A stretch of 34,904 nt of DNA from assembly GCF_900156105.1 (NCBI RefSeq), contig NZ_FTMS01000020.1:1-34904 (forward strand), written 5' to 3'. Position numbers and translations under genes: made by a program. Below, one piece after another: positions 1 through 34,904 of the stretch; the stretch's first letter is position 1; the number at the start of each line of letters is the position of its first letter. This DNA comes from Alkalispirochaeta americana (lineage in GTDB: Bacteria; Spirochaetota; Spirochaetia; DSM-27196; Alkalispirochaetaceae). The notes under the pieces were generated by a model that worked only from the letters and a program-made list of their open reading frames with translations, had not been told where the DNA came from and made no database searches.

Positions 1-23
1 GGCGAGTGGTATTCCTGAACCCA

Positions 24-425
24 TCACAGGAAACCAGGCGCCTGATCCATCAAAGAGCGGCGTAATTCAGGTGACTTCTTTGTTGACAAACACCGGAATG
101 TCGACGAACTGGGTACGACCGTAAATCCGCATATGTGGCGCAGCGATGAATCACCTCGCAAGCGGTCAACCAAAGATGTTGTCGTTTCAATCTGGAAAAA
201 CGATTTGGCCATAAACGCCCGAATTATTGCGATGTCATCGTGCGGTCTGCGACCCCGGCCACGATAGCTGGAGGCAACAGCAGGAAAATGCTCTTCGGCA
301 ATTCGTAACACATGCAGGAAGGCTCGATGCTTCATGGTCAGGTACTCTTCAAAAGAATCCTGAATATCAAAAGAGATATCGAAAAGAATCTGTGCACCAC
401 CAATAATTTCTGTTATACTTTTCAT
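24..425 (-). pseudogene. N-terminal remnant of an IS transposase (DUF772-type)
   Basis: The 133-residue minus-strand frame has the look of the N-terminal helical region of IS1182/IS5/IS4-like transposases: a basic RGRGRRP stretch, then DDIAIIRAFMAKSFFQIETT and a DRLRGDSSLRHICGF segment, as in the DUF772 domain that precedes the DDE catalytic domain. It stops at an in-frame TGA near the window edge, long before any catalytic residues, so it is a fragment or is broken by an early stop; what lies left of base 1 cannot be seen. The ATG at 423-425 is followed upstream (rightward) by about 150 bp reaching a candidate element end at 560-578. The first ~30 codons are duplicated at 1223-1313. The family call is by eye; the fragment status is more certain. 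Confidence 0.6.
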
Positions 426-578
426 CGGATAGGTTTTCCTTTCTGGTTTATTTAGTTTTGGTTGACCGAATTCTACCAGAAAACAGAGGGCCTATCCACT
501 TTTTATTTACAGACCTGTTTCACGCGGCGGTGGTTGCTCGAAAAATACGTCAGCCCGGGATTTTTGCAAGAGCCTCTG
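335..578. repeat. 244-bp direct repeat, copy 1 (IS end)
   Basis: This segment recurs at 1223-1466 at a constant offset of 888 bp, with no indels and only three substitutions found by reading the two copies side by side. It contains the first ~30 transposase codons (minus strand), the non-coding leader of the element and its probable terminus: read on the minus strand the edge at 578 begins CAGAGGCTCTTGCAAAAATC, similar in style to IS5/IS1182-group ends. Similarity stops exactly after AGCCTCTG in both copies. The edge lies 11 bp before the ATG of the first rhuM gene. Confidence 0.85.
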
Positions 579-589
579 GAGATAACCTA

Positions 590-1222
590 ATGAGCCAATC
601 CGAAATTATTCTCTATAAAACCGAAGACGGAGCCGTCAAAATAGACACAATCTTCCAAAACGAAACCATCTGGCTGACACAAAAAAAGATGGCTGAACTC
701 TTCGATGTCCAGAGACCGGCTATAACGAAGCACCTGAAAAACATCTTTGAAAGCGGTGAGCTCGATGAGAAAGTGGTTAGTTCCATTTTGGAACATACCA
801 CTCAACATGGCGCTATAGTAGGTAAAACCCAGACAAAAGAGACAAAATACTACAATCTTGATGCCATTATCGCCGTAGGCTACCGGGTAAACTCCAACCG
901 GGCTACCCAGTTCAGAATCTGGGCAACGGCAATTTTGAAAGAGTATATCATCAAGGGTTTTGCCATGGATGATGAAAGGCTCAAACAATCTGAGCGGTGG
1001 GACTATTTTGACGAATGGCTTGAACGAATTCGGGATATTCGAGCCTCTGAGAGGCGGTTCTACCAAAAAATCAGGGATATTTATACCACTGCAATTGATT
1101 ACGACAAAACTTCCGAAGCGGCACAGATTTTCTTTAAAAAGTACAGAATAAAATGCTCTGGGCGACTACCGGTAAAACCGCCGCAGAACTAATCGACCGT
1201 GGAAACGGCAAACTATACTTCG
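590..1222 (+). pseudogene. rhuM: RhuM-family gene, copy 1, frameshifted and truncated
   Basis: The frame from ATG 590 matches the Virulence_RhuM family: a WLTQKKMAELFDV DNA-binding-like start, the KHLKNIFESGEL helix, the HGAIVGKTQTKETKYYNLDA core, then GYRVNSNRATQFRIWAT and KGFAMDDERLKQ. It aligns along its length with the second copy at 1495-2547. After the FFK near 1140 the frame slips in an A-run, and the family sequence continues in another frame (VQNKMLWATTGKTAAELIDR) up to 1222, where the second IS-end repeat begins. The open frame itself ends at 1192. So the gene has a single-base frameshift and has lost its C-terminal third. RhuM genes are often found inside type I restriction operons, which fits the hsdR remnant downstream; the molecular role of RhuM is not established. 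Confidence 0.8.
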
Positions 1223-1313
1223 TGGTCAGGTACTCTTCAAAAGAATCCTGAATATCAAAAGAGATATCGAAAAGAATCTGTGCACCACCAATAATTTCTG
1301 TTATACTTTTCAT
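1223..1313 (-). pseudogene. First ~30 codons of the same IS transposase
   Basis: From ATG (minus strand, 1311-1313) the frame encodes the same first 30 residues as the 24-425 fragment (starting MKSITEIIGGAQ), then runs into sequence antisense to the first rhuM gene and stops there. It is a broken end fragment with no function expected. Confidence 0.7.
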
Positions 1314-1466
1314 CGGATAGGTTGTCCTTTCTGGTTTATTTAGTTTTGGTTGACCGAATTCTACCAGAAAACAGAGGGCCTATCAACTTTTTATTTACAG
1401 ACCTGTTTCACGCGGCGGTGGTTGCTCGAAAAATACGTCAGCCCGAGATTTTTGCAAGAGCCTCTG
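1223..1466. repeat. 244-bp direct repeat, copy 2 (IS end)
   Basis: Second copy of 335-578, same orientation, with three substitutions (in the leader near 1322, near 1386 and near 1446). Its left boundary falls inside the transposase coding region, so only the element's end survives here; its right boundary is again AGCCTCTG, followed by AT-rich sequence and the Shine-Dalgarno of the second rhuM gene. Both copies therefore sit directly upstream of a rhuM coding region. Confidence 0.85.
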
Positions 1467-1494
1467 CAAAATAAAAGATTGAAGGAGGTATCTA

Positions 1495-2547
1495 ATTACC
1501 AATCCTAACCTCCCTGAAAAGTTTCCCAACTTCGTTCTCTTTAAAACTGCTGACGGCAAAGTCAATATCGATGTCTATTTTCATGATGAAACACTCTGGC
1601 TGACCCAGAAACTGATTGCTGAGCTGTTCGGAAAAGGGCGATCCACTATCACCGAGCACCTGAAAAACATTTTTGCCGAGGGCGAACTACAAGAAGAACT
1701 GGTGTGTCGGAAATTCCGACATACCACTGACCATGGGGCAATAGAAGGCAAAACTCAACAAAAAGAGGTTCTTTATTACAATCTTCGGGCCATTACCGCT
1801 GTGGGCTACCGGGTCAATTCGCACCGGGCGACGGAGTTCCGCAAATGGGCTACCGAGATTCTGCATGAATACATCATCAAAGGTTTTGCCATGGATGATG
1901 AACGCCTCAAGCAAATCAAGCACTTTGGGCAGGATTACTTCGATGAGCTTCTGGAACGCATTCGAGAAATCCGCCTCAGTGAACGCAGACTTTATCAGAA
2001 GGTTACGGATATCTATGCCCTTTCCGCTGATTATGACCGCAATGACAAAACCACCAAAGAGTTTTTTGCCACCGTGCAAAACAAAATGCACTGGGCTATT
2101 CAGGGTAAAACTGCCGCAGAAATCATCTATACCGAAGCCGACGCGCAAAAGCTCTACATGGGACTAAAGACCTGGAAAAATGAGCCCAGCGGGAAAATTC
2201 TGAAATCCGATGTGACCATCGCGAAGAACTATCTCAATCAGGAACATCTCAAAGAGTTGGAACGAATCGTCTCAGCCTACCTGGACTTGGCCGAAAACCG
2301 CGCTCGCCGAGGCATAGTGACGAACATGAAAGACTGGGTGCAATTTTTGGACAAATTCCTGGCTCTTTCAGATTATCCCATTCTGCTGGACAAAGGTGAA
2401 ATCTCAGCTCTGGAAGCAAAAATCAAAGCTGAAGGCGAATATGATAAATTTCGGATTATTCAGGATAAACAGTACATTTCCGACTTTGACGAAGAAGTCA
2501 GGAAACTAATTGGAAAAGATACAGGCGGTAACAATGACGACAACTAA
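1495..2547 (+). CDS. rhuM: RhuM-family protein, copy 2, with apparent ATT start
   Basis: A 350-residue frame of the Virulence_RhuM family. It shows FPNFVLFKTADGKVNIDV, the ETLWLTQKLIAELFGKGRST DNA-binding-like segment, HLKNIFAEGEL, the HGAIEGKTQQKEVLYYNL core, GYRVNSHRATEFRKWAT, KGFAMDDERLKQ, VQNKMHWAIQGKTAAEIIY, and the C-terminal region with DWVQFLDKFLALSDYPIL. No ATG, GTG or TTG precedes GTG 1702, which would lose the conserved N-terminus. A strong AAGGAGG (1482-1488) sits six bases before ATT 1495, followed by ACC AAT CCT, so the start is either a rare ATT or a mutated ATG. The stop overlaps the hsdR start by 14 nt, the usual coupling in type I restriction operons. Expression is probably weak if the start is really ATT. 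Confidence 0.75.
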   Translation: MTNPNLPEKFPNFVLFKTADGKVNIDVYFHDETLWLTQKLIAELFGKGRSTITEHLKNIFAEGELQEELVCRKFRHTTDHGAIEGKTQQKEVLYYNLRAITAVGYRVNSHRATEFRKWATEILHEYIIKGFAMDDERLKQIKHFGQDYFDELLERIREIRLSERRLYQKVTDIYALSADYDRNDKTTKEFFATVQNKMHWAIQGKTAAEIIYTEADAQKLYMGLKTWKNEPSGKILKSDVTIAKNYLNQEHLKELERIVSAYLDLAENRARRGIVTNMKDWVQFLDKFLALSDYPILLDKGEISALEAKIKAEGEYDKFRIIQDKQYISDFDEEVRKLIGKDTGGNNDDN

Positions 2548-2663
2548 AATCGCCGAATCCGCCATCGAAACCTTTGCCATTGAGCTACTGGAAACACATG
2601 GTTGCCAATACATTTACGGCCCGGACATCGCACCCGATAGTGAAACACCGGAACGCTTGGAAA
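2534..2663 (+). pseudogene. hsdR: HsdR 5' remnant (type I restriction enzyme R subunit)
   Basis: From ATG 2534, overlapping the end of rhuM, the frame reads MTTTKIAESAIETFAIELLE followed by a THGCQYIYGPDIAPDS segment, which is the typical N-terminus of type I restriction subunit R (before its nuclease and helicase domains). After about 43 codons, at GERLE-like sequence near 2663, the match ends at a GC-rich palindrome and the frame closes at 2758. An intact HsdR is around 1000 residues, so more than 95 percent is missing. No hsdM or hsdS is present in the window, so no working restriction system is encoded here. Confidence 0.75.
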
Positions 2664-2679
2664 GGGGGGTGCACCCCCC
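2664..2679. repeat. 16-bp perfect palindrome at the hsdR breakpoint
   Basis: GGGGGGTGCACCCCCC is self-complementary over all 16 bases and lies exactly where recognisable hsdR sequence ends. It could be a junction formed by insertion and deletion of an element, or part of an element's end. Confidence 0.8.
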
Positions 2680-3029
2680 ATATCGGCAAATAACATTGAC
2701 CACTCCGGGTATAGCGTGTTTCCTGCCAGCCCTTCCTTCCCCGCCGTGCCACGGCTGATTTCCGTGGCCTGAAAAAGGAACTTTTAAACCGCTGTTGACA
2801 CTCGATGCCTGCGCGCCGCGAGGGCTTCCCGAGAACAGAAAGTTCTTCCGGCCAATCTTCTGTGCAATGATCGAGCACCCAGGGGAGAAGAGGGTAGGGA
2901 AGGACCTGCTGGCGGGAAATGCTCTTCCGTGTATACTGTACGCCCCGGAGTGAATCTGTTATTCTCGGCCGGGTAATCACGTCAGAAAGATCCAGATGAA
3001 ATGAGCGCTCTGGAGCGCAGGAGAAGAGT
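2680..3029. other. Non-coding stretch before the PUR-domain gene; possible IS21-like end remnant
   Basis: No convincing gene is seen. Read on the minus strand from 2803, the sequence starts TGTCAACAGCGGTTTAAAAG and further in carries GTGGTCAATGTTATTTGCC, which resembles the TG-starting terminus and inner repeats of IS21-family elements; this is a by-eye resemblance only. From 2804 on the DNA is probably native. A TATACT at 2932-2937 could be a -10 box but has no good -35. AGGAG at 3019-3023 is the Shine-Dalgarno of the next gene. Confidence 0.35.
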
Positions 3030-3836
3030 ATGGGAGTTCGGGGAGAGTTGTTTTCTGCCCGGGTGCGCAGCAATAATGATCGGCGCACCTATTTTTTTAA
3101 TATCAAGGAAAACAGGAATAAAGATCTGTTTCTCACGATAGTCGAGAGCAAGAAGCAGGATTCGGGTGAAGAATTCGAGCGTCACCAGGTGGTGGTTTTC
3201 GAGGATGATTTTCATCTTTTTGGCAAGGGCATGGAGCGGGTCATGGAGTTTCTTCGGGAGCATCGTGGCAAGTCGGAAGTAAAACGGTGGGAGCGCCCTG
3301 CGGAAACCCGGGAAGAACGGGATGATTTCTCACGGCGGGACAACGATTCGCGCCCGCCCCGCAGGCCCTACGGCGATCAGGGCGATCACCGGGACCGGCC
3401 ACGGCGGGACAACGATTCGCGCCCGCCCCGCAGACCCTACGGCGACCAGGGGGATCACCGGGACCGGCCACGGCGGGACAACGATTCGCGCCCGCCCCGC
3501 AGACCCTACGGCGACCAGGGCGATCACCGAGACCGGCCGCGGCGGGACAACGATTCGCGCCCGCCCCGCAGACCCTACGGCGACCAGGGCGATCACCGGG
3601 ACCGGCCGCGGCGGGACAACGATTCGCGCCCGCCCCGCAGGCCCTACGGCGACCAGGGCGATCACCGGGACCGGCCACGGCGGGACAACGATTCGCGCCC
3701 GCCCCGCAAGCCCTACGGCAAGCAGGGTGACCGGCCCCGGCCGCGGCGGGACAACGACTCCCGTCCGCCCCGTAAGCCCTACGGCAAGCAGGGTGACCGG
3801 CCGCGCCGGGACGGCGAAGATCGCCGGGAAGATTAG
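3030..3836 (+). CDS. PUR-domain ssDNA/RNA-binding protein with long repeat tail (BpuR-like)
   Basis: Residues 1-80 (MGVRGELFSARVRSNNDRRT, TYFFNIKENRNKDLFLTIVESK, VVVFEDDFHLFGKGMERVME) match the small PUR-domain proteins (DUF3276 type) of spirochaetes and Bacteroidetes; the Borrelia member BpuR binds RNA and DNA. Usual family members are little longer than this domain. Here residues ~102-258 form a tail of five identical 23-residue units beginning RRDNDSRPPRRPYGDQ plus two shortened variants, rich in Arg, Asp, Pro and Gly, with no hydrophobic core, so almost certainly disordered. Such RG/RD-rich tails usually strengthen RNA contact or self-association; that is inference here. ATG 3030 has AGGAG six bases upstream. 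The stop overlaps the stop of the convergent rnhB gene by four bases. Confidence 0.85.
   Translation: MGVRGELFSARVRSNNDRRTYFFNIKENRNKDLFLTIVESKKQDSGEEFERHQVVVFEDDFHLFGKGMERVMEFLREHRGKSEVKRWERPAETREERDDFSRRDNDSRPPRRPYGDQGDHRDRPRRDNDSRPPRRPYGDQGDHRDRPRRDNDSRPPRRPYGDQGDHRDRPRRDNDSRPPRRPYGDQGDHRDRPRRDNDSRPPRRPYGDQGDHRDRPRRDNDSRPPRKPYGKQGDRPRPRRDNDSRPPRKPYGKQGDRPRRDGEDRRED
3333..3803. repeat. 69-bp tandem repeat in the PUR-protein tail
   Basis: Five 69-bp units start at 3333, 3402, 3471, 3540 and 3609; two variants of 66 and 60 bp follow at 3678 and 3744. The units are almost identical at the DNA level, with only scattered synonymous changes (for example AGA/AGG, GAT/GAC), which points to recent expansion. 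The array also creates long spurious frames on both strands. Confidence 0.95.
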
Positions 3837-4492
3837 GCCAGGACGCCTCTGAACGATCGACGATGGATCGGGCAGGGGCCGTGGCGGACCAGGGCCTCTT
3901 TGTGGTTTTTTGTGGGGTATCCCTTGTGCCGGGCAAAGCCGTAGCGGGGGTCCCGGCTATCGTAGTCTTCCATCCAGGAATCTCGTTCGGTCTTGGCAAT
4001 AATTGAGGCGGCCATGATCTCCCGGTAGAGGTTGTCCCCTCCCACAACTGCCCGGACCGGCAGCGAAAGCCCCGGTGGCATGGGGAGCTCCGGGGGCACA
4101 TGAGGCCCGTCCACAAGAATCGCTCGTAGATGCGGAGCCTCGCCCGGCGGGCAACTATCAAGAAGCAAAAGCAAATCCTCCCAGGCCCGGCGCATCGCCA
4201 GAAGCGACGCATGGTGAATGTTCAGCCTGTCGATCTCTTCGGGCCACACCCAGCCCCGACCTATCCATGCGCCCCCTGAAATCAGAATATCCCGGAGAGA
4301 TGCTCTCTTTTTCGGAGAAAGCGCCTTGGAATCAGCCAGCCCTGGAACCTCCATCCGGGGCGGCAGCACCACGGCAGCGGCCGTTACCGGGCCGGCCAGA
4401 GGGCCCCGTCCGGCCTCGTCTATACCGCACGCCCCCGGAACAGGGGGGGGGTGGGCTTGATTCTTCTTCTTTTGTCCGGCCATGATAGTCAA
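3833..4492 (-). CDS. rnhB: Ribonuclease HII
   Basis: RNase HII removes RNA from RNA-DNA hybrids, including single ribonucleotides in DNA. The 219-residue product has the family motifs in order: GIDEAGRGPLAGPV (first catalytic Asp and Glu), LADSKALSPKKR, AILVDG, GDNLYREIMAASIIAKTERD (third catalytic region) and YGFARHKGYPTKNH. Length fits the family. The start could be the ATG at 4490-4492 or the one three codons later (MAGQKKK); the extra N-terminal residues are a lysine- and proline-rich lead. The gene converges on the PUR-protein gene (stop overlap 4 nt) and its 5' end is divergent from smc, with only ~33 bp between the two starts, so the promoters must overlap. Confidence 0.95.
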   Translation of the reverse strand: MTIMAGQKKKNQAHPPPVPGACGIDEAGRGPLAGPVTAAAVVLPPRMEVPGLADSKALSPKKRASLRDILISGGAWIGRGWVWPEEIDRLNIHHASLLAMRRAWEDLLLLLDSCPPGEAPHLRAILVDGPHVPPELPMPPGLSLPVRAVVGGDNLYREIMAASIIAKTERDSWMEDYDSRDPRYGFARHKGYPTKNHKEALVRHGPCPIHRRSFRGVLA

Positions 4493-4525
4493 TTATACTA
4501 CGCTGGCAGCGCGCCGGGAGCAACT

Positions 4526-7405
4526 GTGTTTCTGAAAAGTATCGACCTCTTTGGATTTAAATCGTTCGCAGAGAAAAGCCATATCCAGTTTACCGACGGC
4601 ATCTCGGCGCTTATCGGCCCGAACGGGTGCGGCAAGAGCAACGTCGTAGATGCTGTGAAATGGGTTTTGGGGGAGCAGGCCACAAAAAGTCTGCGGGCCG
4701 AGCGAATGGAAGATATCATCTTTAACGGGACCGACACCCGAAAACCCCTGAATGTGGCCGAGGTTACCTTGACCCTGGAAAACGATGGGGTCCTGCCCCT
4801 GGATTTCCCGGAAATCACCATACGCCGCCGCCTTTTCCGCAGTGGCGAGAGCGAGTACTTTGTGAACGGCGCTCCGGTAAAACTGCGGGATGTGCGGGAG
4901 CTCTTCTACGATACGGGAATCGGCAAGACAGCCTACTCGATCATGGAGCAGGGCAAGATTGATCAGATACTCTCCACTCGCCCTGAAGACAGGCGGGCAC
5001 TGTTCGAAGAAGCTGCGGGAATTACCCGCTACAAGATGCGGGGGCGCGAGGCGGACCGGAAGCTGGAACGAACCGAGGCAAACATGCACGAGGTTGATTC
5101 GGTCCTGACCGAGGTTCGCCGCAGTTACGATACCCTGAAACGCCAGGCAGAAAAGACCACCTCCTACCGGGCGCTCCGGGAAGAGCAGTTTAATCTTGAG
5201 GTGGACCTGCAGGTTGCACGATTGCTTCAGTACCGGGAGCAGGAGGAGCAGTTCCAGGAGCGCTCCGGGACAGCCCGGCAGGAGCGGGATAACCTGAAGC
5301 AGGCGATCGACGGCCTGAACGAGAAGCTTGAGAGCGAGCTTTCCCGGGTCAACTCCATGGAATCACGCCTGGTGGAGGTTCAAAAGCGCCTCTACGGACT
5401 GGAGCTCGAAAAAAGCTCCCGCACCGAGCGGATTGCTCTTATCAGAAATCAGCAGGCCCAGCTGGAGGACCAGATCGAGGCCGAGCGGGGGCGCCTGAAG
5501 GGGCTTTCCCGCAAGGCCGAGGAGCAGGAGCAGGCCGCTGCCACAGCAGAGCGGTCCGAGGAGGAGACGCGCCTCCAGATCAGCGAGGTGGACAAGACCG
5601 TTGCGACAGTCCAGGACCGGATTGCCCGGAGCCAGGAGCGCCAGAAAGAGGCCCGGGAGCAAATTCGTCAGGCGGAACAGACCATCACAGCCAACGAGCG
5701 CAGCGTGACGGAGTGCCAGAAAGAACTGCGGGCCGTTACCGACGAGCTTGTGGGAGCACTCGATACAAAATTGAAGGAATCGGGCTATTCCAGCGCTGAA
5801 CGGGCCCGCCACGAAGAAACCCTGAAGGCCGCTCTGGACCAGATGGAAATCACTCTTCGGGGTCGCCGGGAGGCGTTGCAGGATCATCTGCGTCTTGGCG
5901 GGGTGGAAGAGCGCAGGGCAGCGGCGGAACAGGCCTTTTCTGCCCTGGAAGAGGCTCTGGGGGCTCTCTCGGAGGCTGTCGAGCGCTACCAGGGGGCGAT
6001 CCCCCGGTTTCTCGACGACTTTCTTGCTCCCGAGGGAACCATGACCCGCAAGCGGTCGCTCGATGACAACGTAGAAAAGCTCCAGGAGGCAAACCGGGGG
6101 CTGCGCGAAAAAATCCGGGATCTCAACGAGGAGATCCAGGCCTTGCAGCAGACCATCGATACCGAGCGGGAAAACCTGGAGCAGATGAAACTCAACCGGG
6201 TCCAGCTGGAAAACCGTGCCGGTGCTCTCCTTGAGGCCGCGCGCCGGCATCGCCGCGAAATGGAAGAGACCCGGCGTCACCAGAAAGAGCTGGAAACGCG
6301 GATCGAGGGTGATCAGCGCAGGGCCCGGGAGCTGGAAGGCCAGACGGTGGCTCTTCAGAAAGAACACGACGATCTGGCCCGGCAGGAGCAGGAGCTGCGA
6401 CAGGAACTGAAGCGGCTTGAGCAGGATATTGCGGGGAACAACAAAAGCCTCCAGGCCGAGGAGGAAAAACTTCGCCGGTCCATGCAGGCTCTGGCCCAGG
6501 CCCAGTCAAAACTGGAGGGGCTTCAGGTAAAGCTTGCCGAGAAACGCACCGAGGTCCGGGGCCTCTATGACAGCTTTTCCGAACGTCACGGCCGCGATCT
6601 GAGAGAGTTCGAGGGGCGGCAACCCTCCTTCGAAGGCGATCAGAAACAGCTCCGTGACGAAATGACCCGCGTTCGGGGGGAGCTCAAGGAATTGGGAAGC
6701 GTGAACCTCATGGCCGTTGAGGAGTTTGCCGAAGTCTCGGATCGCTACGAGTTCCTTTCAGGGCAGCTTGCAGACCTCAGGACCGCCCGGGACGATCTTG
6801 TCCGCGTTACGGCGGAGATTCGTCGGGAATCGCAGCAACTCTTTGTGGAGACCTACAACCGGGTCCGGAAAAACTTTCATACCATCTTCCGTCGCCTCTT
6901 CGGGGGAGGCCGGGCGGAGTTGCGCCTGATTGATCCGGATAACGTTCTCGATTCCGGTATCGATATTCTGGTTCAGCCCCCGGGAAAAAAGCTGGAAAGT
7001 ATTACCCTTCTCTCGGGAGGGGAGCGAAGCCTGACGGCGGTAGCCTTGCTCTTCGCGACTTTCATGGTCCGTCCTGCCCCCTTTACGCTCCTTGACGAGA
7101 TCGATGCAGCCCTGGACGAGCATAACGTGGGGCGCTTTGTGAATATGCTCCACGAGTTCTCTGAGCAGTCTCAGTTTATCGTGATCACCCATAACAAGAA
7201 GACCGTGGCAGGCGCAAACACCCTCCTGGGTGTAACCATGCAGGAAAGTGGAGTGAGCCAGATCGTCGCCTTGCGGATCGATGGCCAGGACGGGAAACAG
7301 GGCCAGAAGGGAAAACCGGGCCAGGATGAGACTGACGACAGGGCACAAGCCGGCGATCAGAACGACCAGGAGCCTCAGCTGGCCCTGGACGACACAAAGG
7401 AGTAG
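4526..7405 (+). CDS. smc: Chromosome segregation protein SMC, short and without a visible hinge
   Basis: SMC ATPases organise and segregate chromosomes as part of condensin. The N-terminal head has GPNGCGKSN (Walker A, residues ~31-39) and the C-terminal head has LSGGERSLTAVALLFA (signature, ~829) and FTLLDEIDAALDEHNVGRF (Walker B, ~853). The start is GTG 4526 with GGGAG upstream; longer frames to 4451 lack family sequence. The product is ~959 residues against about 1150-1190 for typical bacterial SMC. Between two long coiled coils (~165-485 and ~515-760) there is only a short non-coil segment, GAIPRFLDDFLAPEGTMTRK near residue 490, and nothing like the usual ~150-residue hinge with its glycine motifs. 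The tail after the Walker B head is hydrophilic and acidic. The downstream gene follows after nine bases. Confidence 0.95.
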   Translation: MFLKSIDLFGFKSFAEKSHIQFTDGISALIGPNGCGKSNVVDAVKWVLGEQATKSLRAERMEDIIFNGTDTRKPLNVAEVTLTLENDGVLPLDFPEITIRRRLFRSGESEYFVNGAPVKLRDVRELFYDTGIGKTAYSIMEQGKIDQILSTRPEDRRALFEEAAGITRYKMRGREADRKLERTEANMHEVDSVLTEVRRSYDTLKRQAEKTTSYRALREEQFNLEVDLQVARLLQYREQEEQFQERSGTARQERDNLKQAIDGLNEKLESELSRVNSMESRLVEVQKRLYGLELEKSSRTERIALIRNQQAQLEDQIEAERGRLKGLSRKAEEQEQAAATAERSEEETRLQISEVDKTVATVQDRIARSQERQKEAREQIRQAEQTITANERSVTECQKELRAVTDELVGALDTKLKESGYSSAERARHEETLKAALDQMEITLRGRREALQDHLRLGGVEERRAAAEQAFSALEEALGALSEAVERYQGAIPRFLDDFLAPEGTMTRKRSLDDNVEKLQEANRGLREKIRDLNEEIQALQQTIDTERENLEQMKLNRVQLENRAGALLEAARRHRREMEETRRHQKELETRIEGDQRRARELEGQTVALQKEHDDLARQEQELRQELKRLEQDIAGNNKSLQAEEEKLRRSMQALAQAQSKLEGLQVKLAEKRTEVRGLYDSFSERHGRDLREFEGRQPSFEGDQKQLRDEMTRVRGELKELGSVNLMAVEEFAEVSDRYEFLSGQLADLRTARDDLVRVTAEIRRESQQLFVETYNRVRKNFHTIFRRLFGGGRAELRLIDPDNVLDSGIDILVQPPGKKLESITLLSGGERSLTAVALLFATFMVRPAPFTLLDEIDAALDEHNVGRFVNMLHEFSEQSQFIVITHNKKTVAGANTLLGVTMQESGVSQIVALRIDGQDGKQGQKGKPGQDETDDRAQAGDQNDQEPQLALDDTKE

Positions 7406-7414
7406 CGGGGTGTC

Positions 7415-7753
7415 ATGAAATCGACCTTGGTTCCCGCCCTTGCTGGCGGAGGAGTTTTTTTAGCCCTCTTGCTTCTGTTTTTTCTTGTCTTCTCGGGCCG
7501 CAGCGAGGGGCTCGGGGAAGACGATTCGCTGTCGAGTTTCTATTCCCGGGAGTTGATGCTCCCCCAGCGGCGGTATCTGGTTCCGCCGGTAGAGCAGGAT
7601 CTGCTCTATCCGGGGTTGCGCTACAAGGTAGATCCTCGCATGCCCCTGGATGCGGAGATTCTTTCCGAGGCCGAAGAGGATTTGCTCGGCGCCCTGAGGC
7701 GGGAGTTTCTCAAGCGGGGTGAGAGCCATGTGGAGCAGCTCCTTTTTGATTGA
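7415..7753 (+). CDS. Small single-pass membrane protein, unknown function
   Basis: A 112-residue product with one strong N-terminal membrane segment (ALAGGGVFLALLLLFFLVFS) and a ~80-residue charged outer part containing RYLVPPVEQDLLYPGLRYK and a helical end (ILSEAEEDLLGALRREFLKR). It starts ten bases after the smc stop and its 3' end overlaps the next gene, so it is probably co-transcribed with smc and the lipoprotein gene. Codon use resembles its neighbours. I do not recognise the family. Confidence 0.7.
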   Translation: MKSTLVPALAGGGVFLALLLLFFLVFSGRSEGLGEDDSLSSFYSRELMLPQRRYLVPPVEQDLLYPGLRYKVDPRMPLDAEILSEAEEDLLGALRREFLKRGESHVEQLLFD

Positions 7754-9119
7754 TCGCCTGAAGCACAATCGTGGAAAACGCCCCCGGGTTTCTGTCCGGA
7801 GGCCGGTGGTCACGATTCTTCTGCTGGCAGGGTTGGTCCCGGTGTTTCTTGCGGGGTGTCAGACCGGCGTGCCCTCCCGGGAGGATCCTCCCGGCCAGGA
7901 CCTTCGGGATGCGTCCCGGGATCCTGTTGGTCTCCCATCGTCGGAGAGTGATTCCGATGTGCCCCAGGAGCAGCCCGATTCACCGGAACCGGCTCAGGAT
8001 GTTCTCCAGGCAGATGTCTTTCTTGTGCCCGACGATGCCAGACCAGGCGATGTCGGGCGCGACTCCGCCTGGTCCGATGAGGGGCTTCTTTTTGAATCTT
8101 CTGCTTTGCCCCTGCCGCTGCCTCCCCCGGCTGTTTTTTCGCTGGCAGATAGGGTGATTCCTGGTCCTGCCGCACCGCCTGTGGGGGATGGAATAGCAGC
8201 TCTCCCGCTTCCCGAGCTGCCTCCGGGGGATCCCCTCCCGGAGATCCTGGATCATCAGAGTCTGTCAGAGTCGCCGGAGCCGGAGCCAGAGTCAGAGCCG
8301 GAGCCACCACAGCCAGCACCAGCACGGCCAGCGTCGCCAACACCAGCACCACCACAGCCAGCACAGCCAGAGCCAGCACAGCCAGCACCAGCACGGCCAG
8401 CGTCGCCAACACCAGCACCACCACAGCCAGCGTCGCCAACACCAGCACCACCACAGCCAGCGTCGCCAACACCAGCACCACCACAGCCAGCGCCTCGGGA
8501 GCAAGAAGTTTCCCCGGGATCGCTCCTGGTTCTGCTCCTTCCTGGCAGGACCTGGTTGTATCGCGAGAGCACACCGCCCCTTCGCCTGGTGAGAAGAGAG
8601 GGCGAGGGCCGCCAAACCCGCTTTACCTTTCAAGTGCCCGACTCTGTCGAGGTCGGCGAAGATCTGGTGATCGCCTTCGCCATGCAGGACCTCTCCACGG
8701 GAGAATCGGTCGTCAAGGAACGGCGTCTGCAGGTTGTCCCGCCTCCGGAAGAGACTCCCCGCATTGATCTCTCGTCCCTGCCGGCGCCCGAGCCATCGGA
8801 TTCTGCTGTGCCGGAAGGTGCCGGCGAGAGGGACTCCGATGGAAGAGCTCTTTCCCTGGAAGCAGCGCCTTCGGCAGGAGATGCTCTCCGGAATGAGAGG
8901 GCAGACGTGCAGGGTTCCTCCGGGAGCGATCAGGCCCTTTCGGACCACGAGCTCTATCGAAAGGCCCGGCTCTATGAGTCTCCGGGGCCGGAACGGGATC
9001 TGGTTCGGGCACGGCGGCTCTATGCCGAACTTCTTCGGGACCACCCCTTGAGCGACCACTGGGATGATGCCAAGGTCCGTCTGGAGTTCCTGGAGCGGCA
9101 TTTCTTTCACCTCCGCTGA
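7728..9119 (+). CDS. Proline-rich lipoprotein with C-terminal helical repeat, unknown function
   Basis: The N-terminus carries a basic region, a hydrophobic stretch (VVTILLLAGLVPVFLAGC) and a lipobox LAGC, so the mature protein should be anchored by Cys44. A low-complexity part follows with glutamate/proline and PASPTPAPPQ repeats (DNA 8270-8496), then a beta-rich middle (SLLVLLLPGRTWLYRES, QTRFTFQVPDSVEVGEDLVI) and a C-terminal helical segment (YRKARLYESPGPERDLVRAR, RLYAELLRDHPLSDHWDDA) that looks like a tetratricopeptide-type hairpin, as in YbgF/BamD-like envelope proteins. GTG 7719 is an alternative start. It overlaps the preceding gene by 26 nt. A cell-envelope role spanning the periplasm is inferred from the lipobox and proline spacer; no function is known. 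Confidence 0.8.
   Translation: MWSSSFLIDRLKHNRGKRPRVSVRRPVVTILLLAGLVPVFLAGCQTGVPSREDPPGQDLRDASRDPVGLPSSESDSDVPQEQPDSPEPAQDVLQADVFLVPDDARPGDVGRDSAWSDEGLLFESSALPLPLPPPAVFSLADRVIPGPAAPPVGDGIAALPLPELPPGDPLPEILDHQSLSESPEPEPESEPEPPQPAPARPASPTPAPPQPAQPEPAQPAPARPASPTPAPPQPASPTPAPPQPASPTPAPPQPAPREQEVSPGSLLVLLLPGRTWLYRESTPPLRLVRREGEGRQTRFTFQVPDSVEVGEDLVIAFAMQDLSTGESVVKERRLQVVPPPEETPRIDLSSLPAPEPSDSAVPEGAGERDSDGRALSLEAAPSAGDALRNERADVQGSSGSDQALSDHELYRKARLYESPGPERDLVRARRLYAELLRDHPLSDHWDDAKVRLEFLERHFFHLR
8270..8496. repeat. Proline/alanine-coding imperfect repeats
   Basis: About 230 bp of CCA/GCA/CAG-rich sequence. A 30-bp unit encoding PASPTPAPPQ occurs four times, the last three in tandem, with a PAQPEPAQPAPAR variant between. 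It lies inside the lipoprotein gene and probably makes an extended spacer. Confidence 0.85.
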
Positions 9120-9170
9120 TCTTCTTTGAGGTTTTCGTCGTGAAGCGTGGAATCCTCCGGGAGGTACGCA

Positions 9171-9199
9171 TTGACAGGACGGCGTCTTTTACCTATAAC
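9171..9199 (+). promoter_or_regulatory. Sigma-70 promoter of the ffh operon
   Basis: TTGACA at 9171-9176 is followed by exactly 17 bases and TATAAC at 9194-9199. It lies 42 bp before the ffh start and 52 bp after the preceding gene, so it probably drives ffh and the ribosomal block downstream. Confidence 0.8.
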
Positions 9200-9240
9200 T
9201 ATCCTTCGACCTTGATTGTTCTAGGATTGGATACGATGGT

Positions 9241-10575
9241 ATGTTGGACAGGCTGAGCGACAGATTAAACAACGTAGTACGAAGTGTCTCCGGAAAGAGC
9301 CGCATCACCGAGCAGAATATTGCTGATGCCGTGGAGGAGATCAAAGTCGCGCTTCTGGAAGCCGACGTAAATCTCAAGGTAGTCCGCCGCTTTGTGAGCC
9401 GTACGGTTCGGGAGGCCTCGGGTGAATCGGTGCTGCGCTCCGTTTCGCCGGGGCAGCAATTCGTCAAGGTCGTCTACGACAAGCTGGTGGAGTTCCTGGG
9501 GGACGAGCGGCAGGATCTCGCCCTGCGCGGTCCCGATGTCCCCAGTGTTATTCTTTTTGCCGGTCTTCAGGGATCGGGAAAAACAACCTCTGCGGCAAAG
9601 TTGGCCCTGCGGTTAAAGAAGGAGGGGCGGAGGCCCCTTCTTGTTGCTGCTGACCTGGTGCGGCCTGCCGCAGTTGACCAGTTGCAACAACTGGGCGAGC
9701 GGATCGGCATCCCTGTGGAGGCCATCCCTGGCAGCAAAGACCCCAAGGCTGTAGTTAAAGCGGGGTTGGCGCGGGCAAAGAAAGAGCAGCTCAACGTCGT
9801 TATCATCGATACGGCGGGCCGGATGCAGGTCGATGAAGCCCTGATGGAGGAGATTCGGCAGGTTTCTGCTCTGGCAAAACCCGACGAGCGAATCCTCGTG
9901 GCTGATGCCATGACGGGACAGAATGCGGTAGAGGTAGCCCGGGCGTTTCACGAGAGTGTGGATCTTACGGGGGTTATCCTCAGCAAGTTCGACAGTGATA
10001 CCCGGGGTGGGGCAGCGCTCTCCATCAAGACAATCGCAGGAACCCCGATCAAGTTCATCGGAACCGGTGAGGGCGTCGAGGATCTGGAACCCTTTTATCC
10101 CGAGAGGATTGCTTCCCGCATTCTCGGAATGGGTGATGTGGTCTCTCTTGTCGAGAAGGCCCAGGAGACGATCGGCGCCGATGATGCCGAGCGTTTGCAG
10201 AAGAAGATACGCTCCGCTACCTTTACCCTGGAAGATTACCTGGAGCAGTTCCAGCGGGTCCGGAAAATGGGTTCGGTTCAGTCGCTTCTGGAGATGATCC
10301 CGGGAATGAAGGGGAACATTGATCCCGATCAGCTTGATATGGATCAAATGAAGCGGGAGGAGGCGATTATCCTTTCCATGACCCGGGAAGAACGGCATAA
10401 TCACCGGATTATCGGTATGTCCCGACGGAAGCGTATCGCTGCCGGGAGTGGTTCCTCTGTTTTCGAGGTGGGCCAGCTGATAAAACGGTTTGACAAGATG
10501 CGGGCAATGATGAAGAAGGTTTCAAAGAACAAGAAGTACCAGTCCCAGCTGATGGCTCAGATGGGGCACCGGTAA
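9241..10575 (+). CDS. ffh: Signal recognition particle protein Ffh
   Basis: Ffh binds signal sequences and SRP RNA and delivers nascent membrane and secreted proteins to FtsY. The 444 residues show the N domain ([20 protein letters not shown]), the GTPase G domain with GLQGSGKTT (108-116), [15 protein letters not shown] and [12 protein letters not shown], and the methionine-rich M domain ([47 protein letters not shown]). The fourth GTPase motif reads SKFDSD rather than the common TKLDGD; base-binding Lys and Asp are kept. Length is normal. The Shine-Dalgarno is weak. First gene of the operon; rpsP begins 19 bases after its stop. Confidence 0.97.
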
Positions 10576-10594
10576 GATTCTGAGGAGGAAGTTC

Positions 10595-10849
10595 GTGAGT
10601 ACAAAAATTCGCCTGAAGCGATTCGGTTCCAAAAAACGTCCCTTTTACCGCATTGTGGTGATGGACAGCCGGGCTCCCCGGGATGGTCGGGCTCTGGAAG
10701 AAATTGGTGTGTACCATCCTATCGCGGCCGATGCCGAAGCTCAGGTTCGGTTCGACGAGGAGAAGGTCAAGGAATGGCTTCAAAAAGGAGCTCGTCCCAC
10801 CAACACCGTGCGCAAACTGTTGAACAACAATAACGTAACGGTGAAATAA
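10595..10849 (+). CDS. rpsP: 30S ribosomal protein S16
   Basis: 84 residues with the S16 pattern: [40 protein letters not shown], then a [20 protein letters not shown] end. S16 helps assemble the 30S subunit. The start is GTG 10595, preceded by GAGGAGG. It sits between ffh and khpA as in many bacteria, and is probably translated from the same transcript. Confidence 0.97.
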
Positions 10850-10876
10850 TTCGCCTCTCCAGGCAGGAGTAGTTTG

Positions 10877-11110
10877 GTGGAAAGAGATTTAGTTGAATAC
10901 ATCGCAAAGGCCCTGGTCGATGAGCCCGATGCGGTCGTGGTAAATCAGATCGAGGGTGAAAAATCAACGATTCTGGAGCTGAAAGTCAATCCCGATGATA
11001 TCGGGAAGGTTATCGGCAAGCACGGCCGGATCGCCAAATCGATCAGGACACTTCTGAGCGCAGCTTCCACGGGAACGGGGAAGCGGGTCGTTCTGGAAAT
11101 CCTTGACTGA
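10877..11110 (+). CDS. khpA: KH-domain RNA-binding protein KhpA
   Basis: About 77 residues: a short helical lead (ERDLVEYIAKALVDEPDAVV) and a single KH domain with the GKVIGKHGRIAKSIRTLL motif, the GxxG loop being GKHG. KhpA-type proteins bind RNA and, with KhpB, influence cell division and RNA turnover in other bacteria; their place between rpsP and rimM is conserved. The start is GTG 10877 or TTG 10874; AGGCAGGAG (10861-10869) fits the GTG better. The 3' end overlaps the longest rimM frame by eight bases. Confidence 0.92.
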   Translation: MERDLVEYIAKALVDEPDAVVVNQIEGEKSTILELKVNPDDIGKVIGKHGRIAKSIRTLLSAASTGTGKRVVLEILD

Positions 11111-11630
11111 TCGACAGGAGAGCGCCCTGGCCATGGTTGCCATCGGTGCTGTCCGTCGGCCCCATGGTGTGCGAGGCGCGGTCAAGGTTTTTTCCTTCTC
11201 CGGCGAGATCGCCCATTTTGAGGGATTGTCCCGGGTTGAGTTGCGGCGCAAGGATAAGGTTTGGTCTGCCAATGTGGAGAAGGTTCTTCTCCAGGGAGGC
11301 GTTCCTCTCCTCTGGTTTTCGGGGGTTACCACGCCGGAGCAGGCAAGGGATCTGGCGGGTGCCGAGATTTGGGTGCCCCGGGATCAGGCAGCTCCCTGCG
11401 GCAGTAATGAATACTACATTACCGACCTGGTGGGGATGACGCTCCTTTCCGGGGGTGATTCCTGCGGTGAGATCATTGCCGTCGTTGACGGCCTGCAGGC
11501 CCCGCTCCTTGAGGTGAAGCGTGAAACCGGAACGGTGTTGATCCCCTTCATGTCTCAATATGTGGGAGATGTTGACACCGAAAAACGAACAGTGGAGTTG
11601 CTGGTGCCGTGGCTGATGGATACGGAATAA
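11103..11630 (+). CDS. rimM: Ribosome maturation factor RimM
   Basis: RimM binds S19 and helps 16S rRNA maturation in the 30S subunit. The product has the N-terminal RimM motif (VAIGAVRRPHGVRGAVKV) and a C-terminal PRC-barrel (NEYYITDLVGMTLLSGGDSC, GEIIAVVDGLQAPLLEVKRE, LIPFMSQYVGDVDTEKR). The start is uncertain: TTG 11103 overlaps khpA and gives 175 residues, ATG 11133 gives 165 and begins exactly at the conserved region, but AGGAG lies 12 bases before it. Both lengths fit the family. trmD begins inside its 3' end. Confidence 0.95.
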   Translation: MTDRQESALAMVAIGAVRRPHGVRGAVKVFSFSGEIAHFEGLSRVELRRKDKVWSANVEKVLLQGGVPLLWFSGVTTPEQARDLAGAEIWVPRDQAAPCGSNEYYITDLVGMTLLSGGDSCGEIIAVVDGLQAPLLEVKRETGTVLIPFMSQYVGDVDTEKRTVELLVPWLMDTE

Positions 11631-12361
11631 CGGTTCTTACGCTCTTCCCCGAACTGGTGGAGGAGTACTTTCGCACCTCCATTGTGGGGAAGGCGGCTGA
11701 TCGCGGGGCCCTGATCCCGAAGGTGATAAACATCAGGGATTTTTCGCAGGACCGTCATCGCAGTTGTGACGACGCTCCCTACGGGGGTGGTGCCGGAATG
11801 GTTCTGATGGCGGAGCCTCTCGCAACGGCCCTTGATTCAGTTGACGCAAAGGCCCGACACGTGGTATTTCCCACACCGTCGGGGCGTCCCTTTCGTCAGC
11901 GCGACGCCCTCCGGCTCTCCCGGCAGAAGGAAATCGTCCTCATCTGCGGGCGCTACGAGGGGATCGATCAGAGGATCGTCGACGAATACGTGGACGAGGA
12001 GTTCACGATTGGTGATTACGTGCTCTCCTCGGGAGAGCTGGCGGCAATGGTGGTAATCGATGCGGTTTACCGATTGCGCGAGGGAATGTTGCGGCCCGAG
12101 AGCGTTCTGGAAGACAGTTTCCAGGATGGGTTGCTGGAACACCCTCATTATACACGGCCGGAGGTCTTTCGGTCCCGGAAGGTCCCGGAGATTTTGCTCT
12201 CGGGCCACCACGCCCGCATTGCCCAGTGGCGGCGGGAACAGCAGGTGATCAGGACGGCACGAAACCGCCCTGATCTTTTGCAGAACCTTTCGCTTACTGA
12301 AGCGGAACAGATACTGACGGAATCAATCCTGGAAAAGGAGTCGCACCATGGATGTAATTAA
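11609..12361 (+). CDS. trmD: tRNA (guanine-37-N1)-methyltransferase
   Basis: TrmD methylates G37 of tRNAs using S-adenosylmethionine, preventing frameshifting. The 250 residues carry [37 protein letters not shown], the cofactor-knot motifs [13 protein letters not shown] and [20 protein letters not shown], and the [20 protein letters not shown] segment with the conserved His-Tyr-Thr-Arg. The knot glycine usually in YVLSGGE is serine here. The start is GTG 11609, overlapping rimM by 22 nt. Its 3' end overlaps rplS by 14 nt. Confidence 0.97.
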
Positions 12362-12704
12362 GGCGGTCGAGGCCGCTCACGTAAAAGAAAACGCAGAGAA
12401 TTTTCGGATTGGGGACACCGTAAAGGTTCACTTCCGTATCGTTGAGGGTCAGACCGAGCGTATCCAGATCTATGAAGGGCTGGTAATCGCCCTGAATAAC
12501 TCGGGTTTGCGCCGAACCGTGACAGTCAGAAAACTGAGCTACGGCGTTGGCGTGGAACGGATTTTCCCCCTCCACAGCCCCCGGGTTCAGCAGATTGAAA
12601 TGGTGCGACGCGGACGTGTTCGCCGGGCGAAGCTCTATTATATCCGCAACCGTGTTGGAAAAGCGGCAAAAGTTGCCGAGCTGGTACGGCGGAAAGAGCG
12701 ATAA
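12348..12704 (+). CDS. rplS: 50S ribosomal protein L19
   Basis: 118 residues with the L19 pattern: [77 protein letters not shown] and a [13 protein letters not shown] end. L19 lies at the subunit interface. ATG 12348 has AAAAGGAG upstream and overlaps the trmD stop, so translation is coupled. It closes the conserved rpsP-rimM-trmD-rplS set. Confidence 0.97.
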
Positions 12705-12823
12705 ATTCCGCCCGGGGTCCGGAGTTCTCTCCTCTTCGGGGGGGAGTTTTCGGAAACAGTCGGAATATACGGGTCGGAGATTTCCTCCGTCTCACGGCCT
12801 TCCCTGGAGCGCGGCCTGAAGAG

Positions 12824-13864
12824 GTGACGCTGCGGGGGGGCGGGCTCCGCCTGACTGTGGCTTCCACGGGGGCCATCCCTCTGGGGGAAAGCCGGATTTT
12901 TCAGGTCTCCTCTCTTCAGCCGGAGTTGCGCTTGCAGCTCCTTCCGGAATCAGCCTCTCTTCCCGTTTCCGGGAACCACCAGATTGATCGCAAGGATGTT
13001 TCCGGAGACGCTCCGGGTCTCCTGCAACGCCTGGCGGCTTCCTTTCTGGACGATCTCCCAATATCCCCGCAGCAAGTACGATCCCTGAGTGTCCTGGCGG
13101 TATCGTTATGCCGGAAACTCTTTCGGAATTCCCGTGGCAGCCGGGATGGTTCATGGACTGCTTCGGAAGTTCAGGTCTCTTCTCGAGTCCAGGGTGCGAT
13201 TGAGCTCGTCTCCAGGGGTATAGGTACCTCGCGACGGCCGCTGTCCTGGACCGCCCGGAACCAGGCCCGTGATCTGGTGTGCTGGCTCTCCCGGGGAAAG
13301 GTCCTCCCTCGGGACGGGGCGGCTTCCCGAAAAGACGTTCCCCGGGGAAGGCCCTCCCGGGCTGCCTCCCGGGTCGAGGCTGATCATCCTCTCCGCCCGG
13401 TCTTGCATCGCCAAGTGGTGGAGCCGACCCACGCCCTCCAGTTGTTTAACGCACTCCCCGCTTCGGATGACCTTCACTGGGTTGTGGTCCCCCTGCGGGG
13501 CTGGCTTGATTCTCTGGAACCGGCTCCCGGGCAAGGTGGTCTGGAGGATCATCCCTCCCTGGATGCCCTGCTCAAGGTAGGATGGCACCGGAAGAAAGGT
13601 CGTCCCGTTTCGGCTTTTCTCTCGGCAACGCGCGAAGATGGCCGATCCTGGTGGTTTCAGTGGGATCTGATTCCCCTTCCGGGGGGTGTGAGCCCCCGGT
13701 TGGTTGATCTGGGGGGCGAGACTGATGCCATCCCGCAAGACTTGCTTGCCCGTCTGGGATTTTCAGGGCATACTGGGAGCGTTAAAAAACGTTATGAGGG
13801 GGGCGGGACGGCCCAAAAGCGGGGAGGCGAAGCAGAACAGAGTGGGATTGACACCTATGGATGA
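12824..13864 (+). CDS. Unknown protein between rplS and the FlhB-like gene
   Basis: A frame of at least 346 residues with neighbour-like codon use. The N-terminal part is beta-rich (LRGGGLRLTVASTGAIPLGE), the middle is low-complexity and basic, and the C-terminal part has LHWVVVPLRGWLDSL and RSWWFQWDLIPLPGGVSPRL. I do not recognise a family; the layout (disordered middle, compact C-terminal part) and the flagellar-type neighbour recall FliK-like hook-length proteins, but this is only a guess. The start is doubtful: GTG 12824 has no Shine-Dalgarno, and the same frame stays open upstream through plausible sequence (VGDFLRLTAFPGARPEE) into the end of rplS without any ATG, GTG or TTG. Its stop overlaps the next start by eight bases. 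Confidence 0.65.
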   Translation: MTLRGGGLRLTVASTGAIPLGESRIFQVSSLQPELRLQLLPESASLPVSGNHQIDRKDVSGDAPGLLQRLAASFLDDLPISPQQVRSLSVLAVSLCRKLFRNSRGSRDGSWTASEVQVSSRVQGAIELVSRGIGTSRRPLSWTARNQARDLVCWLSRGKVLPRDGAASRKDVPRGRPSRAASRVEADHPLRPVLHRQVVEPTHALQLFNALPASDDLHWVVVPLRGWLDSLEPAPGQGGLEDHPSLDALLKVGWHRKKGRPVSAFLSATREDGRSWWFQWDLIPLPGGVSPRLVDLGGETDAIPQDLLARLGFSGHTGSVKKRYEGGGTAQKRGGEAEQSGIDTYG

Positions 13865-14144
13865 GCAGGTTGCCGCGGCGATACGCTACGATTCATCCCT
13901 TCCGGCTCCTTTTGTGGTAGCCCGGGGCAAGGGAGAGCTTGCGCGCAAAATGCTTTCGATGGCTCGGGCAGCAGGAGTTCCGGTTCGCAGTGACGCCGAT
14001 CTGGCGGAGCGTCTCGTCTGGTTAACCCCCGGAGAAGCAATTCCCCAGGAACTCTTCTTTCCTGTTGCAGAAATCCTCTCCTTTGTGCTTCGTCTGGACC
14101 CCTCCGGGGCAGTCCCGGATTCCCTGGATATCCGTGGACAATAG
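13857..14144 (+). CDS. Stand-alone FlhB C-terminal-like domain protein
   Basis: 95 residues with the fold pattern of the cytoplasmic C-terminal domain of FlhB/YscU export switches: AAIRYDSSLPAPFVVARGKG, ARKMLSMARAAGVPVRSDAD, LVWLTPGEAIPQELFFPVAE. In full FlhB this domain follows membrane helices and an NPTH self-cleavage site; here there are neither helices nor the Asn-Pro-Thr-His motif. Such short FlhB-like proteins (FlhX type) occur in several flagellated bacteria and can partly replace the cleaved FlhB domain. ATG 13857 overlaps the preceding stop; the HD-GYP gene begins nine bases downstream, suggesting a flagellar or motility link for the three genes. Confidence 0.85.
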   Translation: MDEQVAAAIRYDSSLPAPFVVARGKGELARKMLSMARAAGVPVRSDADLAERLVWLTPGEAIPQELFFPVAEILSFVLRLDPSGAVPDSLDIRGQ

Positions 14145-14153
14145 AGGCAGAAC

Positions 14154-15299
14154 ATGAAAAAAATTCCGGTGGATCAGATCGAGGCTGGGCAGCGCTTTTC
14201 CCGGCCCGTTTACATAGACGAAGACAACCTCTTTGTCCCCGAGGGGATTCCGGTCCGTGAACGCGATCTGGCACGGTTGCGAAAGTGGGAGATCACCAGC
14301 CTCTATTGCGATGGGGCGGAAATATCGGAAGATCCCCAGGCAGCCCTGAACGCCTTCTTTCTGCGGGCCTTTACAAGTCCTCGCCAAAAGGCAATAACAG
14401 CGAACTACAATTCCCTGAGGTCAACGGTTCTCGAGATTTTTGGGCGGCTCCGGGCCGAGGAAGCGGTGGAACAAGACGAGGTCTATCGCGTTGTGAACCG
14501 GTTGTTGCAACTTCTCGATGTTCATCCGAACGATGTTGTTCAGTATATGCTATACGGAATGCAGGGGGAGGCGGGAGAAGTAGAAAACGCCCTGAACACG
14601 GCCATACTGGCAGCCCTGGTGGGAAGAAAGATGCAGCTACCCCGCCACCGCCTGATTCTCCTGGTTACTGCGGCGGTCTTGCACGATGTGGGAATGTTGC
14701 GAATCCCCCAGGAAATTCTCTCGAAAGAAGGAAAATTAACTCCTGAAGAGCGTCGCCAGATCCAGACGCACCCCATCTACTCCTACAAGATCATCACCCG
14801 GGAGATCGGTTTTCCCGAAGAGGTGGGCATCCCTGCCTTGCAGCACCAGGAGCGATGGGACGGCAACGGCTATCCCCGGCGCATCGCCCGCGACTCCATC
14901 CTTCTGGAGGCGCGTATTATCGCCGTCGCCGATTCCTTCGTTGCCATGGTATCAAATAAACCCTACCGTCTTTCCATGATCGGCTACACGGCCATTCGAA
15001 ATCTCCTGAGTGATAACGGAACCCGCTTTGATCCCGACGTCCTGAAAGTGTTTATTCAGGTTTTGGGTATTTATCCGATCGGGAGCATCGTGCTCCTGAG
15101 CGATGCCTCGGTCTGCCGTGTTCTGAAAAACCGGAGTTCAGCTCCCCTGAAGCCGCTGGTGAAAGTGATCATCGACGCCGATGGCCGGGAGTTTGTCGAT
15201 GACGATGGCCCGGAAATCGATTTGGGAGAAACCAAATCGGTCTTCATCGTCCGGGCAGTAGACGCCAACTCTCTGGCGGCGCAGCATCGGAACCGGTAA
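14154..15299 (+). CDS. HD-GYP domain protein with altered catalytic residues
   Basis: 381 residues. The first ~130 residues resemble the N-terminal domain often fused to HD-GYP (IPVDQIEAGQRFSRPVYIDE). The HD-GYP domain follows: LHDVGMLRIP (His177, Asp178), THPIYSYKII, LQHQERWDGNGYP (231-241) and ARIIAVADSFVAM. HD-GYP proteins hydrolyse cyclic di-GMP through two or three metals. Compared with the consensus, the Lys of HDxGK is Met, the second His of HHExxDGxGYP is Gln, the first ligand His appears replaced (ENALNTAI), and the Asp of the last motif region is Val. So activity is doubtful and a binding or signalling role is possible. Gene context is motility-like (FlhB-type domain just upstream). 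Confidence 0.88.
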   Translation: MKKIPVDQIEAGQRFSRPVYIDEDNLFVPEGIPVRERDLARLRKWEITSLYCDGAEISEDPQAALNAFFLRAFTSPRQKAITANYNSLRSTVLEIFGRLRAEEAVEQDEVYRVVNRLLQLLDVHPNDVVQYMLYGMQGEAGEVENALNTAILAALVGRKMQLPRHRLILLVTAAVLHDVGMLRIPQEILSKEGKLTPEERRQIQTHPIYSYKIITREIGFPEEVGIPALQHQERWDGNGYPRRIARDSILLEARIIAVADSFVAMVSNKPYRLSMIGYTAIRNLLSDNGTRFDPDVLKVFIQVLGIYPIGSIVLLSDASVCRVLKNRSSAPLKPLVKVIIDADGREFVDDDGPEIDLGETKSVFIVRAVDANSLAAQHRNR

Positions 15300-15306
15300 G
15301 AGCTTC

Positions 15307-15675
15307 TTGAAAAGCACCTACCAGAAAGGACAGGCCGGTGAAGCCCGGGCAACGGCCTGGCTGGAGCAAAAAGGTTGCCAGATTCTCGCAAGAAACTTCA
15401 GGTGTCGCGCCGGTGAGGTCGATATAGTAGGTGAAGACGGTGCAACGCTACTCTTTGTCGAGGTCAAGGCGTGGCGTTTCTTCCCGGAGGATGCCCTGGA
15501 GAGGGTTCTGGGACCGCGCAAGCAGGCGCGCATCGTGGGGGCTGCGCGGGTCTTCTTGCAGCAGAACCCGCAGTTCCGGGACCGGAGTTTCCGGTTTGAC
15601 GTACTATGTGTAGATGAAGGAGCTGGAACGGTCCGGCACATCCAGGGAGCGTTTGAGGCGCCATGCCCAGAGTAG
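15307..15675 (+). CDS. yraN: YraN family (UPF0102) nuclease-like protein
   Basis: 122 residues with the UPF0102 pattern: QKGQAGEARATAWLEQKGCQ, NFRCRAGEVDIVGEDG (the nuclease-like Glu-Val-Asp), LLFVEVKAWRF (Glu-Val-Lys), and RKQARIVGAARVFLQQNP. This is a restriction-endonuclease-like fold of unproven role, often encoded next to rnhB or the rplS block. The start is TTG 15307, seven bases after the HD-GYP stop. The next small ORF overlaps its end by 13 nt. Confidence 0.93.
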   Translation: MKSTYQKGQAGEARATAWLEQKGCQILARNFRCRAGEVDIVGEDGATLLFVEVKAWRFFPEDALERVLGPRKQARIVGAARVFLQQNPQFRDRSFRFDVLCVDEGAGTVRHIQGAFEAPCPE

Positions 15676-15887
15676 CAAAGCCATACGATCCAGTACGAAT
15701 CGCCTTCCTCAAGACCTGCATCAGAGATCCCGCCTATGTGGATGGAGCAATCGATCGTCTGGCGGGGCGAATTTCTGATCGCCTGCTGGGGCTGGATGCG
15801 CCTCCCGGTCTTGTTGCCTCCCCCGGTCATCGCCGGATGAGCTCCTCCAGCATGGAGAGGGAGCTTCTTCGCAATCCCGACGAATAG
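15663..15887 (+). CDS. Small protein of unknown function overlapping yraN
   Basis: A 74-residue frame starting at ATG 15663 inside the last codons of yraN. The first half looks like a real protein (RVAKPYDPVRIAFLKTCIRD, YVDGAIDRLAGRISDRLLG), predicted helical, while the last ~20 residues overlap the 3' end of the convergent HEAT-like gene by 61 nt and are low-complexity. The overlap start supports translational coupling. It may be a small spirochaete-specific protein; I do not recognise the family. Confidence 0.5.
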   Translation: MPRVAKPYDPVRIAFLKTCIRDPAYVDGAIDRLAGRISDRLLGLDAPPGLVASPGHRRMSSSSMERELLRNPDE

Positions 15888-16627
15888 GGGCCCTGGACGA
15901 TCTCTCCCAGGGCATACACAAGGTCAGGGATCTCGGGTTCCCAGGCCTGGGGAATCATGTTCCGGGCCGCCTGGAGGAGCCGGTGGATTTCCTCCTCGGG
16001 GCCGCCCCTGCGTGTGGCCTGTCGTAACGATGCTGCTATCGATGCAAGATCCTGATCGGGGCTCGTCTGGGGGGAGCGGGCAAGCAGAAGCGCCGCCGTG
16101 GCGCGTACCGTCCCGTCGCTATCTGCCTCCAGAGACCTTCTGAGCTGTTCTCGGGCCGTTTCTCCTCCCAGGTCGGCTAAAAGGTGCAATGCTTCGGTTC
16201 GAGTGGGTGAATCAACCTGGTATCGGGCAGGAACCCGAAGTATGCGATACTCCCGATCCAGCATATCCACCACCAGGGGTACGGCGGACAACCGCAGATC
16301 GGCCCTGTCAAAGAGGTCCAGGCTGGAGCGAATCATGGCAAGACCCTGGCGCTGGATGCTCTGGGAGTGATGTTCAAGAAAAACCCGTTGCTGCAGAGCC
16401 TGCTGTTCCAGTTCCCGGGAGACCCGGCCCACAGGAATCCAGTGGGGGCGGTCAGCTTCACGGGAGGAGTGAAGGTTCTCATTCTCCCCGGCGATCTCTC
16501 CGCCGATCTCCCCGGCGACCTCCCCGGCAGAGAGAATCGGCACGGCAGAAACGCCCAGAGAACAGACTGCGATAATCCCGGTCAGAAGCAGATATCGCTC
16601 GCCCGGAGAAGAAGAAAAGCGCGCCAT
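15827..16627 (-). CDS. Exported HEAT-repeat-like protein, unknown function
   Basis: 266 residues with a signal-type N-terminus (RYLLLTGIIAVCSLGVSAVP) followed by a Gly/Glu-rich linker and helical pairs typical of HEAT/PBS-lyase repeats, for example DSPTRTEALHLLADLGGETA and SDGTVRATAALLLARSPQ. Such proteins usually act as binding scaffolds; here it should work outside the inner membrane. The gene is divergent from coaD (64 bp between starts) and convergent with the small ORF after yraN. Family unclear beyond the repeat type. Confidence 0.75.
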   Translation of the reverse strand: MARFSSSPGERYLLLTGIIAVCSLGVSAVPILSAGEVAGEIGGEIAGENENLHSSREADRPHWIPVGRVSRELEQQALQQRVFLEHHSQSIQRQGLAMIRSSLDLFDRADLRLSAVPLVVDMLDREYRILRVPARYQVDSPTRTEALHLLADLGGETAREQLRRSLEADSDGTVRATAALLLARSPQTSPDQDLASIAASLRQATRRGGPEEEIHRLLQAARNMIPQAWEPEIPDLVYALGEIVQGPYSSGLRRSSLSMLEELIRR

Positions 16628-16691
16628 ACTTCAGAGAGTGCGCTTCGATGCGAGCCTTGTCAACGGGAAGAGGGTGTACTACTATTCCTGC

Positions 16692-17177
16692 ATGCTGAGA
16701 GCTATACTGCCAGGGTCTTTTGATCCTCCCACCAACGGGCATCTCAACCTCATAGAGCGGTCACAGCGAATATACGATGAGATCTACGTTGTGGTGGCCC
16801 ATAACAGCCAGAAAAAATACACCTTCGATGCCCGGGAGCGGCTTGAGATGATGCAGGAGCTGACCGCAGGGTGGGACACGGTGCATGTTCACCTCTGGGA
16901 GCGGATGGTTGTGGAGTTCGCCCAGAAGGTCGATGCCCGGATCATGATACGGGGCGTCCGTGCTCTGGCTGATTTCTCCTATGAGTTCGAGCTTTCCATG
17001 CTCAATAAAGGGCTTGATCCGGAGATCGAGACGATCTTCATGCCCACCGATGCGCAGTATTTTGTTCTCCGTTCCTCTTCCATCAAGGAGCTGGTCCGGC
17101 TCGGGGGTGATATCTCGGCGATGGTGCCTCCTCTGGTAGAGAAAAAACTCTTCGAGCGAATACCCCGGGAGTTTTGA
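16692..17177 (+). CDS. coaD: Phosphopantetheine adenylyltransferase
   Basis: CoaD transfers AMP from ATP to 4'-phosphopantetheine, the penultimate step of coenzyme A synthesis. The product has AILPGSFDPPTNGHLNLIER (the nucleotidyltransferase TxGH motif), MIRGVRALADFSYEFELSML and FVLRSSSIKELVRLGGDISA, all characteristic. 161 residues fits the family. ATG 16692 begins at the conserved strand; an in-frame GTG at 16674 has a better ribosome site (GGGAAGAGG) and would add six residues. It is followed by the rpmF promoter; the neighbouring acpP needs the pantetheine made through this pathway. Confidence 0.96.
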   Translation: MLRAILPGSFDPPTNGHLNLIERSQRIYDEIYVVVAHNSQKKYTFDARERLEMMQELTAGWDTVHVHLWERMVVEFAQKVDARIMIRGVRALADFSYEFELSMLNKGLDPEIETIFMPTDAQYFVLRSSSIKELVRLGGDISAMVPPLVEKKLFERIPREF

Positions 17178-17224
17178 TGAAGCCCTGGCAGACAGGGTAA
17201 TGTTTTTTCGGTCCGCGACCGAGG

Positions 17225-17253
17225 TTGACAAACTTCATGGCCGTGGATATGAT
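17225..17253 (+). promoter_or_regulatory. Sigma-70 promoter of rpmF-acpP
   Basis: TTGACA at 17225-17230, a 17-base spacer and TATGAT at 17248-17253, 40 bp before the rpmF start. Confidence 0.8.
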
Positions 17254-17292
17254 CGCAGAACCAAAGTTGCATTGCGTGAGAGGATAGATATA

Positions 17293-17478
17293 ATGGCAGT
17301 ACCAAAGAAGAAACATTCGAAGGCAAGAACGCGGCGTCGCCGTAAAATCAATGGTAAAATTGGCGCACCCACGCTGATGACATCGCCGGAGTCGGGGGAA
17401 CTCGTTCTGCGTCATCGTGTGGACCTTACATCCGGTTTCTACCGCGGCAAGCGCGTGGTAGACACGGATGAACTCTAA
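17293..17478 (+). CDS. rpmF: 50S ribosomal protein L32
   Basis: 61 residues: AVPKKKHSKARTRRRRKING at the start is the classic L32 N-terminus, and LVLRHRVDLTSGFYRGKRVV the C-terminal half. It lacks the zinc-binding cysteines of some L32 proteins. ATG 17293 is chosen over longer frames because the family always begins MAVPKKK/MAVQ-type. acpP follows after 18 bases, the common rpmF-fatty-acid gene pairing. Confidence 0.96.
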   Translation: MAVPKKKHSKARTRRRRKINGKIGAPTLMTSPESGELVLRHRVDLTSGFYRGKRVVDTDEL

Positions 17479-17496
17479 TATCAACCGGAGGTTGTG

Positions 17497-17733
17497 ATGG
17501 ACGAATTGTTTGAAAAGATGAAGAAGCTGATCGCCGAGAAGCTTGAGATTGAAGAAGACAAAATCACCATGGATTCTTCTTTTCGCCAGGATCTTGGTGC
17601 TGACAGTCTTGATACCTACGAACTGGTCTATGCTATTGAGGAAGAGATGGGAATTGCCATCCCCGACGAAAAAGCAAACGAGTTTGAGACGGTTCGCGAC
17701 GCCCTTGATTTCCTGAAGTCTCAGCAGAAGTAA
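17497..17733 (+). CDS. acpP: Acyl carrier protein
   Basis: 78 residues, acidic, with the phosphopantetheine attachment site LGADSLDTYELVYAIEEEMG (serine in DSLD) and the usual helices (LFEKMKKLIAEKLEIEEDKI, DEKANEFETVRDALDFL). ACP carries growing acyl chains in fatty-acid synthesis. ATG 17497 has GGAGG five bases upstream; GTG 17494 is too close. It is followed by an intrinsic terminator and then rnc, an order common in bacteria. Confidence 0.97.
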   Translation: MDELFEKMKKLIAEKLEIEEDKITMDSSFRQDLGADSLDTYELVYAIEEEMGIAIPDEKANEFETVRDALDFLKSQQK

Positions 17734-17740
17734 TGCCGCC

Positions 17741-17774
17741 GGGTCCGGAGCTGTTGTTCCGGACCCTTGCTTTT
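17741..17774 (+). terminator. Intrinsic terminator after acpP
   Basis: A 9-bp perfect stem GGGTCCGGA / TCCGGACCC (17741-17749 and 17758-17766) with an eight-base loop, followed by TTGCTTTT. It lies between acpP and rnc, so rnc expression would depend on read-through or a promoter of its own. Confidence 0.75.
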
Positions 17775-17778
17775 CCTC

Positions 17779-18558
17779 ATGGCGTTTCTGCGAGCTGGGT
17801 CTGTCGGTGGGAACGTTCCCGACGGGCCGCGAAAAAAAGACCTTCACCTGTTCGAAAACCATGCGGGTTTGAAGTTCCGGAATCTGGAACTCCTCAACCA
17901 GGCCTTCTCCCACCGGTCCTACGCAAACGAGCGTGACGATACAATCAGAAATAACGAACGCCTCGAATTTCTTGGAGATTCCGTACTTGGTCTGGTAGTG
18001 GCGGAGTATCTTTACATCAAGCTGGGGGATCGCCCCGAGGGTGATCTGGCCCGTATCAAGAGCTTTGTTGTCAGCGAGGACAGTCTTGCCGAGATTGCCC
18101 GCAAGATCCGCGTTGACACCTTTATCCTGATCGGCAAGGGAGAAGAGTTCTCCGGGGGGCGCTCCAAAAAGGCGATCCTCGCCGACGCCCTGGAGGCGAT
18201 CATCGGCGCCTATTTTCTCGATTCCGGCTTCAAGGCCGCACGGCGCTTTGTCATTTCTCATCTGGAACCACAAATCGAGTCAGTCCTGGCCGATCGCCAC
18301 CGGAAGGATTACAAGACCCTTCTCCAGGAACTGGCCCAGAAAATGTACAAAACCTATCCTCGCTACAGTGTGGAACGAAAAACCGGCCCTGATCACGACA
18401 AGACCTTCTGGGTGCAGGTAGATGTGGCGGGCAACACCTATGGACCTGGCATGGGAAAAAACAAGAAAGAGGCGGAGCAGGGCGCTGCAAAATGTGCCTA
18501 CGCAGTTCTGGCAGAGGAGCCCGAGGATTCCTCAAGCCAGGTTTCGCACAAAGAATAG
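17779..18558 (+). CDS. rnc: Ribonuclease III
   Basis: RNase III cleaves double-stranded RNA, including rRNA precursors. The catalytic domain has QAFSHRSYANERDDTIRNNE and the signature NERLEFLGDSVLGLVVAEYL; the second metal-binding region is SKKAILADALEAIIGAYFLD; the C-terminal dsRNA-binding domain has DYKTLLQELAQKMYKTYPRY and KKEAEQGAAKCAYAVL. 259 residues from ATG 17779, slightly long at the N-terminus; TTG 17767 is an alternative inside the terminator's T-run. It converges on the tRNA nucleotidyltransferase gene. Confidence 0.97.
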   Translation: MAFLRAGSVGGNVPDGPRKKDLHLFENHAGLKFRNLELLNQAFSHRSYANERDDTIRNNERLEFLGDSVLGLVVAEYLYIKLGDRPEGDLARIKSFVVSEDSLAEIARKIRVDTFILIGKGEEFSGGRSKKAILADALEAIIGAYFLDSGFKAARRFVISHLEPQIESVLADRHRKDYKTLLQELAQKMYKTYPRYSVERKTGPDHDKTFWVQVDVAGNTYGPGMGKNKKEAEQGAAKCAYAVLAEEPEDSSSQVSHKE

Positions 18559-18572
18559 GGTTCCTTCCGGAC

Positions 18573-19931
18573 TCACCCTTTTTTGTCCCGGGGTTCCCGA
18601 GACGGGTGGAATCGAGCCTGGTAGATCGCTCGAGCGATCTCCAGAAGCGTTTCCGGGCGGTTCATTGAGGGATCGTCCAGGATTGTCTCCAGGAGCTCCT
18701 CAAGAACGATTCCCAGGGCGGGGCCCGAGGGTATTCCTGCCTGGCTCATCAGGTCCCTCCCGTTTACGGCCAGATCTTTCCGGGTCAGGGGGTGGCCTTC
18801 TTCCAGCATGCAGCGTATTCGCCCCTCCAGCTCATCCAGATCGGGCAGAACCGGTGGTCGGCCCAGTTTGCTGCAGATATCAGCTCTCCTGAGGGCCGTG
18901 AGGAGGAACACCTCCTCCTCGCCCACGCGGGAGATAAAGCGTCGTACTGCGGCGTCGCTCCACTCGGAGGTATACCCGAACATGTGGTGCCGCACCAGAT
19001 GAGCCACAGAGCGTATCCGCTCTTTCGAAAAGCGCAGACGGCCAAGAACCTCCTCGGCCATGGAGGCTGATACCTGGTCGTGGCCGTGAAAATGACGCCC
19101 CTTCTCATCCTCGGCGCAACAGCGGGGTTTCCCGATGTCGTGGAAGAGTGCTGCCCACCGAAGGTGGGGCGGATCCAGGGGGGCGCAGTCGCAACTGCCC
19201 AGGAGATGTTCAAAAACAGGGCTGGGTGTCTCCCGGTCCTCCTCCAGTTCCGGGAGAAACTGCTCCAGGAGACCCGTGTCGCGGAAGAGTCGCCATCCCG
19301 AGGAGGGGTGTCTTGCGCGCATGAGTTTTTCCAGCTCCTGGGCGATCCGTTCCTGCGAGACCTGTCCCAGAAGCGGGGCATGGCGGCGGATCGCCTCGGC
19401 CACGTCGGGGAGGAGGGCGAAATCCAGGGTGGCAGCAAATCGCACGGCTCGCACCATGCGCAGGGCATCTTCCTGGAACCGATCGTCCCCGGACCCTACG
19501 GTGCGGATGACCCGCTCCTTCAGGTCCGCGCGCCCGCCCAGGGGGTCAACCACCTCTCCGGTTTCCGGGTTCAGGGCGATTGCATTAATCGTCAGATCGC
19601 GGCGGCGGAGATCCTCCTCCAGGGAGCGGGTATAGGCGATCGTGTCGGGTCTCCGGTGATCGGTATACAACCCGTCGATGCGGTAGGTGGTCACTTCAAA
19701 GGAATGATCCTGAAAGAGCACGGTGACTGTCCCGTGTTGCACCCCCGTGGGAATGACCCGGCGGAAGAGGCCCTGTACTTCCTCGGGGGTTGCCGAGGTT
19801 GCAAAGTCGTAATCGTCCACCGCTTTTCCCAGGAGGGCGTCTCGCACAGCGCCTCCAACAATGTAGAGTTCGTATCCCTCGCGGGAGAAGACGCTCGCGA
19901 AGGCGCGGATTGTTGATGGCACGTGAAGCAT
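18573..19931 (-). CDS. CCA tRNA nucleotidyltransferase / poly(A) polymerase with HD domain
   Basis: The N-terminal nucleotidyltransferase fold has LYIVGGAVRDALLGKAVDDY with the metal-binding Asp-Tyr-Asp (DDYDFAT), EVTTYRID and RRDLTINAIALNPETGEVVD, the class II CCA/PAP signature. An HD phosphohydrolase region follows (WAALFHDIGKPRC, HGHDQVSASMAEEVLGRLRF). It should repair or add the 3' CCA of tRNAs, or add poly(A) tails; sequence alone does not decide. The start is taken at 19931 (MLHVPSTIRAF), giving 452 residues; twelve more in-frame codons lie upstream. The tRNA-Thr in this window lacks an encoded CCA, so a CCA-adding enzyme is needed. Confidence 0.93.
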   Translation of the reverse strand: MLHVPSTIRAFASVFSREGYELYIVGGAVRDALLGKAVDDYDFATSATPEEVQGLFRRVIPTGVQHGTVTVLFQDHSFEVTTYRIDGLYTDHRRPDTIAYTRSLEEDLRRRDLTINAIALNPETGEVVDPLGGRADLKERVIRTVGSGDDRFQEDALRMVRAVRFAATLDFALLPDVAEAIRRHAPLLGQVSQERIAQELEKLMRARHPSSGWRLFRDTGLLEQFLPELEEDRETPSPVFEHLLGSCDCAPLDPPHLRWAALFHDIGKPRCCAEDEKGRHFHGHDQVSASMAEEVLGRLRFSKERIRSVAHLVRHHMFGYTSEWSDAAVRRFISRVGEEEVFLLTALRRADICSKLGRPPVLPDLDELEGRIRCMLEEGHPLTRKDLAVNGRDLMSQAGIPSGPALGIVLEELLETILDDPSMNRPETLLEIARAIYQARFHPSREPRDKKG

Positions 19932-20033
19932 GGCGAGAAAGGTAGAGAAGAGGCTCCGTTCTGTCAACGAGCAGCAGGCGCGGTGGAACGAGTAGCAGAA
20001 TCAGGGGTAACCCGCCAGCAAGGCCGGGGGGAC

Positions 20034-20062
20034 AAAAAAAGCGCGGCCCCGGGAGGCCGCGC
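20034..20062 (-). terminator. Intrinsic terminator of flaB
   Basis: On the minus strand, GCGCGGCC and GGCCGCGC form an eight-base perfect stem with a six-base loop, followed by seven T. It lies 19 bp after the flaB stop. Confidence 0.9.
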
Positions 20063-20081
20063 TTCTGCAAGATCGCTGGGA

Positions 20082-20954
20082 TTACTGCAGGAGCTGCAGT
20101 ACCGACTGGGTCTGCTGGTTTGCCTGGGCCAGCATGGCTGTGCTGGACTGAACCAGAATCTGGTTGCGGGTGTAATCCACCACCTCCAGGGCCATATCGA
20201 CATCACGGATGCGCGATTCTGCAGCCTGCAGGTTTTCAGCTCCCACACTCAAACCAACCCGGGCCATATCAAGACGGTTCTGGTAGGCACCCAGATCAGC
20301 TCGTTGCTTGCTCACCGCTCTGAGAGCGGAATCGATCACGGCAATTGAAGAGTTGGCGCTGTCGGGGCTGCTCAGGCTGATGAAGCTTGCCGTGTGCGGC
20401 AGACCTGCTGTGCTCTGAAGTCCCAGACCCTGGGCGGTCATGGTGCCGATATAGACCCGTTCCCGCTGATCCATGTTTGCACCGATATGGAACCACATGC
20501 TCGCCGTCACGGTGTTGGTCCCGGTATCGCGGGCAAAACGACCGGTGAGGAGGTTCATGCCGTTGAACTGGGCGTGGGACGCAACGCGGTTGATCTCGTC
20601 GACCAGCTGGGAGACCTCCACCTGGATCTGCATCCGGTCTTCGGCGGTGTAAATACCGTTGGAAGACTGAACGGCCAGTTCGCGCAGGCGCTGCAGGATG
20701 TCCTGGGTCTCCTGAAGATAGCCCTCGGTGGTCTGGATCAGGGAGATACCGTCGGCGGCGTTCCGCTCGGCCTGGTTCAGTCCCCGGATCTGGGAACGCA
20801 TCTTCTCGCTCACGGCGAGACCGCTGGCGTCATCGCCGGCCCGGTTGATGCGCAGACCGCTGGAGAGCTTCTCCACGTTTCCCTGGACGGTCATGCCGTT
20901 GAACTTCTGCTGCCGCTGAGCAAACATCGCGGTCATGTTGTGGTTGATGATCAT
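20082..20954 (-). CDS. flaB: Flagellin core protein FlaB
   Basis: 290 residues with the spirochaete periplasmic flagellin pattern: [75 protein letters not shown] at the N-terminus and [60 protein letters not shown] at the C-terminus. The variable middle is short ([20 protein letters not shown]), as usual for FlaB, which forms the core of periplasmic filaments. ATG 20954 has AAGGAGG just upstream; longer in-frame starts lack it. There is no signal peptide, in keeping with export by the flagellar apparatus. It is single in the window and has its own terminator. Confidence 0.97.
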
Positions 20955-21003
20955 CTCATCCTCCTTGATGATAGTATGAGAACGTCCCTGTTCTCTGTTT
21001 TGT

Positions 21004-21031
21004 ATGTCGGTTGCATCGGGCATCTTCTTGA
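21004..21031 (-). promoter_or_regulatory. Possible flagellar (sigma-28-like) promoter of flaB
   Basis: On the minus strand TCAAGAAG (21024-21031) and ACCGACAT (21004-21011) are a loose match to the sigma-28 pattern TAAAGTTT / GCCGATAA with a 12-base spacing. The gap to the flaB start is about 50 bp. The match is imperfect. Confidence 0.3.
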
Positions 21032-21161
21032 GAGTTCCGGCTCCCGGTGCAGCCTATTTGACGAGACCCGGTCAGGCCCGGTAGGATAAGACTGGCCGGT
21101 AGTATCGTCAGGCATGGAAAGGCCTCGTCGGGGAAAATCGGGACGAACACCGGGAGGGGCT

Positions 21162-21803
21162 ATGGCTGTTCAGAAAGGACTTGTGGTGACCGGGGGAGAC
21201 GCCCCGCAGGACGCGGTTCGTCTGGGCACCCCTTCACACTGGAGGATTGTGGCTGCCGATTCGGGGATACATCATCTTGCCCGGTACGGTCTGCAGCCTG
21301 AGGTGATCCTGGGAGACTTCGATTCCCTGGACGCCACGCTCCTGGAGGAGAACTTTCCTGATGTGCCGCGTCAGGTCTTTGACCGTGCAAAGGATTACAC
21401 CGATACGGAGCTGGCCCTGACCTATTTCTGGAATCGGGGGGTGACCGATCTGACAATCCTTGGTGGAGGAGGGGGGCGGCTGGATCATCTTCTGGGCCTT
21501 CGGGCGCTCTTTGATCGCGTGCCGTACCCGCAACGCTGGATCACCGCCGGGGAAGAGATCTCTGTGGTCGAGGGGGCGATCCGCTTCTCCTCCCGGCCCG
21601 GAGAGGTGATTTCCTTCTTTCCTCTGGGAGCCGGTGTGTGCCGTATGCGTTCCCGGGGGTTGCGGTGGGAACTGGATGGTCTGGAATGGCGCCAGGGCGA
21701 TGCAGGAGTAAGTAATGAATGTACGGGAGAAGAATGCGCTCTCACCATGGTAACCGGACGACTTCTTATGGTCCGCGCTCTCAGGTTTCCTCTGGTTCTC
21801 TAG
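21162..21803 (+). CDS. thiN: Thiamine pyrophosphokinase
   Basis: The enzyme makes thiamine diphosphate from thiamine and ATP. Motifs: KGLVVTGGDAP, IVAADSGIHHLARYGLQPEV, VILGDFDSLD, DRAKDYTDTELALTYFWNRG and ILGGGGGRLDHLLGLRALF, in the order of the TPK catalytic domain; the C-terminal part (SFFPLGAGVCRMRSRGLRW) is the substrate-binding beta region. ATG 21162 is preceded by GGGAGGGG. 213 residues fits the family. The last 85 bases overlap the start of the next gene in another frame, an unusually long overlap. Confidence 0.95.
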   Translation: MAVQKGLVVTGGDAPQDAVRLGTPSHWRIVAADSGIHHLARYGLQPEVILGDFDSLDATLLEENFPDVPRQVFDRAKDYTDTELALTYFWNRGVTDLTILGGGGGRLDHLLGLRALFDRVPYPQRWITAGEEISVVEGAIRFSSRPGEVISFFPLGAGVCRMRSRGLRWELDGLEWRQGDAGVSNECTGEECALTMVTGRLLMVRALRFPLVL

Positions 21804-23590
21804 GAGGCGGCTCGCTGGAAGGGCTCTCGCGATCGCTCACAAAGGAGGAGCGTGCGTCCCTTCTGGAGCGGATCGAGAAAAGTCTGAGCCTCGGTGATGG
21901 AGCCCGGCGGCAAATCATCCATAGCGAACTCCAGAAAGAGCGTCGCAACGAGCTGATTCAGGCCGATATGGAGCGCCTCACGTTTCGTGAACGGCTGAAG
22001 CTCTGGATGTCCGGGCTCTTTCGGGCCGGCGGACAGCGTGAACGCTTTGTTGCGCTTCGCCTCTCCCAGGCGAGGCAACGGGTGAGGGAACACTCCCAGG
22101 ATATGGCCGATTTCGAGGGCCGGCGTTTTTTACCGGGCCTCCCCCGGGAGATCAGGGCGCTTTGCCGTGCGGCAGAACCGCTTTCCGGTTTCTTTTCCTA
22201 CATCTGGTATAATCCGTCGGCCCTTCGGACGATGCTGGATTACCTCCTGGCCCGAAGGATACCCGATGCAAAAAACTCGCTTGAACAACTGTGTCCTCTG
22301 GAGGAACTACAGGAGACCTTTCGCGAGACGGAATCCCCGGGCAAACTGAAACAGACCGTTCTGGAGCGTCTGAGTAAATATGTGGAGAGCATCCCCGATG
22401 CGGTGATCGACGAACTTGAGGGTGGCATGAAACCCCTCTACCTCTTCAAGGATCTGGTCCTCTTTGATTATGATTCGTTTTTTGCGCTCTTCCGTTCGTC
22501 CAGGGTCGAGGCGGTGAGTGAGGACGATATCTCCTTCGGGAACGCGCCAGTTTCGACCGCTTTGGAGCGGATAGAAGAGCTGTATCTGGCACTCCACTAT
22601 TGCAGTCGGGTCGAGGGAGAGCCGTCGATGTACGGGGAGCTGCTCCACGCCTATTGCGCGCTCCGGCAGGAGACGGAACCCGGGACCCCCCTGGAGGATA
22701 TACCTCCCTTTGATGAAGAAAAGGTTCTGCAGCGAAACCTGCTTCTTCTGGCCCGCGAAGCGTCGAGGCTGCGCGATTCCGTGCCTCTCCAGGATATGAT
22801 CCGCTTTTTCCGTACCGATCCCTACTACCGGTTTATGGCCTACACCCCCCGGTTGCGACTCCGGGAGTTCTATTATGCCAACCTCAAAATAAAGATGCTG
22901 GATCAGCTGGACCAGCGCTTTCAGGAGCTTCGCAAGGGTGCCCTGGATACGATGATACGCAATCTTTTCCCCCGAGGGCTTTCCTCGTTCGAATATTTCA
23001 GTCCCGAGGTTGAGACGGGAATTGCTCGCTCGGGGGTCGCCGAATTGCGGGTCCACCGATCTCTCCAGTTCATCTTTACCTTCCTCCAGCGGATTTTTCA
23101 CGACGATCTATCGGATTTTCTGCGTATTTTGTCCCGCATGATGCCCAGCCGGAACAGGAGCAACTCTGTAGATATTTCTCTCTTTGCCGCTTCTCTGGAG
23201 GATCTGGAACAACGCCTTCGGGCCTTTGATATCAGCTTCTCCCCCGATTCAGACGAGGGAAAAACCTTTTACCGCTACCGCTTTGGAACGGCTGACCGGG
23301 ATGCAAGTCAACTGAACGCCTACCGGGCCTTGATCCAGCAGAAGAACCGCGATGCCCGGGAAACGGCAGAGAAGTTTCAGGAGCTCCTCCAGGGAATACG
23401 GGCACGATTCCTCTCCCTGCGACGGGGAAGCATGACCCAGATGAACGAGCGCTACCGGAACTTTGACCCGGCGCCCGGGGAAGATCGCCCCTTTGAAACG
23501 CGTCTGGATCGATCGGTGAAGGTCCTCGAATCCACCCAGAACATTCTGGCCCAACTGATACTGCTCGAGAGCGGGTCGGGGAGTTCCTGA
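21719..23590 (+). CDS. Large conserved spirochaete-type protein, unknown function
   Basis: 623 residues, largely helical and cytoplasmic (no signal or membrane segment). Recognisable stretches include LTKEERASLLERIEKSLSLG, LTFRERLKLWMSGLFRAGG, LPREIRALCRAAEPLSGFFS, RYRFGTADRDASQLNAYRAL and VLESTQNILAQLILLESGSG. It recalls a family of unknown function found in treponemes (I believe DUF5312), but I cannot verify that. The N-terminal ~50 residues are basic and Ser/Gly-rich. ATG 21719 has AGGAG ten bases upstream and lies inside thiN; ATG 21734 is the only other canonical start before the conserved part. It is probably co-expressed with thiN. Confidence 0.8.
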   Translation: MYGRRMRSHHGNRTTSYGPRSQVSSGSLGGGSLEGLSRSLTKEERASLLERIEKSLSLGDGARRQIIHSELQKERRNELIQADMERLTFRERLKLWMSGLFRAGGQRERFVALRLSQARQRVREHSQDMADFEGRRFLPGLPREIRALCRAAEPLSGFFSYIWYNPSALRTMLDYLLARRIPDAKNSLEQLCPLEELQETFRETESPGKLKQTVLERLSKYVESIPDAVIDELEGGMKPLYLFKDLVLFDYDSFFALFRSSRVEAVSEDDISFGNAPVSTALERIEELYLALHYCSRVEGEPSMYGELLHAYCALRQETEPGTPLEDIPPFDEEKVLQRNLLLLAREASRLRDSVPLQDMIRFFRTDPYYRFMAYTPRLRLREFYYANLKIKMLDQLDQRFQELRKGALDTMIRNLFPRGLSSFEYFSPEVETGIARSGVAELRVHRSLQFIFTFLQRIFHDDLSDFLRILSRMMPSRNRSNSVDISLFAASLEDLEQRLRAFDISFSPDSDEGKTFYRYRFGTADRDASQLNAYRALIQQKNRDARETAEKFQELLQGIRARFLSLRRGSMTQMNERYRNFDPAPGEDRPFETRLDRSVKVLESTQNILAQLILLESGSGSS

Positions 23591-23628
23591 GGCGCCCCGG
23601 GCAGAGAAGTTCTTCTTCTTCCGGAAGA

Positions 23629-24489
23629 TTAACGCTCCTGGCCGGGCAGAGAGGCGTTTTTGAGTGGAAGTTCCAGGTTGAGAGGGTTCTGCCCCGTCCG
23701 GGCGGTAATCTCCAGATATTCAAGAAGCACGGGGTATTCCGAGAAGACCCTGCCAAACTGCTGGAGCGTTTCAACCCGATGGTCGGCGGCTTCCCTGTCC
23801 CGTGCAGCAGCCCGAATTGCCTCCTGGAGAGACTCCTCCCGCGTCTGCTGGACGCGACGGTAGGTGTCGCGCGCCAGGCGGTACAGTTGAGGGTCCGGAA
23901 GATTCAGGGATTCCACCACGACCGACTGGATTTCGAGGTCAGGAAAACGCGCTTGAAGCTTCCCTGCAACCTTCCGGGCCACAGCAGGGGCGGGAACCAG
24001 GAGATCTTCCTCTTCAAGCAACTCTTCCAGGGCTGTTGCGGCAAAAACCAGAGCCGAACCGGTAAGCTCTTTATCGATGGACACGAGCCACGACTCAAGG
24101 TTGTCTCCGCCAATACCCCGGGGAGCAAGAGTTGTGAAGTTCTCCGGAAGCGGTCGGTACTGGATGTCCAGGGTCAGTTCCTGGCGAAGCGAGGGAGAAC
24201 CTTCCAGAAATTGTTCATAGAGCTCGGCCGACGGCAGAAGGGCCGATGTTTCCAGCCGGGCCTGGCGTGGTGCATCGGGAAAGTAGTATATCCGGGCGTT
24301 GGTGGGGACCAGAAGTTCCCAGCGCCAGTCAAAAACCCCTGCCTGAAGGGGCTCAGGGTCCCATCCCGAAGTTTTGGTATAGAGCACCGCCACGGTGCCT
24401 TCTTGCAACCGAAGCGGTGCGTAGCCCACGCCAAAGGCGATCGCTCCGAATATGATCAGAATGATAAGAATTGCAGCAAACCGTTTCAT
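23629..24489 (-). CDS. SPFH/prohibitin-like membrane protein
   Basis: 286 residues from ATG 24489: an N-terminal membrane anchor (FAAILIILIIFGAIAFGVGY), a prohibitin/SPFH-like beta domain (LRLQEGTVAVLYTKTSGWDP, WRWELLVPTNARIYYF), then helices (QLYRLARDTYRRVQQTREES) including a charged coiled-coil-like region (LQEAIRAAARDREAADHRVE). SPFH proteins scaffold membrane microdomains or chaperone membrane proteases. The match is at the level of architecture. It converges on the preceding large gene and is divergent from the membrane-protein/map pair. Confidence 0.75.
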   Translation of the reverse strand: MKRFAAILIILIIFGAIAFGVGYAPLRLQEGTVAVLYTKTSGWDPEPLQAGVFDWRWELLVPTNARIYYFPDAPRQARLETSALLPSAELYEQFLEGSPSLRQELTLDIQYRPLPENFTTLAPRGIGGDNLESWLVSIDKELTGSALVFAATALEELLEEEDLLVPAPAVARKVAGKLQARFPDLEIQSVVVESLNLPDPQLYRLARDTYRRVQQTREESLQEAIRAAARDREAADHRVETLQQFGRVFSEYPVLLEYLEITARTGQNPLNLELPLKNASLPGQER

Positions 24490-24602
24490 CTCGTCTGTTC
24501 CTTTCCTGCAGGGAGTACTCCCGCAAAGGTTCATTCCTGCAACGAACGATCTTCATCCTACCACAGGAGCGGGGCAGGGCGCACCGGGAAGGAATGACAA
24601 AG

Positions 24603-24624
24603 AGGGGAGATTTCCCCTTTTTTT
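24603..24624 (+). terminator. Terminator-like hairpin in the leader of the membrane-protein/map pair
   Basis: AGGGGA and TCCCCT (24603-24608 and 24613-24618) form a six-base stem with a GATT loop and are followed by T-residues to 24624. It points in the plus direction but no plus-strand gene ends nearby, so it either stops antisense transcription through the SPFH gene or attenuates the following genes. Confidence 0.5.
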
Positions 24625-24685
24625 CCCGAACCGCCCCGGTTCGGTAGAGAACGAGCGGTCACTCGTGGTAGACTTGCCTCCTGTG

Positions 24686-25045
24686 ATGCCAAGGAATCAG
24701 CGACGGGGACCCAGAGATACACCTCGGTTCATTCTGGGGTTTTTTGAGAGGTCTATTGTTCTCTCTTCGGGAGGGGCCTTCGTGGCCGCTCTGCTCTATG
24801 TGGCAGGAAACTACCAGGCCTTCTCCCAGGAAACTCAGACCTATCTCTTGCGGCTGATTCAGTACCTGGGGGCTTTCTCGGGGTTAACCGCTCTGCTTGC
24901 CTTCGCGGGCGAGCTTGTCCTGGTGGTGTCTCGCAGAGAATGGCGACGGTTGTACCGCCTGGCCGGGTTGGTTCTGACGGTCTTCCTGGTGGGGGCTCTC
25001 TTCCTGGGGAGCTCGGCCATTATCGTGCTTCAGAAACCACTGTGA
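24686..25045 (+). CDS. Small integral membrane protein, unknown function
   Basis: 119 residues from ATG 24686: a basic N-terminus (PRNQRRGPRDTPRF) and three probable membrane segments (SIVLSSGGAFVAALLYVAGN, LGAFSGLTALLAFAGELVLV, LAGLVLTVFLVGALFLGSSA). No Shine-Dalgarno precedes this ATG, and in-frame GTG codons at 24665 and 24683 are alternatives, so the start is tentative. The stop overlaps the map start (GTGA), indicating translational coupling. Family not recognised. Confidence 0.7.
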   Translation: MPRNQRRGPRDTPRFILGFFERSIVLSSGGAFVAALLYVAGNYQAFSQETQTYLLRLIQYLGAFSGLTALLAFAGELVLVVSRREWRRLYRLAGLVLTVFLVGALFLGSSAIIVLQKPL

Positions 25046-25863
25046 TCACGCCCCTCTCCCGGAGATCGCCTCTGGAAATACGCAGGATTGCCCAGGTCAG
25101 CAGAGTTCTCTTTCCTTTCTTTGACGAGATAGCCCGGCGATCCTGGGAGGGGCTTCCCTCGGGAGAGATCGACCGCCAGGCGCGACGCTATTTATCCCGG
25201 CATGGACTCGTCAGCGCTCTTGTGGGCTACCGGGGCTATCCCGCTCACTGCAGCGTGAGCATCAACGCTACGGCGGTTCATGGGATACCCTCGGCCCGGT
25301 CCATCAGAAGGGGCGATATCTTCACCGTTGATGTTGCCGCCCGGGCTGCGGGGTGGGTGAGTGATGCTGCCTGGACCTACCTGATGCCGGGGTGTTCGCG
25401 CCGGGTTGAGTGTTTTTACCATACCTCGTGGCGTGCTTTCCGGGATCTTCTGGGTGCGATCGAACCGGAGATATCGCTGGGTGAACTCTCATCGATTTCC
25501 CAGGAGATTGCTGATCGGGAGGGGCTTTCCGTGCTTGGGGAATGTCTTGGCCACGGCATAGGCCGGGAACTGCACGAGCCGCCGGTGATCCCCTTTGTTC
25601 GCCAGGGAGAAGGGTCGGTGGCGGCCTCGGTGCGTCTTGCCGAGGGAATGGTTTTCAATATTGAGCCGGTCTACAGCAGTGGCGATGGAACGGTGGAAAT
25701 GGAAGATGACGGCTGGGGAATCATCACGTCCGACCGCTCCGAGACAGCTCATTTTGAGCTGACCCTGGTAATTCACCAGAACCGGGTGGAGATCCTGCAA
25801 TTCGGCCGTTCCCTGGCCCGGGAGCTTCCTGAGACGCCTCCCTTTGGGGTTCTTCCGGGCTGA
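25042..25863 (+). CDS. map: Methionine aminopeptidase, type I
   Basis: It removes the initiator methionine from new proteins. All metal ligands are visible: VDV and WVSDAA aspartates (in GDIFTVDVAARAAGWVSDAA), the GHGIGRELHEPP histidine, the FNIEP glutamate and the glutamate of TAHFELT. The substrate histidine is in YPAHCSVSINATAVHGIP. Some surrounding positions differ from the commonest form (SINATAVHGIP rather than SINEVVCHGIP; FELT rather than YEHT), suggesting a divergent copy. GTG 25042 overlaps the preceding stop by four bases; 273 residues is slightly longer than usual. Confidence 0.93.
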   Translation: MITPLSRRSPLEIRRIAQVSRVLFPFFDEIARRSWEGLPSGEIDRQARRYLSRHGLVSALVGYRGYPAHCSVSINATAVHGIPSARSIRRGDIFTVDVAARAAGWVSDAAWTYLMPGCSRRVECFYHTSWRAFRDLLGAIEPEISLGELSSISQEIADREGLSVLGECLGHGIGRELHEPPVIPFVRQGEGSVAASVRLAEGMVFNIEPVYSSGDGTVEMEDDGWGIITSDRSETAHFELTLVIHQNRVEILQFGRSLARELPETPPFGVLPG

Positions 25864-25937
25864 CTCTCCCTGCCGGCAGCCCTTGCCGGTTCCGGAGAAA
25901 AGTCTTCCGGGGGCAGATTGTTCAGCAGGTTTTTCGG

Positions 25938-25967
25938 TTGACACGGGGGCCCCTGACGGTGCAAAGT
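25938..25967 (+). promoter_or_regulatory. Promoter of tRNA-Thr
   Basis: TTGACA at 25938-25943, an 18-base spacer and CAAAGT at 25962-25967, twenty bases before the mature tRNA. The -35 is perfect, the -10 weak. Confidence 0.5.
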
Positions 25968-25986
25968 AGCTGACGAATAATGCCAC

Positions 25987-26060
25987 GCCACCTTAGCTCA
26001 GCTGGCCAGAGCACGTGACTTGTAATCTCGGGGTCGTCGGTTCGAATCCGACAGGTGGCT
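25987..26060 (+). tRNA. tRNA-Thr (anticodon TGT)
   Basis: 74 bases with acceptor stem GCCACCT / AGGTGGC, D-arm GCTCAGCTGGCCAGAGC, anticodon loop CTTGTAA (anticodon TGT, threonine) and T-arm GTCGGTTCGAATCCGAC. The discriminator is T and no CCA is encoded. The anticodon stem CGTGA / TCTCG contains one T-T pair, which is unusual. An own promoter and terminator bracket the gene. DNA beyond it changes in composition. Confidence 0.95.
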
Positions 26061-26068
26061 CTTGCAGG

Positions 26069-26107
26069 GCCCGGCAACGTACTGATGTACACTGCCGGGC
26101 TTTTTTT
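26069..26107 (+). terminator. Intrinsic terminator of tRNA-Thr
   Basis: GCCCGGCA (26069-26076) and TGCCGGGC (26093-26100) form an eight-base perfect stem, followed by seven T at 26101-26107. Confidence 0.9.
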
Positions 26108-26140
26108 GTGGACCGCTTCTGGCGCCCGCCAGCGGGCCCG

Positions 26141-27088
26141 TTATTGTGTGTGACGGGCAACGTCCCGGGACAATCTCCTGAAAGATGCTGTCTTGACACG
26201 TCTCCGGTATTCCCGGGGGCTGATCTTTACGATTCTCTTGAAGCTTTGGGAAAAATAACTCGAAGAAGAGAATCCCACAATCGATGATATCTGCGATAGA
26301 GAGAGATCTGTCGAGTCGATAAGATGCTTGCACTCTTCTATGCGTTTTTCCAGCAGGTAGTTTATGGGTGATATTCCGTATGTCTTGGTGAACGTGTGTG
26401 ACATGTAGTATTTATTGAGGTGAGCGATTTTTGCTAATTGATCAAGATTTATGTTGTTCTTCATGTTTTGGTCGATATATTCCTTTACACGGGCACACTC
26501 CTTGCAGGCCTTTCGAGGCGGGGAAATCGAGATTCCCATCGATTTGTGCCGCATTATGTTTATCATGATCAGATTCAAAACATTCTGGCAATATTCTTTC
26601 TTGAAGGCATATCCGGGTTTTCTCATTTCATGGAGCAATGCCAGAAAAAGGAAGCGCATTTCCATTTTTGCATCGCGATAATATGCAACGGAGAATCCCC
26701 TGTCTTCAGGGCCAAAATCGAACTGAAGGCCCTCTATGCCAAGAACAATGTATTCCAGGGGATTTTCGCTGTGCGTGGATATTTCGGTGTGCTCCACGTT
26801 TGCATTTACAATCACGAGAGAATCGCTGTTTATATCAACTGTGTGGTTATTTGCGAAGAACTGTCCCTCTCCGTTCATTACATAGAACATCTCGGAGAAA
26901 AAATGCGTGTGAGGAACGCTATGCCAGTCGTTTTCAAATTTTGATTTACTCAGGAACAGAAGCTTGAACCGGGGGGTGCTGTCGCTGAAAAAATGGTGCG
27001 TCCTTGATCCAGGGATTTCGCTTTCAGGGGGGATCGCTCCGGCTTCGTCCCCTGAATCGTCCCGAAAATCATAGCGCCGCATGCTCAC
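26141..27088 (-). CDS. AraC-family transcription regulator
   Basis: 315 residues. The N-terminal half has a cupin-like sensor (HSVPHTHFFSEMFYVMNGEG, DSLVIVNANVEHTEI), and the C-terminal ~100 residues are the AraC DNA-binding domain with two helix-turn-helix units: INLDQLAKIAHLNKYYMSHT, YGISPINYLLEKRIEECKHL, LSLSQISSIVGFSSSSYFSQ and the SFKRIVKISPREYRRR end. It is transcribed away from the sugar-transport genes with 142 bp between, where a direct-repeat pair fits an AraC-type binding site. It probably activates the solute-binding-protein operon when the imported sugar is present. Codon use is more AT-rich than in the core block. Confidence 0.92.
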   Translation of the reverse strand: MSMRRYDFRDDSGDEAGAIPPESEIPGSRTHHFFSDSTPRFKLLFLSKSKFENDWHSVPHTHFFSEMFYVMNGEGQFFANNHTVDINSDSLVIVNANVEHTEISTHSENPLEYIVLGIEGLQFDFGPEDRGFSVAYYRDAKMEMRFLFLALLHEMRKPGYAFKKEYCQNVLNLIMINIMRHKSMGISISPPRKACKECARVKEYIDQNMKNNINLDQLAKIAHLNKYYMSHTFTKTYGISPINYLLEKRIEECKHLIDSTDLSLSQISSIVGFSSSSYFSQSFKRIVKISPREYRRRVKTASFRRLSRDVARHTQ

Positions 27089-27141
27089 CCTCTCAATGTA
27101 CTACGCTCTCGCAGGCTCATCAAGACTGAAGGGAAAACGAG

Positions 27142-27203
27142 AGCAAGATAGCTAAAGAACTCAGCAAGATGGAGCTATGAATCTGAATCGCTCTGGTTAC
27201 ACT
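27142..27203 (+). promoter_or_regulatory. Candidate AraC half-sites and promoter of the sugar operon
   Basis: AGCAAGAT occurs at 27142-27149 and 27163-27170, 21 bp apart (two helical turns), each followed by an AGCTA-like run. A -10 candidate TACACT lies at 27198-27203 and no good -35 precedes it, so the downstream half-site would lie just beside the -35 position (27175), as in araI of araBAD. Assignment to the divergent regulator is inference. Confidence 0.5.
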
Positions 27204-27230
27204 GATTAAAAAGCAGGAGGTCCCCAGATT

Positions 27231-28544
27231 ATGAGGAACAGAATGGGAAAACTTTTTTTGTTAGTTCTGACAATAGTTGTTTTTGCGGCGTGTAGTGGCA
27301 GAAATGAATCGACGGCGAGCGAGGGGCGGATTACCGTAGCTGCGCTGGAGTCTGCCTATGGATCTGATTTGTGGAAAGAGGTGACCGAGGCCTTCTCTGC
27401 AAAAACAGGAATAGAGGTTGAGCTTGTAATCGACAGAAACATTGAGGATGTTATCGCTCCGGGAATGCAGGCTGGCGATTTCCCCGACGTTATTCATCTG
27501 GCTACAGGACGGGAAAGAGCGCTCACTGAAACCATGATAAAAGAAGGCGCTCTGGAGCCGCTCACCGATATGCTGGCGATGGTTATTCCCGGCGAAAATG
27601 TCCGTGTGCGTGACAAGATAGCCGGTGGTTTCCTGGAATCATCACTTACAAACCCGTACAGCGACAGAAAAACCTATCTTGCCCCGATGTTCTACAGTCC
27701 CTGCGGTCTTTTCTACAATGCCAATTTGCTTAAGGAAAAAGGATGGGACCTCCCTTCCACGTGGGACGAAATGTGGGAGCTGGGTGACAAAGCCAGGGCC
27801 GAGGGAATAGCCCTGTTCGCATATCCCACGGCCGGATATTTTGATGCATTTTTCTATGCGCTTCTTTATGTGGTGGGCGGTGCAGATTTTTTTGACAGGG
27901 CAACAACATTCACTGAGGGCATATGGGAGACCGGGGAAGCACGCAAGATCTTCGACATAATCGAAACTCTGGCCTCCTATACCGAGAGATCGGTGCCGTC
28001 AAATGCCAACAGTGCAAATTTTACACGGAATCAGCAGCTTGTCCTGGATAACAAGGCAATTTTCATGCCCAACGGGACGTGGGTGACCGGAGAGATGCGG
28101 GATGCTCCCAGAGCAGAGGGGTTTGAGTGGGGTTTGACCGGCTTGCCAGCTCTCGAGACCGGGGGCGATTCTTATTCCTATACCTGGTTCGAGCAGGCCT
28201 GGATTCCTGCGGGCGCCCGGAACAAGGATGCAGCAAAAACCTTTCTGGCCTATCTCTACTCCGACGAGGCGGCAGCCATTTTCGCCCGGAGCAGTGCCTA
28301 TCAGCCGATTGTCGGTCTGGGCGATATGCTGGAAGGTGAAAACAGCCTCTTCTACAGCATCTATGACGGCGGCACAAAGGCTGCTCTGGGTGCCTTTGCC
28401 ACAACCGTCCCGGTCGAAGGGGTCACCGTCTATGACACCTTTTTTGCTCCTGTAGATTCACTCGTTAACGGAAGCAGGACAAGGGAGATGTGGGTTAACC
28501 AGATAAAGCGAAATAGTGATCTCTTAAGGGCTGCGTTAAAGTAG
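27231..28544 (+). CDS. Sugar ABC transporter solute-binding lipoprotein
   Basis: 437 residues of the family 1 extracellular solute-binding proteins. The N-terminus has a basic start, a hydrophobic stretch and a relaxed lipobox ending at Cys21 (VVFAACSG), so the protein is membrane-anchored outside the cell membrane. Family stretches: DLWKEVTEAFSAKTGIEVEL, GDFPDVIHLATGRERALTET, APMFYSPCGLFYNANLLKEK, LPSTWDEMWELGDKARAEG. The AGGAGG at 27215-27220 precedes ATG 27231. Neighbours (two permeases and a GH112 phosphorylase) suggest it binds lacto-N-biose, galacto-N-biose or a related disaccharide; that is inference. Confidence 0.92.
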   Translation: MRNRMGKLFLLVLTIVVFAACSGRNESTASEGRITVAALESAYGSDLWKEVTEAFSAKTGIEVELVIDRNIEDVIAPGMQAGDFPDVIHLATGRERALTETMIKEGALEPLTDMLAMVIPGENVRVRDKIAGGFLESSLTNPYSDRKTYLAPMFYSPCGLFYNANLLKEKGWDLPSTWDEMWELGDKARAEGIALFAYPTAGYFDAFFYALLYVVGGADFFDRATTFTEGIWETGEARKIFDIIETLASYTERSVPSNANSANFTRNQQLVLDNKAIFMPNGTWVTGEMRDAPRAEGFEWGLTGLPALETGGDSYSYTWFEQAWIPAGARNKDAAKTFLAYLYSDEAAAIFARSSAYQPIVGLGDMLEGENSLFYSIYDGGTKAALGAFATTVPVEGVTVYDTFFAPVDSLVNGSRTREMWVNQIKRNSDLLRAALK

Positions 28545-28602
28545 GTCCCTGCAAACTTTGCGGCGGGCATTGTTTTGCTCGCCGCTCTCCGGAGGATAAG
28601 GG

Positions 28603-29493
28603 GTGAAAAAAAATTCGAAGGGCGCATTTATCTTTATGTGCCTGGCTCCTTCTGTGGTGTTATTTACATTGTTCATGGTAGTTCCCACGATAAATGTATT
28701 CAGGATGTCCTTCTATCGGTGGGGTGGATATTCTGCGAGCAGAACCTTTGTTGGTCTGGACAATTTCAGGATACTTTTTTCCGGTGATATGAGGTTTCTC
28801 CAGTCTTTTCAGAACACGGTTCTGCTCATATCAGTGGTAAGTATTGTAACTTTCGGGATTTCTCTTGTATTCGCCAGTATTCTCTCACGAGAAGACGTGA
28901 AGGGTAAAAATTTTTTCCGCGTTGTTTTTTATATTCCGAACATTCTTTCCGTTGTCATAATAAGTGCAATATTTAGCGCTATCTATGAAGCAAACAACGG
29001 GATGCTAAACAGTATAATTTCTTTTTTTGACCGAACCAGAGAGCCTGTCTACTGGCTGGGTGATAACGACATCGTGATCTTTAGTATAGCCGGAGCAATG
29101 GTTTGGCAGGCGATTGGCTACTACATGGTGATGTATATGGCGAGCATGGCCTCGGTTCCGGAAAGTCTTTATGAATCGGCAAATCTGGAAGGCGCAGGAA
29201 AAATCCATCAATTCTTCAGGATCACTGTTCCACTCATATGGTCGAATATAAGGACGACGATGACGTTTTTCATAATCAGTAGCATAAATCTGAGTTTCCT
29301 CTTTGTTACTGCCATGACGAATGGCGGGCCCGATGGAGCATCGGAAGTTTTCTTGAGCTACATGTATCGGCAGGCCTATACGAACTCGAGTTATGGCTAC
29401 GGTATGGCCATAGGAGTCGTGGTATTTACTTTCTCTTTTGCCTTGAGCGGAATTGTCAATCTTGTGACGTATCGCGATCCAATAGAAATATAG
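28603..29493 (+). CDS. Sugar ABC permease 1 (MalF-like)
   Basis: 296 residues with six predicted membrane segments, starting with FIFMCLAPSVVLFTLFMVVP. The cytoplasmic loop that contacts the ATPase has the EAA-type sequence ESANLEGAGKIHQFFRITVP. Other hallmarks are the GLDNFRILF region and PNILSVVIISAIF. GTG 28603 follows GGAGG at 28590. It pairs with the next gene, whose start follows 13 bases after its stop. Confidence 0.93.
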   Translation: MKKNSKGAFIFMCLAPSVVLFTLFMVVPTINVFRMSFYRWGGYSASRTFVGLDNFRILFSGDMRFLQSFQNTVLLISVVSIVTFGISLVFASILSREDVKGKNFFRVVFYIPNILSVVIISAIFSAIYEANNGMLNSIISFFDRTREPVYWLGDNDIVIFSIAGAMVWQAIGYYMVMYMASMASVPESLYESANLEGAGKIHQFFRITVPLIWSNIRTTMTFFIISSINLSFLFVTAMTNGGPDGASEVFLSYMYRQAYTNSSYGYGMAIGVVVFTFSFALSGIVNLVTYRDPIEI

Positions 29494-29506
29494 TTTGGTT
29501 GACACT

Positions 29507-30391
29507 ATGAAATTATTTGAACACACATTTGGAAAAATTTACAGAATATTCATTTACGTTGCCCTGATTAGCCTGGCAGTTAGTGTGATTATTCCTGTCG
29601 CATGGGTCTTCATGGCTTCTATCAAGAAGAACAGTGAATTTTACGGAAATCCCTGGTTACTCCCGGAGGGGTTTCACTACCAGAATTTCGTCGAGGCCTG
29701 GAGCAATGCCCGGATGGGCGAATATATGATGAGCAGCGTTATTGTTACTCTGCTGGCAATATGTATTCTCCTGGTGGTTGCGCTCCCTGCAGCTTACTGT
29801 CTCAGCAGATTCCGTTTTCGCATGAGAAGATTCCTTCGTGTGCTTTTCATGGGAGGGCTCTTTATAAACGTGAATTACATCGTTGTTCCGATATTTCTTA
29901 TGTTTGTCGGTTTTGACGGATATCTCCGTGATTACGGCATGGATGGTTTTTTCCTGAACAACATCTTCGTCCTGGCTCTGGTGTATGCCTCCACAGCTTT
30001 GCCATTCACAATATATCTCCTCAGTGGCTATTTTGTTACGCTTTCCTCCTCCTACGAGGAGGCCGCATATATCGACGGGGCAGGGTATTTCCGGACCATG
30101 ATGCATGTAATGTTTCCCATGGCCATGCCCAGTATTATCACGGTTATCTTGTTTAACTCTCTTGCCTTCTGGAATGAATACATCATAGCCATCACACTTC
30201 TTACACGGCCGGGGGGGACCAGAACTCTTCCGGTTGGCCTGATGAATTTGATGAAAGCGCAAAATGCAGCAGCCCAATATGGTCAGCTGTATGCAGGGCT
30301 TGTGCTGGTTATGGTCCCGACCCTGGTTCTCTACATCTGTGTCCAGAAAAAACTGACCGAAGGAATGAATCTTGGGGGGCTAAAGGGATAA
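29507..30391 (+). CDS. Sugar ABC permease 2 (MalG-like)
   Basis: 294 residues of the MalG/LacG type, with membrane segments (IFIYVALISLAVSVIIPVAW, ILLVVALPAAYCLSRFRFRM, LPVGLMNLMKAQ near the end) and the EAA loop EEAAYIDGAGYFRTMMHVMF. ATG 29507 is taken as start; TTG 29495 lies four codons upstream. No ATPase gene accompanies the pair, as is common for MalFG-type sugar importers that share one ATPase. The 58-residue protein gene starts five bases after its stop. Confidence 0.92.
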   Translation: MKLFEHTFGKIYRIFIYVALISLAVSVIIPVAWVFMASIKKNSEFYGNPWLLPEGFHYQNFVEAWSNARMGEYMMSSVIVTLLAICILLVVALPAAYCLSRFRFRMRRFLRVLFMGGLFINVNYIVVPIFLMFVGFDGYLRDYGMDGFFLNNIFVLALVYASTALPFTIYLLSGYFVTLSSSYEEAAYIDGAGYFRTMMHVMFPMAMPSIITVILFNSLAFWNEYIIAITLLTRPGGTRTLPVGLMNLMKAQNAAAQYGQLYAGLVLVMVPTLVLYICVQKKLTEGMNLGGLKG

Positions 30392-30396
30392 TTGTC

Positions 30397-30573
30397 ATGG
30401 AAAAATTAACACACCTCTTTTTCACTGCGGGGAAAACAGTGCTGGCGGGCGTTTTCCTCTGGATGGTTATCGACGGTCAGAAAACAACGGGCTGGGCAAA
30501 CGCCGGCCGCATGATGGCAGGTCTCGCGGGACTGCTTCTGCTTCTTTATCTGTACAACAGAAAAGACAAGTAA
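30397..30573 (+). CDS. Small two-helix membrane protein (resembles DUF6903 type)
   Basis: 58 residues from ATG 30397, below common ORF cut-offs. Two membrane segments (LFFTAGKTVLAGVFLWMVID and GRMMAGLAGLLLLLYLYNRK) flank a short GQKTTGW loop. The GQKxxG ... GLAGLLLLLYLYN(R)K pattern resembles small proteins found beside GH112 phosphorylase genes in Firmicutes (DUF6903, from memory and unverified). It lies between permease 2 and the phosphorylase, both within 25 bases, so it is in the operon. Its function is unknown. Confidence 0.8.
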   Translation: MEKLTHLFFTAGKTVLAGVFLWMVIDGQKTTGWANAGRMMAGLAGLLLLLYLYNRKDK

Positions 30574-30591
30574 TTTTATTTTGGGGGAGAA

Positions 30592-32766
30592 ATGAAGAGC
30601 GACACTACGATGGGGGGGCGGGTAACTATACCGACGGATGTTGATGTGGTTCCGGAAACACTCGAACTCATCAGACGATGGGGGGCCGATGCTGTTCGTG
30701 ATTGCGACGGCACCGATTATCCTGCCGGGCTGCGCGATCTGGATGCCAAAGTCTATAGCACCTACTACACCACGAGAAAGGACAATGAATGGGCGCTGGC
30801 CAACCCTGATGAGGTGCAGCAGTGTTACATCATGACCGGTTTCAGGACATCGCCGGGGGGAGAACTCCGTGTGGAGCTCATGCAGGGTATAGCCCAGGAA
30901 CTGCTCCGGGTAAATTCTCAGGATGATATCACCCGATGGTGGGAGGTGGTGGACCGAACCTCGGGATTACCTCTTCCCGCAAGCGACTGGTCCTATGAAG
31001 AGGAGACAGAAACGGTAATAATCAGGAACACTCGTGCTTTTCATGAGTATACCGTCAGTTTTCTTGCCTATATCATCTGGGATCCCGTCCACATGTATAA
31101 CGCCGTGGTCAATGAATGGAAAGATGTCGATCACCAGATAACGTTTGACGTGAGGCAACCGAAGACACGGGCCTACTCGATGAAGCGATTACGCAATTTT
31201 ATCGAGAACAATCCCCATGTCGATGTTATTCGGTATACAACGTTTTTTCACCAGTTTACCTTGATTTTTGATGACCTCCGCCGGGAAAAATATGTTGACT
31301 GGTATGGCTATTCTGCCTCGGTAAGCCCCTATATCCTCGAGAAATTTGAGCAGGAAGCCGGGTACCCCTTTCGGCCAGAGTTCATCATAGATCAGGGGTA
31401 TTATAACAACCAGTATCGGGTGCCGAGCAGGGAGTTTCTTGATTTTGTCGATTTTCAGCGCCGTGAGGTGGCAGAGCTGGCAAAAGAGATGGTGGATATA
31501 ACCCGCGAATATGGGAAAGAAGCCATGATGTTTCTCGGGGATCACTGGATTGGCACGGAACCATTTATGGACGAGTTTCAGAAGATCGGTCTTGATGCGG
31601 TTGTGGGAAGTGTAGGAAATGGTTCTACCCTGCGGCTGATCAGCGATATCAAGGGTGTAAAATATACCGAGGGCCGGTTTTTGCCCTATTTTTTCCCGGA
31701 CACATTTTATGATGGTGGAGATCCCGTTAGCGAGGCAAAAAATAACTGGGTTACAGCCCGCAGGGCTATACTCCGCAATCCCGTTGACAGGATAGGCTAC
31801 GGGGGATATCTCAAGCTGGCGTGCCAGTTCCCCGATTTCGTGGATTATGTTGAAAATGTTTGTAACGAATTTCGCCTGCTTTACCGCAATATCGATGGAG
31901 CGCAGCCATATTGTGCCAAAAAAGTTGCGATCCTGAACTGCTGGGGTCACATGCGCGCCTGGGGATGCCACATGGTTCATCACGCGCTTTACCAGAAACC
32001 GAATTACAGTTATGCCGGTGTTATTGAGAGTCTCAGCGGAGCCCCCTTCGACGTTGTCTTTCTCAGTTTTGATGATATCAGGAAGAACGAGAGGATTCTG
32101 GACGATGTTGATGTCATCATCAATTGTGGGGACGCAGATACGGCTCACACAGGTGGAGTGGAATGGGAAGATCCTCTGGTGACTTCACGAATAAAGCGAT
32201 TCGTCTATGAGGGCGGAGGTTTTATTGGTATAGGGGAACCAGGAGGTCACCAGTATCAGGGCAGGTTTCTGCAGGTTTCTGCAATTCTGGGTGTGGAAAA
32301 GGAAACGGGCTTCACCCTGGGATACGACAAGTACAACTGGGATCAGGACAAGGCGCATTTTATCATGGCCGATTCTTCTGATCTCTCGAGCTTTGGTGAA
32401 GGAAAGAAGGGCATGTATGCTCTCCCTGAGGCGACCGTGCTGGTTCAGGAGGATCGGGATGTCCAGCTGGCAGTGAACAGCTATGGCCAGGGGAGAGGCG
32501 TTTATGTCAGTGGTCTTCCCTATAGTTTTGAAAATACCCGCCTTCTGCACCGCTCGATTCTGTGGAGTTCCGGGGGCGAGGATGATTTGCTGGCCTGGTT
32601 CAGCTCGAACTACAACGTGGAGGTCCATGCTTTTCCGGAAAAAGGGAAGTATTGTGTGGTTAACAATACCTATGAACCGCAGAAGACAAGGGTTTACCGG
32701 GGGGATGGAACCTCGTTTGAACTGAATCTGGATGCCAACGCAATTTTGTGGTACGAAATCGATTGA
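30592..32766 (+). CDS. gnpA: GH112 galactosyl-N-acetylhexosamine (or related) phosphorylase
   Basis: 724 residues of glycoside hydrolase family 112. These cytoplasmic enzymes split beta-1,3-galactosyl-GlcNAc or -GalNAc (some members beta-1,4-galactosyl-rhamnose) with phosphate, releasing galactose-1-phosphate. Family features: GRVTIPTDVDVVPETLELIR with WGADAVRDCDGTDYP near the N-terminus, DVIRYTTFFHQFTLIFDD, the FLGDHWIGTEPF segment whose Asp317 corresponds to the general acid known in the bifidobacterial enzyme, and the second-domain stretches YEGGGFIGIGEPGGHQYQG and GQGRGVYVSGLPYSFENTRL. Length matches the family. ATG 30592 has GGGGGAG upstream. Which galactoside it prefers cannot be read from the sequence. 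Confidence 0.93.
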   Translation: MKSDTTMGGRVTIPTDVDVVPETLELIRRWGADAVRDCDGTDYPAGLRDLDAKVYSTYYTTRKDNEWALANPDEVQQCYIMTGFRTSPGGELRVELMQGIAQELLRVNSQDDITRWWEVVDRTSGLPLPASDWSYEEETETVIIRNTRAFHEYTVSFLAYIIWDPVHMYNAVVNEWKDVDHQITFDVRQPKTRAYSMKRLRNFIENNPHVDVIRYTTFFHQFTLIFDDLRREKYVDWYGYSASVSPYILEKFEQEAGYPFRPEFIIDQGYYNNQYRVPSREFLDFVDFQRREVAELAKEMVDITREYGKEAMMFLGDHWIGTEPFMDEFQKIGLDAVVGSVGNGSTLRLISDIKGVKYTEGRFLPYFFPDTFYDGGDPVSEAKNNWVTARRAILRNPVDRIGYGGYLKLACQFPDFVDYVENVCNEFRLLYRNIDGAQPYCAKKVAILNCWGHMRAWGCHMVHHALYQKPNYSYAGVIESLSGAPFDVVFLSFDDIRKNERILDDVDVIINCGDADTAHTGGVEWEDPLVTSRIKRFVYEGGGFIGIGEPGGHQYQGRFLQVSAILGVEKETGFTLGYDKYNWDQDKAHFIMADSSDLSSFGEGKKGMYALPEATVLVQEDRDVQLAVNSYGQGRGVYVSGLPYSFENTRLLHRSILWSSGGEDDLLAWFSSNYNVEVHAFPEKGKYCVVNNTYEPQKTRVYRGDGTSFELNLDANAILWYEID

Positions 32767-33343
32767 TGGGGTGATCCCGGGGAGGGCTGGTTGTGCCGGG
32801 TTTACCCCCGGCGCAGTCACTCCGGTGTACACGTCGAAAACGGCAACCGTGTGAACAACTCCCATTTCCCGACATCCTCTGGGAACTCAACAGACTCCGG
32901 GGCGGGAAAGAATTGTGCATTACAGAAGGCTCGCCGGCCATGTTGGGCCGCAGCAACGTTTTGAATGTCCATGGTCCATGACAACCAGCACCTTTACTAT
33001 GGCGCAATCAATGAAAACACTAAACCGGCGGTGAGTCTCCTGTGCAATGATTGAGTGTTCCAAGGGCAATCAGGAGATCGCCCTCCTGGCAACGCTGATT
33101 TCTCCGGGTATGTGCACACGGGTGCACACCCGGGATTGGACAAAACGCAAAAGGGCCTGTACTCTTGGGGGTCACCATTGAATTACCTCTTGGGCGTTTT
33201 TGTTTCAACTCATTACACAACATAGAGGCATTTTTTCCTGCCTGTGAAAATCGTTCAGTTTGGGATAAAATATTTTCATACGAAAATCACGAAATGGGTG
33301 TTCCTGCACTGTTTTTAATATTATAGTTATTTGGGAGTTTTGC
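32767..33343. other. 577-bp stretch after the sugar operon
   Basis: No convincing gene. A GC hairpin GCCGGG / CCCGGC (32795-32800 and 32807-32812) lies 30 bases after gnpA, but lacks a T-run, so it is at best a weak terminator. Around 33108-33128 there is a small GTGCACAC repeat pair. The last ~100 bp are AT-rich and include a TATTAT at 33319-33324, a possible -10 for the following gene without a clear -35. Confidence 0.4.
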
Positions 33344-34633
33344 GTGAATTTTAACAGGTCGTTGCGAAAGGCTGCATCGATGGTGCTGGTTTTGGTGGTG
33401 CCTCTGACCGTCGAGGCGCAGCTACGGGGCATGCTGCCAGAGGAAAACATGCATCATGTTTATGACGGCATGGTAATCGGTATCCCGGAGTACGGGATGG
33501 AGGCGCCGGGGTTGGTCGAGGTGTCGGATGAATTCTTTGAAAGGTATCTGGCCGATAACGGAAAAACGGGTTCCAGTTATGTCGATGACGGCGCGGCGAC
33601 CGTCAAGTATCACTACTGGGGGCAGATTGATCACTGGCAATTCGGTCACATCATTGTTCAGGAGCACGTCAGAATTAACGCACCAAGTTCCTCGCTATAT
33701 CTGCTGACTGTTGGTAGAGGCGGGCAGCTGATCAGTACCCGAAAACTGGCTTATCGTGAGCATATGATGGGACGGGCTATGACCCAGACAGCCACAATAA
33801 ATGATCACCACATTGAGCTTTATAGCCGGCGGGAAGAGGGGCCTGAGCCGCCGTACGATGTTAAGGAAGAGCATGAACTTCTGCAGGTTGATTTTCAGGG
33901 ACGGGTGAACGAGACCGAACCCGAGCTGTCGGCCTCGCCCGAGCGACTGGAGTTAAGTTCTGCTCTGGATCGTGATTTTATTGAGAGACATAATCTTTTT
34001 TCGGTCATACCGCGGATATCGATCATCGGCTGGTCAGAGGATGATAAGCTGGCCTGGATAGCCGGATTTTACGACCAGAATGTCGGGGCGGTTTTTTACA
34101 GCTGGTATCTGCAGGATCTGAAAAGCAACGAAATTATCTGGCATCATCGTGACGATGAAGATCAGGCGCTGGCTCATTCGGGCCGCTTGGCATCACTGGA
34201 GGCGGTCGGTTCGTTTGTTTTCGAAAAGTATTATGAGGACGCTATTGAACAGCACCGCGATGTGCTGCAAGAACACGGAATAGTCAGTCACACGGAACTG
34301 TCGGTACAGGACTTTCCCTACTATTTGTACGGTCGAATGGTTTTTAATGTGGCCGTTGACGTGCAGTACCATGAGCATCCCATGTTCGGAGTGGACGTTA
34401 TCGAAGAAGTCGATATGTTTTTGGAGGAGGGGGCTCCCGAAGTCAGCCGAAGGCAGAAATTTTTTAATGAGCAGTTCGAGATGGCGGCCTATCTGGCCGC
34501 CGAGCCGTTGGCTTATGTTAAGTCCCCCCATGATTCACGAACTTTGGCGGTGGTTACCGCCTGGGTGCGCCGCGCCTGGGAAGGACCGCCCAACGACCTG
34601 ATTCTGAAAATACATGGAGCGCATATTCAGTAG
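33344..34633 (+). CDS. Exported protein of unknown function
   Basis: 429 residues from GTG 33344 with GGGAG upstream. The N-terminus is a signal peptide (SMVLVLVVPLTVEA followed by Q), so the protein is exported. The rest has no membrane segment and is mixed alpha/beta (KYHYWGQIDHWQFGHIIVQE, FSVIPRISIIGWSEDDKLAW, YYLYGRMVFNVAVDVQYHEH). No known motif is seen. It lies alone after the sugar cassette; the next exported protein begins 27 bases after its stop. Possible partners and function unknown. Confidence 0.75.
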   Translation: MNFNRSLRKAASMVLVLVVPLTVEAQLRGMLPEENMHHVYDGMVIGIPEYGMEAPGLVEVSDEFFERYLADNGKTGSSYVDDGAATVKYHYWGQIDHWQFGHIIVQEHVRINAPSSSLYLLTVGRGGQLISTRKLAYREHMMGRAMTQTATINDHHIELYSRREEGPEPPYDVKEEHELLQVDFQGRVNETEPELSASPERLELSSALDRDFIERHNLFSVIPRISIIGWSEDDKLAWIAGFYDQNVGAVFYSWYLQDLKSNEIIWHHRDDEDQALAHSGRLASLEAVGSFVFEKYYEDAIEQHRDVLQEHGIVSHTELSVQDFPYYLYGRMVFNVAVDVQYHEHPMFGVDVIEEVDMFLEEGAPEVSRRQKFFNEQFEMAAYLAAEPLAYVKSPHDSRTLAVVTAWVRRAWEGPPNDLILKIHGAHIQ

Positions 34634-34660
34634 GGGCGGGCATTGGTCCGCCGTGCTGGC

Positions 34661-34904
34661 ATGGAAAAGAAATCCATTATGGTCGCTCTTGTATCGATCG
34701 TGGCACTGGTCGCCGCTGGAGGCAACGAAAGCGGACCATACCGAGGGCACCCTGTAGGAGGCCTCGCGGTACATAGGCAATTGGCCGAGTCGGAAGCCGC
34801 AGAAATAAAAGGTTCATCGTCGAATTCCGGGGAATGCGTGACGGATGCGAAGGAAGAAATATTCGTCGTCCCGGAAGCCATAGGCGACCCGTTTGATCAC
34901 CTTG
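34661..34904 (+). CDS. Second exported protein, partial (runs off the window)
   Basis: An open frame from ATG 34661 to the window end (81 complete codons, no stop). The start is EKKSIMVALVSIVALVAAGG, a signal peptide shape, then a Gly/Ser/Glu-rich segment. The Gly-Gly after Ala-Ala sits where a lipobox Cys might be expected, but there is none, so it is secreted rather than a lipoprotein, if real. A minus-strand frame across the same DNA lacks any family look. Confidence 0.5.
   Translation, partial: MEKKSIMVALVSIVALVAAGGNESGPYRGHPVGGLAVHRQLAESEAAEIKGSSSNSGECVTDAKEEIFVVPEAIGDPFDHL

Follow-up and report, generated by a model that had tools for sequence, protein, structure and literature searches.

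A chromosomal SMC protein without a recognisable hinge domain in Alkalispirochaeta americana and other Spirochaetota

Results

The smc locus

The window, that is, the whole 34,904-nucleotide stretch of Alkalispirochaeta americana DNA analysed here, carries a gene for a 959-residue SMC protein (Table 1). Its reading frame is open from 4451 to the stop codon at 7403-7405, and we assign the start to the GTG at 4526, which has GGGAG upstream and agrees with relatives whose N terminus is MFLKSLEIFGFKSFADR. The preliminary description had stated that the ATPase heads were intact, and this is borne out: both the N- and the C-terminal ABC ATPase halves are present, with Walker A, signature (LSGGE) and Walker B motifs that are invariant in relatives, and with the NCBIfam model SMC_prok_B (TIGR02168) the protein scores 848.7 bits, above the cut-off of 567.

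In Bacillus, smc lies in the order rnc-smc-ftsY-ffh-rpsP. The gene order around the present gene is as at canonical smc, e.g. in Bacillus velezensis, and is partly retained in related loci. Genes for ScpA and ScpB lie next to each other elsewhere in the genome (C2:181855-183096; E 6.7e-36 and 1e-54). On the basis of the SMC_prok_B score, the intact motifs, the smc-type neighbourhood and the presence of ScpA and ScpB, the product of 4526-7405 is, as judged from sequence, the orthologous chromosomal SMC by descent and no stray paralogue. Since the SMC_hinge domain (Pfam PF06470) that marks a canonical SMC is not found in it, we class the protein as a hinge-less variant: its ancestry is that of an SMC, but it is not a canonical one.

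Table 1. Features of the smc locus, in positions of the window; res, residues of the 959-aa SMC; AF2, AlphaFold2
Feature	Position	Strand	Remarks
rnhB (ribonuclease HII), smc neighbour	3833..4492	-	
Hinge-less SMC gene	4526..7405	+	959 aa, GTG start
Walker A GPNGCGKS	4616..4639	+	res 31-38, N-terminal head; invariant among relatives
N-terminal coiled-coil arm	5024..5779	+	res ~167-418
Conserved island 1 of collar	5726..5791	+	res 401-422; class consensus TDDIVxxLDxxLKEAGYS
Apical coiled-coil hairpin in the hinge's place	5792..5998	+	predicted helices 423-457 and 460-491; from AF2, coevolution, lengths
Conserved island 2 of collar	5999..6061	+	res 492-512; IPRFLDDFLAPEGTMTRKRSL
C-terminal coiled-coil arm	6038..6694	+	res 505-723
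ABC signature LLSGGE	7007..7024	+	res 828-833; from sequence and relatives
Walker B FTLLDEIDAALD	7082..7117	+	res 853-864; from sequence and relatives
ffh - rpsP - rimM - trmD, classical bacterial smc neighbourhood	9241..12361	+	

Absence of the hinge domain

SMC_hinge had no match in the 959-aa SMC and none anywhere in the 3.3-Mb genome, and positions 491-779 of TIGR02168 are represented by about 18 residues, in agreement with the original observation that no hinge was recognisable. As positive controls we used SMC genes on plasmid-collection records from Bacillus, Fusobacterium, Nonomuraea, Natronorubrum, two mycoplasmas and Neisseria; SMC_hinge was found at E 1e-22 to 1e-33 in the controls from Bacillota, Mycoplasmatota, Fusobacteriota, Actinomycetota and haloarchaea, and weakly, at 9e-5, in that from Neisseria. 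The length of about 959 residues that had been noted is correct but undiagnostic: the Mesomycoplasma SMC, at 976 aa, has a full hinge at 416-535, which rules out short total length as a sign of hinge loss. A profile of the spirochaete tip aligned to nine canonical hinges with a probability of 0.6%, a comparison to which we give little weight because the Neisseria hinge, a divergent single sequence serving as positive control, was likewise not recovered.

Other known tips were sought as well. No CxxC zinc hook occurs in residues 365-560, which contain a single Cys, and the RecN model scored 47.7 bits against the protein, below its cut-off of 407.85. The viral contigs that were searched yielded distant ATPases only.

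An all-helical tip with a conserved kink

A full-length AlphaFold2 model, built with 77 relatives, places helices at 269-418, 423-457, 460-491, 495-499 and 505-638, and the tip region contains no strand. Modelling of segment 365-560 alone gave helices only, at a mean pLDDT of 90.9, and neither prediction contains a strand within that segment; a normal hinge fold in the 380-560 region is not predicted. The suggestion of a minimal hinge of the MukB type is likewise at odds with a tip predicted to be entirely helical. Mean-field coevolution, computed from the same alignment (shallow, with Meff ~62), was enriched mainly on the antidiagonals i+j 904-927 (z up to 6.4), pairing arm with arm and also running inside the hairpin.

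That the tip is extended was deduced from its secondary structure, from the coevolution signal and from the kind of structural matches obtained. Taken as predictions, these support well a single coiled coil, continuous and antiparallel, that turns at an apex near residue 459. In this reading a kink, which we call the collar, lies about 40 residues below the apex, where 419-422 is opposite 492-504; the helix break at 419-422 falls within the first conserved island. The approximately 25 residues near position 490 (GAIPRFLDDFLAPEGTMTRK) that had been taken for the whole connection between the coils are therefore re-assigned as the C-strand half of the collar, with the hairpin 423-491 lying beyond them.

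Conservation peaks at the kink, at ~3.2 to 3.9 bits for 401-420 and 491-510 versus ~2 nearby, and T405, V409, L412, D413, L416, Y421, D497, P502, G504, K509 and R510 are invariant in 77 sequences. The apical hairpin (423-491, ~70 residues), in contrast, varies in length and sequence and is the least conserved part.

A tip in which the hairpin folds back onto the arms as a four-helix bundle was considered and rejected, there being no coevolution on the diagonals expected for it (i+j ~841 and 996) and no low-rmsd PDB match spanning the whole tip. Foldseek returned generic long-helix matches only for the tip model, with E no better than 5e-3, and VIA-align gave Z of at most 11.9, in a range that the tool describes as common for helical models; because the matches are generic long helices, we claim no family from the structure search. 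The collar was also considered as a relic of a hinge end and dismissed, the likeness being weak in class Spirochaetia and absent in the other classes.

Arm lengths and the position of the collar

To compare arm lengths, distances between homologous anchors were taken for 46 representatives. E161 to Y421 spans 260 aa in nearly all of the short-arm families sampled (range 257-260, with 257 in two), and G504 to G724 spans 215-221 aa in the short-arm families, whereas the cap from Y421 to G504 ranges from 56 to 96 aa across the representatives. The N arm, cap and C arm measure 220/56/192 in the Borrelia SMC and 347-348/58-62/294-339 in the long-arm families. Because the head-to-collar lengths are constant while the cap length varies, it is the collar and not the apex that, by sequence, keeps a constant distance from the heads, as would be expected of a hinge attachment point.

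In B. subtilis Smc, viability recurs with a period of 91 aa in arm length, and 238 is the reported mode among prokaryotic SMC arms (PMC5344682). The corresponding figures here are a mean arm length to the collar of ~240 and an N-arm step of 88; this agreement with the published arm rule is suggestive only, since the definitions of arm length differ. The constant collar distance (260 aa, and ~348 in the long-arm lineages) also offers a new natural data set for that rule (PMC5344682).

The long-arm hinge-less SMC proteins (L186-L195; families f22, f29, f32, f35 and f36) are 1069-1105 aa long; their arms hold ~88 extra residues on the N side and at least 74 on the C side, and most carry the collar motif.

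Occurrence in Spirochaetota

Two overlapping genome samples were examined, 150 genomes from the phylum and 297 from class Spirochaetia. SMC_hinge exceeded its cut-off in 1/150 and 3/297 of these, and every such match was the JetC protein of a Wadjet defence system rather than an SMC. Among control genomes from other groups 10-11 of 14 were positive; the silent ones (E. coli, Sulfolobus, Bacteroides and at times Caulobacter) indicate that the sensitivity of the model is imperfect. Absence of the hinge from SMC is thus well supported, at the level of sequence profiles, as phylum-wide within both samples, in keeping with the earlier suggestion of a feature common to the phylum. The SMC of Borrelia, the Lyme disease genus, is shorter still (818-821 aa), as the preliminary description had it. 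The simplest reading of this occurrence is that the hinge was probably lost in the ancestor of Spirochaetota. A generalised collar motif, [FY]xxx[LI][FLY]xxxG[IT]xxxK[REK], is found across the classes and is degenerate in Borrelia.

The type I Wadjet JetC proteins of a few Spirochaetia genomes (L119, L203, L204 and L208) have a hinge that SMC_hinge recognises. In four genomes that are 91-99% complete (G135, G011, G076 and G119, the last a member of the Borrelia-like family f6) a full SMC was not found, and the gene may have been lost, broken or missed.

Discussion

In the usual view the hinge defines how SMC proteins dimerise and may also serve as a DNA gate. A phylum that does without it, and that has kept ScpAB at least in the A. 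americana genome, constitutes a natural experiment on the role of the hinge, with the expectation that spirochaetes extrude loops but lack hinge-dependent bypass. We lean, by a modest measure, towards the explanation that this is an SMC of the Smc-ScpAB type in which two hinge-less molecules are joined at an all-helical tip to form a closed SMC-kleisin ring. The globular alpha/beta hinge would have been lost from the orthologous SMC of a Smc-ScpAB condensin, leaving head-proximal arms that run uninterrupted up to the kinked collar and a plain helical hairpin (423-491) as a cap. Dimerisation at the tip might proceed through packing of the collar, the hairpin or both, comparable with the apical helices of RecN, and the closed ring would still be able to extrude loops. 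With no hinge channel, hinge-dependent passage of DNA or of obstacles tethered by a single strand would be unavailable, and DNA would enter via the neck/kleisin side.

Other systems offer precedents, and function without the canonical hinge fold has been seen in the laboratory. B. subtilis Smc carrying the Rad50 zinc hook supports normal growth, and it has been called irrelevant for segregation which fold the dimerisation domain has (PMC5344682); a Wadjet complex lacking the segment from elbow to hinge extrudes if its ring is closed, although obstacle bypass is lost (PMC12647877); and in RecN three apical helices mediate dimerisation (PMC4255302). It is from these three cases that we infer closure of the spirochaete ring by packing of collar and cap. 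Weighing against a tip dimer, the hairpin is poorly conserved and would equally suit a passive cap or an interface, Borrelia has a degenerate form of the collar motif, and the conserved collar residues could be a partner- or DNA-binding site instead of a dimer contact.

The poorly conserved hairpin, varying from 56 to 96 residues, together with the absence of any known dimerisation domain would also suit an open clamp, in which ScpA and ATP-dependent engagement hold the SMC pair together at the heads alone and there is no permanent dimer at the tip; the long-range contacts without arm alignment that Borrelia Smc produces point the same way (PMC10406323). A free end, however, would need neither a nearly invariant collar nor its constant distance from the heads throughout the phylum, B. 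subtilis Smc is inactive once hinge dimerisation is lost (PMC5344682), and the Wadjet core ring stops extruding when opened (PMC12647877), so that we regard an open clamp as unlikely. The invariant charged residues D413, D497, K509 and R510 next to a G/P break resemble, in sequence, a binding site, and could mean that a separate protein clamps two collars in trans. No candidate for this role emerged: the ORF that follows smc (7415-7753) could be detected in only 2 of the 48 relatives eligible for the comparison, and the next one (7719-9119) gives partial matches and no family assignment, which leaves a trans clamp quite unlikely.

That a shrunken or divergent canonical hinge, a mini-hinge like that of MukB, escaped both the profiles and AlphaFold2 is in our estimate very unlikely. 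The collar sequence DEFLAPEGIIT does resemble the canonical hinge end GDVVNPGGSMT, with a median rank of 3 among windows of class Spirochaetia SMC, and the tools have their weaknesses, the hinge profile being weak on Neisseria and the hhalign test having failed the Neisseria positive control. Yet the collar scores ~1 bit versus 22-40 for real hinges and its median rank falls to 55 in other classes, the tip is predicted as all helix at pLDDT 91, and in several families Y421 and G504 are only 56-62 residues apart, where a hinge fold needs ~150. An artefact of sequencing, a frameshift or a pseudogene has practically no probability: nothing was found in its favour, the frame is intact without sign of an assembly deletion, and ~90 independent assemblies, complete chromosomes among them, share the architecture, with an almost invariant motif at this place.

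Returning to the closed ring with a helical tip, we extend it tentatively, at a little short of even confidence, to the phylum as a whole: an ancestral exchange of the hinge for a dimer tip made of helical collar and hairpin, after which Smc-ScpAB would load, extrude and segregate without a hinge gate or channel, and in which the missing hinge of Borrelia, beside its missing ScpB, may explain the unaligned chromosome arms. Deletion of smc in Borrelia reduces long-range contacts, and the chromosome arms there are unaligned (PMC10406323); because the deletion has this effect, the hinge-less Borrelia Smc is functional. The Hi-C study terms bb0045 a canonical Smc and ascribes the missing arm alignment to the missing ScpB, and it nowhere uses the word "hinge" (PMC10406323). 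We propose the missing hinge as a second, additional candidate cause.

Compared with the canonical bacterial SMC of B. subtilis Smc-ScpAB, the protein shares the head halves and their motifs, long antiparallel arms, ScpA and ScpB, and the smc-ffh-rpsP neighbourhood; it differs in having no SMC_hinge and in arms that end in a kinked collar and a helical hairpin, and the spacing from the EEAAG to the LGxVN anchor is 556 residues versus 815 in Bacillus. The sole precedent that we found for a natural hinge-less SMC is a marine cluster described from the ocean in 2025 and assigned to class Actinomycetes, in a report that does not mention spirochaetes (PMC12153180). It likewise combines SMC heads and arms with neither hinge nor zinc hook, but represents one environmental cluster of unknown host, whereas here the phylum is named, ScpAB is present, and the collar motif and arm lengths are defined. 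RecN is similar as an SMC-like ATPase with an all-helical tip (PMC4255302), but its arms are about a quarter as long and it belongs to another family. Rad50/SbcC and the archaeal ASRP (zinc hook) also have coiled-coil arms that do not end in an SMC hinge domain; the CxxC hook that they carry is missing from residues 365-560 of the spirochaete protein. Two engineered proteins, B. subtilis Smc(zinc hook) and Wadjet ecJET(core), are likewise SMC motors that work although the canonical hinge fold is missing (PMC5344682, PMC12647877); in these laboratory constructs the dimerisation device is known, while that of spirochaetes is natural and putative.

A search of the openly readable literature yielded no account of spirochaetes having lost the hinge. 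Earlier treatments of SMC evolution include Soppa 2001 and Cobbe and Heck 2004, and priority for describing the loss is uncertain.

Other features of the window

A gene at 3030-3836 (+) encodes a DUF3276 protein, which we take to resemble the PUR-domain nucleic-acid-binding protein of Borrelia; its tail consists of 6.8 tandem 69-bp repeats (3331-3793) that encode an Arg/Asp/Pro-rich unit (RRDNDSRPPRRPYGDQGDHRDRP). Two neighbouring RhuM-family copies lie at 458-1192 and 1702-2547 (+), of which the first covers no more than the N-terminal portion of the family, and beside them 24-425 (-) is a putative transposase remnant, judged by sequence alone. Just downstream of smc, the ORF at 7719-9119 encodes 466 aa with no Pfam match at E 0.1, includes low-complexity Pro/Ala/Ser/Thr repeats at 8296-8492 (+), and was matched by tblastn, weakly and over part of its length, in 19 related loci. 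Farther along the window, a lacto-N-biose phosphorylase gene occupies 30592-32766 (+), and upstream of it 27231-28544 encodes the solute-binding protein of a sugar-type ABC transporter.
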